DNA from: Geothrix sp. 21YS21S-2
GTDB taxonomy: Bacteria > Acidobacteriota > Holophagae > Holophagales > Holophagaceae
Direction of reading: 5' to 3'
Length of the DNA: 64,000 bases
Assembly (NCBI RefSeq): GCF_030846775.1
Contig: NZ_CP132910.1
Location: 3,475,001-3,539,000 of the forward strand
Below are positions 1 to 64,000 of the stretch, piece after piece; position 1 is the first letter of the stretch, and each line of letters starts with the position of its first letter. The notes beneath the pieces are model-generated. The model was given only the letters and a program-made list of their open reading frames with translations. It was not told where the DNA came from and ran no database searches. The position numbers were made by a program, and so were the translations under genes.

Positions 1-1853
<1,853 letters not shown>

Positions 1854-1950
1854 TTCATCAATCAATTGCATCCAATCAATGAGACAATGCTTATGTTTAG
1901 GCTCGTCTCGCCTCACCCTTCGCTTCAACACTTCGAAGTCTGACCCCTTC

Positions 1951-2063
1951 GTCGTGGCTTTACCCTGGAGGTCACACCCGTTCCCATCCCGAACACGGCA
2001 GTTAAGCTCCAGAGGGCCGATGATACTTCCTGGCACACAGGTGGAAAAGTAGGTCGCCGCGAC
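1951..2063 (+). rRNA. rrf: 5S ribosomal RNA
   Basis: Small rRNA of the large subunit. The ends GTCGTGGC and GCCGCGAC pair to form helix I, and the internal CCCATCCCGAACACGGCAGTTAAG block is the conserved loop B/C region of bacterial 5S rRNA. It lies about 100 bases after the 23S 3' end, the usual 23S-5S arrangement, with no tRNA in the spacer. A strong terminator follows immediately, so this is the last gene of the rRNA operon. Ends are set by the helix I pairing and may differ by one or two bases. Confidence 0.93.
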
Positions 2064-2073
2064 GTTAAAATCC

Positions 2074-2106
2074 AAAGCCCCCCATGCGATGGGGGGCTTT
2101 TTTTTT
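2074..2106 (+). terminator. Rho-independent terminator of the rRNA operon
   Basis: A perfect stem AAAGCCCCCC / GGGGGGCTTT closes a 7-base loop and is followed by a run of eight further T residues. It sits 10 bases after the 5S rRNA end, as expected for an rRNA operon terminator. Confidence 0.95.
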
Positions 2107-2138
2107 GTCCGGTTCGCTGGGGTGGGGTGGCGGGAAGG

Positions 2139-2471
2139 TCACCTCCAGAGGATCACACCCTTCGCGGTCAATATGAAATTATCATTTCCGTTGCACACCT
2201 GGGCGCCGTGACGAATTTCGCTGTAGGGCGTCTGGATCAGCACGGGCTTGCTGCCATTGTTGATCACCATCGTCACGGAATGGAACGGGCCCGACTTGAA
2301 ATTGGCGGTCTTTCCCGGGGCAACGAACTGGGCCGAATGAACCCAGTTGTCGACGAAAAAGATGGCGTCGGATCCTGAATCGTTCCGCACCGAATAGGAG
2401 CCAGCCCAGGCGGCGGAGGCAGCTGCCAGGATCAAGGCCGGCAGGAGGAGGGTTTTGAGATGGCTGCTCAC
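2139..2471 (-). CDS. small exported protein of unknown function (110 aa)
   Basis: I do not recognise a family. The N-terminus has a typical Sec signal peptide: a short basic start (MSSHLK), a hydrophobic stretch LLLPALILAAASA and a likely signal peptidase cut after AWA near residue 23. The mature part of about 87 residues is rich in Asn/Ser/Val and contains one Cys, so it is probably a small beta-rich periplasmic or secreted protein. The stop codon lies close to the rRNA terminator, with the genes converging. It stands alone, 165 bases from the next minus-strand gene. Coding potential is supported by the signal peptide and clean frame; function is unknown. Confidence 0.65.
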   Translation of the reverse strand: MSSHLKTLLLPALILAAASAAWAGSYSVRNDSGSDAIFFVDNWVHSAQFVAPGKTANFKSGPFHSVTMVINNGSKPVLIQTPYSEIRHGAQVCNGNDNFILTAKGVILWR

Positions 2472-2636
2472 GGATGAATTCCTTTCCGAGGTGGGTGCTC
2501 CTGGCCGTCACAGGGAACGCGCTGGATGGGGTTGATCGGCAATGGAAGCATAAATAAAATATGAACCACGTCAAGGTCGGGCCCCGCTCGCCTCCGGGAC
2601 CCTTCCCTCCCGGCACTCCGCCTTCCGCGGCGGCGT

Positions 2637-3500
2637 TCAGCGCCTGCAGGCGAGGTAATCCACGCCGCCAGCGCACTCGGGATTGCCTTTGAGGAAGGTC
2701 GGTGTGAACCTCACGCGGGTGACCGTCCTGAATCCTGCCCGGTACTTCAGGCTCGCCTCCAGTTCCGGTACCAGGTAGGTCGTCTTCCAGAACGCAAGGG
2801 CGCCTGCCCGGGTCGCGCCGTCCAGGCTCAGCCAATTCATGGGCACATGAAGCATGCCTGGCAACCAGGGCTGGAGGCCTCCGCCTTCGCTCCGTTTGGC
2901 GTCGGCCTTGAGCATGGCCAGATGCAGGGTCCGGCCGAACTGCCTGGCGTCGTAGTCGCGATCGCCGGTTGGTCGTTGGAAATTCAAGGGCTCATTGGGG
3001 TTCCCGGGGTCGGTTCCGAAGGCGAGGGCACCCCAGCTCTCCAGGGGCAGAAAAAAGGTGCCGTGTTCGCTCATTAACTTATTAATGAAAACGTAGTGGA
3101 TCGTCGTCCATTCCGTGAACTTGACCACGGAATGATCGAAGAGGACGGCGTCGACCTTTCCGGCCAGGGCGCTGGCCAGGTAGCCGAGGTGCCTCGGCTG
3201 GTTGAAGTCCAGCTGGACATGGGGCTCGGCCGAAGGGTCATGGGCCTCGATGCTCACGAAGATCCACTTGGGAGCGAATGCGGGAGGGTGGGAGGCCTTC
3301 TGGAAACGGGCGGCCTCCTGCGTGCGCGCTCCGAGCACGAGCTGGACCTTGCCGCGGTGATCCGGGTTGGCCCGCCAGGCCTCCAGGGCGGCCCGGGCCT
3401 CCATGCACTGGGCCCAGACCTGCGCGTCCGTCGGGGTGGCGCCGGCCGAGGTTGCGGCAAGCGTGCCCGCAACGAGAGCTCCTTTGAGAATGTCCAACAC
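2637..3500 (-). CDS. exported protein of unknown function (287 aa)
   Basis: The reading frame extends upstream to 3620, but I place the start at the GTG at 3500: it follows a purine-rich GGGGGAGGGGGAAG ribosome-binding stretch and begins a good signal peptide (VLDILKGALVAGTLAATSAGA). The longer version would overlap the thrS leader and has no signal. The mature protein has two Cys near the C-terminus (ECAGGVDYLAC) that could form a disulfide. The middle region, with FVSIEAHDP, LDFNQPRHLGYL and DAVLFDHSVVKF, alternates strands and helices in a way that recalls a Rossmann-like enzyme, but no motif is diagnostic. Function not assigned. Confidence 0.6.
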   Translation of the reverse strand: MLDILKGALVAGTLAATSAGATPTDAQVWAQCMEARAALEAWRANPDHRGKVQLVLGARTQEAARFQKASHPPAFAPKWIFVSIEAHDPSAEPHVQLDFNQPRHLGYLASALAGKVDAVLFDHSVVKFTEWTTIHYVFINKLMSEHGTFFLPLESWGALAFGTDPGNPNEPLNFQRPTGDRDYDARQFGRTLHLAMLKADAKRSEGGGLQPWLPGMLHVPMNWLSLDGATRAGALAFWKTTYLVPELEASLKYRAGFRTVTRVRFTPTFLKGNPECAGGVDYLACRR

Positions 3501-3679
3501 CTTCCCCCTCCCCCGCGTCAGATAGATTAATAGTTCGTTGAAGCACCCCGAGGTTCCCCGGCAGGATGGCGATGGCACGGGAAACCCGGCGCCAACGCGC
3601 TTCCGGGGACGCCGCGACACTTGGAGCGGGCGCGGTGTGCGGGTTTGGAGTAAGCTTGAGGTTTGACGCGAGGATCGCC

Positions 3680-5593
3680 ATGGCAGTTTCAGTCCGTCTT
3701 CCCGATGATTCCATCCGCGAACTGCCGGATGGGGCGACCGGCGCGGACCTTGCCCTGAGCATCAGCCCCCGCCTGCTTGATGCCGCCCTGGCCTTGCGGG
3801 TGGACGGCAAGCTCACCGACCTGAAGGCCCCCCTGACCGAGGGCGCCAAGGTCGCCGTGGTCACCAACAAGGATCCGGAGTCCCTCGATGTGATCCGCCA
3901 CTCGGCGGCCCACCTCCTGGCCCAGGCGGTCAAGCGGCTATTTCCCAAGGCCAAGGTCGGGATCGGCCCGGTCATCGAGGATGGTTTTTATTATGATTTC
4001 ATGGTTGATCCCTTTTTTACTCCCGAGGATCTCGTCGCCATCGAAGCGGAAATGCATCGGCTCAGCCAGGAGGCCGTCCCCGTGCAGCGCGAGGAACTCG
4101 GCCGTGACCAGGCCGTGGCCCTGTTCCAGGGAATGGGCGAAGGGCTCAAGGTTGAACTGGTTTCGGACATTCCGGCCGATGAGCGGATTTCCGGGTACCG
4201 CCAGGGCGACTTCTATGACCTCTGCCGCGGCCCCCACGTGCCGGACACGGGCAAGCTCAAGGCCTTCAAGCTTCTGAACACCGCCGCCGCCTACTGGAAG
4301 GGGGACGAGAAGAACGTCCAGCTCTGCCGCATCTACGGCACGGCCTTCCACACGGCCAAGGAACTGGAGGAGCACCTGCGCCTCCTGGAGGAGGCCCGCA
4401 CCCGGGACCACCGCAAGCTGGGCAAGGAGCTGGGCCTGTTCTCCTTCCACCCGGAGGCGCCGGCCTCGCCCTTCTTCCACCCCAAGGGCACCATCGTCTA
4501 CACCGAGCTGGTCAACTACATGCGTGCCCTGTACGCCAGGCAGGGCTATTCCGAGGTCATCACCCCCCAGGCCCTGGACGTGGCCCTGTGGAAGACCAGC
4601 GGCCACTACGACCACTACGTGGACAACATGTACTTCACCACCGTGGACGAGCGGGAGTACGCCCTCAAGCCCATGAACTGCCCCAGCCACTGCCTCATCT
4701 ACGGCAACGGCCGGCACAGCTACCGGGACCTGCCCATCCGGTACGCGGACTTCGGCCGGCTGCACCGGTACGAGCGCTCCGGCGTCACCCACGGCCTGAC
4801 CCGGGTGCGCACCTTCTGCCAGGACGACGCCCACATCTATTGCATGCCCGAGCAGATGAAGGAGGAGATGGCCTCCTTCCTGGATTTCATCCGGAACGTC
4901 TACCACACCTTCGGCTTCGACGAGCTGCGGGTGAACCTGTCCACGCGGCCCGAGAGCCGGCTGGGCAGCGATGAGATCTGGGACCACGCCGAGGGGGCCC
5001 TGGCCTCCGCCCTGGACGAAGCCGGCATGCCCTACAACATCAACGCGGGCGACGGCGCCTTCTACGGGCCCAAGATCGACTTCCAGGTGCTCGACGCCCT
5101 CAAGCGGCCTTGGCAGCTGGGCACCCTGCAGGTGGACTACTCCATGCCCAGCCGCTTCGGTCTCATCTACGTCAAGGCCGACGGCTCCGAGGGCCAGCCC
5201 GTCATGCTCCACCGGGCCATCCTGGGCAGCCTCGAGCGCTTCATGGGGATCCTCATCGAGCACTGCGCCGGGGCCTTCCCCACCTGGCTGGCTCCCGTCC
5301 AGGTGGCCATCCTGCCCATCACGGACCGGGCCCACGATTTCGCGCGCACCATCCGGGACAGGGCCCTGGACCTGGGCGTGCGGGTGGACCTGGACCTGCG
5401 CAACGAGAAGGTCAACGCCAAGATCCGGGACGCCCAGCTGAGCAAGGTTCCCTACATGCTCGTGCTGGGGGACCGGGAAGCCGCCGCCGGCACGGTCTCC
5501 GTGCGGCATCGCCACCGGGGCGACCTGGGAGCCCAGCCCCTGGAGGGGTTCTTCGAGAGCCTGATCCAGGAGATCCGGACGAGGGCGCGGTGA
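3680..5593 (+). CDS. thrS: threonyl-tRNA synthetase
   Basis: Charges tRNA-Thr with threonine in the cytoplasm. The 637-residue length matches the bacterial family. Domains in order: N-terminal TGS domain (about 1-62, beginning MAVSVRLPDDSIRELPDG), the second additional editing domain (HSAAHLLAQAVKRLFP at about 75, the HxxxH zinc motif of the editing site), the class II catalytic core with MNCPSHCLIY contributing a zinc ligand and RYADFGRLHRYERSG as motif 2, then the C-terminal anticodon-binding domain. The ATG at 3680 was chosen over an in-frame start 114 bases upstream because it matches the TGS N-terminus of the family. It begins the thrS-infC-rpmI-rplT-pheS-pheT block common in bacteria. 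Confidence 0.97.
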   Translation: MAVSVRLPDDSIRELPDGATGADLALSISPRLLDAALALRVDGKLTDLKAPLTEGAKVAVVTNKDPESLDVIRHSAAHLLAQAVKRLFPKAKVGIGPVIEDGFYYDFMVDPFFTPEDLVAIEAEMHRLSQEAVPVQREELGRDQAVALFQGMGEGLKVELVSDIPADERISGYRQGDFYDLCRGPHVPDTGKLKAFKLLNTAAAYWKGDEKNVQLCRIYGTAFHTAKELEEHLRLLEEARTRDHRKLGKELGLFSFHPEAPASPFFHPKGTIVYTELVNYMRALYARQGYSEVITPQALDVALWKTSGHYDHYVDNMYFTTVDEREYALKPMNCPSHCLIYGNGRHSYRDLPIRYADFGRLHRYERSGVTHGLTRVRTFCQDDAHIYCMPEQMKEEMASFLDFIRNVYHTFGFDELRVNLSTRPESRLGSDEIWDHAEGALASALDEAGMPYNINAGDGAFYGPKIDFQVLDALKRPWQLGTLQVDYSMPSRFGLIYVKADGSEGQPVMLHRAILGSLERFMGILIEHCAGAFPTWLAPVQVAILPITDRAHDFARTIRDRALDLGVRVDLDLRNEKVNAKIRDAQLSKVPYMLVLGDREAAAGTVSVRHRHRGDLGAQPLEGFFESLIQEIRTRAR

Positions 5594-5659
5594 TCTTTGC
5601 TTTATTTTTTGGGAAATGACTGATAACATCACTTTCCTTGCAATGATGGGGAGGAACGT

Positions 5660-6274
5660 ATCCGAGCTAACGAAACGAGAATCAACGATGGCATCCGCGC
5701 AGCGGAGGTCAGAGTCATCGACGAGGATGGAACCCAGCTGGGTGTAATGACCCCGCATGAGGCCGTCAGAGTCGCTGAGGCCAAAGGCCTTGATGTGGTT
5801 GAGGTGTCCCCCACCGCCAACCCCCCGGTCTGCAGGATCATGGACTACGGCAAGTACAAGTTCATGGAAGCCAAGCGGGAACACGCCGCCCGGGCGAAGC
5901 AGAAGAACATCGTGGTCAAGGAGGTGAAGTTCCGCCCCCGCACCGACGACCACGACTTCGATTTCAAGGTCAAGCACATCCTCCGCTTCCTCGAAGAGGG
6001 GGACAAGGTGAAGGTCGTCGTCATGTTCCGGGGCCGCGAAGTGGTCCACCGGGACATCGGCTACCGGATCATTGAAGACGTGCTGACCCGGATCGGCGAG
6101 CGATGCATCGTCGAGAAGCCCGCCGGAATCGATGGCCGCGACATGCACGCCATCATCATCCCCAGGCCGGTCGAGCAGTTGATCAAGAAGGTCAAGCCCA
6201 CCAAACCCCCAACCCCCGCGGCCGACGAACCTGGTTCCACGCCAGAAGGGGCGAAGGTAGCCGGATCGCTCTGA
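5660..6274 (+). CDS. infC: translation initiation factor IF-3, probable ATC start
   Basis: IF-3 binds the 30S subunit and polices start-codon choice. The first in-frame ATG (5747) would delete the conserved N-terminus. Reading upstream in frame gives I-R-A-N-E-T-R-I-N-D-G-I-R-A-A-E-V-R-V, the family's N-terminal region (compare RVNxxIRAxEVR). The best start is ATC at 5660, five bases after the Shine-Dalgarno GGGGAGGA (5648-5655); no ATG, GTG or TTG fits. E. coli infC starts with AUU, which lets IF-3 repress its own translation. The product is about 204 aa, longer than the usual ~180 because of a Pro/Lys-rich C-terminal tail. Followed 25 bases later by rpmI. Confidence 0.93.
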   Translation: MRANETRINDGIRAAEVRVIDEDGTQLGVMTPHEAVRVAEAKGLDVVEVSPTANPPVCRIMDYGKYKFMEAKREHAARAKQKNIVVKEVKFRPRTDDHDFDFKVKHILRFLEEGDKVKVVVMFRGREVVHRDIGYRIIEDVLTRIGERCIVEKPAGIDGRDMHAIIIPRPVEQLIKKVKPTKPPTPAADEPGSTPEGAKVAGSL

Positions 6275-6299
6275 TCCATTCACCCGCTAGAGGTATGTC

Positions 6300-6497
6300 A
6301 TGCCCAAGCTCAAGACCCACAAGGGCGCCCAGAAGCGCTTCAAGAAGACCGGCAGCGGTCTCTTCAAGCGCGGCTGTTCCCACCAGCGCCACATCCTGAC
6401 CAGCAAGTCCAGCAAGCGCAAGCGCCAGCTGGACATGGGCGGAATGGTGGACAAGTCCGATCTCGGACGCGTCCGCGCCATGCTGCCTTACGCCTGA
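6300..6497 (+). CDS. rpmI: 50S ribosomal protein L35
   Basis: A 65-residue, highly basic ribosomal protein. The N-terminus [20 protein letters not shown] and the [12 protein letters not shown] segment are the family signature. It sits between infC and rplT as in most bacteria. In enterobacteria L20 binds the rpmI leader to repress both genes; I see no clear copy of that structure here, so regulation is open. Confidence 0.97.
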
Positions 6498-6585
6498 TCA
6501 GGAAACCCACGACCCCGGCGGCTGACGCCGCCCCCGCAGTGGCCTTCAAAATCCTCCGGGATTGCCACAAGGAAAGGAAGAACAG

Positions 6586-6933
6586 ATGACTCGAGTCAAA
6601 CGTGGCTTTAAGCGGGTTCAGCGCCGCAAGCGGATGCTGAAGTTCGCCAAGGGTTTCTACGGCGCCAAGTCCCGCCTCTACCGGAGCGCGAAGGAAGCCG
6701 TCGAGAAGGCCCTCCTCTATTCGTACCGCGACCGCAAGGTGCGCAAGCGCGATTTCCGCCGGCTCTGGATCGTCCGCATCGGCGCCGCCGCCGAGCAGAA
6801 CGGCATGTCCTACTCCCGCTTCATGGGCGGACTGAAGAAGGCCAGCATCGACCTGGACCGCAAGATCCTCGCCGACCTCGCCGTGCGCAATCCGGAGGCC
6901 TTTACCAAGCTCGTGGCCGTGGCCAAGGGCTGA
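6586..6933 (+). CDS. rplT: 50S ribosomal protein L20
   Basis: Early-assembly 23S-binding protein, 115 residues, the normal length. Starts [20 protein letters not shown] and contains the conserved [17 protein letters not shown] and the [18 protein letters not shown] block. I use ATG 6586 rather than an in-frame ATG 24 bases upstream, because the family begins at this residue and GGAAAGGAAG lies just before it. The 88-base gap from rpmI holds no other gene. Confidence 0.96.
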
Positions 6934-6963
6934 GCGAAGCAATCTCCACCATCGCAACAGACC

Positions 6964-6995
6964 GGAAGGCCGCATATGCGGCCTTCCTCTGTTTT
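6964..6995 (+). terminator. hairpin with short T tract between rplT and pheS
   Basis: A perfect 12-bp palindrome GGAAGGCCGCAT / ATGCGGCCTTCC (6964-6987) is followed by TCTGTTTT. It could end or attenuate the infC-rplT transcript ahead of pheS, whose ATG lies 11 bases after the T run. No leader peptide rich in Phe codons is visible in the 73-base gap, so classic pheST attenuation is not supported. Confidence 0.6.
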
Positions 6996-7006
6996 GAGGA
7001 AACGCC

Positions 7007-8101
7007 ATGGAAACCTCCCTGCTGCCACCCGAGATCGAAGAGGCCCACCGGATCTTCCCCGAGGCCCTCGCCGCCTGCGCCGACCTGGACGCCCTCCTGC
7101 GCCTGAAGGGCGCCTACGTGGGCCGCGAGGGCAGCCACGCCGCGCGCCTCATGGAGCTGCTCAAGGCGGCCCCCAAGGACCAGAAGCGCGAGCTGGGCGC
7201 GGCCGCCAACGCCCTCAAGACCCGGTGGGAGGAAGGGCTCAAGGCCCGCCAGGCCGAGCTGGAGGAGGCCCGCAAGGCCACCGCCGCCCTGGCCAACGCC
7301 TGGGACCCGGCCCTTCCGCCGCCCCTGCCGGCCCAGGGGGCGCTGCACCCCCTGAACCGCCTCATGGACCGCCTGGTGGACGTGTTCCGCCCCCTGGGCT
7401 ATCACGTGGAGGAGGGGCCCGAGGCCGAGACCGAGGAGCACAACTTCGACGGCCTGAACATCCCCGAGGACCACCCCGCCCGGGGCAGCGCGGACACCTT
7501 CTACTTCAGGGACGCCGACGGCCTCCTGCTGCGCACCCACACCAGCCCCGTGCAGGTGCGGGTCCTCAAGCGCATCGCGGAGAAGGGCCCCGACGGCCTT
7601 TCCGCCCTCGAGCGCAGCGGCGGCATCCGCTTCCTGGCCCCGGGCCGGGTCTACCGCAAGGACGAGATCGATCCCACCCACAGCCCCATGTTCCACCAGG
7701 TGGAGGGCATGCTCATCGGCAAGGGCATCGGCATGCACCACCTGAAGGGGACCCTGGCCTACGCCATGAAAGCCCTGTTCGGGCCCGGGGCCGAGGTGCG
7801 GTTCCGGCCCAGCTACTTCCCCTTCGTGGAGCCGGGCGCCGAGATGGACGTGCGCTGCCCCCTGTGCGGCGGGAGCGGCTGCCGGGTCTGCAAGGGCTCG
7901 GGCTGGGTGGAGCTCCTGGGCTCCGGCCTCATCCACCCCAACGTGCTGGCCTACGCCGGCATCGACCCGGCGGTGTGGAGCGGCTTCGCGTTCGGCATGG
8001 GCGTGGAGCGCACCGCGATGATGGTGAGCCAGACCCCGGATCTCCGGCTCTTCTTCGAAAACGACCAGAGGTTCCTCAAGACCATGGGAGGGCTGGACTG
8101 A
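7007..8101 (+). CDS. pheS: phenylalanyl-tRNA synthetase alpha subunit
   Basis: Catalytic subunit of the (alpha-beta)2 enzyme that charges tRNA-Phe. The 364 residues comprise an N-terminal helical arm (about 1-105) and the class II core. Visible motifs: HPLNRLMDRLVDVFRPLGY, GPEAETEEHNFDGLNIPEDHPAR, TSPVQVRVLK, the motif 2 region RVYRKDEIDPTHSPMFHQVEG, the Cys-rich CPLCGGSGCRVCKGSGW loop and motif 3 GFAFGMGVERTAMM. Its TGA overlaps the pheT ATG by one base, indicating translational coupling of the two subunits. Confidence 0.96.
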   Translation: METSLLPPEIEEAHRIFPEALAACADLDALLRLKGAYVGREGSHAARLMELLKAAPKDQKRELGAAANALKTRWEEGLKARQAELEEARKATAALANAWDPALPPPLPAQGALHPLNRLMDRLVDVFRPLGYHVEEGPEAETEEHNFDGLNIPEDHPARGSADTFYFRDADGLLLRTHTSPVQVRVLKRIAEKGPDGLSALERSGGIRFLAPGRVYRKDEIDPTHSPMFHQVEGMLIGKGIGMHHLKGTLAYAMKALFGPGAEVRFRPSYFPFVEPGAEMDVRCPLCGGSGCRVCKGSGWVELLGSGLIHPNVLAYAGIDPAVWSGFAFGMGVERTAMMVSQTPDLRLFFENDQRFLKTMGGLD

Positions 8102-10062
8102 TGCTCATCGAACGCGGCGCACTGCACCAGGAGCTCCCGGCCCTCGCGGGAACGTCCACCCCCGACCTCTGCGAGCTGCTCGCGGGCCTCGGCTTCCCCG
8201 TGGACGGGGTGGAGACCGTGGACGGCACCACGGTCCTCGACGTGGACATCACCGCCAACCGCGGCGACGCCCAGTCCCACCGGGGCATCGCCCGGGACCT
8301 GGCCGCCAAGCTGGGCGCGGCCCTCGCGGCCCTCCCCGTCCAGGCGCCCGCCCCGGGCGAGCCCCTGCTCCCGGTCCGCCTGGAGGCCGGCGAGGCCGGC
8401 CCCTTCTACGCCACGGCCGTGCTGGAGCTGGGCAGGGGCCAGGGCACCCCCGCCGCGGTGAAGGCCTTCCTGGGCGCCCTGGGATCCTCCGCCAAGGACA
8501 TGCCCGCGGTGGACGCCTCCAACGAACTGCTCCACCGCTACGGCCACCCCACCCACGCCTTCGACGCGGACCGCATCCAGGGCTTCCTGGCGGTGCGCTG
8601 GGCCCGGGACGGCGAGACCCTCGTGACCCTGGACGGCGTGGAGCGCAAGCTCACGCCCAGGGACCTCCTCATCGCCGACGGGGCCGGCCCCGTGGCCCTG
8701 GCGGGCGTCATGGGCGGCGACGCCACCAAGGTCACCGGGGCAACCCGACGGGTCCTGCTGGAGAGCGCCTGGTTCGATCCCCGCACCGTGCGCGCCATGG
8801 CCCACCGCCACGGGCTGCACACGGACGCCTCCCACCGCTTCGGCCGCGGGGCGGACCCCGCCATGGCCGTGCCGGCCCGCGACCTGCTCGCCCTGCGCCT
8901 GCGGGACTGGGCCGGCGCCACGCTGCAGTCGGCCTGGAGCGTGGGCGCGCTGCCCACCCCCAAGGCCCCCGTGGCGCTCCCCTGGGCCATGGTGGACCGG
9001 GTCGCCGGGCACCCCGTGGATCCCGGCCGGGCCGCGGACCTCCTGCGGGCCCTCGGCTGCGCCCTGGAGCCGGTCCCCGGAGGCGCCCGCGTGACGCCCC
9101 CCACCTGGCGCCACGACCTGGCCTGTCCCGAGGACCTGGCCGAGGAGGTCCTGCGCCTCCTGGGCTACGACGGCATCCCTTCCGTGCTTCCCCCCCTGGA
9201 GAGCAGCCCGGAACCCCTGGCCCCCGGGTATCTCAAGCGGCGCAAGCTCGCCTCCCGCCTGGCCAACCTGGGATTTTTCCAGACCGTCACCCTGGGCTTC
9301 GGCGACCCCCAGGAGGACGTCCTGGGCGACGGGCCCGCCCGGCGGACCCTGGCCAATCCCCTGGGAGAGGATTATTCCCTCATGCGCGGCACCCTCCTGC
9401 GGGACCTGGACAAGGTGGCCCGCCTGAACCTGGAGAAGGGCGCCCGGGACGTGCGGTTCTTCGAGATCGCCCCGGTGTTCGAGGCCCGGCCCGGCCAGCC
9501 CCTGAAGGAGACCTGGACCCTGGGCCTCGTGTGGGGCGGGGAGATGGGCGGGGAGGACCCCCTCACCCCGCCCCGGAAGCTCTCCGGCCCCGAAGGCCGC
9601 AGCCACCTCCAGGGCGTCCTGCAGGCCCTGGGCGTGCCCCGGGCCGAGACGGAGGCCTTCGGCCGGTGGGAATTCACCGAAGGCGGCGGCACGGTCCTGG
9701 GCTGGCACTTCGAGCTGCCCATCGACGCCATCCCCGACGCCGGGGAACGGGTCATCCCCCGCTTCGCCCCCTTCAGCCGCTTCCCCACCGTGGAACGGGA
9801 CCTGTCCCTCCTGGTGGGCCTGGACCAGCCCTACGGCGCCCTGACGGCAGCCATGGAGGCCGCCCTGGCGGCCACCCCCCTCCAGGACCTGCGCTGCGTG
9901 GACGTCTTCCGCCACAAGAGCCTGCCCCCGGGCCGGCAGGCCTGGCTGATGCGCCTGAGGTTCCAGGCCATGGACCGCACCCTCACCGGGGAGGAGGTGG
10001 AAACCTGGGTTCTTTCGGCCCTGAACGCCGCCCAGGGCCTCGGAGTCCAACTTCGGGGCTAG
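8101..10062 (+). CDS. pheT: phenylalanyl-tRNA synthetase beta subunit, lacking the N-terminal tRNA-binding (EMAP/OB) domain
   Basis: Beta subunit of PheRS. At 653 aa it is about 140 residues shorter than the usual ~790. The missing part can be located: the N-terminal LxxLGFPVDGVE segment (about 25-37) runs almost directly into LDVDITANRGDAQSHRGIARDLAAKLG, whereas the typical protein has a ~115-residue OB-fold tRNA-binding domain between these blocks. The rest is present: B3/4 editing-type domain (YGHPTHAFDADRI), B5 (RVLLESAWFDPRTVRAMAHRHGLHTDASHRF lies before it), the catalytic-like core (LLGYDGIPSVLP) and the C-terminal FDX-ACB domain (FSRFPTVERDLSLLV). The frame is continuous, so this is not a frameshift. 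Starts at the ATG overlapping the pheS stop. Confidence 0.95.
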   Translation: MLIERGALHQELPALAGTSTPDLCELLAGLGFPVDGVETVDGTTVLDVDITANRGDAQSHRGIARDLAAKLGAALAALPVQAPAPGEPLLPVRLEAGEAGPFYATAVLELGRGQGTPAAVKAFLGALGSSAKDMPAVDASNELLHRYGHPTHAFDADRIQGFLAVRWARDGETLVTLDGVERKLTPRDLLIADGAGPVALAGVMGGDATKVTGATRRVLLESAWFDPRTVRAMAHRHGLHTDASHRFGRGADPAMAVPARDLLALRLRDWAGATLQSAWSVGALPTPKAPVALPWAMVDRVAGHPVDPGRAADLLRALGCALEPVPGGARVTPPTWRHDLACPEDLAEEVLRLLGYDGIPSVLPPLESSPEPLAPGYLKRRKLASRLANLGFFQTVTLGFGDPQEDVLGDGPARRTLANPLGEDYSLMRGTLLRDLDKVARLNLEKGARDVRFFEIAPVFEARPGQPLKETWTLGLVWGGEMGGEDPLTPPRKLSGPEGRSHLQGVLQALGVPRAETEAFGRWEFTEGGGTVLGWHFELPIDAIPDAGERVIPRFAPFSRFPTVERDLSLLVGLDQPYGALTAAMEAALAATPLQDLRCVDVFRHKSLPPGRQAWLMRLRFQAMDRTLTGEEVETWVLSALNAAQGLGVQLRG

Positions 10063-10084
10063 AATAAATCCTAAAGAGGCCCCC

Positions 10085-10321
10085 ATGGACGTTCTGAAAC
10101 AGCTCGAGACGAAGCTTCAGGGACTGGTGCAGCAGCGGAACCAGTACCGGGATGAACTGGCCGCCCTGAAGGCGGACATGGGAAGCAGCGACGAGGAGCT
10201 CCGCAACCTGCGGCGGCGCCTGGAGGACCTCCAGGCCGACCAAGCGGCCTGGCAGAAGGAAAGGGACGGCGTGAGGAAGCAAGTGGAATCAATTCTTAAG
10301 ATGGTCGAGGGCATCGAATGA
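10085..10321 (+). CDS. short coiled-coil protein, ZapB-like
   Basis: A 78-residue protein that is almost entirely one heptad-patterned coiled coil (LKQLETKLQGLVQQRNQYRDEL ... LEDLQADQAAW). Size, composition and its position directly before zapA (4-bp ATGA overlap) suggest a ZapB-type partner that acts with ZapA at the FtsZ ring. The sequence itself is too low in information to prove the family. It is 22 bases after pheT and probably cotranscribed with it. Confidence 0.75.
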   Translation: MDVLKQLETKLQGLVQQRNQYRDELAALKADMGSSDEELRNLRRRLEDLQADQAAWQKERDGVRKQVESILKMVEGIE

Positions 10322-10677
10322 CCCCACCCAAGGAGGTCCAGCTGGAGGTTCTGGGCCGGTCCATCCGGATCCACTCCACGGCGGGTCCCGAGGACCTGCC
10401 CCGGGCCACCTCCATTCTTGAGGACACCTTCCGCGACATGGAACGCGCCTATGAGCTAAGATGGGGTGTTCCACCATCAGCGCTGGACACATCCACATGG
10501 CTGCTGATGGGGGCCCTGAACCTGGCGCACCGCGTGGCGCGACTGGAACAGGACAAAAGTCGGCAGACACAGGACCTGGAACTGACCCTCTCCAAGCTAC
10601 TCGACGATGTTCCGGACGAAGAGAATCCCTCGGTCGGCCCCCTTTTCAAGGGGACGGAAGAGGAAGCTGGAATCTGA
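10318..10677 (+). CDS. zapA: cell division protein ZapA
   Basis: FtsZ-associated protein that bundles protofilaments at mid-cell. The 119-residue protein has the family layout: N-terminal beta-hairpin domain (VQLEVLGRSIRIHSTAGPEDLPRA, about 6-30) followed by a helix and a C-terminal coiled coil (NLAHRVARLEQDKSRQTQDLELTLSKLL). It overlaps the preceding coiled-coil gene by 4 bp. The 6S RNA candidate begins at its stop codon, the same zapA-ssrS order that is widespread in Proteobacteria. Confidence 0.85.
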   Translation: MTPPKEVQLEVLGRSIRIHSTAGPEDLPRATSILEDTFRDMERAYELRWGVPPSALDTSTWLLMGALNLAHRVARLEQDKSRQTQDLELTLSKLLDDVPDEENPSVGPLFKGTEEEAGI

Positions 10678-10845
10678 TCCCTGCGAGGCCCGTGAGACGG
10701 CCAAGCGCTTGTTCCGTATTACGCCACGGGAGACCTTCCCCCCAGCCTTGTGCGTTCCGCGCGACGGCGCGCCTTAAACTGGGAACCTGGTAGCCCCCCT
10801 ACTTGCTAGGGAACACGGCAAGCCTCCACGACCGAGCGGGGATCC
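10676..10845 (+). ncRNA. ssrS: 6S RNA candidate
   Basis: 6S RNA sequesters the housekeeping RNA polymerase by mimicking an open promoter. Between zapA and rny there is a ~170-base segment whose ends pair (GATCCCTGC with GCGGGGATC). Its 3' half contains GCCTTAAACTG, very close to GCCUUAAAACUG of E. coli 6S RNA, and the length fits the ~180-base family. Position after zapA supports the call. I inferred the ends from the terminal pairing and have not folded the molecule, so the closing stem and the central bubble should be treated as approximate. Confidence 0.75.
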
Positions 10846-10901
10846 TCAATCGTCCATGGGTTCTGAAGCCGACACCTCCAACCCCCCCTAGGAGTTGTCC
10901 C

Positions 10902-12521
10902 ATGAACCCATTGGATTATGTCTTTCTGGCCCTCGCGGTCCTGGCCGCCGTGGGGTTCTTCTTCCAGATGAAGAAGGCCCAGGCCGCCGTGGTGGATGTG
11001 TCCAAGGCCACGGCCAAGGCCGAGGCCGAACTGAAGGCCGAGCGGGACCGTCTGCTGGCCGAGGCCGAGAAGGAGGCCGGGAAGGTCATCAACCGGGGCC
11101 AGCGCGAGGCGGACGCCCTGCGCAAGGAAGCCGAGCTCAAGGCCAAGGAGCAGGCCCTGCAGGCCCGCCAGGAGGCGGAGAAGCTCGCCAACGAGCGGCT
11201 GCAGACCCTCGAGAAGCAGGAGCAGCGCCTCCAGAGCAAGGAGGACAGCCTCGACAAGAAGCTCACCCAGGTGGACCAGAAGCAGAAGGACGTGGAAGCC
11301 AAGACCGAGCGGGTCAAGGAGGAGCAGGAGAAGCTGGCCGCCCTCCAGGCCGAGGCCAAGCGCCTGACCGAGGAGCAGGCCCGCAAGCTCGAGGACATCG
11401 CCGGCCTCACCCGGGAGGACGCCAAGCTCGAACTGGTGAGCCAGCTGGAGTACACCGCCAAGATGGACGCCTCCAAGCTGGTGCGCCGCATCGAGGACGA
11501 AGCCGTGGAGGAGGCCCAGAAGAAGGCCCGCTGGACCATCGTCTCCGCCATCCAGCGCCTGGCCTCCGACGTGGTGAGCGAGGCCGCGGTGAGTTCCGTG
11601 CAGCTGCCCAGCGACGACCTCAAGGGCCGCATCATCGGCCGCGAGGGCCGCAACATCCGGGCCCTGGAGAAGGCCACGGGCTGCGACCTCATCGTGGACG
11701 ACACGCCCGAGACCATCGTCGTGAGCAGTTTCGACCCCATCCGCCGGGAGGTGGCCCGCCAGGCCATCCTCAAGCTCCTGGCCGACGGCCGCATCCACCC
11801 CGCCCGCATCGAGGAGGTGGTTGAGAAGACCAAGATCGACATGGACCAGCACCTCAAGGAACTGGGCGAGGCCGCGGCCATCTCCCTGGGCTTTCCCGAC
11901 GTGCACCCCAAGCTCCACAAGCTCATCGGCCGCCTGAACTACCGCACCAGCTACGGGCAGAACGTCCTGGAGCACACCAAGGAGGTGGCCCGCATCGCCG
12001 AGTACATGGCCGCCGAACTGGGCGCCGACCAGAAGCTCGCCCGCCGTGCCGGCCTCTTCCACGACATCGGGAAGGCCATCGACCGGGAAGTGGAGGGCAC
12101 CCACATCGAGATCGGCATGGAGCTCCTGAAGCGCTTCGGCGAGAAGGACCCCGTCATCCACGCCATGAGCTGCCACCACGGGGACTTCGAGCCCAAGACC
12201 GTGGAGGCCATGCTCATCACCGCCGCCGACGCCCTGAGCGCTGCCCGCCCAGGCGCCCGCCGCGAGATGCTGGAGACCTACGTCAAGCGCCTGGAGGCCC
12301 TGGAGGCCATCGCCAACAGCTACAAGGGCGTCCAGAAGAGCTTCGCCATGCAGGCGGGGCGCGAGATCCGCATCATGGTGGACGCCGGCCAGGTGAACGA
12401 CGACCAGGCCTTCTGGCTCGCCAAGGACGTCACCAAGCGCATCGAAGGGGAAATGCAGTACCCCGGCCAGATCAAGGTCACCGTCATGCGCGAGACCCGG
12501 GCTGTGGAATACGCAAGGTAG
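10902..12521 (+). CDS. rny: ribonuclease Y
   Basis: Membrane-anchored endoribonuclease that initiates mRNA decay. The 539-residue protein has an N-terminal membrane helix ([17 protein letters not shown]), a long Ala/Glu/Lys-rich coiled coil (about 25-190), a KH RNA-binding domain ([25 protein letters not shown]) and an HD domain with catalytic HDIGKAID and CHHGD. I start at ATG 10902, preceded by AGGAG (10890-10894); the longer in-frame version would run into the 6S region. A large inverted repeat follows its stop codon. Confidence 0.95.
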
Positions 12522-12533
12522 CTCCCCTCTTTT

Positions 12534-12670
12534 CTCGGCGAACCTCGGCCCCTCGGCTGCCTCGGCGATGCCTTTCTTTTCCATGATTTGCGGCGCAAAG
12601 GTTCTGTGCGCCGCAACGGCTTGAACCAGAAAGCATCGCGGGGGCAGCCGAGGGGCCGAGGTTCGCCGAG
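12534..12670. repeat. long inverted repeat with nested hairpin between rny and RES toxin gene
   Basis: The left arm (12534-12577) and right arm (12628-12670) are reverse complements over about 43 bases; the outer 28 bases, CTCGGCGAACCTCGGCCCCT and on, are perfect. Inside the loop is a second perfect 10-bp hairpin, TTGCGGCGCA (12588-12597) / TGCGCCGCAA (12607-12616). It fills almost all of the space between two convergent genes. It may be a bidirectional terminator, a structured RNA or a small mobile (MITE- or REP-like) element; there is no T tract. Confidence 0.85.
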
Positions 12671-12683
12671 GAATTGGGATGGG

Positions 12684-13292
12684 TCAGCCCAGCTTCTTCC
12701 CGTCCCACCGCAGCGCGATGACCTCCTTCAGGCTGCATGCCTTGACGCTTGAACCCTGGAAGATGGCGAGGCACTCGCCGTCCTTCCGCCGCACGGAACG
12801 GTAGAGGATGCCCGGCTCCCCCCCGGCCCGGCAGGCGGCGCCGAAGGCCTGGGAAGGCCCGTAGTCGTCCTTCCGGCGCAGTTCCCCCCGCCCTTTCCGA
12901 ACGTCCGCGAAGGAGCCGCCCACCCGCAGGGCCAGGGACTCGAAGATGCGGGCGGCGCCCGCCGGCTCCCCGCTGTCCCTCAGGGCCTGCCCGTGGTGGT
13001 AGGCCATTTCCGCCACGCAGGTCTCGGGCGTCCCTCCGGCGTAGACGGCCCGGAAGGTGCCGTCGCAGAAGCGGCTGGCCGGGCCGCGGCCGGGCATCTG
13101 CAGGTAGGCCCGCAGCTGGGGGAGGCGGTCGGGCCTGCGGGCGCCGGAGGGCCAGGACTGGAAAACGCCCGCCCGGGCCAGCAGGGCGGCCAGTTCGGGC
13201 CGGTCCCCGGGCGGGACCAATTGGGCCAGGGGGGAGACGGAAAGGAACTTCAGCTGGTGCCAGGGATGGCTGAGGAAGTGGACGTGGTTCAC
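12684..13292 (-). CDS. RES-domain toxin
   Basis: Likely NAD+-degrading toxin of a RES/Xre module. The 202-residue protein shows RES family features: the Arg and Glu residues of the ART-like fold in SRFCDGTFRAVYAGGTPETCVAEMAYHH (about 95-123) and the closing S in FQGSSVKACSLKEVIALRWDG. The start is a GTG (13290-13292) that overlaps the antitoxin stop in the form GTGA, so translation is coupled. Known family members deplete NAD+ and stop growth; activity here is inferred. The downstream neighbour is the inverted repeat at 12534. Confidence 0.85.
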   Translation of the reverse strand: MNHVHFLSHPWHQLKFLSVSPLAQLVPPGDRPELAALLARAGVFQSWPSGARRPDRLPQLRAYLQMPGRGPASRFCDGTFRAVYAGGTPETCVAEMAYHHGQALRDSGEPAGAARIFESLALRVGGSFADVRKGRGELRRKDDYGPSQAFGAACRAGGEPGILYRSVRRKDGECLAIFQGSSVKACSLKEVIALRWDGKKLG

Positions 13293-13690
13293 AGCAGGCC
13301 CATGGACGCCGTCTTGAGGTAGCCCAGGGTCTCGATGAGGTCCTCCATGCGCCCGTCCAGCATGCGGTCCAGGGGCCGCCTTCCGCCGAAGACCGGCGCC
13401 TGGTTGGCCCGGGTGGCCCAGGCCACGCCGTCCGGGAAGACGCTGCCCGACAGCTCGTAGATGCCCAGCACGTAGGCCATGCGGTCCACCTTGTCGCCGT
13501 CCACGTCGCGCAGGTCGCCGGCCTCCAGGCGCTTGAGCCAGACGGTGTAGGTGCTCTTGGCGATGCCCAGCAGGGCCAGGCGCTCCTTCACGGGCAGGCC
13601 CCAGCGTTCCGCCACGGCCAGGAAGGTGCGGAAGGCAAGGGCCGAGGGGTCGTCCTGGACGGGAAGGGCGGTGTTCGGACTCCGGGACAT
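13289..13690 (-). CDS. Xre/MbcA/ParS-type antitoxin (DUF2384 family)
   Basis: The 133-residue partner of the RES toxin. It has an N-terminal helix-turn-helix region (ERWGLPVKERLALLGIAKSTYTVWLKRLEAG, about 27-57) and the C-terminal toxin-binding domain of the MbcA/ParS/Xre type, in which AWATRANQAPVFGGRRPLDRMLDG (about 94-117) is characteristic. It neutralises the toxin and probably represses its own promoter, which must lie in the 58-base gap upstream (13691-13748). Antitoxin precedes toxin, the usual order for this class. Confidence 0.87.
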   Translation of the reverse strand: MSRSPNTALPVQDDPSALAFRTFLAVAERWGLPVKERLALLGIAKSTYTVWLKRLEAGDLRDVDGDKVDRMAYVLGIYELSGSVFPDGVAWATRANQAPVFGGRRPLDRMLDGRMEDLIETLGYLKTASMGLL

Positions 13691-13748
13691 GGAGATCCTC
13701 CTCCCCCCAGATTAGGCCGATAATGGCCCGAAGCAACAATAGTGGCCT

Positions 13749-15107
13749 TCAGGCGAAGAACCTCATGAAGAGGAAGATCCCGCCGTTCCAGAGTCCGTGC
13801 ACGAGGATGCTGGTGAGCAGGTTGCCGGTGCGCAGGAAGGCGAAGCCCAGGACGATGCCGAGGGTGCCCAGGGTGGGCAGGCCCAGGGGCTGAAGGTGCA
13901 TGGCGCCGAAGAGCAGGCCGCTGACGGCCACGGCCAGGAGCCAGCCTGGGCGCCTTCCCAGGCGCGCCTCGAGCCGTTCCCCCAGCCACGGCAGCAGGAG
14001 GCCCCGGAACAGCAGCTCCTCGAAGACCGGCGCCACCACGGCCACCGTGAGGAACAGGAGCCCGACCGAGAGCGGCCCGCGCATGCGGGAGAGCAGGTCC
14101 ATCAGGTCCTTCTGGGGAGGCTCGGCGGCGTGCAGGAAGGGGCTGAGGGCCACGGAGACCGCGAGGACGGCGGCGAAGGCCAGGGCGAAAAAGCCCAGGC
14201 CCGACGCCAGCGCGCGCCCCGCGCGACCCGGCGCCACCCGCGCCGCCAGTTCGCGAGGTCCGATGTCTTCGGCCCAGCAGAGGTAGGCGGTGCCCAGCAG
14301 GGCGTGGAGGGCGTAGGTGAGGGGCAGGGCCGCGGGGCGCAGGAAGGGCAGGAGGATCAGCGCCGTGCCGGTGACGAAGCCGGCCCCCAGGTGCGTGAGG
14401 AACCAGCCCAGGAGCACGATGAGCAGGGCCCTTCCCGACATGGCGAACCGGGGCGGGGCGTGGGGACGGGCCGGGACCGCGGCGAGGAAGATGGCCATGG
14501 CCAGGCCGCCCAGCGCCAGCACCGCGGCGGCGAGCCCGGCGGCGGCCAGGGCCGCCAGCCGCGGCAGCACCCAGGCCGAGGCCCGGGCCTCGGCGGGCTT
14601 CGGATCGCCGCCGGCGCGGGCCGCGCACCGGGCCTCGAGCATCCCAGCGGCATAGCCCTCGCCCAGGGCCCGGAGGACCCCGGCCAGCTCCCCGGGGAGG
14701 GGCGTGCGCCCCGCGCCCTGATAGGCCCAGGACCAGATCTCCCGGAAGGTTGCGTCGGGGACCGTGCCGGAAAGGCGCGCGCCCGAGGCGAGGTCGCCGC
14801 GCTCCGCGGCGTGCACGGCGAGGATGGCGCGGTCCCAGCCGGGGGCGGTCTTCTTCTCGAGGCTGCCCAGGGCCTCCCCCGAGCCCAGGGCGGTGCCGGC
14901 CAGGGCGCCCAGGACCCGGGGCGCGGCCAGGGTCACGTCGGCGATGCGGCCCTGGAGCTCCACCCGGGTGGAGGGGCGCGCGGGCCTGGCGCGGCGCGCG
15001 CCGGCGTTGAAGCCCACGGCGAGCACGACCAGCAGCGCGAGGGTCGCGATGAAGGGATCGGCCCACGTCCGGTCAGGGTTCCAGGGCTCGGGGCCGCGAC
15101 TGTCCAT
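13749..15107 (-). CDS. CPBP family intramembrane metalloprotease
   Basis: Multi-pass membrane protein of about 452 aa in the Rce1/CPBP (ABI) family. The C-terminal half carries the family motifs: EELLFRGLLLPWL (motif 1, EExxxR), FGAMHL (motif 2, FxxxH) and the HGLWNGGIF segment (motif 3, HxxxN/G). An N-terminal helix (FIATLALLVVLAVGF) is followed by a soluble Ala-rich domain of roughly 150 residues and then seven or so membrane segments. I place the start at ATG 15107; the longer frame overlaps the divergent thioesterase gene. Members cleave prenylated or bacteriocin-related substrates; no substrate is evident here. Confidence 0.87.
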   Translation of the reverse strand: MDSRGPEPWNPDRTWADPFIATLALLVVLAVGFNAGARRARPARPSTRVELQGRIADVTLAAPRVLGALAGTALGSGEALGSLEKKTAPGWDRAILAVHAAERGDLASGARLSGTVPDATFREIWSWAYQGAGRTPLPGELAGVLRALGEGYAAGMLEARCAARAGGDPKPAEARASAWVLPRLAALAAAGLAAAVLALGGLAMAIFLAAVPARPHAPPRFAMSGRALLIVLLGWFLTHLGAGFVTGTALILLPFLRPAALPLTYALHALLGTAYLCWAEDIGPRELAARVAPGRAGRALASGLGFFALAFAAVLAVSVALSPFLHAAEPPQKDLMDLLSRMRGPLSVGLLFLTVAVVAPVFEELLFRGLLLPWLGERLEARLGRRPGWLLAVAVSGLLFGAMHLQPLGLPTLGTLGIVLGFAFLRTGNLLTSILVHGLWNGGIFLFMRFFA

Positions 15108-15141
15108 GACCCAGGATGATACATTGTCAGCAGGAGTCCCC

Positions 15142-15537
15142 ATGGCCTTTTCCCAGTCCATCGACGTGCGGTTCGCGGACCTGGACGCGCTCGGGCACGT
15201 GAACCACGCCACCTTCGTCACCTACCTGGAGTGCGCCCGCGTCGGCTGGTGGGCAAGGCTCCTGGCGGGCCGTCCCTTCCAGGAGGAGGGCTTCGTCGTG
15301 GCCAAAGTGGAGCTGGACTACCGCAAGCCCATCCTCCTGGGGGACGCGGTGCGGGTGGACCTGCGCTGCTCCCACCAGGGCAACACCAGTTTCTCCCTGG
15401 CCTACAAGGTGGTGCGCGCCACCGACAACGTCGTGCTGGCCGAAGGGCAGACCGTGCAGGTCATGATGGACTTCGCCACCGGGCGCCCGAGGCCGCTGCG
15501 GCCCGAGACCCAGGCGTGGCTTCGCACGCAGGAGTAG
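15142..15537 (+). CDS. acyl-CoA thioesterase, hotdog fold (4-hydroxybenzoyl-CoA thioesterase/YbgC family)
   Basis: Cytoplasmic thioesterase of 131 aa. The N-terminal VRFADLDALGHVNHATFVTYLE segment carries the catalytic Asp and the GHVNN-type loop of the 4-HBT/YbgC family, followed by the five-stranded hotdog sheet (VELDYRKPILLGDAV, LRCSHQGNTSFSLAYKV). ATG 15142 was chosen because AGGAG lies six bases upstream and the hotdog domain begins right there. It is divergent from the CPBP gene and 2 bases from the next gene, with which it is likely cotranscribed. Confidence 0.88.
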   Translation: MAFSQSIDVRFADLDALGHVNHATFVTYLECARVGWWARLLAGRPFQEEGFVVAKVELDYRKPILLGDAVRVDLRCSHQGNTSFSLAYKVVRATDNVVLAEGQTVQVMMDFATGRPRPLRPETQAWLRTQE

Positions 15538-15539
15538 GC

Positions 15540-16295
15540 ATGAGGCTCGGAACCGCCTGCTGGGCCGAGGGCCCCACGGAACGCCGGGCCCTGGTGGCCC
15601 AGCTGCCCAGCGATCCCGCCCGGGTCGTGGATCTCAACCGGCTGGAGCGCCTGCGCCTGGCCAAGCTTGGCGAGGGCCGGGCCGAGGCCCTGGCCGCGGA
15701 GCTCGTGCCCCCCAGCCTGCGTCAGCTCCTGGAAGGCGGCGCCAGGGCCCTGAACCGGGCCCGGCAGGTGGTGGCCTACGCGGAGAAGTGGCAGGGGCGC
15801 CAGGGCCTGCCGGAGGCCCTGGCGCCCCTGGCGGCCCAGGTGGAGCTGCTGCCCTGCCTGCCGCGGCCCGCGGCGGTCCGGCGCTGGGACGGCACCTTCC
15901 TGGACCATCTGGCGGTGCAGGGCCCCGGGGGCATCCTGGGCCAGCCGCCCACGCCCACCCTGGCCTGGGTGGGCCTCTTTGGCGGGGCCGTGGCGGGCTG
16001 CTGCCTCGCCCTGGACAACGCCCCGGGCGTGGTGCTGGGGGCCTGGCTGGAGCTGGACATGGACTGGACGGGCGCCCTGGAGCTGGGCCTCGGGGGCCGG
16101 CGCCGCCGCGTGCCCCTGGACACCTGGCGGGACCTGGAGCCCCGGGATCCGCGGCCGGCGGAAGTGGTTCTCGCGCCTCCGCCCCATTTCCGCGCGCTCC
16201 CGCAGCAGCCGGGAGGCGTGGCGCGCATCGCGTCGCCCCTGGAGACCCTCACGCTCCGCCTCGCGGAGTCGCTGGTGCATCCCACCCTGCAGTAG
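15540..16295 (+). CDS. unassigned protein, faintly fumarylacetoacetate-hydrolase-like (251 aa)
   Basis: The start is the ATG two bases after the thioesterase stop. The N-terminal half (MRLGTACWAEGPTERRALV, then a helix pair LVPPSLRQLLEGG and ARQVVAYAEKW, then VELLPCLPRPAAVRRWDGTFLDHL) resembles the layout of FAH-family N-terminal domains. The C-terminal half does not show the metal-binding Glu residues expected of an active FAH enzyme; instead it contains GGAVAGCCLALDNAPGVVLGAWLELDMDWTG. I therefore do not assign an activity. Codon use is like the neighbours. Its stop is 3 bases from the convergent nadA stop. Confidence 0.6.
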   Translation: MRLGTACWAEGPTERRALVAQLPSDPARVVDLNRLERLRLAKLGEGRAEALAAELVPPSLRQLLEGGARALNRARQVVAYAEKWQGRQGLPEALAPLAAQVELLPCLPRPAAVRRWDGTFLDHLAVQGPGGILGQPPTPTLAWVGLFGGAVAGCCLALDNAPGVVLGAWLELDMDWTGALELGLGGRRRRVPLDTWRDLEPRDPRPAEVVLAPPPHFRALPQQPGGVARIASPLETLTLRLAESLVHPTLQ

Positions 16296-16298
16296 CCC

Positions 16299-17267
16299 CT
16301 AGCCCAGCGCGAGCATCCGCTCCACGGGCCCCAGCGCGCGCCGGCGCAGGTCCTCGTCCAGGAGGATCTCGGGCTTGAGGTCCCGCAGGCAGAGGTAGAG
16401 CTTCTCGATGCTGTTGAGCTTCATGTAGGGGCACAGGGCGCAGTTGCAGCCGCTGTCGGCCGGGATGGGGACGAGCTCGGCTTCGGGCCGGAGCCGCTTC
16501 ATCTGGTGGAGGATGCCCGCCTCGGTGCCCACGATGAATTCCTTGCCCGGATCCTTCTCCACGAACTTCAGGAGGGCCGCGGTGGAGCCCACGAAGTCGG
16601 CCATGCGGCTCACGGTGGCGTCGCACTCGGGATGGACGATGACCTTGGCCGCGGGGTGGCGGGCCTTGAGCTGGGCCAGGCGGGTGGCGGTGAACTGCTC
16701 GTGGACGATGCAGAATCCGGGCCACAGGACCATGTCCCGCCCCGTCTGGCGCATGACCCACCGCCCCAGGTGGCGGTCCGGGGCGAAGACGATCTTCCGG
16801 TCCCCGGGGATGCTCTCCACCACCCGCACGGCGTTGGAGCTGGTGCAGATGATGTCTGAGAGGGCCTTCACGCCGGCGGAGCAGTTGATGTAGCTCACCA
16901 CCACGTGGTCGGGGTAGTCCTTCAGCCAGGCGCCGAAGGCGTCGGCGGGGCACCGGTCCGCGAGGCTGCACCCGGCGTCCAGGTCGGGGATGACGACGCG
17001 CTTGCCGGGGTTGAGGATCTTGGCGGTCTCGGCCATGAAATGCACGCCGCAGAAGGCGATGACCGAGGCCTCGGTGCGCGCCGCGGCCTGGGCCAGCTGG
17101 AGGCTGTCGCCCACGAAGTCCGCCAGGTCCTGGATCTCGGGCTCCTGGTAGTAGTGGGCCAGGAGCACGGCGTTGCGCTCCTTCCGGAGCCGGGCGATCT
17201 CCGCCAGGAGGTCCAGGGCGGGGTCGATGGTTTCCAGGTCGGGGACGTAGGGGGCGGGCGCGCTCAT
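16299..17267 (-). CDS. nadA: quinolinate synthase
   Basis: Condenses iminoaspartate with dihydroxyacetone phosphate to quinolinate, a precursor of NAD. The 322-residue protein has the three-fold repeat architecture and the [4Fe-4S] cysteines: FCGVHFMAETAKIL, the CTSSNAV loop and the C-terminal CNCALCPYMKLNSIEKLYLCL. Other family blocks are LLAHYYQEPEIQD, GDSLQLA, VIPDLDAGCSLAD and VHPECDATV. nadB and nadC are not in the window. Monocistronic, convergent with the preceding gene. Confidence 0.96.
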   Translation of the reverse strand: MSAPAPYVPDLETIDPALDLLAEIARLRKERNAVLLAHYYQEPEIQDLADFVGDSLQLAQAAARTEASVIAFCGVHFMAETAKILNPGKRVVIPDLDAGCSLADRCPADAFGAWLKDYPDHVVVSYINCSAGVKALSDIICTSSNAVRVVESIPGDRKIVFAPDRHLGRWVMRQTGRDMVLWPGFCIVHEQFTATRLAQLKARHPAAKVIVHPECDATVSRMADFVGSTAALLKFVEKDPGKEFIVGTEAGILHQMKRLRPEAELVPIPADSGCNCALCPYMKLNSIEKLYLCLRDLKPEILLDEDLRRRALGPVERMLALG

Positions 17268-17374
17268 GGGGTGATTCTACCGCACTGTCGAAATTTATTT
17301 TTTACAACCACTAATCATATTAGATAGTTGGATTTACACGAATCGCTTGAGGGGGCATGGGGGACTCCCTATCC

Positions 17375-17390
17375 TGTGACGTGAGTCACA
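17375..17390. promoter_or_regulatory. perfect CRP/FNR-family palindrome upstream of the glutamine synthetase gene
   Basis: TGTGACGTGAGTCACA matches the CRP consensus TGTGA-N6-TCACA exactly in both half-sites. It lies 63 bases before the glutamine synthetase ATG and about 110 bases from nadA. Which CRP/FNR-type regulator binds is unknown; FNR would need TTGAT half-sites, which are absent here. Confidence 0.6.
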
Positions 17391-17452
17391 CCCCTAGAAA
17401 GGTCCCGGGCCCCGTCCCCGGCGGCTCGCTTTTCCCATTCCGAGGAGGGATC

Positions 17453-19612
17453 ATGTCCAACGCCCAGACGATCAAAGGTTCCGACATCCACAGCCTCGAC
17501 GAGATGAAGGTGAGCCGCTTCTTCGGCTGCAACACCTTCAACGAGCGGACCATGCGTGAGCGGCTGCCCCGGGAGGTCTTCAAGGCCTTCCGCCACAGCC
17601 TCAAGCGCGGCGAGCCCCTGTCCCCGGAGACGGCCCACGGGGTGGCCCAGGCCATGAAGGAGTGGGCCCTGGAGCACGGCGCCACGCATTTCACCCACTG
17701 GTTCCTGCCCATGACCGGCGCCACCGCCGAGAAGCACGACGCCTTCATCGCCTGGGACGAGGCGGGGGTGGTCATCGAGAAGTTCAGCGGCAGCCAGCTC
17801 ATCCAGGGCGAGCCCGACGCCAGCTCCTTCCCCTCGGGGGGGCTGCGGGCCACCTTCGAGGCCCGGGGCTACACCGTGTGGGACGCCACCAGCCCGGCCT
17901 TCCTCATCGAGAGCCCGCTGGGCACGACCCTCTGCATCCCCACCGCCTTCGTGGGGTACCACGGCGAGGCCCTGGACAACAAGCTGCCCCTGCTGCGCTC
18001 CATGGAGGCCGTGAGCACGGCCGCCCTTCACGCCCTGGGCCATTTCGAGAGCCGGGCCACCCAGGTGGTGCCCCAGTGCGGGCCCGAGCAGGAGTACTTC
18101 CTCGTGGACCTGGACCTGGCCCGGGAGCGGCCCGACCTCATCTTCGCCAACCGCACCCTCCAGGGCGCCCGGCCCCCCAAGGGCCAGGAGCTGGAGGACC
18201 ACTACTTCGGCAGCATCAAGGAGCGGGTCCTGGGCTTCATGCAGGACGTTGAACTGGAGTGCTTCAAGCTGGGCATCCCCGCCAAGACCCGCCACAACGA
18301 GGTGGCCCCGAACCAGTTCGAGCTGGCCCCCATCTACGAGCCCGCCAACCTGGCCTCGGACCACAACCAGCTCCTGATGGAGATCATGAAGCGCGTGGGC
18401 GAGCGCCACAACCTGGCGGTGCTCCTGCACGAGAAGCCCTTCGCCGGCGTCAACGGCTCGGGCAAGCACGTGAACTGGAGCATGGCCACGGACGAGGGCC
18501 ACAACCTGCTGGACCCCGGCAAGACCCCCGAGGAGAACCTGCAGTTCCTGTACTTCCTGGGCGCCACCCTCAAGGCCATCCACCGCCACGGGGGGCTCCT
18601 GCGGGCCTCCATCGCCTTCGCGGGCAACGACCACCGCCTGGGGGCCAACGAGGCCCCCCCGGCCATCATGAGCGCCTACCTGGGCTCCCAGCTCAACCAC
18701 ATCCTGGAGGCCATCGAACGCGGCGACGTGGCCGACGCCAGCGAGAAGCAGCTCCTGGACCTGAAGCTGGGGAGCCTGCCCGCCCTGGAGAAGGACGCCA
18801 CGGACCGCAACCGCACGAGCCCCTTCGCCTTCACGGGCAACAAGTTCGAGTTCCGCGCCGTGGGCTCCTCCCAGGCCATCGCCTTCCCGCTCACGGTCAT
18901 CAACGCCACGGTGGCCGAGGCCCTGGACGCCATGAACACGCGTATGGACGAGGAGATGGCCGCCGGCAAGGGCACCCGCGCGGCCGCCATCGCGGTCATC
19001 CGGGAGGCCATCATCGAGACCCGGGCCATCCGGTTCGAGGGCAACGGCTATTCCGAGGAATGGACGGTCGAGGCCGAGCGCAGGGGCCTGCCCCACGCCC
19101 GGGACACCGTCGCCGCCCTGCGCATCTGGGAGGAGGCCAAGTCCAAGGAGGTCTTCAGCCGCAGCGGCATCCTCACCGCCGGGGAGTGCGATGCCCGCCT
19201 GCACATCCGGCACGAGCAGTACCAGAAGGCCCTGTCCATCGAGGCGCAGGTGCTGCGGGAGATGGCGGAGACCCTGCTCCTCCCGGCCATCGTCGAGGAC
19301 CTGGGGGCCCGGGCCGACGCCCTCGGCAAGCTGGCCGCGGTGGGCATCCCCGTGCCGGCCCCGCTCAAGGCCGCGCTGGAGACCCAGACCCGGCTCGCCG
19401 GGGTTGCCCAGGAGCGCCTGGTGGCCCTCAAGGCGGCCATGGTGGCGGCCGAGGCCCTGGAGTCGCACCACGCGCGCACCGAAGCCTACGGGGGCAGCGT
19501 GCGCCACGCCCAGGACCTGCTGCGCGACGTGCTGGACCAGCTGGAGAAGGACTGCAGCGCCGCCCGGTGGCCCATCCCTGTCTACCGGGAACTGCTGGCG
19601 CCCCTTATCTGA
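17453..19612 (+). CDS. glnN: glutamine synthetase type III
   Basis: ATP-dependent ammonia assimilation (glutamate + NH3 to glutamine). At 719 aa it is the long type III form, not the ~470-aa type I. Visible family segments: HFTHWFLPMTGATAEKHDAF near residue 80, DASSFPSGGLR, CGPEQEYFLVDL with metal-binding Glu residues, AKTRHNEVAPNQFELAPIYE, NGSGKHVNWSM and AGNDHRLGANEAPPAIMS. The ATG at 17453 follows GAGGAGGGA; an in-frame start 96 bases upstream would overlap the CRP-type palindrome. No adenylylation-type tail or neighbouring glnB is seen, so transcriptional control through the palindrome is a possible route. Confidence 0.95.
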   Translation: MSNAQTIKGSDIHSLDEMKVSRFFGCNTFNERTMRERLPREVFKAFRHSLKRGEPLSPETAHGVAQAMKEWALEHGATHFTHWFLPMTGATAEKHDAFIAWDEAGVVIEKFSGSQLIQGEPDASSFPSGGLRATFEARGYTVWDATSPAFLIESPLGTTLCIPTAFVGYHGEALDNKLPLLRSMEAVSTAALHALGHFESRATQVVPQCGPEQEYFLVDLDLARERPDLIFANRTLQGARPPKGQELEDHYFGSIKERVLGFMQDVELECFKLGIPAKTRHNEVAPNQFELAPIYEPANLASDHNQLLMEIMKRVGERHNLAVLLHEKPFAGVNGSGKHVNWSMATDEGHNLLDPGKTPEENLQFLYFLGATLKAIHRHGGLLRASIAFAGNDHRLGANEAPPAIMSAYLGSQLNHILEAIERGDVADASEKQLLDLKLGSLPALEKDATDRNRTSPFAFTGNKFEFRAVGSSQAIAFPLTVINATVAEALDAMNTRMDEEMAAGKGTRAAAIAVIREAIIETRAIRFEGNGYSEEWTVEAERRGLPHARDTVAALRIWEEAKSKEVFSRSGILTAGECDARLHIRHEQYQKALSIEAQVLREMAETLLLPAIVEDLGARADALGKLAAVGIPVPAPLKAALETQTRLAGVAQERLVALKAAMVAAEALESHHARTEAYGGSVRHAQDLLRDVLDQLEKDCSAARWPIPVYRELLAPLI

Positions 19613-19688
19613 AACGCATTTTCGATCAAAAACCCGGACGGTTGATGGGAGACTCGGAGATTGGCCTCTCCCGGCCGGAAGGTCCGCC

Positions 19689-20297
19689 ATGCCCGACGAC
19701 ATCACCCTGCACGTGCCGCCCCCCATCCTGGCGTCGGTGTCCCCGCGGCGCCGCCACTGGATGGAGGCGCTGCACATCCCCTACGAGGTGTGGGCGCCCG
19801 AAGTGGACGAGACGCCCCGCCCGGGCGAGGATCCCGAGTCCATGGTGGTCCGCCTGGCCCAGGCCAAGGCCGAGATCGTGGGCATCGTGAACCCCGACCG
19901 CTGGGTCATCGCCGCCGACACCACCGTTGCCGTGGACCACCACATCCTGGGCAAGCCCGTGTCCGAGGCCGACGCCGTGCGCATGCTCATGCTCATCCAG
20001 GGCCGCAGCCACCAGGTGCACACCGGCCTCTGCCTGCGCCGCAACAGCGAGGTCTACACCCTGGTGGACACCGCCAACGTGTTCCTCCGCCCCCTGCAGA
20101 AGAAGCAGGCGGAATGGTACGCCGCCTCCGGCGAGCCCATGGACAAGGCAGGGGGCTACGCCGCCCAGGGCATCGCCGCCCTGTTCATCGAGCGTATCGA
20201 AGGCAGCTTCGCCACGGTGATGGGCTTCCCCGTGGAGCGCTTCTCGGAGCTGGCGCGCAGGCTGGGCCTGCTGGGGCTCTGGGTCGGGATGCCCTAG
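19689..20297 (+). CDS. Maf-like nucleotide pyrophosphatase
   Basis: Cytoplasmic house-cleaning nucleoside triphosphate pyrophosphatase of the Maf/HAM1-related fold, 202 aa. The conserved N-terminus is ILASVSPRRRHWMEAL, followed by VVRLAQAKAE, the catalytic AADTTVAVDHHILGKP (DTxV with catalytic Asp) and GRSHQVHTGLCL. Subfamily substrates are dTTP/UTP or m7GTP; the sequence does not decide between them for me. The start at 19689 is set by the family N-terminus; a longer frame exists but overlaps glnN. Confidence 0.9.
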   Translation: MPDDITLHVPPPILASVSPRRRHWMEALHIPYEVWAPEVDETPRPGEDPESMVVRLAQAKAEIVGIVNPDRWVIAADTTVAVDHHILGKPVSEADAVRMLMLIQGRSHQVHTGLCLRRNSEVYTLVDTANVFLRPLQKKQAEWYAASGEPMDKAGGYAAQGIAALFIERIEGSFATVMGFPVERFSELARRLGLLGLWVGMP

Positions 20298-20336
20298 AAG
20301 GCCCCTCTGGAAACTCCCCCTTGACGGGCGATCCAA

Positions 20337-20370
20337 ACTACACCAAATTGAGTAGACCAATTTGAGTAGT
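20337..20370. promoter_or_regulatory. BlaI-type operator/promoter 1
   Basis: An imperfect dyad, ACTAC-AC-CAAATTG / 7-base spacer / CAATTTG-A-GTAGT, ends 10 bases before the first blaI-like start codon. A TTGACG hexamer (20321-20326) upstream could be the -35 element, so the dyad would cover the -10 region and the transcription start. The outer CTAC...GTAG matches the known BlaI/MecI/CopY operators (TACA/TGTA cores). Confidence 0.75.
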
Positions 20371-20380
20371 CGAGGCCCCC

Positions 20381-20752
20381 ATGACCCACCCCCCCCGCCC
20401 CACCGAAGCCGAGCTCAAGATCCTCAGGATCCTCTGGGACCTGGGGCCGGTGCCCGTCAAGGACGTCCAGGCCGCCCTGGCCTGCCACCAGGAGTACACC
20501 TATACCGGGGCCCTGCGGATGCTGCAGGTGATGCTGGAGAAGGGGCTGGTGGCCCGGGACGAGTCGGCCCGCTCCCATGTGTACCGCGCGGCCCATCCCC
20601 GGGAGTCCATGGAGCAGGGGCTCGTGGCGGACCTGCGGGACCGGCTCTTCGGGGGGTCGGCCCTGGCGCTGGTGCAGGCGGCCTTGCAGGCGGGATCGGT
20701 CTCCCCCGAGGAAAAGGACCGCATCCGGCGGCTGCTGGGGACGTCGAAATGA
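20381..20752 (+). CDS. BlaI/MecI/CopY-family transcriptional repressor (module 1)
   Basis: A 123-residue winged-helix repressor. The N-terminal domain (PTEAELKILRILWDLGPVPVKDVQAAL, then YTGALRMLQVMLEKGLVARDE, about 7-65) is the DNA-binding domain typical of BlaI, and the C-terminal helices (about 85-120) dimerise. Members bind a dyad over their own promoter and are cleaved after an M56-type membrane protease senses a signal. The gene sits directly behind such a dyad and overlaps the M56 gene by 4 bp (ATGA), giving a complete sensor-repressor unit. Confidence 0.92.
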   Translation: MTHPPRPTEAELKILRILWDLGPVPVKDVQAALACHQEYTYTGALRMLQVMLEKGLVARDESARSHVYRAAHPRESMEQGLVADLRDRLFGGSALALVQAALQAGSVSPEEKDRIRRLLGTSK

Positions 20753-22461
20753 ACGGCGCGGCGCCGGCGCTGGGGTGGGCCCTGGTCCATTCCGTCTGGC
20801 AGCTCGCCGCGGTGGGGGCCGTCGCGGCGGTCCTGCTGCGGGTGGCGGGACCGGAGCGGCCCCGGGCCCAGTACGGCATCGCCCTGGGCGCCCTGGTGCT
20901 GTGCCTGGTCCTGCCGGCTCTGGGCTTCGCCCAGGGGCTCGCGGTGGCCGCCGAGGCCATGCCGGGGCCCGCGGGCACGGAACCGGCCCTGCAGGCCCTC
21001 CAGGCCGCTCCTCCCGTGGCTGAATCCGGGAGGCGCCTGGCCTGGATGGCCGGGCACCTGGGCTGGGTCGCGGCCGCCTGGAGCCTGGGCGTGGCCGGGA
21101 TGGCCGCGCGGCTCGGAGGGGGCTGGCTGACCACCGTGGCCTGGCGCCGCCGGGCGCGTCCGGCGCCCGATGCCTGGCAGGGGCGCTTCGCGGGCCTCGC
21201 GCGGGCCCTGGGCGTGCGGGGACGGGTGCTGCTCCTGGCCTCGGCCCGGGTGGCCACGCCCGTGGCGGTGGGACTCTGGCGTCCCGTGGTGCTGGTGCCG
21301 GCGGCCCTTTTCACGGCCCTGCCCGAAGCCTACCTGGAGGCGCTCCTGGCCCATGAGCTGGCCCACGTGGCGCGCCTCGACTACCTCGTCAACCTCATCC
21401 AGGGCGTCATCGAGGTGCTCTGCTTCCACCACCCCGTGGTGTGGTGGCTGTCCCGCCGGATCCGGACCGTGCGGGAACACCTCTGCGACGATCTGGCCGT
21501 CAGGGCCATCGGCGATCCGCGGCGCCTGGCCCTGGCCCTCGACGCGCTGGACGACGTCCAGCCCAACCTCACCTCAATGGCCCTCGCGGCCCGCGGAGGA
21601 ATCTTGCACGAACGCATACGCCGACTCCTGAACCCGCCCCCAGCCACCTCGTCGTGGTCGCCGGGGCCCGCCATCCTCCTGCTTGCGCCCTTCGCCGTCC
21701 TGGCGCTGCGCGCGGGCGCTCCCGCGGCTCCACCCATCAACGCCGATCCGGGCGCCATCGCCGGCCTGGACACCCTGGCCGCGCGGGAGGGCCTGGATCC
21801 CCAGCTGCTCAGGTCCGTGGCCTGGGCCGAAAGCGGCCTCAATCCCAAGGCGAAGAGCCCCCTCGGGGCCCTGGGCATCCTGCAGGTGATGCCAGCCACC
21901 GCCACGCGCTTCGGCGCCCGGAACCTCGCGGATCCCGCGGAGGTGGCCGCCGCCGGCGCCCGCTACCTGAAGTTCCTGCTGGACCGCTACCAGGGCGACA
22001 CGGCCCGGGCCGTAGCGGCCTACAACTGCGGCGAGGAGGCCCTGGACGCGGGACGCGCCGGCACCGAGGCCGAGAACTACCGCGGCCTCGTGCTGGACCT
22101 CCTGAAGGCCCGGGCCGTGCAGCCCGCGGCGCCCCTGGGGCAGGGGTGGGTGGACGGCACCCTGCGCCGCACGGGATCCACCTGGACCGTGTGGACCCGG
22201 GTGAGCCACCGGGGCGGCCTGAAGCTGGAGTTCCTGCCGGATAACCCGGACGGCAAGCCGTACGGCACGGTGAAGGCGGGCGGCGGGGAGCCCCGGGACG
22301 CCTGGACCGAGTCGCGCCCCAGCGTGGTCATGGACCTGCGCGGCGGCACCACGGTCCGCGTACGCTGCACGGATGCCTCGGGAGGCGCCTCCGGCGAGGT
22401 CCGCATCCCCCTGGACGCGGCCTGGAAGACCTTCGCCTTCCGCATGGAGGCCCGTCCCTAG
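20749..22461 (+). CDS. M56 (BlaR1-type) membrane protease fused to a lytic transglycosylase (SLT) domain
   Basis: A 570-residue protein with two recognisable parts. Residues 1-320: membrane helices and an M56 protease core with HELAH at 202-206 and a downstream HLCDDLAV segment (Glu/Asp region of BlaR1). After another membrane helix (PAILLLAPFAVLAL, about 307-320), residues 340-430 form an SLT-type domain: catalytic Glu in WAESGLNPKAKSPLGALG (E361), GILQVMPATATRFG (376-389) and AYNCG (424-428). A beta-rich tail (465-570) follows. In BlaR1 this place holds a penicillin-binding sensor. Here the sensor is replaced by a peptidoglycan-binding or -cleaving domain, so the signal may be peptidoglycan itself. 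Start overlaps blaI by 4 bp. Confidence 0.9.
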   Translation: MNGAAPALGWALVHSVWQLAAVGAVAAVLLRVAGPERPRAQYGIALGALVLCLVLPALGFAQGLAVAAEAMPGPAGTEPALQALQAAPPVAESGRRLAWMAGHLGWVAAAWSLGVAGMAARLGGGWLTTVAWRRRARPAPDAWQGRFAGLARALGVRGRVLLLASARVATPVAVGLWRPVVLVPAALFTALPEAYLEALLAHELAHVARLDYLVNLIQGVIEVLCFHHPVVWWLSRRIRTVREHLCDDLAVRAIGDPRRLALALDALDDVQPNLTSMALAARGGILHERIRRLLNPPPATSSWSPGPAILLLAPFAVLALRAGAPAAPPINADPGAIAGLDTLAAREGLDPQLLRSVAWAESGLNPKAKSPLGALGILQVMPATATRFGARNLADPAEVAAAGARYLKFLLDRYQGDTARAVAAYNCGEEALDAGRAGTEAENYRGLVLDLLKARAVQPAAPLGQGWVDGTLRRTGSTWTVWTRVSHRGGLKLEFLPDNPDGKPYGTVKAGGGEPRDAWTESRPSVVMDLRGGTTVRVRCTDASGGASGEVRIPLDAAWKTFAFRMEARP

Positions 22462-22477
22462 AAATCCTGCCGGGAGC

Positions 22478-22527
22478 TTGACATCTACATTTTCTTTCGT
22501 AGATTGATACTACGAAAGAAAATGTAG
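22478..22527. promoter_or_regulatory. promoter with a perfect 18+18-bp operator dyad (module 2)
   Basis: CTACATTTTCTTTCGTAG (22485-22502) and its exact reverse complement (22510-22527) flank a 7-base spacer. A consensus -35 hexamer TTGACA (22478-22483) abuts the dyad, so a bound repressor would cover the -10 region, the start site and the ribosome-binding site; the next gene starts only 7 bases later. Outer CTAC/GTAG ends and the 7-base spacer are shared with operator 1, but the inner arms differ, so the two modules may have separate specificity. Confidence 0.88.
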
Positions 22528-22534
22528 GTGACCC

Positions 22535-22912
22535 GTGCGACACGCCTCCACCCAGCCCACCGATGTGGAACTGACCATCCTCAACGTCCTGTGGGACCGG
22601 GGTCCCTCCACGGTGCGCCAGGTCCACGAGGTGCTGGCCGCCCGCAAGGACGTGGCCTACACCACGGTCCTGAAGATGCTCCAGACGATGTTCGACAAGG
22701 AACTGGTGGTGCGGGACGACACGGAACGCAGCCACGTCTATGCCGCGGCGCTGGAGCGGACCCAGGCCCAGCGCGGGCTGCTGCGGGACCTGCTGGACCG
22801 GGCCTTCGGGGGCTCCGCGCGGGAGCTGGTGATGCTGGCGCTGCAGGCCGGGAAGCTCAAGCCCGCGGAAAAGGCGGAGATCCAGAGGCTCCTGGACGGG
22901 AGGAAGCCATGA
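22535..22912 (+). CDS. BlaI/MecI/CopY-family transcriptional repressor (module 2)
   Basis: A 125-residue paralogue of the repressor at 20381. The winged-helix domain reads PTDVELTILNVLWDRGPSTVRQVHEVL ... YTTVLKMLQTMFDKELVVRDD, closer to canonical BlaI than module 1. The start is a GTG placed 7 bases after the operator dyad; the dyad's last bases (TAGGTG) double as a weak Shine-Dalgarno. It overlaps the next M56 gene by 4 bp. It presumably represses itself and the protease gene. Confidence 0.92.
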   Translation: MRHASTQPTDVELTILNVLWDRGPSTVRQVHEVLAARKDVAYTTVLKMLQTMFDKELVVRDDTERSHVYAAALERTQAQRGLLRDLLDRAFGGSARELVMLALQAGKLKPAEKAEIQRLLDGRKP

Positions 22913-24267
22913 GGACCCTGGGCCCGGAGCTGCAGAGCCTGGCGTGGGCCCTGCTGCACTTCCTCTGGCAGGGCCTGGTCATCTGGGCCGCCACGGCCCT
23001 GGCGCTGCGCCTGGCGCGGGGGCCGAGGGCGCGGTACGTCCTGGCCTGCCTGGGCCTGGCGGCCTGCGTGGCATGGCCCCTGGCGACCTTCCTGCTGGGG
23101 CTGCCCGGAGGGCCCATGGCGGGTCCGGCCCAGCCCATCCGGCTCGCGGCGGAGGCCCTGGTGCCGGCGCCCACCTGGCCCCTGGGACTCAAGGTCCGGC
23201 TCCTGCCCCACCTGCCGGCGCTCTTCACGGCCTGGGCGGCGGGGGCCCTGGTCCTCGGGCTGCGCCTGGCCGGGGGCTGGGTCCGGGTGCAGCGGCTCCG
23301 GTGGACGGGGCTCTCCCTGGCCAGGGACCTGCAGGACCGGGTGGAGGTCCTGGCGGGGGTGCTGGGCCTGGGGCGCCCGGTGCGCCTGCGCATCAGCTCC
23401 CGGGTGGAGATGCCCGTGGTGCTGGGGGCGCTGCGCCCCCTGATCCTCCTGCCGGCGGCGGTGGTGACCGGACTGAGCCCCGCCGCCCTGGACCTCATCC
23501 TCGTGCACGAGCTGTGCCACGTGCGGCGCCACGACTACCTCGTCAACCTGACGCAGGGCGCCGTGGAGGTCCTGCTCTTCTACCACCCGTGCGTGTGGTG
23601 GATCTCCGGCCGCGTTCGCGCGGAGCGGGAGCTCTGCTGCGACGACGCCGCGGTGGCCTTCGGGGGTGACCCTGAGTTCTATGCCCGCACCCTGAACCGT
23701 CTGGACGATCTCCGGACTCCAGCCCCGGCCCTGGCTGCCGGAGGAGGCAACGTGATGCTGAGAATCAAGCGGCTCCTCGCTCCCCGCCCCGATCCCGCGC
23801 GGATCCCCTGGGCCGCGCTCCTCTGCGGGGCGGCGCTGTCGGTCATGTGCGGGGCGGGCCTCTGGGCCCGCACCGCCGAGACCCCCAGGGCCGCACCGAA
23901 AGCGGTCCCCGTGAAGGCGGAGAAGGCCCCCGCTGCCCCGGTCCGTCCGGCCCCGCGGGAAGAGGCGTCCCCCAAAGCGCCGGAGGCCGCCCCGGGGAGC
24001 ACGCGGGAGAGCTACCTCACCCGGCAAGCCTTCTTCGAGTGGAAGGAGGGAACCCTGGCCGTGATCGTCGTGAAGAACCTGACCCAGGGCGAAATCCAGG
24101 AGGTCCTCCGCAGGATCGACCTCCTGGCCGAGGACCAGGAGGGCAAGGGCCGCTTCGGGGGTAGCTGGGACTTCCCCGGGGGACGCATGACGGAAAAGGA
24201 AGCGGCGGCCTGCCGCAGCTTCAGGCTGGAGGGCGTGACCACCGCGGCGGTGCGGCGGGTGCTCTAG
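22909..24267 (+). CDS. M56 (BlaR1-type) membrane protease, no recognised sensor domain
   Basis: A 452-residue membrane protein with the zinc-protease motif HELCH at 200-204, a second conserved segment YHPCVWWISGRVRAERELCCDD, and about four N-terminal membrane helices plus one near residue 307. The part beyond the last helix is an Ala/Pro/Lys-rich linker followed by about 90 residues (SYLTRQAFFEWKEG ... FRLEGVTTAAVRRVL) that I do not recognise. It lacks the penicillin-binding domain of BlaR1 and the SLT domain of its neighbour. It is likely the sensor-protease for the repressor of module 2. Confidence 0.88.
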   Translation: MRTLGPELQSLAWALLHFLWQGLVIWAATALALRLARGPRARYVLACLGLAACVAWPLATFLLGLPGGPMAGPAQPIRLAAEALVPAPTWPLGLKVRLLPHLPALFTAWAAGALVLGLRLAGGWVRVQRLRWTGLSLARDLQDRVEVLAGVLGLGRPVRLRISSRVEMPVVLGALRPLILLPAAVVTGLSPAALDLILVHELCHVRRHDYLVNLTQGAVEVLLFYHPCVWWISGRVRAERELCCDDAAVAFGGDPEFYARTLNRLDDLRTPAPALAAGGGNVMLRIKRLLAPRPDPARIPWAALLCGAALSVMCGAGLWARTAETPRAAPKAVPVKAEKAPAAPVRPAPREEASPKAPEAAPGSTRESYLTRQAFFEWKEGTLAVIVVKNLTQGEIQEVLRRIDLLAEDQEGKGRFGGSWDFPGGRMTEKEAAACRSFRLEGVTTAAVRRVL

Positions 24268-24461
24268 GTGTCAGGCCGATCCACAGGTCTCCGCCCACGT
24301 GGAACCCTTCCAGCGCGCGGATGCCGGGAGGGCCACGCGGTCCTCCGGGGTTCCGAAAGGAGGTTTCGAAAATGAAGTCCATGCCGGGGGCGTAGAAGAT
24401 CCCCCGCGGGAACTTCCGGTCCGGAGGTCCCACCTTCCGGACGGGAGAGAGCTTTGTAATT

Positions 24462-26660
24462 ATGTGCAGCAATATTAATATTTCCAAATTCCTCCAGGAT
24501 CTGGTTCCCGCCGCCGCGGGGCTGACCCTCCTGCTCGCCTGCGGTGGCGGCTCGGGCAAGGGGGGCGCCGCCGCCGTGCCCGAGGTGGCCCCCGGCTCAA
24601 GGGTGCCCGAACTGGTCTCCATCACCCCCGGCAAGGGAAAGCCCGGCGACCTGGTGAGGATCTCGGGAAGGAACCTTCTGGGGGCCATGGTGACCTTCGG
24701 CGGCGGGGAGGCCGTGGTCCGGACCCGGACCGACACGGTAATGGTGGTGGTGGTGCCCGCCGGCGCCAGCGGCACCGTCACCATCGCCGCCCGCAACGAC
24801 CAGGGCGCGGCCACCCAGGGCATGGACTTCACGGTGGAGGCCTCGCCGGACCCGGCACCAACCCCCGACCCGACTTCGACGCCGGCCCCCACTCCGGCTC
24901 CGACCCCCGACCCGATTTCGACGCCCGCTCCGGCTCCGGCGCCTGACCCATCTTCGACGCCGACTCCGACGCCAACCTCGTCTCCGATGCCGGCTCCGAC
25001 CCCGACTCCGACGCCAACCTCGTCTCCGGCGCCGGCCCCGACCCCGACTCCGACGCCAACCCCGGTTTCGACGCCGACGCCAAAGCCGACACCGGCTCCG
25101 ACCCCACGTCCGGCACCCGCTCCCACCATCACCGGGCTCAATCGGCTCACGGGACCGGTGGGTGCCGACGTCGTCGTGACCGGGACCGACTTCACCTCGG
25201 TCAAGGCCGTCAGGTTCGCCGGCATCCCGCTGCCCCCGGGCTCCTACACCGTGGCCGGACCCGACCGCATCCTGCTGCGGATTCCGCCGGCGGCCCCGGC
25301 GACCCTCGCGCCCATCGAAGTGGAGACCTTGACGGGTCTCGCGCAAAGCAGGCCGTTCCTGGTGTCGCGGGTGCTGGACATCCGGGTGGACGCCATGAGC
25401 CCCCTGGCGGGTCCCCCGGGGACGGTGGTGACCCTGCGGGGAAAGGACCTGGACCGGGCCGGCCCCCTGATGAAGGACGGCGTGGAGATCCCGAACCAGC
25501 TGCTCGTGGACGGGACGACGCTCCACGTCCCCATCCCGCCGGGCATGGCCAGCGGCCCGCTGACGTTCCGGGCGTTGTCCGACGCCACCGTGCCCGCGAC
25601 CCCGGCGTTCACGGTCACCGCCCCGCCCACGCAGCGGGTGGCCTTCCTGGACACCCCCCTGGCTCCAAAGCGGGTCCAGCCCGGTGCCATGCCGTTCCTG
25701 GACCCCACGAATCCGGGCTTCGACCTCCTGGATTTCCCGGCGGGGATGCGAACCCAGCAGTATGGGATCCTGAACTTCCCCAAGGCACCCCTTTTCCATA
25801 ACTACGATCCCTACCTGGACAACGTCCGCCCGGGAAGGCACACCGGGACCTTCTGTACCCTCGCCCTGAAGCTGCCCCAGGCCTTCCTGGAGGCGGTGCC
25901 ACGGACGCTCCGGGACAAGGTCCATGCCCTTGGCCTGGCGGAGGACCGGGTGGACCTCTACTGCGTGAGCCAGGACATGCCGTACCTGGATGACGCGGGC
26001 TACCTGTTCCGGCCCCACTACTGGACGGACCCGGACGCCCCGGCCACCGTGACGGCCCCTGGCGCCTACAACGAGAACCGCACGGTGGATGTGGGCCTGT
26101 TCGACGCCGCCCCGGCCTTCCACTTCCAGGGGCACGGACCGGACGATTTCTTCCCGGGCCCCGTGCACGTGCACGACGACGGCCGCTTTGTCCTGTCCTC
26201 ACCGGCTGCCGTCATGAACCTCGAGGGTCTGGACCACACCACCACCGCGGCCTTCTGGACCCTGGTCCGGCTTGGGGACCGGGCGGCGGCGACCCTCCAC
26301 CTGTTCCTGAACGATGCCGACCAGATGGTCATGAATGCCCGCGCGAAGACAACGAATTCCGTGCGGAAGCTGTTCTGGACGGCCGCCACCATGCCCGGCA
26401 ATCCGGCCGCCGAGAAGCTCACGGCCCTGATGAGGCCCGTGGTGTCCGCCGTCCACGCGGGCCCGGTCTTCTCCGGCCACCGGGATCTCCTCGTCACGGG
26501 TTCGGGCTTCACGGGCGCCACGAGGGTGCGGCTGGGAGCGGTTCCCGCCATCATCTTCAAGGTGCTTGGCGACAACCTCATTCTCGCGACCGTCCCCGAC
26601 ATGGGGGGCGGACCCTGGACCTGCACCGTCACCACGCCTCTGGGCGGGGAGGGCTCCTAG
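24462..26660 (+). CDS. IPT/TIG-domain lipoprotein with Pro/Thr-rich linker
   Basis: A predicted outer-surface lipoprotein of 732 aa. The N-terminus has a signal with lipobox LLLAC at about residues 23-27, followed by Gly/Ser. Then come an IPT/TIG domain ([22 protein letters not shown], about 48-125), a Pro/Thr/Ala/Ser linker (about 129-221), two more TIG domains ([20 protein letters not shown] and [19 protein letters not shown]), a ~250-residue region of unknown fold with [22 protein letters not shown], and a final TIG-like domain ([21 protein letters not shown]). The His/Asp-rich segment might bind metal. No partner genes. The 194 bases before it hold no gene I can support. Confidence 0.8.
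24847..25125 (+). repeat. degenerate tandem repeat encoding a Pro/Thr/Ser/Ala linker
   Basis: About 280 bases built from short units such as CCGACTCCGACGCCAACC and CCGGCTCCGACCCC, encoding PTPTPT / PAPAPTP-type runs within the TIG lipoprotein. The units are in frame multiples (6 and 12 bases), so length changes would alter only the linker. Such linkers usually space surface domains from the membrane. Confidence 0.85.
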
Positions 26661-27379
26661 ATCCGTTCGCCCCCGGGGCCGAAGCGGCGCTCCTCGAAGA
26701 GGAAGGCGCCGGCCCTGTCCCGGGCCAGCACGGTGGAGGCGCGCGTCCCGTAGGCCTCGGACTGAACGAAGACCGCGGAGAGCAGGCGCTCCCACTCCAG
26801 GGGGACGCCCGTGGCGGGGAGGCGTTCGTCCGGGACGATCTCCCGGTCCGCGAGGATGTCGAAGCAGGGGTTCAGCGCGGGGAGGGAGGCCAGGGCCAGG
26901 GCGAAGCGCTTCCGGGCCGTGGTCAGCTTGGGCCAGGGGGTGTCCAGGAGGTGGTTGGACACGCCGTACACGCCGGGTTCCAGGCTGCGGGGAGCGCCGT
27001 CGCGGTTGGAGCGGTACCAGAGTTCCCCGGTGTCGGCCACCAGGAGGTTGAAGCCGGAGTGGAGCGAGCCGTCGATGGCGGCGGCGAAATCGCCGGGGGA
27101 ACGGTCGCCCAGGAGGAAGTCGCGGGTGAGGTGGCCCCGGGAGAGGCTGCCCTTGGGCACGCCCGGTTCGCGGACATTGGTGACGGCGGCGAAGCGGCCA
27201 TCCTCCCGGATGCCGAGCCAGGTTCCACCGGCCTCGAGGTCCCGGCCGGCCGTCACCCGGGGGTCCTCCGGCCAGGGAGCGGCTGGGGCGCTGGGGCGGG
27301 CGTGGAACTCGTCACGGTTGGCGGCCACAACCAGGGGAAAGCGTGGGTGGGCCTGCCAGGCGACGAGGATGAGGCACAT
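26657..27379 (-). CDS. NRDE-family (TANGO2-like) protein
   Basis: A 240-residue member of the NRDE family: begins [12 protein letters not shown] and has the name-giving [11 protein letters not shown] motif (about 20-30), then [24 protein letters not shown] and [11 protein letters not shown]. Biochemical role is unsettled; the eukaryotic TANGO2 relatives have been linked to haem or lipid handling, which would suit a position at the end of a cytochrome gene run. The N-terminal Cys after Met makes an Ntn-hydrolase-like processing plausible. The start ATG overlaps the upstream CcoS-like stop (TGATG). The 3' end overlaps the TIG lipoprotein gene by 4 bases, convergent. Confidence 0.88.
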
Positions 27380-27564
27380 CAGTCCTTGGCCTCGCGCTTG
27401 CCCTTCTTGGGATTGAAGTCCTCGAGCATGCGGAACTTCACCCCTTCGACATCCTTGAACTGGCCGTCGCGGATGGCCCACAGGGCGAAGAGGACGAAGC
27501 CCGCCGCGAAGGCGATGCCCACGGCGGTGAAGACGATGATGAGGGTCCAGTTGGGATGGTCCAT
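27379..27564 (-). CDS. CcoS-like cbb3 oxidase assembly peptide
   Basis: A 61-residue single-pass membrane peptide: helix TLIIVFTAVGIAFAAGFVLFALWAI, then RDGQFKDVEGVKFRMLED. The WAIRDGQFKDVEG segment after the helix matches CcoS (typical pattern WAxRSGQFDDLEGPA), a factor for haem or copper insertion in cbb3 oxidases. The CcoN and CcoO genes of the same run support this. The charged tail (NPKKGKREAKD) would be cytoplasmic. Confidence 0.72.
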   Translation of the reverse strand: MDHPNWTLIIVFTAVGIAFAAGFVLFALWAIRDGQFKDVEGVKFRMLEDFNPKKGKREAKD

Positions 27565-27573
27565 GGGAGTTCC

Positions 27574-27747
27574 TTAATTGGCCACGAGGAACAGGTCGAA
27601 CTTCCAGGCCAGCACCAGCGGCACGAAGAGCATCAGGAAGAAGAAGACGAGCATCTTCACCAGGAAGGGGTTCTCCTGGAGGATCTTGAGGAGGGATACG
27701 GGGGGCTCCTCACCTTCGGGACGGGGCGTTTCGAGGGGTTCGGTCAT
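27574..27747 (-). CDS. 57-residue single-pass membrane peptide of the respiratory gene run
   Basis: Not a recognised family. The peptide begins MTEPLETPRPEGEEPPVSLL, a Pro/Glu-rich cytoplasmic or periplasmic head, then one hydrophobic helix (MLVFFFLMLFVPLVLAW) and ends KFDLFLVAN. It is 9 bases from the CcoS-like gene and 10 from the next peptide, with an AGGAGC-type ribosome-binding site upstream. The compact spacing, same strand and membrane helix argue that it is a real small subunit or assembly peptide of the neighbouring complex. Confidence 0.7.
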   Translation of the reverse strand: MTEPLETPRPEGEEPPVSLLKILQENPFLVKMLVFFFLMLFVPLVLAWKFDLFLVAN

Positions 27748-27757
27748 GGGCGGCTCC

Positions 27758-27892
27758 TCACTTCTCGGCCACTTCGCCGAAAAGGGCGACGAGGTAGAGC
27801 AGTCCGAAGAAGAACAGGTAGAAAAGCAGGTAGCGGAGCATCACCACGTAGTCCTTGGCCTGGGGCTCGGCCTTCTTGGCGGGGGTGGCCAT
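27758..27892 (-). CDS. 44-residue single-pass membrane peptide of the respiratory gene run
   Basis: A very short frame, MATPAKKAEPQAKDYVVMLRY followed by one helix (LLFYLFFFGLLYLVALF) and GEVAEK. A basic/acidic head followed by a single aromatic-rich membrane helix is typical of accessory subunits of quinol oxidases and bc complexes. It starts 1 base after the FlpD-like stop codon. No family recognised. Confidence 0.68.
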   Translation of the reverse strand: MATPAKKAEPQAKDYVVMLRYLLFYLFFFGLLYLVALFGEVAEK

Positions 27893-27893
27893 C

Positions 27894-28298
27894 CTAGTCC
27901 TCCAGCACGGGTTTGACGTCCAGGCCGGCCTTGAAGGCGGCCAGGGCCTCCAGGAAGGCCACCCGGTCCTTCATGGTCACGAAGAACATGCCCACCTTGC
28001 GGCGGTCGGTGGTCTTGCGGAGCTTGGGGTTGCGCTTGCCTTCGAGCCGCTCGCGGATCATGAGGTTGCCGGTGCGGTAGTGGCAGTCCCCGATGGCGCA
28101 GCCGCACACGAAGGTGGCGTCGGCGCCGTTGGCCAGGGCGGCCTCCATGAGCGTGGGCTTGACCATGCCCGAGCAGGGCACGATGACGAACTTGGTCTCC
28201 GGGTCGTCCAGCAGGGCCTTGTTCGCGTCCAGCATGCGCTCCACGGGGAGGCTGCGCTCGCACACGAAACCGATGATGGTGCGCTTGGTTTCTGACAT
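27894..28298 (-). CDS. FlpD/MvhD-like iron-sulfur electron-transfer protein
   Basis: A 134-residue member of the methyl-viologen-reducing hydrogenase delta (FlpD/MvhD) family, which passes electrons to heterodisulfide-reductase-type partners through a [2Fe-2S] cluster. Conserved pieces: IGFVCERS near the start, VPCSGMVKPTLMEAALANGADATFVCGC and the family hallmark GDCHYRTGNL (about 67-76). The first Cys pair is reduced to one Cys. No hydrogenase, HdrA or formate dehydrogenase gene is nearby. It lies directly after the cytochrome b-ferredoxin gene (0 spacing), so the ferredoxin domain of that protein is its likely partner. Confidence 0.88.
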   Translation of the reverse strand: MSETKRTIIGFVCERSLPVERMLDANKALLDDPETKFVIVPCSGMVKPTLMEAALANGADATFVCGCAIGDCHYRTGNLMIRERLEGKRNPKLRKTTDRRKVGMFFVTMKDRVAFLEALAAFKAGLDVKPVLED

Positions 28299-29531
28299 TC
28301 AGGCTCCCTTCTTCACGAGGGCCAGGAGATCGGCCTCCAGGGTCTTGGAGTGCAGCTCGGGCAGCTCGATGGCCTGGAAGGGGCAGGCCCCCACGCAGAT
28401 GCCGCACTCGCTGCACCGGGCCGCCTGCACCACGGCGATCTGCTTGAACTTGCTGCCCGGGGCCCGGTCCACCATGGTGATGGCCTCGAACGGGCAGTCC
28501 AGGCTGCAGAAGGTGCAGCCCGTGCACTTGGCTTCGATGACCTCGGCGATGTTGGCCCGGCGGTCCTTGGGGTAGAAGGGCGCCACGCACAGCAGCACCG
28601 TGGAGCCGCCCAGGATCAGCCAGGTCCAGGTGGTGCCCACGTTCTGGATGAGCCAGTAGGGGAACATGTACCAGGCGTCGTAGCGGATGGTCTCCACCAG
28701 GGTGCCGATCTGGGCCGGGGCGTCGCTGGCGATGTAGGCGGCCTGCGCGGCGATGCGGGGGTCATGGCCGTACTTGGCCAGCAGCTCGTGCGTGATGTTG
28801 ATGGCCGGCAGGGTGCCCGCGGCCAGGAGGATGAAGCCCAGCAGCAGGAAGTTGGTGGCCCGGCTGGGGGTGACCACGGGTTCCTTGAGGCGGATGAAGT
28901 GCATCCACACGAGGAAGAAGATGAACACGGCCCCGCCCACGTGGAAGAAGAGGAAACGGGTGAGGGTGTAGTCCGTGATGCCTTCGCCGCCCACCAGGAA
29001 GCTCGACAGGGCCGCGCCGATGACGGGCACCCCGTCGAAGAGGTGCTGGGTGGCCACGACGATGTAGTAGGCCCGGGCGTCCCACACCAGGAGGTAGCCG
29101 GTGAGCCCCACGAAGAGCACGAAGATGAGCAGGCCCACGCCCGTGACCCAGGGCAGCCAGCGCCAGGCGCGGTGCCGGTCCGTGAAGTAGACCCGGAACA
29201 TGTGCAGGAGGGTGACGATCATCATGGCCGCCGCGCCCCAGCGGTGGATGCCGCGCACCACGGCGCCGTAGGGGATGCCCGCGGCCAGGTTGATGGGGTC
29301 GCCCGGGGTGGGGAGGGCGGAGATGTAGTTCACGCTGGACCAGGCCCTGTCCAGGGTGGGGATGTAGTACATCCACAGCAGGATCCCGGAGAAGATGAGG
29401 AACCAGAAGGTGTAGAGGGGGAGCGCCCCGTGGAAGTACAGGGGGTTGTGCTCCTGGGTGGTGAGGAAGTTGACCAGCTTCTCGAAGCTGACCGTGAGGC
29501 TCTTGGTGAGGCGCAGGAATTTGCGGTACAT
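28299..29531 (-). CDS. cytochrome b fused to a 2[4Fe-4S] ferredoxin domain
   Basis: A 410-residue membrane protein. The N-terminal part is a cytochrome b with both haem ligand pairs intact: H96/H110 in GIHRWGAAAMMIVTLLH and H197/H211 in FFHVGGAVFIFFLVWMH, each 14 residues apart. Further helices include a DAWYMFPY segment (285-292) where Qo-site PEWY would lie. The C-terminus carries two ferredoxin motifs, CTGCTFCSLDCP (C336-C346) and CSECGICVGACP (C373-C383), probably cytoplasmic. I start at ATG 29531 (MYRKFLRL); the longer frame would overlap the preceding gene. It may move electrons between quinone and the FlpD-like protein. Confidence 0.92.
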   Translation of the reverse strand: MYRKFLRLTKSLTVSFEKLVNFLTTQEHNPLYFHGALPLYTFWFLIFSGILLWMYYIPTLDRAWSSVNYISALPTPGDPINLAAGIPYGAVVRGIHRWGAAAMMIVTLLHMFRVYFTDRHRAWRWLPWVTGVGLLIFVLFVGLTGYLLVWDARAYYIVVATQHLFDGVPVIGAALSSFLVGGEGITDYTLTRFLFFHVGGAVFIFFLVWMHFIRLKEPVVTPSRATNFLLLGFILLAAGTLPAINITHELLAKYGHDPRIAAQAAYIASDAPAQIGTLVETIRYDAWYMFPYWLIQNVGTTWTWLILGGSTVLLCVAPFYPKDRRANIAEVIEAKCTGCTFCSLDCPFEAITMVDRAPGSKFKQIAVVQAARCSECGICVGACPFQAIELPELHSKTLEADLLALVKKGA

Positions 29532-29539
29532 GTCGTCCC

Positions 29540-29824
29540 CTACTGGTCCAGGGTGGTGCTCTGCTTGCGCAGGTAGGCGGCGCCCACTTCGGCCAGGGCC
29601 GCGACCACGAAGGCCCAGCCCAGCCACTTGACCACGTCGAATTCGCGGAAGGGTTCCTTGTTGGTGGTCTCCAGGCGCATCTGCGCCGGCACCGGCACGC
29701 CCGGGGGCGGGCCCACCTCGGTGAGCACGCTGTGCAGGATGAAGTACCCGAAGATGCCGAGGCCGGTCAGCAGGAAGATCACACCGAAGATGGGTCGCTT
29801 GCGCATGGGCTCAACCTTGGTCAT
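29540..29824 (-). CDS. two-helix small membrane protein of the respiratory gene run (94 aa)
   Basis: Two predicted membrane helices (FGVIFLLTGLGIFGYFI and VVKWLGWAFVVAALAEVGAAYL) separated by a periplasmic-looking loop with GPPPGVPVPAQMRLET. No family recognised. The start is ATG 29824, which overlaps the upstream gene by 14 bases; ATG 29806, five bases after the upstream stop, is a good alternative. Lies between the two cytochrome b genes and is probably a structural subunit. Confidence 0.75.
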   Translation of the reverse strand: MTKVEPMRKRPIFGVIFLLTGLGIFGYFILHSVLTEVGPPPGVPVPAQMRLETTNKEPFREFDVVKWLGWAFVVAALAEVGAAYLRKQSTTLDQ

Positions 29825-30101
29825 GTTCGTCGCGTTTCAGGAAAAGGCGGTCGGCGATGCGATCGAGGAGGGGCCGGGGGCGGGTGATGCGCCCCCGCGC
29901 CTTCTCCTCCGCGTAGACCACCACGGCCAGGGAGATCATGAGGAGCAGGAAGCCGGTGAGGGCCGCCAGGATGCCGGCGTAGGTGCCCGGGGTGGGGGTG
30001 GCCTTGAAGGCGTTCCACCGGCTGAAGGTGGCGCTGAGCACCCCCACCGCCAGGACCGTCCCGGTCCACTTGCACGCCTGGATCTGCCGGAGGGAATACA
30101 T
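29811..30101 (-). CDS. two-helix small membrane protein of the respiratory gene run (96 aa)
   Basis: Two membrane helices (WTGTVLAVGVLSATFS and YAGILAALTGFLLLMISLAVVVYA) followed by a basic, cytoplasmic-looking tail (ARGRITRPRPLLDRIADRLFLKRDEHDQG). Starts 1 base after the upstream cytochrome b stop codon. Not recognised as a family; position and topology suggest an accessory subunit. Confidence 0.75.
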   Translation of the reverse strand: MYSLRQIQACKWTGTVLAVGVLSATFSRWNAFKATPTPGTYAGILAALTGFLLLMISLAVVVYAEEKARGRITRPRPLLDRIADRLFLKRDEHDQG

Positions 30102-30102
30102 G

Positions 30103-31677
30103 TCAGGCTCCCGCAGCCTTGGGCTTGGCCTTGGCCAGGGCCGCCAGCTCCTCGGCCTTCTTGCGGCGCCCCCACCGGCCCAGGCCGATATAGATGCCGG
30201 AGGCGATGATCCCGAGCCAGGCGGCCACGTGCACCAGCCACAGCTCCATGCCCGGCGGCTTTCCGGGGCCCTTCTTGCTGGTGAGCCAGAGGTTCAGGCC
30301 GGGGCGGTTCTTTTCCAGCCACTCGAAGGCCATGTCCGGGGTGGCCAGGGGGTTGGCCTGCTGCAGCCGGGCCAGGACCTTGGGCATCTCCGTCTTGCCG
30401 AGCACGTTCCACTCCCGGATATCGCCGAAGTAGTGGTACAGGGTGTTGGCGGACATGCACACGAGGATGAAGGCCACGAAGAAGAGGTGGAAGGTCTCCC
30501 ACCAGCGCTTCTGGTCCCGCCGCATGACGTAGGCCCAGTCCTGGAGGTAGCCCGCCAGGAGGAAGCCGCCCATGGAGAAGTACCACAGCGGCGCGTCCCG
30601 GTGCAGGTCGGCGATGCCGTTGAGGATGAGGAAGCTGAAGACGATGAAATAGATGAGCCCGCCGATGCCGATCCAGTTGAAGATCTGGCGCTTGCCCCAT
30701 TCCCGCTCGGGCCGCCGGTCCAGGAACATGGAGGCCAGCACCAGGAAGGGGATCGCCACGGTGAGCACGGTGGCCAGGTAGGGATCCTGGAGCTTCAGGA
30801 AGTGATACATGGCCAGGAAGTACCAGTCCGAGAGGATGGGGTTGGGGGTCACCTCGGGGTTGGCGGGGCTGCCCTGGGCCGCGGGGATCATGATGGCGAT
30901 GGCCAGGATCACGCCGAAGACCGCCAGCTTGGCCCAGTGGCTGATGTTCATGCGCTTGAAGCCCAGGCGGTACACCCGCAGCTCGAAGAAGATCATCGGG
31001 ATGAAACTGAGCATGAAGTGGAAGGCGTAGAACCGGGTCACGGTGGCCGGACCGATGCTGGTGCCCCCCAGGAGGATCTGGGCGGTGGTCTTGCCCTGGT
31101 TGGTCCAGTTGATGAAATCGCCGCCCGGGAGCCAGCTGGGGTTCTGGTCCAGGTAGGTGGGGAAGGTGGCCATGACCTTGGTGGCCCACAGGGCGCGCTG
31201 GTTCCAGATGAGGAGGTAGCCGGTGAGGCCGGAATACATGCCGATGATCAGCAGCAGCAGGGCGATGATGAAGGTGAACTCGTTGCCCTGCTTGTATTCG
31301 CCCGTGAACCACATGCGGTAGACGCGCATGGTGGCCAGGATGATGAAGGCGTCCGCCCCGTACTTGTGGAGGCCGCGGGTGAGGGAGCCGATGGGCACGG
31401 GGCCCCAGCGCCAGTTGTGCTGGATCCGCTCGATGGAGTGGTAGGCCTGGTCGGTGACCGGCACGTAGTAGATCATCAGCACCACGCCGCTGAGGATCAC
31501 CAGCATCCAGACCCAGTACCACATGCCCCCGAGGGTGTACCAGGGATTGGACTTGGCCTGTTCGGTGCGGCCCTCGTCGAACAGCTCCATCTTCGTCCAC
31601 CGCTCCTGGAACCACTTGAGGAAGGTGGCGGGGGCGTCGAAGAGGCCCCGGATGAGATAGGGAATGGCCTTAACCAA
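30103..31677 (-). CDS. cytochrome b subunit with both haem bH ligands replaced by Arg
   Basis: A 524-residue bc-type cytochrome b with a long C-terminal part. Helix B reads GLHKYGADAFIILATMR: H104 is present, but the residue 14 further on, normally the second His, is R118 (CGC). Helix D reads AFHFMLSFIPMIFFELR: H220 is present, and the partner position is R234 (CGG). The retained pair corresponds to haem bL; both ligands of haem bH are lost. A Qo-site-like SDWY lies at 283-286. The C-terminal helices and a soluble stretch (about 430-480) precede a final helix and a basic tail. It overlaps the Rieske gene by 8 bases, so they form one unit. Confidence 0.93.
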   Translation of the reverse strand: MVKAIPYLIRGLFDAPATFLKWFQERWTKMELFDEGRTEQAKSNPWYTLGGMWYWVWMLVILSGVVLMIYYVPVTDQAYHSIERIQHNWRWGPVPIGSLTRGLHKYGADAFIILATMRVYRMWFTGEYKQGNEFTFIIALLLLIIGMYSGLTGYLLIWNQRALWATKVMATFPTYLDQNPSWLPGGDFINWTNQGKTTAQILLGGTSIGPATVTRFYAFHFMLSFIPMIFFELRVYRLGFKRMNISHWAKLAVFGVILAIAIMIPAAQGSPANPEVTPNPILSDWYFLAMYHFLKLQDPYLATVLTVAIPFLVLASMFLDRRPEREWGKRQIFNWIGIGGLIYFIVFSFLILNGIADLHRDAPLWYFSMGGFLLAGYLQDWAYVMRRDQKRWWETFHLFFVAFILVCMSANTLYHYFGDIREWNVLGKTEMPKVLARLQQANPLATPDMAFEWLEKNRPGLNLWLTSKKGPGKPPGMELWLVHVAAWLGIIASGIYIGLGRWGRRKKAEELAALAKAKPKAAGA

Positions 31678-32305
31678 CGCCGCCTCCTTCCGTGCCGGTG
31701 ATCAGGATCTGCCCGTCCTTGATGTCGAAGGACATGGTGCGCGGGGGCCGGGGCGCCGGGCCCGAGACCACCTTGCCCGGCAGCAGTCCCTGGAGGTTGA
31801 CTTCCGTCTTGCGGGTGGGGTCGTACACCGAGAGGTGGCAGGGGCACGCGAAGTAGGGATGCGTGGGTGCGGGGGGCTTGTAGTTGTACCCGCCGGCCAG
31901 TTCCTCGGGGCTCTTGACGAAGTTGAACGTGCAGCCCAGGTGCGGGCAGATGCGCTGCACGACGACGAACTTCGACTTGGGATCCTTCGGATCCGCGAGG
32001 TCGTCCGGAAGGCGCACCACGAAGCCGGGTATCTTGGCTCCCTGGATCTTGCGGCTGGAGTACTCCACGGATTTCCGGATGTAGATGAACTCCTTGAAGT
32101 CCCAGGGCTGGGTGAGTTCGCTCAGGGCGGCCACGATCTGGATGCTGCTGCCGGCCTCGTCGGGGGGGGCCACCAGGCCCTTGACGCCCCCGACGGTGGT
32201 GGGCTTGAAGTACCGGATCAGGGCACTGGCGGCCAGCACGGCGCCCCCGAGGATGGGGATGCTCGTGATGGCCTTCAGGAAGAGCCGGCGCTGGTTCTCC
32301 TTCAT
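31670..32305 (-). CDS. Rieske [2Fe-2S] protein
   Basis: The high-potential iron-sulfur subunit of a bc-type complex. N-terminal anchor after twin Arg (RRLFLKAITSIPILGGAVLAASALI), suggesting Tat export. Cluster boxes: CPHLGC (C120, H122, C125) and CPCHLS (C154, C156, H157), giving ligands C120, H122, C154 and H157 and a C125-C156 disulfide. The spacer between the boxes is longer than in mitochondrial proteins. Start chosen at ATG 32305, with AGGAG 6 bases before; a GTG precedes it in frame. It lies between the dihaem cytochrome and the bH-less cytochrome b. Confidence 0.94.
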   Translation of the reverse strand: MKENQRRLFLKAITSIPILGGAVLAASALIRYFKPTTVGGVKGLVAPPDEAGSSIQIVAALSELTQPWDFKEFIYIRKSVEYSSRKIQGAKIPGFVVRLPDDLADPKDPKSKFVVVQRICPHLGCTFNFVKSPEELAGGYNYKPPAPTHPYFACPCHLSVYDPTRKTEVNLQGLLPGKVVSGPAPRPPRTMSFDIKDGQILITGTEGGGVG

Positions 32306-32314
32306 CACAATCTC

Positions 32315-33283
32315 CTATTCGTGCTCATAGGTGCGGCTGCGGACGCCGTCCACCAGCATCCAGCGCTGGTCTTCGGTGAGGACGCCGCGCCAGCTGGGCA
32401 TGGCGGACCACTGGTGGACGAACTGCTGGAGCGACTCGGGCGTCATGGAGGCCCGGACGGAGGCGGGGATGGTCTTGAACTGGCCGCCCTCGGAGATGCG
32501 CCAGAAGAGGAAGGCGTCGGTGCTCTGGGCGAGGGCCTTGCGGTTGGAGAAGTCGAAGGGCGGCGGGTTGAGGGTCCGGGCCAGGGGGCCGTTGCCCTGG
32601 GCGGTGTCCCCATGGCAGACCGAGCAGTTCTGGCCGTACAGGTCCCACACGTCCTTGAACTGGGTGGGGCTCGCGGCGGCGATGGCGCGGCTCCAGACAT
32701 AGTAGACGGCGTTCCACACCGGGACCGGGTCCCCGGTGGCCACCAGCTGGTCGCCCCGCAGGTCCTTGATGGCGCGCATCCAGCCTTCGCCGGGCTTGCC
32801 GCCGGGGCCGGGGTGCTCGAAGAATCCCTGGGAGGGGTCGCCCTCCAGCTTCGGGGCGCGGCCGTGGGCGATGAGCCGGTACAGCTGGCTGGGGGTGCGC
32901 TGGAAGCGCCAGGCGCGGCTGGTGAAGTCGGGGCCGACCTTGGGGGGGACCACGGGCCACCGGCCCTCGGCGGCGAGCTCCTTCACCTTCGCGCCGTAGT
33001 CGGCGTGGGTGGGGGGCAGGGCGGCCTGCTTCCGGATGTCGGCGGCTTCGGCGGCCGTGAGGAGGGTGCCGTGGCAGGAGGCGCAGTTGGCGGTGTAGGT
33101 GGCCCTGCCCTTGAGGGCGGAGGGGAGGCCGAGGGGGTACGGGGTCTCGGCGCCGGGCTCCAGCCCCGCGGGGGCGGCAGAAGCCGAGAGGACGACGTCC
33201 TTGCCGGCGCCGCGGCGGGTGGACAGGCCCTTGTCGGCGCATGCCAGGAGGAGGATGGGCAGGAGGAGGAGGTATTTTCGCAT
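32315..33283 (-). CDS. dihaem cytochrome c lipoprotein
   Basis: A 322-residue exported protein with lipobox LLAC (Cys 15) and two haem c sites, CASCH at 67-71 and CSVCH at 220-224. Sixth ligands could be Met in the SAMPSWRG region and in the first domain. No cytochrome c1 gene is present in the run, so this protein may take electrons from the Rieske centre and hand them to the CcoO/CcoP-like subunit. The start is ATG 33283; a TTG in frame just before is less likely. Confidence 0.9.
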   Translation of the reverse strand: MRKYLLLLPILLLACADKGLSTRRGAGKDVVLSASAAPAGLEPGAETPYPLGLPSALKGRATYTANCASCHGTLLTAAEAADIRKQAALPPTHADYGAKVKELAAEGRWPVVPPKVGPDFTSRAWRFQRTPSQLYRLIAHGRAPKLEGDPSQGFFEHPGPGGKPGEGWMRAIKDLRGDQLVATGDPVPVWNAVYYVWSRAIAAASPTQFKDVWDLYGQNCSVCHGDTAQGNGPLARTLNPPPFDFSNRKALAQSTDAFLFWRISEGGQFKTIPASVRASMTPESLQQFVHQWSAMPSWRGVLTEDQRWMLVDGVRSRTYEHE

Positions 33284-33292
33284 CAACCGCTC

Positions 33293-33457
33293 CTAGGTGC
33301 CGCTGGGCCGGATCCAGGCCAGCACGGCCCAGATGAGGATGACGAGGTACATGATCACGAGGGCGAAGGGGGCCTTGCCGTGGCCGACCTTGGTGCCGGA
33401 CACCTCCTCCATGAGGTCCTCGTCTTCCTGGTTGTCCTTGCCGGGTTCGTTGGTCAT
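33293..33457 (-). CDS. CcoQ-like single-helix peptide
   Basis: A 54-residue peptide with an acidic head (NQEDEDLMEEVSG) and one C-terminal helix (FALVIMYLVILIWAVLAW). It lies between the CcoO/P-like gene and the dihaem cytochrome, where cbb3 clusters often carry the small CcoQ subunit. Sequence similarity alone does not prove that; the assignment rests on position and size. Start ATG 33457 chosen; a longer frame overlaps the upstream stop. Confidence 0.65.
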   Translation of the reverse strand: MTNEPGKDNQEDEDLMEEVSGTKVGHGKAPFALVIMYLVILIWAVLAWIRPSGT

Positions 33458-33464
33458 GGGCACC

Positions 33465-34673
33465 TCACTTGGCCGGGGCGGCATGGACGGGAGCCTTCTC
33501 GTAGTCGCTCTCGTTGCCCTGCAGCTTGCCCAGGCCCTTGTTCTGGGCGACGTACTTGAGGAAGGCGGTGAGGGTGAGCCGCTGGTTGGCGTCCAGGGTG
33601 TACTCCCACCGGGGCATCTGGGTGCCGGGCACGCCGCGGCTGATGCGCCAGTACCAGGCGTCCGTGGTGTAGGTGGCGAACTTGTCCTCGTCGAAGTTGG
33701 CGGGCCGCTTGGTCATGGTGAAGGCTGCCTGGCCCTTGCCGTTGCCGGCCACGCCGTGGCAGGGGGAGCACTGGTTGTTGAACAGGCCCTTGCCGTAGTT
33801 GGCCAGGAGGCGGTTCTTGTCCGAGATCTGGCCCTCCTTGAAGCTGTTCTCCACCCAGGCCCGGGCCTCGGGGTCCAGGTTGCGGGCCTCGTCCAGGGCC
33901 TCCTTGTTCGGGAAGGCGGGGGTGGCCAGGCCCTGGAGGGCGCCCTTGGCGTTGGCGGCCTCGTGGCTGGAGCCGTACATCAGCTCCTCGATCTCGGCGG
34001 TGTACTTGAAGGGCACTTCCGAGTGCTCGCCGTAGAGCTCCTCGTTGAGGGCCCGCTGCTGGGCCACGTCCAGCTTCCACATGGCCACCTTCTCGGTGAC
34101 GCCGTTCAGGTCGCCGCCCTCCCAGGTGTAGTCGCGGACCTTGGCCCACTTCGTCTCGCCCGTGGCCTCGTACTTCGCCTTGCCGTCCTTCACGTCCAGG
34201 GCGCGGGTGCCGTTGGGGCCCAGGCTCTGCAGGAAGGCCGTGAGGTCCGTGAGCTCCTGCTCGGAGAGGTAGTCGTAGCGGGGCATGATGGAGCCCGGCT
34301 TCACGTACCGGGGGTTCTTGTGGTGGAGCATGTGGTACTGGTCCGGGAACTTCCCGCCGATGTTGGCCAGGTCGGGACCGGTGCGCTCGGATCCCAGGAG
34401 GTGGTAGGCGTCGTAGTAGTAGTCGGAGGACTTGGAGCGGCGGCCGTGGTCCCAGTCCTGGGGGCGGCTCACCATGGAGTGGCAGTACCAGCACCCCTCG
34501 CGCTTGTAGATCTCCCGGCCCCGCTGCTCCTGGGCGGTGTAGTCGCGCAGGTCCCTGGGTTCGGGGGGCTTGAAGGTCCACCGGGGCACCAGGACCACCA
34601 CGAAGATGATGGAGGCCATGATGAGGGTGAGCCCGAGGGCCGGGTAGAGGTAGTTGGCTCGCTGCGTGGTCAT
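33465..34673 (-). CDS. CcoO-type cytochrome c with an added CcoP-like c domain
   Basis: A 402-residue protein with an N-terminal membrane helix (YPALGLTLIMASIIFVVVLVP). The first haem site CWYCHSMVSRP (61-71) and the following GSERTGPDLANIGG and NPRYVKPGSIMPRY segments are diagnostic for CcoO. Instead of ending near residue 200, the chain continues through a linker to a second haem domain, CSPCHG (302-307), with GTQMPRWEYTL supplying a Met ligand, as in CcoP. This appears to be a CcoO-CcoP fusion in one chain, delivering electrons to CcoN. 8 bases separate it from the CcoQ-like gene. Confidence 0.9.
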   Translation of the reverse strand: MTTQRANYLYPALGLTLIMASIIFVVVLVPRWTFKPPEPRDLRDYTAQEQRGREIYKREGCWYCHSMVSRPQDWDHGRRSKSSDYYYDAYHLLGSERTGPDLANIGGKFPDQYHMLHHKNPRYVKPGSIMPRYDYLSEQELTDLTAFLQSLGPNGTRALDVKDGKAKYEATGETKWAKVRDYTWEGGDLNGVTEKVAMWKLDVAQQRALNEELYGEHSEVPFKYTAEIEELMYGSSHEAANAKGALQGLATPAFPNKEALDEARNLDPEARAWVENSFKEGQISDKNRLLANYGKGLFNNQCSPCHGVAGNGKGQAAFTMTKRPANFDEDKFATYTTDAWYWRISRGVPGTQMPRWEYTLDANQRLTLTAFLKYVAQNKGLGKLQGNESDYEKAPVHAAPAK

Positions 34674-34683
34674 GTATGGACTC

Positions 34684-36135
34684 CTAGCTCTGCACGCGGG
34701 CGGTGGCGGTGGCGGGCGCGAGGGTGGCGGGCTCCTCCAGGGGGCCCTCCACCGAAGCCTCGGCGAACACCAGGGTCTTGACCACGTTGTAGAGGAACAG
34801 CACCTGGCCCAGCACGATGAGCAGCCCGGAGAAGGCCCGCATCAGCATGAAGGGGGCCACCATGATCACGCCCCGGTAGACGGGGATGCCCTCCTCCCAG
34901 GCCGAGGCCTGGATGAGGCCGCCCACGGTGAGCGCCACGATCATGAGGATGGTGCCGATGAGCGAGAGCCAGTAGTGCGCGTTGGCCAGGCGCCTCGAGT
35001 ACCACTGCCGGCCCGAGACCCGTGGCGCGACGTAGTAGATGGCGCCCCAGCCCACGAACCCGAAGGTGCCCAGCAGGGCGAAATGGGCGTGGCCCACCAC
35101 CCAGTGGGTGAAGTGGAGGTACCAGTTGATCCACCGGGTGGCCTGGAAGGGGCCCGTGAAGCAGGTCAGCAGGTAGAAGCCCAGGGCGGTGATGAAGAAC
35201 CGCAGGGGCAGGTGGGTGGCCATCATCGACCACTTCCCCTTCATGGTCAGGAAGAAGTTCACCAGCACGCTCATGACCGGCACAAGCAGCATCACGGAGG
35301 AGATGACGGCCACGGCCTTGAGCCACTCCGGCACCGGGCTCTGGAGCAGGTGGTGGGTGCCCGTGGGGGTGTAGAACATGGCGATGGTGCTGAAGCCCAC
35401 GATGGACAGGAGATGGGAGTAGAGCGGGTTCCGGGTGATCTTGGGCAGGAAGTAGTACAGCAGGCCGATGCCGTTGGTGGTGAACCAGAGGCCCAGGATG
35501 TTGTGGCCGTAGAACCAGTTCGCGATGGCGTCGCCGATGCCGGGCACGGCGAAGAACACCCGGTTGCCGATGAGGTAGACCACGGGGAACCAGAGGGTGG
35601 TGCCGGCGATGTACCAAATGGACACGTAGAGCTGCTTCTCCTTGCGGTTGAGGACCGTGCCCCACACGAGGACGATGTAGAGGATGAGGGCGCCCATCAT
35701 GGCGATGTCCAGGAACCAGGGGAGCTCGGCGTATTCGCGGCCCTCGGTGATGCCGTTGGTGAGGCAGAGGATCCCCGCGACGATGACGGCGTTCCAGGCC
35801 ACCATGAGGACGTTGCCCCAGCGCTCGCTGTAGAGCCTCGTGCGGCACAGCTCGGGGATGACGTAGAAGATGGCGCCGACGTTGGCCATGGAAATGAAGC
35901 CGAAGGCGACGACGTTCACGTGGGTGGGGCGCAGGCGCCCGAACTGGAGCTGCGGCAGGTTGTGCACGAGGTCGGGCCAGTAGTATTCCGATGCGGCGAC
36001 AAGGCCGAACAGGGTTCCCACCAGGACCCAGACGGCGGCGCTGATGAGGAAGCGCCTGGAGGCGCTGTGCTCCTCGTCCGCCCACGCGGCCAGCCGGCTG
36101 TCCCAGTTTTTGGTAAGTTCAACGCTTTGTGCCAT
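34684..36135 (-). CDS. ccoN: cbb3-type cytochrome c oxidase subunit I
   Basis: Catalytic subunit (483 aa, 12 helices) that reduces O2 and pumps protons. Visible ligands: H72 in RPTHVNVVAFGF (low-spin haem b), H210 in FYGHNILGLWFTT and the pair H260-H261 in TPTGTHHLLQ (CuB), and H348/H350 in HWVVGHAHFALLG (haems b and b3). Y254, six residues before the His pair, matches the helix VII Tyr of cbb3 enzymes. It is the first gene of the 14-gene minus-strand run, 10 bases before the CcoO/P fusion. cbb3 oxidases have high O2 affinity, which suits microaerobic life. Confidence 0.96.
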   Translation of the reverse strand: MAQSVELTKNWDSRLAAWADEEHSASRRFLISAAVWVLVGTLFGLVAASEYYWPDLVHNLPQLQFGRLRPTHVNVVAFGFISMANVGAIFYVIPELCRTRLYSERWGNVLMVAWNAVIVAGILCLTNGITEGREYAELPWFLDIAMMGALILYIVLVWGTVLNRKEKQLYVSIWYIAGTTLWFPVVYLIGNRVFFAVPGIGDAIANWFYGHNILGLWFTTNGIGLLYYFLPKITRNPLYSHLLSIVGFSTIAMFYTPTGTHHLLQSPVPEWLKAVAVISSVMLLVPVMSVLVNFFLTMKGKWSMMATHLPLRFFITALGFYLLTCFTGPFQATRWINWYLHFTHWVVGHAHFALLGTFGFVGWGAIYYVAPRVSGRQWYSRRLANAHYWLSLIGTILMIVALTVGGLIQASAWEEGIPVYRGVIMVAPFMLMRAFSGLLIVLGQVLFLYNVVKTLVFAEASVEGPLEEPATLAPATATARVQS

Positions 36136-36172
36136 CTAGCACGCTCCGCAATGACCAGGTTTCGGTACCACA

Positions 36173-36200
36173 ACTATAGGAACTTAATGCCACATTGAAA
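36173..36200 (-). promoter_or_regulatory. candidate sigma-70 promoter of the ccoN gene run
   Basis: Read on the minus strand, TTTCAA (36195-36200) and TATAGT (36173-36178) are 16 bases apart and end 37 bases before the ccoN start. The region is noticeably AT-richer than its surroundings. It is a pattern match only. Confidence 0.5.
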
Positions 36201-36288
36201 CCATTCTTGTGACACGCAATGAATTTGATTCTGCGTATCACTCGCATATCCGTCAAAGGAAAAATGGCCCGCAACGCCGCGTCTGGCG

Positions 36289-36326
36289 CGGGTCCAAACA
36301 CGATGCCGCCATCGTGTTTGCACCCG
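36289..36326. promoter_or_regulatory. strong palindrome in the ccoN / TPR-protein intergenic region
   Basis: CAAACACGATG (36295-36305) and CATCGTGTTTG (36310-36320) are perfect inverted repeats around CCGC, extended by CGGGT/ACCCG after a 1-base mismatch. No T tract follows. It lies 60-90 bases before the plus-strand gene and ~155 bases before ccoN, so it may be an operator or an RNA hairpin in the leader of the plus-strand transcript. Confidence 0.55.
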
Positions 36327-36384
36327 GCCCGGGGTAGAATCCGCCCATGGCCCTCCCCACCCCAACCTTGCGCGGCAGGTCCCG

Positions 36385-39300
36385 GTGAGCCGGGGCTGGA
36401 GGCTTGACGGACGCTGGTACAAGGCGGTCCAGGAGCTGCCCGTGCCCGAAGGGAGCCAGGGCTGCACGTGGTGGGTCGTGCGGCGGGACGGGGACGGCCC
36501 CCGCAACCTGCTCCAGCTCTGGGAACCGCTGCCCGGCCCCAAGGGCCTGGACAGCATCAAGGCCGGGTTCCTGGAGCGCTTCAGCCTCGGGGAACCGGCG
36601 GATCCGCCGGTCTGCCATCTGGGCTTCGACGACAAGGCGGCTTGGTTCCTCCAGGGGCTGGACGGGGTCCCTTTCCTCCGGCTCTGGGGCGATGAGGACG
36701 AAGCGGGCCGGGAGAGCCTCGTCCAAACGGTTCGCGAGGCCATGGGGCGGTCCCGCTTCCCGCGCCTGCTGGCACCCGAGGTCATCGGCGTGAAGCCGGG
36801 GCGCATCCTGGTGCCCCGGGTGCTGGGCACGGCGCCCTGGGGGCACGACGGGCTGGTGGCCCTCCCCGACGTGCCTGCCCGCAGGGTCGGGAACCCGCGC
36901 ATCTGGGAGCAGCCGCCCGAGCTGGTGGAGGCCTCGGGCTGCCCCATCCGGGGGCGTTCGCAGGAGCTCACCTACACCAAGTCGCTGATGTTCGGCCTGG
37001 GTTCCAGCGTGCCCATGGAGCGCGTCCTCCTTCTGCAGGGCGAGGAGGGCCTGGGCCAGGACCGGCTCTGCGACTGGACCGCGGCCGCGGCGGAATCCGA
37101 GGGCATCTGGGTGTGCACCACCGAGCTGCTGCCCGGGGAAAGGGCCGGCGGATTCCTGGGGCGCCTCCTGCAGGAGGCCATCGCCGGCCTCGAGGCCGAC
37201 CTCTACGCCGCGGAGCCCGCCCTGGCCAAGGCCCTCTCCCGCCGCCTGGCCACCTTCGCCTTCCTGCGCGGGGGGCGCAGGCCGGGCTTCGCGGAAAGGA
37301 AGCTGGACGTGGAGGAGGTGGAGGCCGCCGTGGGGGCCCTGGACTACGCCCACGCGAACCACCCGAGGCTCATCCAGGTGAGGGGCCTGGAACTGGTCAC
37401 GCCGGAGATCCTGGACCTGCTCCGGGGCCTGGTGGGGCATTCGAGGATGCCCTGGCTCCTTTCCTTCCGGGGCGCGGGCAGCTGCCAGGGGCTGAAGTCC
37501 TACCTGGAGTCCATGCGCAACCAGGACACCGCCGCCACCGTCTTCCTGGACCGCCTGGAGGATGCGCGGCTCCCGGAAATCCTGGGCGACCTCCTGGGGC
37601 CCCACGCCCTTCCCGCGGCTTTCGTGGCGGAGGCCTGCCAGGCCTGCCTGGGCAACCCGGGACTGCTGCAGGGCATCCTCGAAATGGCCATCCTGCAGGG
37701 GCGCCTGGTGTGGGCCGGCGGCTGCTGGACCTGCCCCGGGGGGGAGGCCCCGGCGCTGGACACCCAGGAGGGCCGCAAGCAGGCCATCCTTGCGGGCCGG
37801 CTGGAGCGGCTGGGGCCCGAGGCTCTGGCCGCGGTCCGCACCCTGGCCCTGGCCGACGCGCCCCTGGACCAGGCCACCCTCGTCAGGGCCCTGGGCCTGG
37901 ACGCCGACACCGCGGAGGAGCCGCTGGGGACGCTGGTGGGCGCGCGCCTGGCCCTGCTGGCGGAGGGGCGCTACCGCATCCCGGGCCCGCAGGTGCGGGA
38001 TCTGGTCCTGGGCCACGCAGGGGACCTGCCGAGGCTGGCCCGCGCCCTGCTCCGGGCCATGGAGGAGGAGGGACGCAGGCCCGTGCTCGCGGTGCGGCTC
38101 CAGGCCTGCGCCCAGGACCGCGGCACGGCCCTGGCCCAGGTGCTCGCGGCCGTGGAGCGGGAACTGCCGGGCCCCCTGGAGGCCCAGGAGGTGGTGAACG
38201 AGGCCCTGGACCTGGGGCCGGACCCGCGCGAGCAGGCCAGGCTCTGGGAGTTCCTCTCCGACGCGTGGACCCTGGGCCCCGGGGGCGAGCACGTGGCCTG
38301 GGAGTCCGCCGGGGAGCGCTCGCCGTACGAGCTGGCCTGGGAGGCCCTGGACCGGGCCATCCGCGCCCTGGGCGAGCCCGGCCCGGGCGCCGACGAGGAG
38401 GAGCAGGCCGCAAGGCTGCATCGCAAGAAGGCCTTCCTGGAAATACGCCTGCGGAGGTTCCGGGACGCGCACCAATCCATCCGCATGGCCGCGGCGTGCC
38501 TTGCGGACCATCCCTTCCATGCCGAACAGCCCCGGCTCCGCCTGGCCCTGGGACGGCTCCACGTGGCCCAGGGCGCGGGCACCAAGGCGGTGCGCGCCAT
38601 GGAGGAGGGGCTCTCGCTCCTGGCCCAGAAGGGCGCGGGCGCCGGGCACAAGGACCATGTGGCGCTTCTCCTGGAGCTGGGCCGGGTCCAGGGGCACCGG
38701 GCGCAGTTCCAGCACGCCGTGGCCTCCCTGGGCGCGGGCAAGCGCTTCCTGGAGCACGAGGGGGACCACAGGAGGCTCGCGGGCGTCGCCGAGGCCCTGG
38801 GCCAGGCGCACCTGGGCCTCGGCCAGATGGAGGCCGCCTGGCAGTACTTCAACGATGCGCTGGGCCTCGCCCGGTCCCTGGACGACGCCGGGCTTAAGGC
38901 GGCCTGCCACCTGGACCTGGGCATGCTGCGCAGCTGCCAGCAGCTGCTGGGGCCGTCCCTGGCCCACATCGACAGCGCCCTGCGCCGGTACCAGGCCATG
39001 GGCGACCGGCCCCTGGCCGCGCGGGCCCTGGCGTGGAAGGCGCGGACGCTGGCGGCCCTGGGCGACTTCGTCCAGGCGGAGTTCCTGCTCGTCAAGGCCT
39101 CGGAGGGCCCCCTGGAGGCGGCCACGGCCCTGGAACTGGGGGAGGCGGTGTTCCTGGGCGGAGAGATCGCCGCGTTCAGGGAATCCTGGCGCGACGCCCG
39201 GCGCCTGTACCTGGAGGCCGCCAACCGCCTCGGCGAGGCGGGCTACGTCTGGCGGGAGCGCCTGTCCCGGCTGCGCTACATCCAGGCCGAGACCCTGGAG

Positions 39301-39807
39301 GCGGGCCCCCTGGCTCCCGAATCGGCCTGGGTCCACCTGGAGCGGCTCAAGGGCCCGGTCGAGGGCACCGGCTCGCGCTGGCTGGAGCTGGAGTGGCACC
39401 GGGCCCATGCGCTGCTGCTGTCCCGGTCGGGCACGGGGGAGGCGGTGATCTCGGAGGCCCTGCTGGCCTGGGGCGAGGTGGTGGCCCTTGCCCGGGAGCT
39501 GAAGTTCCACGCGCAGGTGCTGGAGGCCGAGACCCGCAGCTCGGAACTGCTCCTGGCCCGGGGGGAGCGGCTGGGCGCCAGGTCCCGCATCCAGGACGCC
39601 CTGCCCAGCCTGCAGGAGCTGTGGTCCCGGCTCCCCTCCCCATACGAGGAGAGCTTCCTGGCCCGGCCCGACCTCCATGCCTTCCGCCAGGCGGTGGAGG
39701 CCACGGGGATGCGCTTCACCCTGCCTCCCAGATCCGATCATCTGGCAGACTGGAGCCCCACCCAGGCCAACCTGCCCCCGGTGCCGAACCCCAGAGTGAA
39801 CCCATGA
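36385..39807 (+). CDS. large degenerate-ATPase / TPR protein
   Basis: A 1,140-residue soluble protein. Residues 1-190 are a domain I do not recognise (it has a WYKAVQELP...NLLQLWEPL stretch slightly reminiscent of a kinase N-lobe). Residues 190-230 resemble the start of an AAA_16/STAND ATPase (IRGRSQELTYTKSLMFGL then VLLLQGEEGLGQDRLCDW), but the Walker A Lys is missing (GEEGLGQD), so ATP binding is doubtful. The rest is alpha-helical, with TPR-like pairs from about 650 to 1,100 (LGQAHLGLGQMEAAWQYFNDALGLAR). GTG start at 36385. The stop overlaps the panB ATG by 4 bases, so it is translationally coupled to pantothenate genes. Confidence 0.82.
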   Translation: MSRGWRLDGRWYKAVQELPVPEGSQGCTWWVVRRDGDGPRNLLQLWEPLPGPKGLDSIKAGFLERFSLGEPADPPVCHLGFDDKAAWFLQGLDGVPFLRLWGDEDEAGRESLVQTVREAMGRSRFPRLLAPEVIGVKPGRILVPRVLGTAPWGHDGLVALPDVPARRVGNPRIWEQPPELVEASGCPIRGRSQELTYTKSLMFGLGSSVPMERVLLLQGEEGLGQDRLCDWTAAAAESEGIWVCTTELLPGERAGGFLGRLLQEAIAGLEADLYAAEPALAKALSRRLATFAFLRGGRRPGFAERKLDVEEVEAAVGALDYAHANHPRLIQVRGLELVTPEILDLLRGLVGHSRMPWLLSFRGAGSCQGLKSYLESMRNQDTAATVFLDRLEDARLPEILGDLLGPHALPAAFVAEACQACLGNPGLLQGILEMAILQGRLVWAGGCWTCPGGEAPALDTQEGRKQAILAGRLERLGPEALAAVRTLALADAPLDQATLVRALGLDADTAEEPLGTLVGARLALLAEGRYRIPGPQVRDLVLGHAGDLPRLARALLRAMEEEGRRPVLAVRLQACAQDRGTALAQVLAAVERELPGPLEAQEVVNEALDLGPDPREQARLWEFLSDAWTLGPGGEHVAWESAGERSPYELAWEALDRAIRALGEPGPGADEEEQAARLHRKKAFLEIRLRRFRDAHQSIRMAAACLADHPFHAEQPRLRLALGRLHVAQGAGTKAVRAMEEGLSLLAQKGAGAGHKDHVALLLELGRVQGHRAQFQHAVASLGAGKRFLEHEGDHRRLAGVAEALGQAHLGLGQMEAAWQYFNDALGLARSLDDAGLKAACHLDLGMLRSCQQLLGPSLAHIDSALRRYQAMGDRPLAARALAWKARTLAALGDFVQAEFLLVKASEGPLEAATALELGEAVFLGGEIAAFRESWRDARRLYLEAANRLGEAGYVWRERLSRLRYIQAETLEAGPLAPESAWVHLERLKGPVEGTGSRWLELEWHRAHALLLSRSGTGEAVISEALLAWGEVVALARELKFHAQVLEAETRSSELLLARGERLGARSRIQDALPSLQELWSRLPSPYEESFLARPDLHAFRQAVEATGMRFTLPPRSDHLADWSPTQANLPPVPNPRVNP

Positions 39808-40670
39808 GCCATGCCCCCGCCTCCAGCCGTTCCGTGACCGTCCCAGACCTGCAGCGCATGCGGGACGGGGGGGACCGGATCGTCATGACCACCGCCTACG
39901 ACGCCGTGACCGCGCGCATCGCCGACGCCTCCGGGGTGGACGTGGTGCTGGTGGGCGACAGCGTGGGGAATGTCTGCCTGGGATTCGAGAACACCCTGCC
40001 GGTCACCATGGCCATGATGGCCCACCACCTGGAGGCCGTGGTCCGCTCCAGGCCCCGGGCGCTGCTGGTGGTGGACATGCCCTACCTGAGCTTCCACCTG
40101 GGCGCAGAGGACTCCCTGCGCAACGCCGGCGGCTTCATCCGGTCCGGGGCCCAGGGGGTCAAGGTGGAGGGCGGGGCCCGCCGGGTGCCGGTCATCCGGG
40201 CCCTGGTGGAGGCGGAGATCCCGGTCATGGGCCACCTGGGACTCACCCCCCAGAGCCTGAACGCCATGGGCGGCTTCAAGGTGCAGGGGCGGGAAGCGTC
40301 GGCGGCCGTCGAGCTGCTGGAGGACGCCCTGCGGATCCAGGACGCCGGCTGCTTCAGCGTGGTGCTGGAGGGCATACCGGCCGAACTGGCAGAACGGATC
40401 ACCCAGGAGTTGTCAATTCCAACGATCGGAATCGGCGCCGGCCCGGGCTGTTCCGGTCAGGTACTCGTATTCCATGATATTCTCGGCCTCCTACCAACGC
40501 CTTCAGCAAAATTCGTCAGGACATACATGAATGGTTTCGAGAAGTTGACGGAGGCCATGGTCCATTGGGGCGAGGATGTGCGTGCCGGAAGGTTCCCAGG
40601 ACCCCAAGAGTCCTATATGCTTCCAGAACCCGCACGGGATCAGGTCAGGGCCTGGAAGCCCACTCGCTAG
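39804..40670 (+). CDS. panB: 3-methyl-2-oxobutanoate hydroxymethyltransferase
   Basis: Forms ketopantoate from 2-oxoisovalerate and 5,10-methylene-THF, the first committed step to pantothenate and CoA. The 288-residue protein has the family blocks MTTAYDAVTARIADASGVDVVLVGDS, GFENTLPVTMAMMAHH, DMPYLSFHLG, VKVEGG, MGHLGLTPQS, and IPTIGIGAGPGCSGQVLVFHDILG. The ATG overlaps the TPR gene's stop. panC follows after 9 bases. Confidence 0.96.
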   Translation: MSHAPASSRSVTVPDLQRMRDGGDRIVMTTAYDAVTARIADASGVDVVLVGDSVGNVCLGFENTLPVTMAMMAHHLEAVVRSRPRALLVVDMPYLSFHLGAEDSLRNAGGFIRSGAQGVKVEGGARRVPVIRALVEAEIPVMGHLGLTPQSLNAMGGFKVQGREASAAVELLEDALRIQDAGCFSVVLEGIPAELAERITQELSIPTIGIGAGPGCSGQVLVFHDILGLLPTPSAKFVRTYMNGFEKLTEAMVHWGEDVRAGRFPGPQESYMLPEPARDQVRAWKPTR

Positions 40671-40679
40671 GTTTCAGCC

Positions 40680-41561
40680 ATGCGCATCATCCGCACCATC
40701 TCCGAACTGAAGGTCGCCCTCAAGGCGCTCCGCGAGAGCCACAAGAGCATCGGCTTCGTGCCGACCATGGGCTACCTCCACGAGGGGCACGCGTCGCTCA
40801 TCAAGCAGAGCACCGCCCGGTGCGACGCCACGGTGGTCTCGGTCTTCGTCAATCCCACCCAGTTCGGCCCCGGCGAGGACCTGTCCCGGTACCCCCGGGA
40901 CCTTGAGCGGGACCAGAACCTCTGCCTGCGCCTGGGCGTGGCGATCCTCTTCATGCCCGAGGCCGCCGAGGTCTACCCCACGGGCTTCTGCACCTCCATC
41001 TCCGTGGGCCCCATCGCCGATGCCCTGTGCGGCGAGTTCCGCCCCGGGCACTTCCGGGGGGTGGCCACGGTGGTGGCCAAGCTCTTCAACATGGTCCAGC
41101 CCGACCTGGCCTTCTTCGGCCAGAAGGACCTGCAGCAGACCGCCATCATCCGGAGGGTGGTCAAGGACCTGAACCTGCCCGTGGACATCCTCGTGGCCCC
41201 CACGGTGCGGGAAGCCGACGGGCTCGCGCTCAGCTCCCGCAACGCCTACCTCACCGAGGCCGAGCGGGCCCGGGCCCTGGGCATCAGCCGGGGCCTGTTC
41301 GCCGCGGCCGCCGCCTTCGACGGGGGCCAGCGGGACGCCGCGGCGCTGGCCGCCCTGGCCCGCAAGGGCATGGAGGGCGCGGGCGAGATCCAGTACTGCC
41401 AGGTGGTGGACCCCTCCAGCCTCGATCCCATCGCGGGCATGGTCCTCCGGCCCGCGGCGCTTTGCGCGGCGGTGGTCGTCGGGGGCACGCGGCTCATCGA
41501 CAACGTGCTCCTCACGCCGTCGGGCGAGCCGATGCAGTTCATCAGCCACCTGGAAGCCTGA
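40680..41561 (+). CDS. panC: pantothenate synthetase
   Basis: Joins pantoate and beta-alanine using ATP. 293 aa; contains FVPTMGYLHEGHASLI (the HIGH-like nucleotide motif), FVNPTQFGPGEDLSRYPRD, GHFRGVATVVAKLFN, DLAFFGQKDLQQ and the READGLALSSRNAYL (KMSKS-like loop with Ser). Its stop overlaps the next ATG by one base (TGATG), so the TMTC-like gene is translated with it. Confidence 0.97.
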   Translation: MRIIRTISELKVALKALRESHKSIGFVPTMGYLHEGHASLIKQSTARCDATVVSVFVNPTQFGPGEDLSRYPRDLERDQNLCLRLGVAILFMPEAAEVYPTGFCTSISVGPIADALCGEFRPGHFRGVATVVAKLFNMVQPDLAFFGQKDLQQTAIIRRVVKDLNLPVDILVAPTVREADGLALSSRNAYLTEAERARALGISRGLFAAAAAFDGGQRDAAALAALARKGMEGAGEIQYCQVVDPSSLDPIAGMVLRPAALCAAVVVGGTRLIDNVLLTPSGEPMQFISHLEA

Positions 41562-43399
41562 TGGAGCGGACCTGGCCGAGATCCTCTTGGCTCGGTCCGG
41601 TCGCCCTGGTCTTCCTGGTCATGGCGGTCTACTGGCAGGTCCGCCACTTCGGCTTCGTGAACTTCGACGATCCTTTGTACGTCACGGACAACCCCAAGGT
41701 CCTGGGGGGCCTGTCCTGGAGCGGGCTCGGGTGGGCCTTCGGCACCGGGACCGGGGGCAACTGGCATCCCCTCACCTGGCTCTCCCACATGGCGGACGTG
41801 ACCCTTTTCGGGCGGAACGCCGGGGCCCACCATCTGGTGAGCGCCGGGATCCATGCCGCGAACACGGTCCTGCTGTTCTGGCTCCTGGAGGGCATGACCG
41901 CGGAGGCCCGGCCCAGCTTTCTGGTAGCTTGCCTGTTCGCAATCCATCCCCTCCATGTGGAGAGCGTGGCCTGGGTATCGGAGCGGAAGGACGTCCTCTC
42001 CACCTTTTTCGGTATGCTTGCCTTGCTTGCCTATGTGCGGCATGGCAAGCAACCCGGCGGACCATGGCTCAAGGTGAGCTTCGGGGCTTTCCTTCTGAGC
42101 CTGATGTCCAAGTCGATGCTGGTGACCCTGCCCGTCCTGATGCTCCTGCTCGACGCCTGGCCCCTGCGCAGGGGCGGCACGGTCACGCCGTGGGCTGACC
42201 GGATTAGGGAGAAATGGCCCTTCTTCCTGGCGGCGGGGTGCATGGCGGCCATCACCGTGGTGGCGCAGCGGGCCGGAGGAAGCCTGTCCAGCCTCCAGGC
42301 CCATCCGCTGCCGGTGAGGCTGGCCAATGCGGGACTCGCCGGGGTGGGGTACCTCCGGATGATGGTGTGGCCCTCCGGACTCGCCGCCTTCCATCCCTTT
42401 CCGCCCCTGGGTGGGCTGGCGGTGAAGGGCGCCCTGGCTCTTTCCGCCCTGGGTGCGGTGACGGCCACGGCTTTCCGGGCGCGCGTGGCGCGGCCCTACC
42501 TTTGGATGGGCTGGGCCTGGTTCCTGATCACCCTCCTGCCGGTCATCGGACTGGTCCAGGTTGGGATCCAGGCCATGGCCGACCGCTACACCTACCTCCC
42601 CCTGGTCGGCCCGTTCTGCATGGCGGCCTGGGCCGGGGAGGAGGTGGCCCGGACCCGGCCGCGCGTGATGATGGCGGCCTCCACGGCGGTGGTGGCCGTC
42701 CTCTCCTGCCTGGCCTGGGCCCAGGCGTCCACGTGGCGGAGCAGCGTCGCGCTCTTCCGGCATGCGGTGGACTCGGGCAATGACGGTGCGCTTGTGCGAA
42801 AGAACCTTGGCCTGGGCTATTTGCTGGAAGGGGATGCCGAAAATGCAGTCCGGGAGTACGGGCGGGCTCTGGCGATGTCGCCGGGCGATGCCCAGGCGTA
42901 CGCGGGGCTGGGCAAGGCCCAGTGGAGCGCCGGGCGCCGCGAGGAGGCCCTGGCTTCCTTCCGCGAGGCCCACCGGCTCCGCCCGGGAGGCGAGGCCCTC
43001 TACCGCCTTGGCCGCGCCCTGGCGGCCCTTGGGCGACGGGAGGAGGCCCTCGCGAGGTTCCAGGAATTCCTGGGCCTGGCTGGAGTGGACCCGGCTTCGG
43101 GGATGGTCGAAGATGCCCACATGATCGCCGGCCTGCTGCTGGCGGGCCTTCACCGGCCCCAGGAGGCCCGTGGCCATTTCGAGGCGGTCCTGCTGGCCGA
43201 TCCCGGAAACCGGACGGCCCGGGTCAACTTCGGCCTTGCGGACGGGGCCGCTCTGGAGCGGGCGGGACGCTGGCCGGAAGCCTGGGAGGCCTATCGAGGC
43301 GTCCTGGCGGCCGATCCCGGCAACGCCGAGGCCCGATCCGGCCTGGAGCGGCTGGGAAACGTAGCGGTTGGCGGTTCAACGCTGGACGGAAAGCCCTGA
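41561..43399 (+). CDS. TMTC-like membrane protein with C-terminal TPR (paralogue 1)
   Basis: A 612-residue protein: about ten membrane helices (1-400) then TPR repeats (about 405-600; [47 protein letters not shown]). Family marks shared with the other two copies: [43 protein letters not shown] and [14 protein letters not shown]. The acidic DD early in the chain and the TPR tail match TMTC/GT-C-type O-mannosyltransferase proteins that use a polyprenyl-phosphate sugar. It is inserted between panC and panD with a 1-base overlap, which is odd for such a protein. Confidence 0.82.
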
Positions 43400-43458
43400 G
43401 GGCCCCATTATTCATAGCTGGCCGGGACCCCCTTTTCGGGCCTGGACCGGAGGAAGCC

Positions 43459-43866
43459 ATGCTCAGGAATTTCATGCTCGGGAAGATCCACCGCTGCGTA
43501 GTAACCCGGGCCGATCTCGACTATGTCGGCTCAATCACCCTCGATCCGGTCCTGATCCGGGCCGCCGGGTTCCTGGAGAACGAGAAGATCGACATCTACG
43601 ACGTCACCAACGGTTCCCGGATCAGCACCTATGTGATCCCTGGAACGGAGGGGTCCGGCGAGGTCGGCATCAACGGCGCTGCCGCGCACCATGTGAGGGC
43701 CGGTGACCTGGTCATCCTGGCCGCCTACGGCTGGATGACGGAGGAGGAGGCCGCCGCCCGGAAACCCAGGGTGGTCTTCGTGGACGCGCACAACCGCATC
43801 CTTGAGACCGTGGACCGGGAACGGACCCCGGATCGCCTGGCGTTCGCCGGCCACACGAGCGCCTGA
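43459..43866 (+). CDS. panD: aspartate 1-decarboxylase
   Basis: Makes beta-alanine for PanC. 135 aa; the self-cleavage site is Gly24-Ser25 in YVGSITLDP, where Ser25 becomes the pyruvoyl cofactor. Other blocks: [44 protein letters not shown] 43459 follows GGAGGA. It is 59 bases from the preceding TMTC-like gene and directly abuts the next. Confidence 0.96.
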
Positions 43867-45759
43867 GTGGAGGCCGGCCCGGGACCCAGGCGGAACGGGT
43901 TGGCCTGCGCCTTCCTCCTGCTTGTGGTTCTCGCGACCTTCGGCCGCCTCCTTGGGGCCGGCTTCCTGTCCTACGACGATCCGCAGTATGTCCTCAACGC
44001 CCACGTCCTCCACGGGCTCACCTGGGACAACCTCCGGTGGGCCTTCACGGAGGCCCATTACGCCAACTGGCACCCCGTTACCTGGCTCTCCCACATGGCC
44101 GATGTGGCCCTGTTCGGTGCCGCGCCGGGATGGCATCACCTGACCAGCGTCGTCCTGCATGGACTCAACGCCATGCTGCTCCTGCTCCTGCTGGAGGACA
44201 CCACGAAGGCCTTCTGGCCGAGCCTTGCGACCGCGATGCTCTTCGCCATCCACCCCCTCCACGTGGAGAGCGTGGCCTGGATCGCGGAGCGGAAGGACGT
44301 CCTGAGCATGTTCTTCGCCCTGCTGACCCTCATGGCCTACGTCCGGTACACGCGCTCCAGGTCCCGGGTGTGGCTGGCCGGCACGCTTCTCCTCTATGCC
44401 CTGGGGCTTATGGCCAAACCCATGCTGGTGAGTCTCCCGATCCTGATGATCTGCCTGGATCATTGGCCGCTGGGGCGGACCTGCAGGCCGTGGGGACGAT
44501 CCATGGCCCGCCTGGTCTGGGAGAAAGGACCGTTCCTGCTCATGGCTGCGGCGGTCTGCGTCATCACGGTGGTCTCCCAGGCCGGGAGCCGCGTAACCTC
44601 CACGGAGTCGCCCTTCGGGCACAACCTTCTCAACGCCCTTGCGTCCTATGGCCGATACCTGGGCATGACGCTCCTGCCCATGGATCTGGCCGCCTTCTAC
44701 CCCGCGCTTCCCCCGGGGAGGCTGGCGTGGCTGGCTGCGGTCTCCCTGGCGGCGCTGGTGGTCCTCACCTGGGCCGCCCTTCGCCAGGCCTGGGAGCGGC
44801 CCTACCTGCTCGCGGGCTGGGCCTGGTTCCTCGTCGCCCTGGTTCCGGTCGCAGGTTTCTTGCCGGTGGGCGCCCAGAGCATCGCGGACCGGTACACCTA
44901 CCTGCCCCTGGTGGGCGTTTTCGCGGCCCTGTCCTGGCTCGGGTCCGATGTGCTCCGCCGGTGGCGGGTGCCGCGGGGCCTGGCGGCCGCGCTGCTGGGC
45001 CTCCTGGCCGCGGCCGGGATGGCCAGGAGCTGGGTGGAGGCCGGCTACTGGAAGGATGACCGGACGCTCTTCACCCGGGATCTGGCCGTGGTGGGGAACA
45101 ACGCGGTCGCCCACCTCTGCCTGGGCCTAGGCTGGTACCGGGACGGGGCCAGGGAGGAGGCCGTGCGGGAATTCCGGGAGACCGTGGCCCTGGTCCCGGG
45201 CCATGGCCTGGCCTGGTACTGGATGGGGGAGGCCCTGCTGGGGCTGGGGCGGGAAGATGAGGCGCGGCAGGCCTTCGGCGCCGTCTGGAGCCTTGAACCG
45301 GAAAACTACCGGGCCATCCTGCGCCTGGGCCCGATCCTGATGCGACAGGGACGCTACGGGGAGGCGATCGCGCCCCTCCGGGCCTACATCGCACTGGAAC
45401 CCCGGCGCCTGGAGCAGGAACCCGACGCCAGGGCCCAGAAGGTGGGAACCCGGGAAGCGAGGCGGATGCTGGGCCTGATCCTGCGCCAGTTGGCCAGGCC
45501 AGAGGAGGCCTGTGCCGAACTCCAGGCGGCGGTCCAGGCCGATCCCCAGGAGCCGGGCCTGCTCCTCAATCTCGGCCTGGCCCTACGGGAAGCAGGCCGA
45601 CGGCAGGATGCCCTCGAGCAGTTCCGTCGCTGCGTGGCCCTGGCTCCCGCTTCGTCCGCCGCGCACCTGGAGTTCGGCAGGGAGCTTGGACTTGCCGGCC
45701 GGGTCCAGGAGGCCGCCCGGGAGATCCAGGTCGCACGATCCCTCGGCGCCCGCGAATGA
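43867..45759 (+). CDS. TMTC-like membrane protein with C-terminal TPR (paralogue 2)
   Basis: 630 aa; GTG start directly after the panD stop codon, without its own clear Shine-Dalgarno, so translation is probably coupled. Same architecture as the copy at 41561: [67 protein letters not shown] and a TPR tail (AHLCLGLGWYRDGAREEAVREFRETVAL). The conserved acidic pair and membrane topology suggest a polyprenyl-phosphate-sugar-dependent glycosyltransferase. Substrate is unknown. Confidence 0.82.
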   Translation: MEAGPGPRRNGLACAFLLLVVLATFGRLLGAGFLSYDDPQYVLNAHVLHGLTWDNLRWAFTEAHYANWHPVTWLSHMADVALFGAAPGWHHLTSVVLHGLNAMLLLLLLEDTTKAFWPSLATAMLFAIHPLHVESVAWIAERKDVLSMFFALLTLMAYVRYTRSRSRVWLAGTLLLYALGLMAKPMLVSLPILMICLDHWPLGRTCRPWGRSMARLVWEKGPFLLMAAAVCVITVVSQAGSRVTSTESPFGHNLLNALASYGRYLGMTLLPMDLAAFYPALPPGRLAWLAAVSLAALVVLTWAALRQAWERPYLLAGWAWFLVALVPVAGFLPVGAQSIADRYTYLPLVGVFAALSWLGSDVLRRWRVPRGLAAALLGLLAAAGMARSWVEAGYWKDDRTLFTRDLAVVGNNAVAHLCLGLGWYRDGAREEAVREFRETVALVPGHGLAWYWMGEALLGLGREDEARQAFGAVWSLEPENYRAILRLGPILMRQGRYGEAIAPLRAYIALEPRRLEQEPDARAQKVGTREARRMLGLILRQLARPEEACAELQAAVQADPQEPGLLLNLGLALREAGRRQDALEQFRRCVALAPASSAAHLEFGRELGLAGRVQEAAREIQVARSLGARE

Positions 45760-45916
45760 GGACGCCTCCGGCACCCCGGGACGCGTATTTTTCTAATCGA
45801 GCTTCCCATTATTCCTTAGACTTGCTAAAAGAGTGTCAGCCCCTGGCCAGGCAGGACCAGGAGCAACTGGGGAACCGCGCGAGGCGTTTCCGCCGAATTC
45901 TTGAGAGGTGTAAGCC

Positions 45917-47428
45917 ATGGAAGTCCGACGGTCCCTCGTGGTCAATGCGACCCCGCTGGAGATGCGCATTGCCCTACTGGAAAACGGCCAGCTCTGCGAA
46001 TTGTTCATCGAGAGAACCACCCAGGTCAGCCAGGTGGGGGACGTGTACAAGGGGAGGGTGGCCAAGCTCCTGCAGGGCATGCAGAGTGCGTTCGTGGCCA
46101 TCGGGGGCGCCAAGGACGGGTTCCTTTACCTGGACGAGCCCGAGACCCACCGCCTGCCTTCGGAGGAGGTGGTCGAGGAGGAGGAGGGGGGCGAGGGGGT
46201 CCTGGAGTTTCCCGCTCTGCCCGTGACCCTGCCCCCCGTGAAGGAGGGCGAGGAGATCCTCGTCCAGGTGGTGAAGGATCCCATCGGCAGCAAGGGGCCC
46301 CGCCTCTCCCGCCACATCAGCTTCCCGGGCCGGTTCCTGGTGCTGATGCCGGGCATCGAGCACGTGGGCATCTCGCGCAAGATCACCAACCCCGCCGAAA
46401 GGGAGCGGCTACGGGCCCTCATCAAGGGCCACGCGCTGCCCGGCGAGGGCTTCATCGTGCGCACCGCGGCCATCGGCGAAAAGGACGAAGACCTCGTCAG
46501 CGACGTGGCCTACCTGCGCGAGCTGTGGACCGACCTCCAGGCCAGCTGCCAGCACCTCCAGGCCCCCAGCCTGGTGTGGAAGGACTTCCGCCTGCTCCAG
46601 AAGGTCCTCCGGGACCTCTTCCGGGAGGAGGTGGCCAGCTTCTGGGTGGACCGGGACGACACCTACCGCGAAGTGGTGGACTTCGTGAGCCGGCTGCACC
46701 CGGAGTGGGTGGGCCGCATCAAGCACTTCACCTCCGACCTGCCCATCTTCGAGGCCTTCGCCATCGAGAAGGAGATCGACGCCGCGCGCCAGCCCAAGGT
46801 CTTCCTCCGGCACGGCGGCAGCATCGTCATCAACCAGACCGAGGCCCTCGTAAGCGTCGACGTGAACACGGGCAAGTTCGTGGGCAAGAAGGACCTGGAG
46901 GAGACGGTCTTCCTCACGAACATGGAGGCCATCCCCGAGATCGTGCGCCAGCTGCGCCTGCGCAACCTGGGCGGCATCGTGGTCATCGACTTCATCGACA
47001 TGATGGACCCCGCCCACCGCGAGGCCGTCATGAAGCGCATGCAGGAGGAGCTGGAGCGGGACCGGAACCACGCCCGGGCCGTGGAGATCAGCGATTTCGG
47101 GCTGGTGGAGATGACCCGCAAGCGCACCGGCCCCAGCCTGGAGCGGCTCCTCACCAGCGCCTGCCCCCACTGCGAGGGCTCGGGCCGCAGGCAGAGCGCG
47201 GAGACCGTGGTGCTGGGCGTCTACCGGGAGATGGCCCGCCAGGGGGAGCGCCTGCGGGGCGCCCAGCTCCGGCTAACCCTGCATTCCGAGCTCAAGAACG
47301 CCCTGCAGCCCGAGACCCGCGAGGGCGTCAACCAGCTTGCCCGGGCCCTGGGGGCCCATATCCTCTGGCAGGAACGCGGCGACGGCCCCGTGCATCAGAT
47401 AGACATTGAAGTGGTGCCAGGCCGCTAG
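45917..47428 (+). CDS. rng: ribonuclease G
   Basis: Endoribonuclease of the RNase E/G family (503 aa) acting in rRNA maturation and mRNA decay. S1-type domain with GDVYKGRVAKLLQGMQSAFVAIGG (about 37-60) interrupted by an acidic insert (EEVVEEEEGGEGV), then the catalytic part with Mg-binding Asp residues in VSVDVNTGKFVGKKD and VVIDFIDMMD, and the zinc-link CPHCEGSG (about 415-422). It has its own 157-base leader after the preceding gene. No RNase E C-terminal scaffold is present. Confidence 0.95.
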   Translation: MEVRRSLVVNATPLEMRIALLENGQLCELFIERTTQVSQVGDVYKGRVAKLLQGMQSAFVAIGGAKDGFLYLDEPETHRLPSEEVVEEEEGGEGVLEFPALPVTLPPVKEGEEILVQVVKDPIGSKGPRLSRHISFPGRFLVLMPGIEHVGISRKITNPAERERLRALIKGHALPGEGFIVRTAAIGEKDEDLVSDVAYLRELWTDLQASCQHLQAPSLVWKDFRLLQKVLRDLFREEVASFWVDRDDTYREVVDFVSRLHPEWVGRIKHFTSDLPIFEAFAIEKEIDAARQPKVFLRHGGSIVINQTEALVSVDVNTGKFVGKKDLEETVFLTNMEAIPEIVRQLRLRNLGGIVVIDFIDMMDPAHREAVMKRMQEELERDRNHARAVEISDFGLVEMTRKRTGPSLERLLTSACPHCEGSGRRQSAETVVLGVYREMARQGERLRGAQLRLTLHSELKNALQPETREGVNQLARALGAHILWQERGDGPVHQIDIEVVPGR

Positions 47429-47438
47429 GAGTCTGCCG

Positions 47439-47873
47439 ATGAGCCGATCCGAACTCAAGGACGACGTCTTCCTCCGCATGGCGCTGGAGCTGAGCCGCCT
47501 GGGGACCTGCTGCCGGCTGAAGGTCGGCTGCGTCCTGCTCAGGGCCGACGGCGGCCTGGCCTCGGGCGGCTACAATGGCGCCCTTCCCGGCATGCCCCAC
47601 TGCACGCCGGACACCTGCGGACCGGGAACGCGCTGCCTCCATACCAGCCATGCCGAGGAGAACGCCCTGGGATTCTGCGACGGCCCCGTGCACACGGCCT
47701 ACGTGACCGACGAGCCGTGCCTGACCTGCACCCGGGCCCTGGTACGCCGCGGGGTGCGCAGGGTCGTCTTCCTGCGTCCCTACGCGAGCATCGCCGACCA
47801 GGAGCGCCAGGAGCGGCAGGGGATCCTCGCCCATTTCGGCGTGACCTGGGAGCAGGTGGATCCCTCGAGCTGA
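47439..47873 (+). CDS. deoxycytidylate (dCMP) deaminase-like protein
   Basis: A 144-residue zinc-dependent deaminase of the cytidine/dCMP family. The zinc site is formed by His and Glu in SHAEENAL and by the Cys pair in PCLTCTRAL; a further Cys-rich insert (MPHCTPDTCGPGTRCLH) is usual in dCMP deaminases and ComE-type proteins. Typical role: dCMP to dUMP for dTMP synthesis. 10 bases after rng, likely cotranscribed. Confidence 0.88.
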   Translation: MSRSELKDDVFLRMALELSRLGTCCRLKVGCVLLRADGGLASGGYNGALPGMPHCTPDTCGPGTRCLHTSHAEENALGFCDGPVHTAYVTDEPCLTCTRALVRRGVRRVVFLRPYASIADQERQERQGILAHFGVTWEQVDPSS

Positions 47874-47951
47874 ACCGGCCAGGGTAGGGGCGCGGACCTT
47901 GCATGTCCCGGCTATGCTGGGAAGGACCCACCCTGGCTCCCGGAAGGACCG

Positions 47952-48713
47952 ATGATCAAGGACAAGAAGCTCGTCGTCGTAATGCCCGCCTACAATGCGG
48001 AACGCACCCTCCTGAGGACGCATCAGGAGGTCATGGACCAGGGGATCGTGGACCTGGTGATCCTGGTGGACGACTGCAGCCAGGACGGGACCGCCACCCT
48101 GGCCCGGAGCCTGCCGAACACGCTGGTGCACGTGCACGAACGGAACGTGGGCTACGGGGGCAACCAGAAGACCTGCTACAGGCTGGCTCTGGAGGCCGGT
48201 GCGGATGTGGTGGTGATGATCCACCCGGACTACCAGTACACCCCCAAGCTCCTTCCCGCCATGGCTTCGCTTATCGCCAACGGCCTCTACCCCTGCGTCC
48301 TGGGTTCCCGAATCCTGGGCGGACGTGCCATGGCCCAGGGCATGCCCGGGTGGAAGTACCTGGCCAACCGCTTCCTCACCATGTTCGGCAACCTGATGAT
48401 GGGGGCCAAGCTGTCGGAATACCACACAGGCTACCGGGCCTTCTCCCGCCAGGTACTGGAGACCATCGACCTGGCCCCCGACAGCGACGACTTCGTCTTC
48501 GACAACCAGATGCTGGCCCAGGTGCTCTGGCACGGGTTCACCATCGCCGAAGTCACCTGCCCGGCCAGCTACTTCGCCGAAGCCTCGTCCATCAACTTCC
48601 GGCGCAGCGTGCGCTACGGCTTCGGCTGTCTTGCCACCGCCCTCCACTACCGGATGGCCCGCCTGGGCCTGTTCCGGTCGCCGCGCTTCCGGGCCGGACG
48701 CACGCCCGCATGA
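47952..48713 (+). CDS. family 2 glycosyltransferase (dolichyl/polyprenyl-phosphate sugar synthase-like)
   Basis: A 253-residue GT-A enzyme without membrane helices. Motifs: VVVMPAYNAERTL, LVDDCSQDGT (nucleotide-sugar binding), VVVMIHPDYQYTP (acceptor/metal region, HPDxQ in place of DxD), GSRILGGRAMAQGMPGWKYLANRF and the HTGYRAFSRQVLE segment. The sequence resembles polyprenyl-phosphate mannose/glucose synthases. It overlaps the third TMTC-like gene by 4 bases. I infer that it makes the lipid-linked sugar used by the TMTC-like protein. Confidence 0.87.
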   Translation: MIKDKKLVVVMPAYNAERTLLRTHQEVMDQGIVDLVILVDDCSQDGTATLARSLPNTLVHVHERNVGYGGNQKTCYRLALEAGADVVVMIHPDYQYTPKLLPAMASLIANGLYPCVLGSRILGGRAMAQGMPGWKYLANRFLTMFGNLMMGAKLSEYHTGYRAFSRQVLETIDLAPDSDDFVFDNQMLAQVLWHGFTIAEVTCPASYFAEASSINFRRSVRYGFGCLATALHYRMARLGLFRSPRFRAGRTPA

Positions 48714-50566
48714 GAAGCGGCGCCTCCAGGCTGGCGGTCCCGGGCGTGGCCCTTGCCCTCCTGGCTGTGGTCTGGGTGATCTTCGGACAGGTGCGGGGCT
48801 TCGAGTTCCTGAACTTCGACGATCCCCTGTACGTGGCCGGGAATCTCCACACGGCAAAGGGACTGACCTGGGCCAATCTGGGCTGGGCCCTGACCTCCGG
48901 GGCGGCGGCCAACTGGCATCCCCTGACCTGGCTTTCCCACATGGCCGATTTCTCGCTGTTCGGGCCGGACCCGGGCATGCACCACGTGACCAGCGCGGTC
49001 TTCCACGCCGCCAACGCGGTGATGCTCTTTCTCCTCCTGAAGGCCATGACCGGGGATCTCGGGCCCAGCGCCTTCGTGGCGGCCCTCTTCGCGGCGCACC
49101 CGCTGCACGTGGAGAGCGTGGCCTGGGTGGCCGAGCGCAAGGACGTGCTAAGCATGTTCTTCCTGCTCCTCACCCTCGCCGCCTACCACCGGAGCTGCTC
49201 GGACCGGCGGTTCCGGCCTGCGGTCCTGGCCTGCTACGTCCTGGGGCTCATGGCCAAGCCCATGCTGGTCACGCTGCCCGTGCTCCTGCTGATACTGGAT
49301 CGCTGGCCCCTGCGCAGGGCCGCCCCCTGGAAGGATCTGGTCCTGGAGAAGCTCCCGCTGTTCGGGCTGGCGGCCGCCTCTTCGCTGGTGACCTTTCTCG
49401 TCCAGCACAGCGGCGGGGCCGTGATCACCATGGCCCGGCTGCCCCTGGGCTACCGGGTCGGCAACGCCCTGCTCGCCTATGCCAAGTACCTCCGGAAAAT
49501 GGTCTGGCCCTTCGATCTGGCGCCGCTCTACCCGATCATCGCGGCCGACATCCGGATCTGGAACAGCCTCCTTGCCGGGGCAGCCCTCCTGGCATTGTCC
49601 ATCCTGGCCTTCCGGGAGAGGCGCAGCCGGCCCTACCTGCTGGCGGGATGGCTGTGGTACCTGGTTTCCCTCCTGCCGGTCATCGGGCTGATCCAGGTGG
49701 GCTCCCAGAGCATGGCGGACCGCTACACGTACATCCCCCTCCTGGGACCTTTCCTGGCCATCGCCTGGGGCGGCCGGGACCTGGCGGCCGGACTACGGGT
49801 CCGGCCCTGGATCACGTGGGGCTTGGGGTCGCTCGCAACGGTCCTGTTGATGAGCCAGGCCCGGGTCCAGGCCGCCCACTGGCACGACAGCCTCACCCTG
49901 TTCCGCCACGAACGCGCGGTCGCCGCCGACAACATGGTCGCCCGCAACAACCTGGGGCAGGCCCTATTTTCCCGGGGCAGGGCGCAGGAGGCCATCGTGG
50001 AATACCGCGCGGCCGTGGCCATGGACCCGGGCGTCCGCATGGCCCAGATCAACCTCGCCCGCGCCCTGGCCTGGTCGGGGCAGAACGAGGAGGCCCTGGC
50101 CGGCTTCCGGCGCTGGATCGAGGTCCATCCCCAGGACCATCAGGCCATGGATGACATCACCTACCTTCTCCTGTCCATGGGGCGGCTGGAGGAGGCGATC
50201 CCGTACTGTCTGGGCATCCTCGCCCTGGAGCCGGTCCGGCTGCGGGACGATCCCGACACGTTCCGCCAGCTGGACAAGTCCCAGGACGCGCGAATGCGCC
50301 TGGGCCTCCTTCTGCGAACCCTGGGGCGGGACGCGGAGGCGGTTCCCTACTTCAAGGCCGCCGCCCAGCTCAATCCCTCCAGCCCGGCTTTCGCCCTGAA
50401 CCTGGCCATTTCGCTGGATGCGTCCGGGGACGCCCCCCAGGCCCGGGCCTGGTTCCAGCGGGTCCTGGTGCTGCAACCGGGCAACGGCGAAGCCTGCCGC
50501 CGCCTGCAGGCACTTCAGGAACGGGCGGGCAGGGTCATGGCGCCGGGGGCGCGAGGATCTTCATGA
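48710..50566 (+). CDS. TMTC-like membrane protein with C-terminal TPR (paralogue 3)
   Basis: 618 aa, the third copy of this family in 9 kb. Shared marks: [70 protein letters not shown] tail from about residue 410 (NNLGQALFSRGRAQEAIVEYRAAVAM). It is translationally coupled to the GT2 enzyme. Its last 32 bases overlap the end of the convergent phosphoesterase gene on the other strand, so the two transcripts would share antisense 3' ends. Confidence 0.83.
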   Translation: MRSGASRLAVPGVALALLAVVWVIFGQVRGFEFLNFDDPLYVAGNLHTAKGLTWANLGWALTSGAAANWHPLTWLSHMADFSLFGPDPGMHHVTSAVFHAANAVMLFLLLKAMTGDLGPSAFVAALFAAHPLHVESVAWVAERKDVLSMFFLLLTLAAYHRSCSDRRFRPAVLACYVLGLMAKPMLVTLPVLLLILDRWPLRRAAPWKDLVLEKLPLFGLAAASSLVTFLVQHSGGAVITMARLPLGYRVGNALLAYAKYLRKMVWPFDLAPLYPIIAADIRIWNSLLAGAALLALSILAFRERRSRPYLLAGWLWYLVSLLPVIGLIQVGSQSMADRYTYIPLLGPFLAIAWGGRDLAAGLRVRPWITWGLGSLATVLLMSQARVQAAHWHDSLTLFRHERAVAADNMVARNNLGQALFSRGRAQEAIVEYRAAVAMDPGVRMAQINLARALAWSGQNEEALAGFRRWIEVHPQDHQAMDDITYLLLSMGRLEEAIPYCLGILALEPVRLRDDPDTFRQLDKSQDARMRLGLLLRTLGRDAEAVPYFKAAAQLNPSSPAFALNLAISLDASGDAPQARAWFQRVLVLQPGNGEACRRLQALQERAGRVMAPGARGSS

Positions 50567-52475
50567 CCTTCTCCTTGGCCGCCGTGTAGTCCGCCTCCGG
50601 CACCGTGTCCACGGCCTTCAGCTGGTAGCCCTGGTAGAAGAGCTTGTTGGCGCCGCCGGCCTTCAGGGGCTTGATCACTTCCAGGTCGCTGCCACGGGCG
50701 AAGGCCACGGTCACTTCCTCCGCCCGTTCCTTTGCGGTGGAATCCGTGTTCACGAACCAGATGCCGTCCGGGGCCACCGCGGTCTGCATGGCGAGGCGCT
50801 CCACCGTCATCTCCCGATACAGGCCGATCTGGTCGGAGGTGAACAGGTCCCGGCCCAGGGTCTGGTACCGCAGGGGCGCCGTGGGGTAGCTGGTCTCCAG
50901 GGTCCGGCGGGACAGGGGCCGGTCCTTGGCGATGGCCTCGCCCAGGGCGTCCCGGATGGACAGGACGCTGACGGTCGAGGCCACCGGCGGCGCGCCGGGG
51001 GCCGCCTTGAATTCCGGGCCGTCCACCTTGAGCATGATCCGCGCCTCCCAGGGATCGATGTCGTACCCGTGGACCCCTCCCAGGCGGATGGTCTCGGTCA
51101 CGTGGTAGAACCGCTCCCCGTGGTCCGAGAAGAGGACCTTCGTGGCGCCCCCGTAGTCGGGGTCCCGGTCCAGGTTGTTCCAGATGCCGGACCAGGCCCG
51201 GAGCACGCTCCGCATGCGGATCCGGTAGGCCGTGAAGGGGTCCCGGCGGAGGTCGTAATTGGCCGCGCGCGCCACCGTGACCTGCTGGCGGGCCAGGTAG
51301 GGCTCCAGGTTCCGGGGGACCATGGTCCACCACCTGGGCAGCTCAGCCAGTTCCTCCCGGTTGAGGAAGATGGGCTGGTGGGCGAGGCAGGAATGGAACA
51401 TCACGAGTTTGGCGCCCCGGCCCAGCCGGATGGCCTCTTTCAGGCCGCCGTCCAGGGGGGCCCAGGGATTGGTGGTGGGGAAGGCGCGGCCCCAGTTCTC
51501 CCAGTCGGCGAAAAGTGGGAAGGCCGAGCTCAGGTTCGAGTTGACGAAGTTCTCCCACCCGGGAGCCGGCATCACCACATCGTCGAAGCTCGCCACCTTG
51601 CCGGTGAGGCCGATGGTCCCGCCATCATCGATGTAGAACCGGGGCCGCCAAGCCTTCTTGAATGCCTGGTCAATTACCGGCAGGGGCTGCTGGCCCATGA
51701 GCTCCTCCCGGGTGGGGGGCGCGTGGCCGATGGTGTAGAAGAGGGGATCGCCGCCCCAGAGGATGTGCCAGAGGAGCCGGGTGGCAGGTATCACCGTGTA
51801 AGCGTTGGTGTAGGACGTCCCCTTCCAGTCCGTGGTGGCGGCCTGGCCGACGTCTTCGCGCAACCCGTCCAGGCCGATGAGCAGGACCTGGGTCTTGTCG
51901 GTGCCGCCCAGGCTCGTGGTGAGCAAGCGGGGCAGCCGCTCTGGGGCCCAGGGGAGGAGGGACCAGGCCAGCAGGAGGCACGCTGTCAACGCGGTTCCTT
52001 TGAGCCAGCCCAGGCCGTGCTTCCGTATCCAGAGGACGGGGTAGGCCAGGGAGGCCGCAAGGAGCAGCGGGTAGTCGACCCAGAACGGCAGGAGGCGCAT
52101 GCCGGGGATGAGCCAGAGGGTCGAGGGCACCTGCCACCAGAGGATGAGATGCACCCAGACCAGGGCCGAAAGCGTGAACAGGAAGCCCTCGAGCGGGCGC
52201 CAGGTCTTGGACCAGCCAGACTGGAAGGCGTTGGCCAGGACCAGGGTGGAGCCCCACAGCAGGAGGGCGGCCCCCAGGTAGAAGGGCAGCAGCAACCGGG
52301 TCACGAACCGGAAAGCGAAGTGCTTGACGGGAGGAAGGCTGAACCCGGAGGTCATCACCGAGGTCAACCCGGCTTCAGCGCTCCGCATGCGCACCGCCAT
52401 GGCGATCGCGAGCGCCAGCAGAGCCACGAGCCCCGCCGCCAGCGGCGCGGCCCACCGTCCAAGTTTGTGGCCCAT
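50535..52475 (-). CDS. membrane-anchored alkaline-phosphatase-superfamily (sulfatase/phosphoethanolamine-transferase-like) protein
   Basis: A 646-residue protein with about five N-terminal membrane helices (to about residue 185) and a periplasmic hydrolase domain. Metal-site motifs of the alkaline phosphatase/sulfatase fold are VLLIGLDGLRED (Asp pair), SYTNAYTVIPATR (nucleophile position Thr or Ser), and VLFSDHGERFYH (Asp-His). The architecture recalls EptA/LtaS-type phosphotransferases or arylsulfatase-like proteins; the residues visible do not settle the substrate. Starts 12 bases after the pilin terminator. Confidence 0.82.
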   Translation of the reverse strand: MGHKLGRWAAPLAAGLVALLALAIAMAVRMRSAEAGLTSVMTSGFSLPPVKHFAFRFVTRLLLPFYLGAALLLWGSTLVLANAFQSGWSKTWRPLEGFLFTLSALVWVHLILWWQVPSTLWLIPGMRLLPFWVDYPLLLAASLAYPVLWIRKHGLGWLKGTALTACLLLAWSLLPWAPERLPRLLTTSLGGTDKTQVLLIGLDGLREDVGQAATTDWKGTSYTNAYTVIPATRLLWHILWGGDPLFYTIGHAPPTREELMGQQPLPVIDQAFKKAWRPRFYIDDGGTIGLTGKVASFDDVVMPAPGWENFVNSNLSSAFPLFADWENWGRAFPTTNPWAPLDGGLKEAIRLGRGAKLVMFHSCLAHQPIFLNREELAELPRWWTMVPRNLEPYLARQQVTVARAANYDLRRDPFTAYRIRMRSVLRAWSGIWNNLDRDPDYGGATKVLFSDHGERFYHVTETIRLGGVHGYDIDPWEARIMLKVDGPEFKAAPGAPPVASTVSVLSIRDALGEAIAKDRPLSRRTLETSYPTAPLRYQTLGRDLFTSDQIGLYREMTVERLAMQTAVAPDGIWFVNTDSTAKERAEEVTVAFARGSDLEVIKPLKAGGANKLFYQGYQLKAVDTVPEADYTAAKEKVMKILAPPAP

Positions 52476-52486
52476 GCGATTCTCCG

Positions 52487-52520
52487 AAAAAAAAGGAGGA
52501 GCCGGAAAGCTCCTCCTTTC
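52487..52520 (-). terminator. Rho-independent terminator of the pilin gene
   Basis: On the minus strand a stem AAAGGAGGAGC / GCTCCTCCTTT around TTTCCG is followed by a run of T. It lies 19 bases after the pilin stop and before the next gene, separating a strongly expressed pilin from the phosphoesterase. Confidence 0.92.
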
Positions 52521-52538
52521 AATTTAGCTCCCTGCCCA

Positions 52539-53036
52539 TTACTCGATGGCGGAAACCTTGGCGACGTGGTTGGAATTGGCCACGACACCATTGATCAGGA
52601 CGGCGCCGCCGAGCCAGCCGGGGGTGGTCCCGTTGGGGTACTGGATCGCGAATTTGGCCTGGCCCTGGACGGTGGCGAGGGCCTTGATGTTGGAGATGGC
52701 GGCGGACTGCGTGGTGCCAAGACCACCGGCGGCGTTCACGGCCGAGTCGAAGGCCTGCAGGGAGCCGTTCCAGGGGTTCTTGTCGGAACCGCCGGTCTGG
52801 GCCAGGTACTTGCCGAGGCTGGTGGTGATCTGCGTGGAGGTCAGGCCCATCTCCTTGTACTTGTCGTACTGGCCGATGAGGTCGCCGACACGCCCTTCCA
52901 TGTTGGAGATGGCCGTCTTGTCGCGGGCGCGGGCGCGCTGGCTGAGCAGGGCGGGGATGGCGATCGCGCTGATGATGCCGATGATGGCAAGCACCAGGAG
53001 CAATTCGATGAGGGTGAAGCCGGACTGTCTCTTCAT
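52539..53036 (-). CDS. pilA: type IV pilin / major pilin-like protein
   Basis: A 165-residue prepilin. The leader MKRQSG is cut before F, giving the N-methylated FTLIELLLVLAIIGIISAIAIPALL helix with the conserved Glu5. The remainder (ISNMEGRVGDLIGQYDKYKEM ... GGAVLINGVVANSNHVAK) is a globular pilin head of moderate size, much longer than the ~60-residue Geobacter conductive pilin. Only one Gly-rich head and few aromatic residues are seen, so electrical conductivity cannot be assumed. A sigma-54 promoter lies upstream and a strong terminator downstream. Confidence 0.93.
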   Translation of the reverse strand: MKRQSGFTLIELLLVLAIIGIISAIAIPALLSQRARARDKTAISNMEGRVGDLIGQYDKYKEMGLTSTQITTSLGKYLAQTGGSDKNPWNGSLQAFDSAVNAAGGLGTTQSAAISNIKALATVQGQAKFAIQYPNGTTPGWLGGAVLINGVVANSNHVAKVSAIE

Positions 53037-53068
53037 AAGATCTCCTTCGTGAGATGGACCCTAATGCA

Positions 53069-53084
53069 AGCAATTCCAGTGCCA
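53069..53084 (-). promoter_or_regulatory. sigma-54 promoter of pilA
   Basis: On the minus strand TGGCACTGGAATTGCT matches the -24/-12 consensus TGGCAC-N5-TTGCW exactly. It ends 32 bases before the pilin start. sigma-54/PilR control of pilA is known in Pseudomonas, Myxococcus and Geobacter; no pilR is in the window. Confidence 0.85.
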
Positions 53085-53262
53085 TTAGGGAGGGGGGGAG
53101 GTTGGGGTGAGGCGGCCTATAGCATATTATCAGTTGAGCAAAGCGGGAAGGTTGGGAAAAAGTAATCTTTCGCTCTGGGATCGGGTCGCTGTGTGCCGTC
53201 CCGCGTCACCCGGGATGACGCAAGGCGTCCAGAGGGGGGGGCGTCGGGTTTCCAAGGAGGGA

Positions 53263-53997
53263 TCAGGGGTAAATTTTCCTAAGTATTGCAAAGTTCTGCA
53301 AGACTTTGAAGCCCAGACCGGCGATTTCCAGGTTCATGACCGGATAATTTCTCGCCGAGACATGGGTGTAGAACTTCCGGACCCCTCGCTGCTTCAGTTC
53401 ATTTATCAGGAAGAAGTCGGTGATCGCCCCCAGTCCAGTCGTCTTGAGGGCGGGGAGCACGCCACCGACGAACATGAGCACCTCGTCCGCTCCCAGGTAC
53501 TTGTGGGTATTGAACCCCACGATCCGGCCGGACTCCCGGTTGACGAGCTTGAAGAGCCGCTCGTCCGCCATGCGGTAAGACTTCTCCACGTACAGGTGGT
53601 ATCGGCGCCCGGAGACCCCCGGATCGCTGACGCTGAGGATGGGATCCACGCTGAACCGGTCGGCGACGAACGTGGATCCGGCGATCGCCAGGACCTCCGC
53701 CAGCTCCGCCTCGCCGGCCACCGGGGAGAATTCAAAGGGGAAGGCCGACGTGTCCCGTTCCCGGGGCCGGCCCACCAGCTTGAGCTGCAGCTCAAGGAAC
53801 CGGAACCCCATTTCCTCCAAGTGATGGATGCCTTCCAGGTCCTCGATGGGCACCTTGCAGACGCAGTAGCGGGGGTCGTGCTGGGTCCGGTAGGCGGCTT
53901 CGAAGGACGGGAAATCCGCGTGGGGTGAGGGGTCCCGCAACTCCAGGACGGTCCGCCCCAGGGCCTGCGAATCGATGGCGATCTTCTCGACGAACAT
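53263..53997 (-). CDS. GNAT-family acetyltransferase-like protein (sugar amine acetylation candidate)
   Basis: A 244-residue protein whose second half has a GNAT core (ERLFKLVNRESGRIVGFNTHKYLG, then GGVLPALKTTGLGAITDFFLINELKQRGVRKFYTHVSARN, about 155-230), while the first half holds a helical region and EMGFRFLELQLKLVG. Size and context resemble WecD-type dTDP-4-amino-sugar acetyltransferases that work after a WecE/DegT aminotransferase; such an enzyme is encoded 9 kb upstream in the same run. The canonical acetyl-CoA loop (Q/RxxGxG/A) is weak here (TTGLGA). Last gene of the minus-strand glycan run. Confidence 0.72.
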   Translation of the reverse strand: MFVEKIAIDSQALGRTVLELRDPSPHADFPSFEAAYRTQHDPRYCVCKVPIEDLEGIHHLEEMGFRFLELQLKLVGRPRERDTSAFPFEFSPVAGEAELAEVLAIAGSTFVADRFSVDPILSVSDPGVSGRRYHLYVEKSYRMADERLFKLVNRESGRIVGFNTHKYLGADEVLMFVGGVLPALKTTGLGAITDFFLINELKQRGVRKFYTHVSARNYPVMNLEIAGLGFKVLQNFAILRKIYP

Positions 53998-54007
53998 GGG
54001 GGGGCCT

Positions 54008-54856
54008 TCAGAGAGCGATCATGTGGTCCGCGTGGAACGTTTCAACCAGCTGCTCGGGGTAGGGCCGCTCGAGCATGTAGTTGATGTCCCCCTGGATCCG
54101 GGCCGCATAGAGGTCGTACGCCGCCTTCTCGTCCATGGCGGACAGGAAGCCGTCCCCACAGGGCGCCTGAAGCATCAGGCCGGTGGCCACGGCTTCGGCC
54201 TCGAAGGCGCCGTTGGAGGCGGGGACGACGTCCTGGTGGCGCACGTACAGGGTGTAGGTGTCCTCGTAGGCGCGGCCCGAGGCTTCGGTGATGAGCCCGG
54301 TGAACGGGCGCGGGTAGCGGTAGGGCACTTGGAGCCGCTCCTCCACGAAATGGGAGAATGTGAAGCACTTGGAAGGGCGCACGCCGAGGAAGAGGAAGTG
54401 CGCATCCCGCTCGCGATGGAGAAGGTCGAAGGTGCAGCCCTCCCCCACGGAGTTCCGGCCCACGTCGGTGACGAGGTAGGGCCTGGCTCCGAGCAGCGCG
54501 GTGGACATGAGCGGGTCCACGGAGCGCCGGGCTTCCGGCCGCTTGCGGATGTATTCGTTCAGCGCACCCATGTGGGAGCGGGAATGGCGGACATCGAAGT
54601 CCTCGCCGTTGCAGAAGCTGAAAGTGAAGGTGGGAACCAGGAGGGTGCCCGCGCCCAGGTCCAGGAGGGTCTCCAGGAGCGCGCCCAGGAGGCCATCGCG
54701 GCCGAGGTCGGAGTTGGGCTGGCCGAAGGAGATGTCCGTGTGGACATAGAGGATCTGGTGGCCGCAGGCGCCGACCTGGCGCAGCCCTTCGGCGAGGGAG
54801 GCCCGGGTGACCCACTCCCCCGAGCCGGCGCGGAACAGTCTGCAGTCGCTGGCCAT
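54008..54856 (-). CDS. aminoglycoside N3-acetyltransferase-fold (AAC(3)-like) acyltransferase
   Basis: A 282-residue member of the AAC(3)/YokD fold. Family features: LYVHTDISFG near the start, LVPTFTFSFCNGEDFDVRHSRSHMGALNEYIRKRP (a segment conserved in this family), SVDPLMSTALLG, and VGEGCTFDLLH. Many relatives sit in surface polysaccharide clusters rather than conferring resistance, and are thought to acylate amino sugars. In this cluster it could use an acyl-ACP. 10 bases from the GNAT-like gene. Confidence 0.82.
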   Translation of the reverse strand: MASDCRLFRAGSGEWVTRASLAEGLRQVGACGHQILYVHTDISFGQPNSDLGRDGLLGALLETLLDLGAGTLLVPTFTFSFCNGEDFDVRHSRSHMGALNEYIRKRPEARRSVDPLMSTALLGARPYLVTDVGRNSVGEGCTFDLLHRERDAHFLFLGVRPSKCFTFSHFVEERLQVPYRYPRPFTGLITEASGRAYEDTYTLYVRHQDVVPASNGAFEAEAVATGLMLQAPCGDGFLSAMDEKAAYDLYAARIQGDINYMLERPYPEQLVETFHADHMIAL

Positions 54857-54865
54857 CCCAACCTC

Positions 54866-55606
54866 CTAGAGTCCCTTGCAGGCGCTGAAGCCCCCGTCGA
54901 CGACAATGTTCTGTCCCGTGACCCACCGCGCCCCGTCCGAAAGGAGGAACTTCACGTAGCTGGCCACGTCGGCCACCTCCCCCAGGCCCAGGGGGTGCGC
55001 CTCCCGGCACCGGTCGAGGTAGGCCGCCGGCAGCGCTTCGGTCATCGGAGTGAGGACGGCTCCCGGCAACAGGGAATTCACCCGCACACGGGGCGAGAGC
55101 TCGGCGGCCAGGGCTCTCACATAGGCGTCGGCAGCGCCCTTGGTGGCGCAATAGATGCCCTGGCCCTTGGCGCCCAGGCGGCTGTAGATGCTTGAGATCA
55201 GCAGGATGTCGCGGAGCGCCTTCCCGTTGGGCGCAGCCTGGAGCAGGACCCGGATGATTTCGGCGGCGGAAAGAAAGTTCACGTTCATGGCGCGCAGACT
55301 GTCTTCGTAGGCGTCGAGCCGGGTGGGCCTCACGCTGACCTCCCCCGCGCAGTGGACCAGCGCGGAGACGCGGGTGCCGGAGGCCTGAAGGAAGCCGCGC
55401 AGGTCCTCCGCGAGGGTCTCTGCCCGCGCGAAATCGGCAGTCCACACCAGGTGGTCCCGCCCCGGGCAGGCGCTGCGCACCGCTTCGAGACGCTCCCGGC
55501 CCCGCCCGTGCAGGATCAGCCTGCGGTCTTCGGCCAGCGCCAGGGCCACGCCGCGCCCGATCCCTGAGGAGGCGCCCGTGACCAGGGTGCAGGCCGGGGC
55601 GTCCAT
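54866..55606 (-). CDS. short-chain dehydrogenase/reductase (FabG-like)
   Basis: 246 aa. NAD(P)-binding TGASSGIG (10-17), LVHCAGEV, catalytic Ser in LLISSIYSRLG and YCATKGAADAY (Tyr/Lys pair), and the C-terminal GQNIVVDGGFSACKGL. It could reduce a 3-ketoacyl-ACP made by the KAS III-like enzyme of the same run. The start codon overlaps the ACP stop (TGATG), giving tight coupling with the carrier protein. ATG 55606 chosen; the longer frame overlaps the ACP gene. Confidence 0.88.
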   Translation of the reverse strand: MDAPACTLVTGASSGIGRGVALALAEDRRLILHGRGRERLEAVRSACPGRDHLVWTADFARAETLAEDLRGFLQASGTRVSALVHCAGEVSVRPTRLDAYEDSLRAMNVNFLSAAEIIRVLLQAAPNGKALRDILLISSIYSRLGAKGQGIYCATKGAADAYVRALAAELSPRVRVNSLLPGAVLTPMTEALPAAYLDRCREAHPLGLGEVADVASYVKFLLSDGARWVTGQNIVVDGGFSACKGL

Positions 55607-55827
55607 CACCTGCCCAGCTTCGCCCGAAGCAGGTCCTCGAGGTCCCCGACCTTGCGCACCTTGAGGAACTCCTCGGAGGAGACGGGAACCTTGTAGACGG
55701 AATCGATCATCGCCAGGATGGTGAGGACCCCGAGGGAATCCCAGTTCTCGAAGTCGCCGATGTCGGACTCCCGGCGGACGTCCTCGCACTCCAGGATCTC
55801 GCGGAGCTTCTGGTAGAAAACGTCCAT
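55606..55827 (-). CDS. acyl carrier protein 1
   Basis: A 73-residue, acidic, helical protein (MDVFYQKLREILECED ... LRAKLGR). The phosphopantetheine serine is S31 in ENWDSLGVLTIL. It lies between the KAS III-like and SDR genes. The preceding AUG upstream (MEPGEVP...) is possible, but ATG 55827 has a purine-rich site before it. Sequence differs from housekeeping AcpP (no typical DSLDTVEL), so it is probably dedicated to this pathway. Confidence 0.85.
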   Translation of the reverse strand: MDVFYQKLREILECEDVRRESDIGDFENWDSLGVLTILAMIDSVYKVPVSSEEFLKVRKVGDLEDLLRAKLGR

Positions 55828-55847
55828 GGGCACTTCTCCCGGTTCCA

Positions 55848-56912
55848 TCAGTAATTCACAATTTCGCAGAATTCCATGTTCCCAATGGTCATGAGAATCG
55901 AACTCCACGTCAATCCGACCCCGAACCCGGCGAAACAGACGGTGAAGCGCTGGTCCTTCAGCTTTTCGCCCAGGTTGAGGCAGACGTTCGTGGGAATCGT
56001 CACGCCGCTGGCATTGCCGAACTTCTCGACGACGTTTCCGGGCATCCGCCCCGGGGGGACTTCCAGCTTCTCGGCGAGTTTCTGGATCATGAACTTGTTG
56101 GGCTGATGGAACAGGAACCAGTCGATGTCCGCGAGCCCGATCCCGGCGGTCTCCGCAAGGGAGAGGATCATGGGGGGGACCTCGGTCATGACGAAGGTGA
56201 ACACGTCCTGGCCGTTCATGACCAGATGGTCCTTGGCCCGCAGGTTGCCGGTGCCGTCGTCCACGGGGGCCGCGGTTTCCGGCGTCGACGGCATCCTGAA
56301 GCCGCCGGCGGGGATGGCCAGGGCGTTCCGCAGCGTCCCGTCCATCTGTATGTTGGCGTGGATCCGGCCGCCCTCCGGGTCCTTCTCCACGACCGTGATG
56401 GAAGCCCCGTCTCCGATGAGCGGGAAGCTGTTCCGGTCCTGCCGGGACGTCTTCCGGCTGAGGACGTCGGCGTTGAGGAGCACCACCTTGCGGATGGCCG
56501 GCTGGTCCAGGAGGGCGAAGGCCTGCAGGAGCCCGATCTCGAAGCCGGCACAACCCTGGTTGATGTCCAGGCAGATCATGTCCCGCTTCAGTTCCAGCAG
56601 GCCCTGGATGATGTTGCTGGTCGGAGGCATGAACTGGTCGGGCGACTGCGTCACGAGGACCAGGGCGTCGATGTCCTCCTTCCGGAGCAGGCCCCGGGCG
56701 AAGAGGTCCTTGAGCCCGAAAACGCACAGGTCCGAGACGCAGACGCCGTCCTCCACGATCCGGTGCTCGTCGAAGCCCATGAGCGGCTTGAGCCTCAGGG
56801 TCTTCTCTTTGGGAAAGGTGTAGTTGCCGGTCTCGTCGTCGAACCTGGAGACGTTGGCCGGCAGGACCGTGAGGATCCCGGAGATCTTCTTCCCTTCGTA
56901 GGTCAGGTTCAT
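55848..56912 (-). CDS. 3-oxoacyl-ACP synthase III-like (FabH family) enzyme
   Basis: A 354-residue thiolase-fold condensing enzyme. The catalytic triad is visible: C121 in NQGCAGFE, H269 in FLFHQPNKF and N300 in FGNASGVT. The start MNLTYEGKKISGILTVLPAN and the C-terminal FAGFGVGLTWSS are usual for the family. FabH-type enzymes condense acyl-CoA or aminoacyl starters with malonyl-ACP. Overlaps the second ACP gene by 4 bases, so the pathway uses two carriers. Confidence 0.9.
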   Translation of the reverse strand: MNLTYEGKKISGILTVLPANVSRFDDETGNYTFPKEKTLRLKPLMGFDEHRIVEDGVCVSDLCVFGLKDLFARGLLRKEDIDALVLVTQSPDQFMPPTSNIIQGLLELKRDMICLDINQGCAGFEIGLLQAFALLDQPAIRKVVLLNADVLSRKTSRQDRNSFPLIGDGASITVVEKDPEGGRIHANIQMDGTLRNALAIPAGGFRMPSTPETAAPVDDGTGNLRAKDHLVMNGQDVFTFVMTEVPPMILSLAETAGIGLADIDWFLFHQPNKFMIQKLAEKLEVPPGRMPGNVVEKFGNASGVTIPTNVCLNLGEKLKDQRFTVCFAGFGVGLTWSSILMTIGNMEFCEIVNY

Positions 56913-57136
56913 TTCTTTTGGCTCTTCTCGATCAGGTGTCCGATGGTGGCGAGGTTGGCGAAATTCTCGGGCACGATGTCCTGGCCGTCAATGCGGATGC
57001 CGAAGGATTCTTCGAGAGCCCCGACCAGGGTCAACAGGTCGAAGGAATCCAGCATCCCGTCCGCGATGAACGATTGGCTGGTGGAGAAATCGAATTCAGG
57101 CCGGATCTCGTTCAGGATGTCCAGGACAAGCTTCAT
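56909..57136 (-). CDS. acyl carrier protein 2
   Basis: A 75-residue carrier with the phosphopantetheine serine at S31 (DGMLDSFDLLTLV). The motif DSFD rather than DSLD and the sequence RPEFDFSTSQSFIADGML are typical of PCP/ACPs that partner with DltA-like or NRPS-type adenylating enzymes. It overlaps the KAS III-like and GNAT genes by 4 bases each side. With the adenylating enzyme just upstream it may carry the activated amino acid. Confidence 0.87.
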   Translation of the reverse strand: MKLVLDILNEIRPEFDFSTSQSFIADGMLDSFDLLTLVGALEESFGIRIDGQDIVPENFANLATIGHLIEKSQKK

Positions 57137-57957
57137 TGCGGTACCCCCCTGATCATCACCTGGTCCACGAGGCCGTCCGGCGCGTAGCCGTAGTGGCCGT
57201 ACTTGGCGATGGCGTCTGCGTTGGAATCGAGCACCCACAGGAGGTAGCGCCTTACGGCGGGGTTCCTGTGGAAGTAGTCACGAATCAGTCTAGCGCCGAT
57301 GCCCTGGTCCCTGTGGCCGGGGTCCACCAGCCAGTAGCGTAGGGTGGAACTGGCGCCGACCGTATCGCAGTAAAGGAACCCGGCGATTCCGGTTCCGCTG
57401 CGGACCAGCCGAACCCGGCCCGCCGCCACCGCCAGGTCCAGCTCCCCGCGGGACGGGAGGTGCTCCTTGAGGGGATCAAAGCAGGCCTCAAGGTCCCGGA
57501 GCAGGGCGTCGACGTCCGCCGCCACCGCCGTCTCGGTCTCCGCGGGTGGCGCGGGTGCGGGCGGAGCGCCAGGGACCGCGATCCGGGCCAGCCGGGTGAG
57601 GCGTGAATAGGTCCTGAAACCGGAGGCATGGAACCAACCACCCATCTCCTCGACCCGGTCCGGGCGGCCCAGGAGATCCAGGGTCAGGGGTCCCTCCCCC
57701 TCGAGGTGGCCAAGGGAACCGGCCAGGGCCGCGGGGTCCGCGGCGCAGAAATGGACATGCCGGAACCACCGGTCCCTGCGCAAGAACAGGGCGCATCCGC
57801 CGGTCTCCAGGCAGGCGAGATCCCCGCGCGCGATCCATTCGCGGGCCTTCTCGGGATCCAGGTAGAGGTTGGTGACGAAGGCTCCCGCCCCGGCCCTGAC
57901 CGAGTTCACTGCGGCCATGAGGGCTTCGAGGCCGTGGACCCGCGCGAAGCCGCTCAT
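57133..57957 (-). CDS. GNAT-family N-acyltransferase
   Basis: 274 aa with a helical N-terminal half (LEALMAAVNSVRAGAGAFVTNLYLD) and a C-terminal GNAT domain: VRSGTGIAGFLYCDTVGASSTLRYWLVDPGHRDQGIGARLIRDYF shows strand beta-4 and the acyl-CoA pyrophosphate loop (HRDQGIGARL), then LWVLDSNADAIAKYGHYGYAP. Role is presumably acylation of an amino group in the glycan pathway. Overlaps both neighbours by 4 bases. Confidence 0.85.
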   Translation of the reverse strand: MSGFARVHGLEALMAAVNSVRAGAGAFVTNLYLDPEKAREWIARGDLACLETGGCALFLRRDRWFRHVHFCAADPAALAGSLGHLEGEGPLTLDLLGRPDRVEEMGGWFHASGFRTYSRLTRLARIAVPGAPPAPAPPAETETAVAADVDALLRDLEACFDPLKEHLPSRGELDLAVAAGRVRLVRSGTGIAGFLYCDTVGASSTLRYWLVDPGHRDQGIGARLIRDYFHRNPAVRRYLLWVLDSNADAIAKYGHYGYAPDGLVDQVMIRGVPQ

Positions 57958-59480
57958 CCGAGGAACTCCTCCTGAAGCCGCTTCCGGTCGATCTTGCCGT
58001 TGGGATTACGCACCATGGCCTCAACCTGATGGAACACGGTGGGCAGCATGTACTTGGGCAGGACCTGCTGGAGCCTCTTGCGGATCTCCGCTGGCGTCAC
58101 CTGCCGTGCGCTTTCGAAGACGAGGACGATCTCCTTCCGGTCCCGGTCGTACAGGACGCAGGCGTTGGCGATGTCCTCCACCGAGTTGACGAGGACGTGC
58201 TCGATCTCCCCCAGTTCGATGCGGTAGCCCAGGTGCTTGACCTGGAAATCCTTGCGTCCGTCGAACAGGATCTCGCCCGCGGCGTTGAGGTGGACGAGGT
58301 CCCCGGTTCGGTAGATCAGCTCGGGGTAACGGGTATTGAGGGGGTTCTGGACGAAGGCCTTGCGGGTCTTCTCGGGGTCGTTCCAGTAGCCCATGGCCAG
58401 GGAGGTCCCGCGCACGCAGAGCTCGCCCTGGGTTCCCGGCGGGGCTGGACGACCGTCCTCATCCAGGATCAGGATGTCGGTGTTCCGGCAGGGGAAGCCT
58501 ATGGGGAGCGGGTCTTCGTCGGCGAATTCCCGGTCCACCGCATAGTAGGTGCAGTCCACCGTGATCTCGATGGGACCATAGAGATTGACGAACAGTGCCT
58601 CCGGGAAATGGCGGCGCCAGTAGTTGAAGTGCCGGGTGGGGAACACCTCGCCGGCGAACAGCACGTTCCGCAGCGCCTTGGGTTTGGCGGCGGCAAAGGT
58701 GTCCTGGTTGCTGATGTTGACCATCACCGTCGGGACCCAGAAGAGAAAGGAGATGCGTTCCGATGCCAGGAACTCCACGAGCCTGGTGGGGAAGATGCCA
58801 TGCTGCTCGGGAATGATGACGAAGGTGCTGCCCTTGGCGAGGGTGTACCAGAGTTCCAGGGTATAGATGTCGAAGTGGAACGGAGAGAGGCTGCCGATGC
58901 GCTCCTCGGGCCCGAACCCGAACCTCCCGAAGAGCCAGTCCATGAAGTCGATGATGCTCCGGTGGTTGAGGACGACGCTCTTGGGGGTGCCCGTGGACCC
59001 CGAGGTGTTGATGATGCATGCGGGGTCCGTGTCGATGACCTTTTCCAGGCGGCAGAGGATGGCCTCGGCGTCGTAGGCGGCGCCGGGAAAGTCCTCGACG
59101 AACAGGAGCCTGTCCGGCGCCACGCCGAGTCCGGCCGCGGCCTCCGCCAGGTCCCGGGACGTGATCAGCAGGGCCGGGCCGACATTTTCAACCACGTTCC
59201 GGATGCGCTGGGCAGGCGATTTGACATCGAGGTTCGTATAGCAGTTTCCGCTGCAGAGGATGCCCAGATCGGCGACGATCGTCGCCGTCCCCTTGGGCAG
59301 CAGGACCGCGATGGCCTCGTTGAGGGACCCGGTTCGGGCCTGGATAGCGGCGGCGCAACGCAAGGCGTGCTGCCGGAGCTCCTGGAACGAGGTGGCCGTC
59401 CCGTTGTCCTCGATGGCCACCTTGGCGGGGTGGGTCCGCAGGGCGCCGTTCCAGAAGTAGTCCAGCAGATTGAGTTGCAT
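57954..59480 (-). CDS. AMP-forming adenylating enzyme (amino-acid activating, DltA/NRPS A-domain type)
   Basis: 508 aa; ANL superfamily. Core motifs: A3 TSGSTGTPKSVVLNH, A4 FHFDIYTLELW (the Asp that binds the alpha-amino group in amino-acid activating domains), A5 NLYGPIEITVDCTYY, A7 YRTGDLVHLNAAGEILFDGRKDFQVKHLGYRIELGEIE and A10 NPNGKIDRKRL with the catalytic Lys. It likely loads an amino acid onto one of the two carrier proteins encoded downstream. The stand-alone form and adjacent ACP are like DltA-DltC or amino-sugar decoration clusters. Confidence 0.9.
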   Translation of the reverse strand: MQLNLLDYFWNGALRTHPAKVAIEDNGTATSFQELRQHALRCAAAIQARTGSLNEAIAVLLPKGTATIVADLGILCSGNCYTNLDVKSPAQRIRNVVENVGPALLITSRDLAEAAAGLGVAPDRLLFVEDFPGAAYDAEAILCRLEKVIDTDPACIINTSGSTGTPKSVVLNHRSIIDFMDWLFGRFGFGPEERIGSLSPFHFDIYTLELWYTLAKGSTFVIIPEQHGIFPTRLVEFLASERISFLFWVPTVMVNISNQDTFAAAKPKALRNVLFAGEVFPTRHFNYWRRHFPEALFVNLYGPIEITVDCTYYAVDREFADEDPLPIGFPCRNTDILILDEDGRPAPPGTQGELCVRGTSLAMGYWNDPEKTRKAFVQNPLNTRYPELIYRTGDLVHLNAAGEILFDGRKDFQVKHLGYRIELGEIEHVLVNSVEDIANACVLYDRDRKEIVLVFESARQVTPAEIRKRLQQVLPKYMLPTVFHQVEAMVRNPNGKIDRKRLQEEFLG

Positions 59481-59501
59481 GGTCCCGGCCCCTCCTGTGC
59501 T

Positions 59502-60443
59502 TCATTTCCGGGGGCGGTCGGAAAGGCCGATGCGGTCCCGGATGACATATAGCGGTCGGCGCTTCGCCTCGTCAAAGGTCTTGCCGATGTAGAGTCCCAG
59601 GATCCCCAGGTTCATGAACAGCAGGCCGCTGATGAACCAGAGTGAGACCATCACGCTCGCCCAGCCTTCGATCCTGATTCCGACGAAGAAATGCCGGTAG
59701 AGGATGTAGATGATGAACGCGAAGGACACCAGGGCGATCAGAAAGCCGAGCCGGATGAACAGCCGTAGCGGCTTGTTGGACTGGGAGACGATACTGTCGA
59801 CGGCCAGCCGGATCAGGCGTCCGGAGGTGTAGGACGTCAGCCCCTCGTAGCGTGCCGCATGGTCGATGTCGATGGCGGTGGTCCGGAATCCGACCCACTT
59901 CGCGAACAGTCCGTAGGAGCGGTTCTGCTCCCGCATTTCACCGATGCTCTGGGCGACCTGCCGGGAGATGATGCTGAAGTTGGCCACGCAGCCGTCAATC
60001 GTTTCATCAATTAGGTATTCGTATAGCCGGTAATAGGCGCTGGACATGGCCTTCTTGAGGAAGGCGTCCTTGCGCGCGTGGCGCCGGCCGAACACGGCGT
60101 CATAGCCTTCCTGGGCCTTCGCGTAGAGCTTCGCGATTTCCTCAGGCTGATCCTGGAGGTCGCAATCCATGACCACGATCCACTCCCCCTGGGCATGGTC
60201 GAGACCTGCAGTGATCGCGAAATGCTGTCCGAAATTCCGGGAGAGATCCAGGCCCTTGACCCGGGGATCGGTGCGGGCGAGCTCGCCGATGACGTCCCAG
60301 TCGTTCTCTGGACTGTGGTCGTTGACCATGAGGATCTCAAAATCCGGGGTGATCGCTTCCAGGGCGAGCCTGAGTCGGCGGTAAAGTTCCGGCAGGATCC
60401 TGGCGGCCTTGTAGACCGGAGTCACAACCGAAATGTGCACCAT
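59502..60443 (-). CDS. family 2 glycosyltransferase with C-terminal membrane helices (ArnC/GtrB-like)
   Basis: 313 aa. GT-A domain with SVVTPVYKAARILPELYRRL, LMVNDHSPENDW, GLDLSRNFGQHFAITAGLDHAQGEWIVVMDCDLQDQPEEI (catalytic metal DxD in DCDLQ), then two C-terminal helices (LGFLIALVSFAFIIYILY and MVSLWFISGLLFMNLGILGLY). This is the polyprenyl-phosphate sugar synthase pattern (GtrB, ArnC, DPM1). Start at ATG 60443, overlapping the upstream stop codon. Confidence 0.92.
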   Translation of the reverse strand: MVHISVVTPVYKAARILPELYRRLRLALEAITPDFEILMVNDHSPENDWDVIGELARTDPRVKGLDLSRNFGQHFAITAGLDHAQGEWIVVMDCDLQDQPEEIAKLYAKAQEGYDAVFGRRHARKDAFLKKAMSSAYYRLYEYLIDETIDGCVANFSIISRQVAQSIGEMREQNRSYGLFAKWVGFRTTAIDIDHAARYEGLTSYTSGRLIRLAVDSIVSQSNKPLRLFIRLGFLIALVSFAFIIYILYRHFFVGIRIEGWASVMVSLWFISGLLFMNLGILGLYIGKTFDEAKRRPLYVIRDRIGLSDRPRK

Positions 60444-61378
60444 CAACGCCTCCGGGATGTTCCGAGAATACCCCCATTGGAGGCCGCCCGGTACCGCTGC
60501 CAGAGAAGGAACGCCAGCCCCAATGCCGCCGAAGCCAGCGAATAGCCGCGAAGAAGGAGGGCGGCGCCCTGGGCCCGTGCCGGCTCCACCCCCGCCAGGA
60601 CGAGCATGCCGGTGATGCCCAGCTCGCAGATGCCGATCCCGCCGGGAATCAGGCTGAAGATCCCCAGCAGGGCAATCCCGGACATCAGCGCGGCCAGATC
60701 CGGGAGACGCAGGTGGATCTGCAGCGAGGCCAGGACCCCGTACCACCCGGCCAGGACCAGCAGCCATGCCGCGGCGGTGGAGGCCAGCGCCCCCGTGAGC
60801 CGGCCCGGCGAAGCCACCAGGTTGCGAAAGCCGGTTCCCCACGCCTCGAACCGGCCGGTGCCGGGGATCCTGCCCAGCCATGGCGCGAGGAGAAGTCCGG
60901 CCAGGGCGATGGAGAGCAGGGCGGCGGCGAGCATCCGTCCCTGGGCCGGCAGGTACCGGGGGTAGCACAGGAAGAAGAGGAGGAGGATGGAGGCCAGATC
61001 CAGGCACCGTTCCAGCAGGAGGGCCGAATAGCCGCGCTTGCGGCCCAGCCCGGAACCGCTGTGCCCGGCTTCGACCTTCAGGATCTCCGCCCCCTGGAGC
61101 GGGACGACGGATCCGAGTCCCACCGCGATCCCGATGGCGAGGTACCGGTCCAGCAGGGACCCGGAGCGGGCCTGGTCGGGAAGGAGGCTCTGCCACCTGA
61201 AGGTCCGCATGAGAAAGAACAGCGGGAGGGTGCCGGCCGTGGCCCCGAAGAAGACCAGGAACCGGGCCTTCAGGAGGATTCCCCACGCGCTCTGCCACTC
61301 GAAGGTCAGGCCGACCCAGACGAGGAAGCCGACGGCCAGGGCCCAGCCGAGGAGGGCGGGGAGCCCGGGGCGCCTCAT
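60443..61378 (-). CDS. lysylphosphatidylglycerol synthase-type (UPF0104/AglD-like) membrane protein, flippase candidate
   Basis: 311 aa, about eight membrane helices. The segments GLGSVVPLQGAEILKVEAGH and FSLIPGGIGICELGITGMLVLAG, each around a conserved Pro/Gly loop, are typical of the UPF0104/LPG synthase TM family that often accompanies GT2 polyprenyl-phosphate enzymes. It may flip the lipid-linked sugar. Start and stop overlap neighbouring genes. Confidence 0.85.
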   Translation of the reverse strand: MRRPGLPALLGWALAVGFLVWVGLTFEWQSAWGILLKARFLVFFGATAGTLPLFFLMRTFRWQSLLPDQARSGSLLDRYLAIGIAVGLGSVVPLQGAEILKVEAGHSGSGLGRKRGYSALLLERCLDLASILLLFFLCYPRYLPAQGRMLAAALLSIALAGLLLAPWLGRIPGTGRFEAWGTGFRNLVASPGRLTGALASTAAAWLLVLAGWYGVLASLQIHLRLPDLAALMSGIALLGIFSLIPGGIGICELGITGMLVLAGVEPARAQGAALLLRGYSLASAALGLAFLLWQRYRAASNGGILGTSRRR

Positions 61379-62241
61379 GGGCCGGGGCGCCGGGCCACGA
61401 CGAGCAGGGAGGCGCCCCAGGGCCAGCGCACGCCAGCCTTGATGAGCAGCCGTTCCAGAGCCATCACGAGCGCGAGCAGGGTGTTCTTCCAGGGAGCGAT
61501 CTCGAATTCGGCCAGGGGTTCGAACGCCTCCCTGTCCCGGCGGCGGCGGACCTGTACCAGCAGGGGAAGGAGGAGGGATACGAAGGAGGTGGCAAGGACG
61601 GGCCGCAGCCCGGCTCCGGCCAGCCTGTCCAGGAGCATGGCGCGGGTATACCGGCGGACGTGGGACGCCTTCTCGTCCACCACGCTCCACAGCCACGGGT
61701 GCTGAGGGACCGTGACCATGACCGTTCCTCCGGGCTTGACGGCCGCGGCGACCGCCACCAGGACCTGGTCGTCCTCGGGGATGTGCTCCAGCACATCGAA
61801 AAGGCCGATCACGTCGAATTCCGCCTCGAAGGGCAGCCTCCGGGCGTCGAGCTGAAGGAAGTCGGCCCCGGGCACCCGCTTGGCGGCGAAGGGCAGGCCC
61901 TCGACGTGGAACTCGGCCCCGGTGAAGCGGGTCGAGGGGAAAAGGGCCGCGAGGCCCTGCAGCACGAACCCCGTGCCGCAGCCGACCTCCAGGAAGGTCC
62001 CGGGACGGGGGGCGTGTCTGCCCAGGGCCCAGGCGATGAGGCGGTTCCGGCTCCTGAACCAGAAATGCCGGGCTTCCTGGCCGGCCAGATCCTGGAAGGC
62101 CGCCTTGGAGAACCCCTCTCCGTCGGGGACCTCCCCGTAGAGGATGGGGATGCCCTCCCGCACCTCCGCGGCCCAGCCGCAGGCGGCGCAGCGCCAGGCC
62201 GGCTCGGCGAGGGGAGCGGAGCATCTCACGCAGCGCCTCAT
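61375..62241 (-). CDS. class I SAM-dependent methyltransferase with N-terminal zinc ribbon
   Basis: 288 aa. The N-terminus has four Cys (RRCVRCSAPLAEPAWRCAACGW), a small zinc ribbon. The methyltransferase has motif I FLEVGCGTGFVLQGLAALFP, LQLDARRLPF (motif post I/II), and VIGLFDVLEHIPED. C-terminal arm VHPWLWS-type QHPWLWSVVDEKASHVRRYT is common in polysaccharide cluster methyltransferases. Target (sugar or lipid) is not shown. Overlaps the DegT gene by 4 bases. Confidence 0.86.
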   Translation of the reverse strand: MRRCVRCSAPLAEPAWRCAACGWAAEVREGIPILYGEVPDGEGFSKAAFQDLAGQEARHFWFRSRNRLIAWALGRHAPRPGTFLEVGCGTGFVLQGLAALFPSTRFTGAEFHVEGLPFAAKRVPGADFLQLDARRLPFEAEFDVIGLFDVLEHIPEDDQVLVAVAAAVKPGGTVMVTVPQHPWLWSVVDEKASHVRRYTRAMLLDRLAGAGLRPVLATSFVSLLLPLLVQVRRRRDREAFEPLAEFEIAPWKNTLLALVMALERLLIKAGVRWPWGASLLVVARRPGP

Positions 62242-63365
62242 GCGCCGAAGAACCCCGCGACGGCCCCGATGATCGCGTCCTGGTCCGCGGGGCCCAGGTC
62301 CGGCCAGAGCGGCAGCCGAAGAAGGCAGTCGCTGTAGCGGTCGGAGTTGGGGAGCGGCCCCCCGTGGTGGCGGGGGGCGAAATAGGGGCTGCGGTGGAGG
62401 GACTGGTAGTGGAATACGGCATTGACCCCGTGGGCCTTCAGGTGCTCGATCAGCCGGGTGCGGGTCGCGAGGCTGTCCAGGACGAGGTAGTAGATGTGCC
62501 CGTTGTGGACACAATGGGCGGGAATGCGGGGAAGCAAGGCATGGCCCGCCGCTTCCAGAGGGGCCAGCGCGGCGTGGTAGCGGTTCCACACCTCCATCCT
62601 CCGGACCTGGATGGCGTCCAGGTCCACCAGCTGGGCCCAGAGCACGGCGGCCGTGATTTCCGGCGGGGAGAAGCTGCTCCCCAGGTCGACCCAGGTGTAC
62701 TTGTCCACCTCGCCCCGGAAGAACGCGGCCCGGTTGGTCCCCTTCTCCCACATGATCTCCGCGCGGGCGGCGAGTTCCGCGGCGTTGATCATCAGGAGGC
62801 CGCCCTCGCCGCACTGGATGTTCTTGGTCTCATGGAAGGAGAGGGCGCCCAGGTGCCCCAGGCTGCCCAGCGGCCTTCCCTTGTACGTGGCCTCGACCCC
62901 CTGGGCGGCGTCCTCGATCACCCGGATGCCCCGGACATCTGCCAGGGCGAGCAGGGGGTCCATGTCCACGGCGACGCCCGCGTAGTGCGTCACTACGATG
63001 GCGCGGGTGGCTTCCGTCACCCGGTCGGCGATGCTGGCGACGGCCATGTTGGGATGGTCCGGACCGGAATCGGCGAAGATCAGGCGGGCGCCTCTCAGGG
63101 CGAAGGCGTTGGCGGTGGACACGAAGCCGTACGACGCGAGGATGACTTCGTCCCCGGGGTCGATGCCGCAGGCCAGGGCGGCGAGTTCCAGGGCATCCGT
63201 GCAGGACGTGGTCAGGAGCGCCTTCCGCAGACCGTAGCGCTGCTCAAAAAAGGCCTGGCACCGCCGCGTGAACGCAAAATTGCCTGAAGTCCTGCCGCTT
63301 TCGAAAACTTGCTGGATTAACTCCACTTCCCTACCCGTGAAGTGGGGCCGATTGAAGGGGATCAT
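62238..63365 (-). CDS. DegT/DnrJ/EryC1-family dTDP-4-amino-4,6-dideoxy-sugar aminotransferase (WecE-like)
   Basis: 375-residue PLP enzyme, close to the length of WecE/RffA (376 aa). PLP Lys is K181 in SFHETKNIQCGEGG, and GSLGHLGALSFHETK, VIEDAAQGVEATYKGRPLG and FNRPHFTGREVELI are family segments. Such enzymes convert dTDP-4-keto-6-deoxyglucose to a 4-amino sugar with Glu as donor. This fits the acetyl/acyltransferases further down the run. ATG 63365 chosen; a longer frame overlaps the TPR gene. Confidence 0.93.
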   Translation of the reverse strand: MIPFNRPHFTGREVELIQQVFESGRTSGNFAFTRRCQAFFEQRYGLRKALLTTSCTDALELAALACGIDPGDEVILASYGFVSTANAFALRGARLIFADSGPDHPNMAVASIADRVTEATRAIVVTHYAGVAVDMDPLLALADVRGIRVIEDAAQGVEATYKGRPLGSLGHLGALSFHETKNIQCGEGGLLMINAAELAARAEIMWEKGTNRAAFFRGEVDKYTWVDLGSSFSPPEITAAVLWAQLVDLDAIQVRRMEVWNRYHAALAPLEAAGHALLPRIPAHCVHNGHIYYLVLDSLATRTRLIEHLKAHGVNAVFHYQSLHRSPYFAPRHHGGPLPNSDRYSDCLLRLPLWPDLGPADQDAIIGAVAGFFGA

Positions 63366-63399
63366 CGAATCTCCTGGGGAATGGCGGCGGGAAGCGAAC

Positions 63400-63999
63400 C
63401 TAGCGTAGTTCCTCCAGAAGCCTGGACGCCTTGGCGTCCTTGGGGTCGAGGGCCAGGGCGGCCCTGGCCGCGGCCTGGGCTTCGTTCTTGCGGCCCAGGT
63501 TCTTGAGGATCTGCCCTCGCCGCCAGTGGGCCGTTCCGTAGCCGCCGGACCCGCCCTCCAGGGGCGCCTTGAGGACCTGGTCCAGGAAGGCCAACCCCTG
63601 GTCGGCGTGGACGCCGGTCCGGGCAGAGATCTTGCCGAGCTCAAGCTGGATGAGGCTGGGCGCGTCCACCGCCGGCAGGGCGGCAAGGGCCGCGTTCCAG
63701 GCCTCCTCGCCCATGCCCGCGTCGATCAGCGCGTCGCAGACCGAGCACAGGGCACGGGCGCTGCCCCTGGCACCGGGCAGGAGCCTGCGGGCCTCCCGGG
63801 CCAGGCGCCGCTTCTGTTCCTCTTCACCGAGGTCCTTGCGGGTCTCCCGGCTGCCCAGGGCGTCCAGGTAGGCCATGGTGACTTCCGGATCCTTCGGAGA
63901 AATGGCGAGGGCCGTCCCGAAGGCGGCCTCGGCCTGCGGCCACTCCCCTTCCATGGACAGGATCGTGCCCTTGAGGGCCGAACCCTTGCCTGGGTCCAA
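63400..63999 (-). CDS. TPR-repeat protein, partial (5' end outside window)
   Basis: The C-terminal ~199 residues of a protein that continues beyond the window edge. It contains TPR-like helix pairs (WPQAEAAFGTALAISPKDPEVTMAYLDAL near the start and HWRRGQILKNLGRKNEAQAAARAALALDPKDAKASRLLEELR at the end). No catalytic motif is visible in this part. It is 34 bases upstream of the DegT gene on the same strand, so it may be the preceding gene of the glycan run. Confidence 0.8.
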   Translation of the reverse strand: MDPGKGSALKGTILSMEGEWPQAEAAFGTALAISPKDPEVTMAYLDALGSRETRKDLGEEEQKRRLAREARRLLPGARGSARALCSVCDALIDAGMGEEAWNAALAALPAVDAPSLIQLELGKISARTGVHADQGLAFLDQVLKAPLEGGSGGYGTAHWRRGQILKNLGRKNEAQAAARAALALDPKDAKASRLLEELR

Positions 64000-64000
64000 T

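Follow-up and report, generated by a model that had tools for sequence, protein, structure and literature searches.

BlaR1 is known as a drug switch. In this protein, the binding of a ligand outside the cell frees a protease inside it, which then cuts the repressor BlaI directly (PMC9834060). The zinc site of the protease has the form H201ExxH...E242xxxD, together with Asp210, and a near-invariant tyrosine, Tyr261, approaches the zinc-site His201; induction in B. licheniformis depends on this tyrosine (PMC9834060). Signal peptidase also trims BlaR1, between the fourth transmembrane helix (TM4) and the sensor (PMC9834060).

A cytoplasmic peptidoglycan dipeptide can inactivate BlaI and MecI on its own (PMC3305447). 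Uncrosslinked glycan that is made under beta-lactams is degraded by Slt in E. coli (PMC5549755), and in Vibrio soluble uncrosslinked strands are cleared by lytic transglycosylases (PMC8820737). M56-M23 proteins have been noted earlier (PMC9662197). For a fusion of an M56 protease with an SLT domain, no description was found in the open-access literature.

A Protease Fused to a Lytic Transglycosylase Domain

The window, the whole stretch of 64,000 nucleotides that was analysed, belongs to a genome of 5.25 Mb on a single contig (G000). It contains an open reading frame at 20749..22461 on the + strand, beginning with ATG at 20749, ending with a stop codon at 22461, and free of internal stops. The product, P0001, is 570 amino acid residues long. 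A sequence-only reading of the same DNA had described it as a BlaR1-type M56 protease joined to a lytic transglycosylase, and the frame proves to be real, with both Pfam domains far above their cut-offs. Peptidase_M56 covers residues 105-254 (E 9.9e-21; 74.6 bits against a cut-off of 31) and SLT covers residues 344-434 (E 1.8e-23; 82.8 bits against 21.3). The NCBIfam models for BlaR1-generic and for several lytic transglycosylases also match, all with scores below their cut-offs, as is expected for a mixed architecture. By every sequence test, P0001 is an M56 protease combined with an SLT-family domain.

The chain begins with transmembrane helices 1-3 and the extracytoplasmic TM2-TM3 loop (residues 6-131; 20764..21141, + strand), a strongly variable region assigned from hydropathy, charge and the structural model. 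Next comes the M56 zinc metalloprotease domain (residues 132-300; 21142..21648, + strand), recognised by Pfam, by a Foldseek match to BlaR1 (8exr, TMt 0.60) and by residue invariance. Its HExxH motif, HELAH starting at residue 202 (residues 202-206; 21352-21366, + strand), is completed as a zinc motif by E243 and D247. TM4 (residues 304-324; 21658..21720, + strand; hydropathy and model) is followed by a stretch of small residues, APA. The SLT lytic-transglycosylase domain (residues 333-460; 21745..22128, + strand) is identified by Pfam, by Foldseek matches to Slt, MltF and T7 gp16, by invariance and by dN/dS. The protein ends in a C-terminal Ig-like beta-sandwich (residues 465-570; 22141..22458, + strand; AlphaFold and VIA-align).

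The three motifs named for the transglycosylase in the sequence-only reading can all be located, ESGLN starting at 361, ILQVMP at 377 and AYN at 424, and E361 (codon 21829-21831, + strand) is correctly placed as the catalytic glutamate. The same reading held that SLT occupies the place of the penicillin sensor in a blaI-blaR layout. This agrees with the Pfam and NCBIfam scans of P0001, in which transpeptidase, beta-lactamase and any other penicillin-binding family are absent and SLT stands in that place. Because the penicillin-binding domain is absent, P0001 is not a beta-lactam sensor of the BlaR1/MecR1 kind, though its working mode may resemble that of one.

The Repressor Gene and Its Operators

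Directly upstream of the fusion lies a gene for a blaI-like winged-helix repressor (P0002, 123 residues; 20381..20752, + strand). It matches Penicillinase_R (E 1.4e-21) and resembles PDB 2g9w and S. aureus BlaI (1sd4). The ATG of the fusion overlaps the stop codon of blaI. The same coupling, overlapping or almost so, is found in all 17 Holophagaceae pairs examined.

The putative promoter of the module is marked by a -35-like TTGACG (20321..20326, + strand), read from the sequence. Between this element and the start of blaI sit two overlapping BlaI-type operator dyads, TACACCAAATTGAGTA at 20339..20354 and TAGACCAATTTGAGTA at 20353..20368. Both were recovered by a genome-wide pattern search of G000, and the first has the same position in G002 and G005. 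The repressor and operator that had been proposed from the letters are therefore both recovered, the operator as a double one. Comparable dyads precede blaI in every Holophagaceae pair read, and TTGAC[A/G] recurs about 11-12 bases before the first dyad upstream of most blaI-M56-SLT pairs of the family. P0002 can be assigned to the BlaI/MecI repressors, being a winged-helix protein of the Penicillinase_R family whose own promoter has dyad operators.

To what extent the operator occurs elsewhere was followed by matching its pattern against whole genomes, with up to 2 mismatches in G000, G001, G002 and G005 and up to 3 in Geothrix. G000 and G005 each contain the twin module sites alone (2 mismatches or fewer). 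G002 contains the module pair and two weak extras (299437 and 2740061; 2 mismatches), which have no counterpart in G000. A reversed control pattern gave a comparable number of matches in this search. The pattern was not found at up to 2 mismatches in G001, a module-free genome. A 30-bp Geothrix version of the operator has one full-length site per genome in four genomes, each at the module (3 mismatches or fewer). It was found neither in G035, a genome without the module, nor in G018, whose module operator differs more.

Since convincing copies of the operator were found at its own promoter only, the main controlled product is probably M56-SLT itself, and the pair is probably autoregulated. A wider BlaI regulon was sought and rejected in so far as no second operator appears in G000 (2 mismatches or fewer) or in Geothrix (3 or fewer), with a pattern that would miss degenerate sites. 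Through such sites, a regulon that extends beyond the operon is possible.

One alternative model builds on degenerate sites of this kind. It supposes that the SLT domain binds glycan or muropeptides chiefly to signal, and that BlaI runs a wall-damage regulon. The SLT position is identical to that of the BlaR1 sensor, blaI and operators are present, and other M56 proteins bear peptidoglycan-acting folds such as Peptidase_S11, all of which would suit a pure sensor. However, at the mismatch levels used there is no further convincing operator in G000, G002, G005 or the four Geothrix genomes, a constant wall or resistance gene is absent from the neighbourhood, and the full catalytic set is conserved, which is more than binding alone requires. 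The pure sensor is thus a doubtful reading.

The neighbours of blaI-M56-SLT are constant inside a genus group and different between groups. Because they differ between genera, the pair can be regarded as a self-contained module. Among the neighbours compared across genera, no beta-lactamase or resistance gene linked to the module was recognised, and no cell-wall or resistance gene is a constant neighbour in the Holophagaceae comparison.

A second, independent blaI-M56 pair (P0003 and P0004; 22478-24267 of the window) directly follows the fusion. It has its own perfect 18-bp inverted repeat (22485-22502, 22510-22527) after TTGACA. In G002, the next conserved gene follows the fusion without this pair in between. 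The C-terminal part of P0004 has no Pfam match.

Predicted Structure and Topology

An AlphaFold model of P0001, built with 15 sequences, has a mean pLDDT of 82 and a pTM of 0.51, which indicates good domains in an uncertain mutual arrangement; the linker at residues 318-325 falls below a pLDDT of 50. The best Foldseek matches of the model are cryo-EM structures of S. aureus BlaR1 (8ext and 8exp, with 8exr matching the TM and protease part at TMt 0.60), followed by Slt, T7 gp16 and MltF. In the prediction, then, the N-terminal part resembles BlaR1 and the SLT part resembles Slt and MltF.

Four membrane helices are predicted in the order seen in BlaR1, all before SLT. TM1, TM2 and TM4 are clear in hydropathy, and TM3 is seen in the model only. 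The loop that joins TM2 and TM3 and the stretch just behind TM4 have little positive charge, and the M56 domain has more. From the charge distribution and the predicted helices, M56 is expected to lie in the cytoplasm and SLT, with the Ig-like domain, in the periplasm. The sequence-only reading had named a cytoplasmic SLT domain as an outcome that would speak against it. Such a placement is unlikely, as SLT comes after the last of four predicted helices in the BlaR1 pattern.

That reading had also described a beta-rich tail. When folded alone, the tail is predicted to be a nine-stranded all-beta sandwich (AlphaFold, pLDDT 89.5). It aligns with Ig-like domains at a Z of about 10 (VIA-align), and its structural matches are generic Ig-like domains only. 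The tail was also considered as a carbohydrate-binding module. This was rejected, with a sub-threshold CBM_6 match in one of 20 tails (E 0.047) and structural matches of the generic Ig-like kind. Since the tail is missing from the G013 fusion and from the type-2 fusions described below, it is an optional part of the architecture.

Distribution and Conservation

Among 60 relatives searched, 14 further Holophagaceae genomes, from six genus groups, proved to carry the full M56-SLT frame. Listed besides these 14 is the fusion of G034, which is broken off by a contig end within SLT. The orthologue in G005 is uncounted, as its N-terminal part lies at a contig end and the SLT part was not seen. When the search was extended to 396 genomes of the phylum, 11 more from the Geothrix group were added, so that the module is found in 16 of 26 genomes in this group and in 26 genomes besides G000 overall. 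One carrier of an orthologue is Geothrix paludis (Acidobacteriota; Holophagae; Holophagaceae), and by kinship G000 is a member of this family. The module is dispensable, because about 10 of the 26 Geothrix-group genomes are without it.

A frameshift, an assembly error or the chance joining of neighbouring genes could in principle produce such a frame in a high-GC sequence with many spurious open reading frames, and the sequence-only reading had raised the first two itself. No support for any of these was found. The same joined frame is present in 26 further Holophagaceae genomes, several of them on a single contig, and dN/dS is well below 1 over both domains. With full-length orthologues in many independent genomes, this explanation is already refuted and its probability is negligible.

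An alignment of 15 fusion proteins, 34-79% identical to P0001, brings out the residues that do not change. In the protease these are H202, E203, H206, D211, E243, D247 and R289, and the M56 residues are also invariant across 60 diverse M56 proteins. The zinc-site residues correspond to H201ExxH...E242xxxD and Asp210 of BlaR1. In the transglycosylase they are E361, S362, S370, G373, G376, Q379, P382, Y425 and N426. SLT equals the M56 core in conservation, with identity to P0001 at 45-83% in SLT and 40-89% in the core; the TM2-TM3 loop and the tail are variable. In four close pairs, SLT has a dN/dS of 0.10-0.21 and the M56 core one of 0.17-0.24, with 0.15-0.33 in the tail and 0.27-0.49 in the N-terminal TM and loop region. 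Because these values are low, both enzymes are under purifying selection. SLT catalysis is probably needed, and not binding alone, since the SLT signature residues are invariant and the domain is under strong purifying selection.

Two positions differ from BlaR1 and BlaI of known function. The counterpart of BlaR1 Tyr261 is Leu260 in P0001, and the 15 fusions have Leu in 11 cases, Val in one and Tyr in three; the type-2 fusions have Tyr. S. aureus BlaI is cleaved at Asn101-Phe102, with Phe at P1', and the counterpart of Phe102 is Ala101 in P0002. These replacements could mean that M56 signalling has been lost, and that the protein is a proteolytically inert relic, a membrane-anchored lytic transglycosylase behind a repressor. 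Yet HExxH, E243, D247, D211 and R289 are invariant, and the M56 core has the low dN/dS given above. The missing Phe, moreover, is a family trait, because the neighbouring BlaI P0003 and other BlaI proteins read share a small residue at this position. An inert relic is therefore very improbable. Leu260 and Ala101 nevertheless call for caution on BlaR1-like signalling by P0001 and P0002.

A Second Lineage of Fusions

The search was widened to Myxococcota, and to Acidobacteriota again with a second query. This revealed a type-2 lineage of M56-SLT fusions in G350, G107 (Acidobacteria bacterium Mor1, L126), G267 and G492, the last being a genome from the Myxococcota sample. The type-2 fusions have another SLT subfamily and another linker than those of Holophagaceae, and each stands behind blaI. 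Other genomes, where the sequence-only reading had suggested looking for the fusion, thus provide both the 26 further Holophagaceae carriers and this separate lineage.

An extended form is found in G492, where L184 (G492:C599:3440-5236, - strand) is an M56-SLT-M23 protein behind blaI. Its Peptidase_M23 domain (E 1.3e-26) has HxxxD and HxH intact. Judged by its domains, this chain is one cytoplasmic protease with two different wall-cutting domains.

On the M56 tree, holding all M56-SLT fusions together is rejected (AU p = 0.0028), and one origin inside Holophagaceae is not (p = 0.145). The SLT tree alone, which is less decisive than the M56 tree, does not reject a single origin of all M56-SLT (p 0.48). 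From the M56 tree, the fusion arose at least twice. The blaI-linked M56-SLT pairing, kept in dozens of relatives, suggests a switch that handles the cell wall itself.

Several other candidates were rejected as fusions, as they have no SLT: G240, which had been suggested by its match range, and the Myxococcota genomes G505, G507 and G556. Among the matches listed for 398 genomes of Pseudomonadota and 246 of Planctomycetota, M56-SLT was not found, with few candidates per genome scored and a strict cut-off.

The M56 proteins L185, L186 and L187 of Myxococcota (G507, G505 and G556) end in long tandem repeats, GVTPEYxxxMxxxGF, and Acidobacteriota G240 (L160) has repeats of a similar kind. In Burkholderiales, L061, L073, L098, L101 and L103 have a C-terminal sequence like that of PBP7-type D-Ala-D-Ala peptidases, a peptidoglycan-acting domain at the sensor position. 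The source genome itself encodes at least five further M56 proteins (L002, L003, L004, L006 and L008) with differing C-terminal parts, in addition to the two of the window.

A Possible Sensor-Effector Loop

The preferred model is a self-contained sensor-effector that is autoregulated through BlaI, with sensor and effector in one protein. In its favour are the complete SLT site and the fact that no operator was found other than the module's own, and its probability is judged to be close to even, on the lower side.

In this model, the fusion would span the inner membrane as BlaR1 does, its M56 domain on the cytoplasmic side and its SLT and Ig-like domains on the periplasmic side. The SLT domain, which appears catalytically competent from its residues, would engage its substrate, most likely the loose or uncrosslinked glycan strands that accumulate when wall synthesis is disturbed. 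Its occupancy may be the signal. A change in the periplasmic domain would pass through TM4 and relieve the inhibition of M56. By analogy with BlaR1, M56 would then inactivate the co-encoded BlaI, and the twin operators over the blaI-M56-SLT promoter would be freed. Because the genome shows no further convincing copy of the operator, the loop would chiefly yield more M56-SLT, and with it more membrane-tethered activity that may cut glycan. The loop would end once the substrate has been removed and BlaI represses again.

The sequence-only reading had proposed a sensor that reads the wall. The SLT position and the blaI-blaR layout with its operators support this part of the proposal, and the idea of a pure sensor does not stand as well. 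A sensor plus effector fits better, given the invariant SLT residues, operators at the module's own promoter only, and M23 in the G492 homologue.

Another model treats SLT as an effector only, that is, as a delivered enzyme. The control of M56 would lie elsewhere: in the TM helices or the extracytoplasmic loop, in a partner, or in a ligand, for example a peptidoglycan dipeptide, that acts on BlaI in the cytoplasm. The fusion would tie synthesis of the lytic transglycosylase to its own protease, and a signal-peptidase-type cut after TM4 could release SLT. Several observations are consistent with this: the intact and strongly conserved SLT catalytic residues, the operator unique to the module, the added M23 in G492, the direct inactivation of BlaI by the dipeptide (PMC3305447), the signal-peptidase cut of BlaR1 between TM4 and sensor (PMC9834060), and the APA stretch after TM4 of P0001. 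The model gives no account, however, of why a lytic transglycosylase should have been joined to the antirepressor of its own gene on at least two occasions. In other M56 proteins, many different periplasmic domains stand at this place, as would be expected of input modules. The effector-only model, though somewhat unlikely, is nearly as good as the sensor-effector, and the pure sensor is less so.

Returning to the sensor-effector, its boldest form is a wall enzyme that is gated by its substrate and amplifies itself. Occupancy of a lytic transglycosylase by its substrate would be signalled through the membrane to the protease fused to it, and this protease would destroy the enzyme's own repressor. 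One protein would thus be sensor, protease and wall cutter, in a two-gene loop that evolved at least twice, once with M23. This form is offered tentatively, at a probability distinctly short of even.

If active wall enzymes are carried on the BlaR1 chassis, bacteria would have in BlaI/M56 a general means of tying wall cutting to gene control, with the sensing of beta-lactams as one specialised use. In Geothrix and other cultured environmental bacteria, M56-SLT could also provide a direct handle on how Gram-negative cells sense disturbed peptidoglycan, a signal that still lacks a good definition.

Comparison with Known Systems

The closest relatives are BlaR1/MecR1 with BlaI/MecI from S. aureus and B. 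licheniformis. Shared with them are an M56 zinc metalloprotease with an identical zinc-site motif, an adjoining BlaI repressor and dyad operators, and four TM helices with an extracytoplasmic C-terminal domain are predicted for P0001. Unlike BlaR1/MecR1, P0001 has a lytic transglycosylase as its C-terminal domain, without a penicillin-binding domain and its acylable SxxK serine. Nor does its module include a beta-lactamase or PBP gene, and its operator was found at its own operon only.

A second comparison is with the family 1 lytic transglycosylases (GH23), such as Slt70, MltF and T7 gp16. The SLT domain has their fold and their full motifs (ES, S, GxxQxxP and AYN). Whereas the GH23 enzymes are lipoproteins or soluble, the SLT domain of P0001 would be anchored behind a cytoplasmic-facing protease and controlled by BlaI.

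Finally, there are M56 proteins with swapped periplasmic domains. Among 60 M56 proteins scanned, the C-terminal domains include TonB_C (9), Peptidase_S11 (5), DUF3738 (2), secretin (2) and HEAT (2), and M23 is known from earlier work (PMC9662197). P0001 has the M56 chassis and the exchangeable C-terminal domain in common with these proteins, and some of their swapped domains likewise act on peptidoglycan. It differs from them in that the swapped domain is SLT and that, in one protein, SLT is joined by M23.

Follow-up and report, generated by a model that had tools for sequence, protein, structure and literature searches.

The Rieske/cytochrome b complexes bc1 and b6f are built on two copies of one cytochrome b, in which four His residues ligate haems bL and bH. 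In known cytochrome b dimers the haems bL lie near each other, and the in vivo relevance of haem bL-bL transfer in the complex III dimer is an old dispute that is based largely on engineered enzymes. We take the Geobacter Cbc complexes to be a possibly similar system to the one described below. PMC4330944, citing Swierczek et al. 2010, describes a cross-inactivated bc1 from Rhodobacter, an asymmetric fusion in which one half carries G158W (no Qo) and the other H212N (no haem bH), and in which Qo connects to Qi only through haem bL-bL transfer. For the Rieske/cytochrome b complexes of anammox Kuenenia, an exit of one bifurcated electron through Fe-S clusters on the n-side has been proposed, for NAD(P)H formation; these complexes were modelled there as homodimers, with the full set of expected b haems and with an NAD(P) oxidoreductase (PMC12954380). 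Melainabacterial petB and petC genes that adjoin ccoN and C-type oxidase genes have been described as encoding b6f subunits (PMC6349859, in the part available). That locus is very probably the operon treated here, and the same part of the paper makes no mention of missing haem ligands, a second cytochrome b or FlpD. The open-access literature, to which the search was confined, yielded no report of cytochromes b without haem bH, of a complementary pair or of the operon's FlpD gene. It is possible that the haem loss was noticed earlier in the work of Soo et al. 2017/2019 on melainabacterial complexes III and IV, which is cited in PMC8235220.

The operon lies in the window, a stretch of 64,000 nucleotides analysed here from the single 5.25-Mb contig of Geothrix sp. 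21YS21S-2, and its nearest named homologues are found in the Holophagaceae (Acidobacteriota). Nine genes run head to tail on the minus strand from 36135 down to 27894 with overlaps or short gaps between them (Table 1). The first, ccoN, encodes the motifs YGHN, HHLL, GHAH and RPTH, and the features of a C-type (cbb3) oxidase are present both in these His motifs for haem and CuB and in the CxxCH of CcoO. Two CxxCH motifs occur in 30/30 homologues of the fused ccoO-like protein and in 30 of the 31 homologues of the dihaem cytochrome c, where the single exception is probably a truncated copy at a contig end; the dihaem protein probably accepts the electrons of the Rieske protein. Both Rieske cluster motifs, CPHLGC and CPCHLSVY, are intact and kept in 32/32 homologues, and the end of the Rieske gene overlaps the start of the gene for cytochrome b1. 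The final residue of the second motif is either Tyr or Phe among homologues (CPCHLSVY/F), an exchange that shifts the redox potential in known Rieske proteins. The small membrane proteins s1 and s2, whose position is conserved within the Holophagaceae, had no match in a Pfam search. The longest reading frame of cytochrome b2 opens at GTG 29627, but ATG 29531 was taken as the start because it is favoured by the homologues and by the end of the preceding gene. The stand-alone flpD, with the PDB relatives 5odc_D and 7bkb_F, is the last gene of the operon in every genome read. With C-type oxidase subunits and FlpD as neighbours, the cluster appears to combine complexes III and IV in one module with an Fe-S outlet on the n-side. 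It shares with bc1 and b6f the cytochrome b fold, a Rieske protein, a c-type cytochrome, a Qo-type motif and the haem bL ligands, and differs from them in its proposed dimer with a single haem bH, located in a different subunit, as well as in having a ferredoxin domain and FlpD, both expected on the n-side.

Table 1 Features of the operon in the window and of genes flanking the operon in one Vampirovibrionia group
Feature	Coordinates	Strand	Basis
ccoN, C-type (cbb3-like) haem-copper oxidase subunit I	34684..36135	-	PF00115 E 4e-87, TIGR00780 1.6e-90
ccoO-like monohaem c domain with fused second cytochrome c domain	33465..34673	-	PF02433, PF00034/PF13442
Dihaem cytochrome c	32315..33286	-	PF13442, PF00034
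Rieske [2Fe-2S] protein	31670..32308	-	PF00355, NF010001
Cytochrome b1	30103..31677	-	PF00033, PF13631, PF00032
b1 H104 codon CAC, haem bL ligand	31366..31368	-	DNA reading
b1 R118 codon CGC, helix B haem bH ligand position	31324..31326	-	DNA reading
b1 H220 codon CAC, haem bL ligand	31018..31020	-	DNA reading
b1 R234 codon CGG, helix D haem bH ligand position	30976..30978	-	DNA reading
b1 SDWY, PEWY-equivalent Qo motif	30820..30831	-	DNA reading
Small membrane protein s1, one clear hydrophobic segment	29811..30101	-	hydropathy
Small membrane protein s2, two hydrophobic segments	29540..29824	-	hydropathy
Cytochrome b2 with C-terminal 2[4Fe-4S] domain	28299..29531	-	PF00033, Fer4 families
b2 2[4Fe-4S] ferredoxin domain, eight Cys	28356..28544	-	Fer4_7, Fer4_21
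flpD, stand-alone MvhD/FlpD-type Fe-S protein	27894..28298	-	PF02662 E 2.4e-18
AprA/AprB-like genes	L066 2298-4432; L067 14927-16854; L068 824-3000; L069 165-2310
DNA methyltransferase-like gene	L066 13697-14992; L067 1240-2529; L068 12222-13499; L069 13283-14554

Cytochrome b1 matches the cytochrome b N-terminal domain (PF00033, 1.6e-20), and its best relative in the PDB is the cytochrome b6 of b6f. The original prediction held that Arg replaces His at both haem bH ligand positions of b1, R118 and R234, and that the remaining His residues belong to haem bL. Both codons proved right on the DNA, and a profile alignment to b6f cytochrome b6 (1vf5, 2zt9, 7r0w, 1q90) places R118 at the helix B haem bH His. 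The second His of helix D is found in canonical cytochromes b at +14 (the spacing of bc1) or +15 (that of b6f); since b1 has R234 at +14 and V235 at +15, the ligand loss holds whichever spacing applies, and the b6f spacing was rejected as a rescue for the missing His, with V, F or I at position 235 among the homologues. The homologue counts cover 32 operons from Holophagaceae and Vampirovibrionia, with other phyla hardly sampled. Position 118 is Arg in 26/32 and Lys in 6/32, and position 234 is Tyr in 25/32 and Arg in 7/32. A search for close relatives with His at both positions, which would speak against the prediction, found none, His being present at either position in 0/32 operons; canonical cytochromes b in the same scan, including the second one of the window genome, retain theirs. 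R or K at 118 is accompanied by R at 234 in 11 Holophagaceae homologues and by Y at 234 in those from Vampirovibrionia. The haem bL ligands H104 and H220 are kept in 32/32, so that b1 has two of the four His of a bc1/b6f cytochrome b, and among the 32 homologues no further conserved His occurs besides them. At b1 position 139, the site of the n-side helix C Gly that packs against haem bH, Gly is found in 7/32; E232 is invariant (32/32). Loss of the haem bH ligands in b1 is thus confirmed, at the level of sequence, as a family trait that is neither an error nor a one-off. Haem bH itself appears to be absent and its loss permanent; the empty bH pocket may be occupied by a pair formed between R/K118 and the invariant E232.

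Cytochrome b2 retains all four His, H96, H110, H197 and H211, each in 32/32 homologues. H110 and H211, which had been called intact, are present at those numbers when counted from ATG 29531. The packing Gly of helix C (G131) likewise occurs in 32/32, and the eight Fe-S Cys are conserved in 32/32 homologues with one position at 31/32. An extra invariant His, H34, lies at the n-side end of helix A beside the haem bH packing Gly, and is a candidate residue of an n-side quinone site. As had been stated, the Qo-like SDWY is kept together with the Rieske gene, and it occurs in 32/32 b1 proteins. The cd1 segment has a mean majority identity of 94% in b1 (20/27 positions invariant) versus 59% in b2 (4/27), and the ef/PEWY segment 88% (13/25) versus 46% (0/25), compared with an overall baseline of 69% for b1 and 62% for b2 over residues 30-320; the limits of both segments were drawn by hand, and the segments and the helix C Gly were assigned by alignment to known cytochromes b. 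At the PEWY position b2 shows variants such as DAWY, DWFY and DLLY, with a partial xDWF type in many Vampirovibrionia, and since part of a PEWY-like motif is kept, the Qo site of b2 may still be partly active. Overall, the pattern suggests a complementary constraint in which Qo is conserved in b1 and haem bH in b2, with a relaxed Qo site in the latter. Six membrane helices precede the ferredoxin domain of b2, which should therefore lie on the n-side, as should FlpD; this placement follows the standard cytochrome b topology, hydropathy alone being too coarse.

The operon occurs in Holophagaceae and in Vampirovibrionia, a group of non-photosynthetic Cyanobacteria. By profile search, the b1 family was detected in 78/382 Vampirovibrionia genomes, and among Acidobacteriota in 7/396 sampled genomes, all of them Holophagaceae (E 1e-40). 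The gene order of ccoN, ccoO-c, dihaem c, Rieske, b1, small membrane protein(s), b2-2[4Fe-4S] and flpD is identical in all loci of both phyla that are long enough to judge. A scan of GTDB contigs with two peptide patterns gave 11 loci and a Vampirovibrionales genome with the same operon (R and Y at 118 and 234); it missed most Vampirovibrionia members and is thus uninformative on absence elsewhere. Plasmids gave no match when searched by DNA, and only ordinary cytochromes b of <30% identity when searched by protein. Phylogenetic analysis of the N-terminal domain separates b1 and b2 into two clades of similar branching, with the Holophagaceae as one group in each. The mutual relation of b1 and b2 is unsure because long branches meet in the tree, and the correlation of their pairwise distances (r 0.95) is expected for co-inherited genes of one operon. 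As b1 forms a single clade, the loss of the bH ligands is consistent with a single event at its base. The distribution over two phyla suggests that the whole operon was transferred between them, and melainabacterial complexes III and IV have earlier been inferred to have undergone lateral transfer (PMC8235220). In one Vampirovibrionia group the operon is directly adjoined by AprA/AprB-like genes (adenylylsulfate reductase), the AprA scoring over the cut-off of PRK06854 and under that of aprA TIGR02061, and on the side opposite to these lies a conserved DNA methyltransferase-like gene (DPYSGKGT, TSPPYF).

A search for PF00033 proteins in the carrier genomes G012, G020, G027, G014 and G028 found b1 and b2 alone. 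Several Holophagaceae, among them genomes of 1.2 Mb, hence lack any further bc-type cytochrome b, and the pair is most likely their complex III. G012 and G020 measure 1.2 Mb at 96-97% completeness, and seem to fit the streamlined freshwater Acidobacteriota lineage with ccoNOP of PMC11561045. The split pair is unlikely to be a relic when it survives as the sole bc-type cytochrome in such genomes.

It is proposed that the operon codes for a Rieske/cytochrome b complex of asymmetric build, which is linked to a C-type oxidase and has a b1:b2 heterodimer at its core instead of a homodimer. We regard this as fairly probable. The original prediction of a rebuilt complex, with the second cytochrome b replacing the missing haem, gains support from the linkage of b1 and b2, from their complementary conservation and from the genomes with no other bc-type cytochrome b. 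Menaquinol would be oxidised at the Qo site of b1 with the Rieske protein, which would pass the first electron through the c haems to the oxidase. The second, low-potential electron would travel from haem bL of b1 across the dimer to haem bL of b2, and then through haem bH of b2 to the n-side. There it could reduce quinone at a Qi-like site of b2, giving an asymmetric Q cycle, and/or enter a ferredoxin-FlpD relay, the two outlets being about equally likely. Operon linkage by itself is no proof of physical contact between b1 and b2, and AlphaFold2 on 11-row alignments gave models too poor to use (mean pLDDT 45.6 for b1 and 41.1 for b2), so that we infer the heterodimer from genes and conservation. 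A stricter form of the proposal holds that the complex is a natural obligate complex III in which all low-potential electrons are forced from b1 to b2 via haem bL-bL and leave by ferredoxin and FlpD to a cytosolic acceptor and not to quinone. This must be considered rather unlikely; if true, quinol bifurcation would drive a cytosolic reduction coupled to oxygen respiration.

The proposed heterodimer would have the same wiring diagram as the cross-inactivated bc1, where one half is without haem bH; in b1 this corresponds to the ligand loss, and the Qo site of b2 is relaxed. The latter enzyme is an artificial fusion with point mutations, whereas the b1/b2 pair would be natural, obligate and old, consist of two diverged genes and include an added Fe-S unit on the n-side. 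As in the Kuenenia complexes, n-side Fe-S clusters would lead off from the b haems (PMC12954380), but here the operon has no flavoprotein subunit and one haem bH is lost. The work of complex III appears to be split between two different cytochrome b proteins, an arrangement shared by two distant phyla. If so, electrons would be expected to have to cross between partner proteins, which was enforced before only in an engineered enzyme, and the haem bL-bL question becomes testable because a natural complex would make that step unavoidable. The arrangement also suggests that splitting the two halves between paralogues is one path which the evolution of complex III can take. The pair may be the sole complex III of some oxygen-respiring bacteria, including the streamlined freshwater Acidobacteriota if the match to PMC11561045 holds.

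Taken by itself, b2 has the look of a dihaem membrane cytochrome to which a ferredoxin domain is attached, and its link with b1 is seen at the level of genes. The products may therefore form two units that share no more than their transcription: a b1 homodimer oxidising quinol at Qo with an incomplete Q cycle and, apart from it, a unit of b2, ferredoxin domain and FlpD that reacts with quinone or lets electrons in. This is improbable, given that the linkage of b1 and b2 is invariant over two phyla and that the two proteins show complementary loss of functions; moreover, the electrons on haem bL would find no outlet in a b1 homodimer, which would carry two Qo sites. An equally small chance is given to the n-side Fe-S unit serving as an electron entry, where a cytosolic donor would feed FlpD and the ferredoxin domain and electrons would flow by way of b2 and b1 into the quinone pool or towards the oxidase. 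In methanogens FlpD-type proteins connect cytosolic flavoproteins with other complexes, and the AprA/AprB-like genes that flank the operon in some Vampirovibrionia could encode a plausible cytosolic donor. However, AprA was not found in 11/14 carriers, and its presence in only 3/14 rules out AprAB as a general donor. Full-length HdrA was found in 0/14 other carriers searched, where six short matches proved to be the b2 ferredoxin domain, and it is thereby ruled out as the general partner of FlpD. The near-frozen Qo segments and the intact Rieske protein point instead to quinol oxidation, and electron flow from the n-side to the p-side would dissipate the membrane potential. The FlpD family member next to a 2[4Fe-4S] domain is reminiscent of MvhD/FlpD in Hdr-type complexes, but unlike Hdr-linked FlpD it is attached to a Rieske/cytochrome b operon and most carriers tested have no full-length HdrA.

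Tyr-ligated haems exist in other proteins, and the prevalence of Tyr at 234 and Arg at 118 raises the question of whether b1 binds a haem at the bH position via unusual ligands, for example Tyr234 and Arg118 in Vampirovibrionia as a catalase-like Tyr/Arg pair. This is very improbable, as position 234 is Arg in Holophagaceae including the window, Arg is no established haem ligand, b1 is devoid of other conserved His and its helix C packing Gly is mostly replaced. Decay of the b1 gene or sequencing error, which would explain the unusual ligands and nothing else, has practically no chance of being correct and is refuted by the homologues, by a long intact frame strongly conserved across two phyla and by several genomes that have no complex III candidate besides the b1/b2 pair.

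In the window genome the split pair is a second system, because an ordinary Rieske/cytochrome b set is also present. The ordinary cytochrome b, with all four His (G000:C1:2819253-2820539), lies near its own ccoN in a conventional operon (G000:C1:2815461-2821028; L081 4462-10028) of Rieske protein, the four-His cytochrome b with APWY, multihaem c, ccoN and ccoO, followed by a small protein and then by an NADPH/Fe-S oxidoreductase resembling GltD and a CcoG-like protein. Two more COX1-family proteins with long reading frames, G000:C1:3558967-3560283 (903 aa) and G000:C1:295102-296445 (790 aa), are possibly quinol-dependent nitric oxide reductases. HdrA is present in the window genome and in its genus relative G001. 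The former also contains an Hdr-Flx-like cluster (G000:C1:3875092-3881706; L082 5093-11707) with HdrA, HdrB, HdrC, FlpD and Flx-like subunits, whose FlpD is separate from that of the operon.
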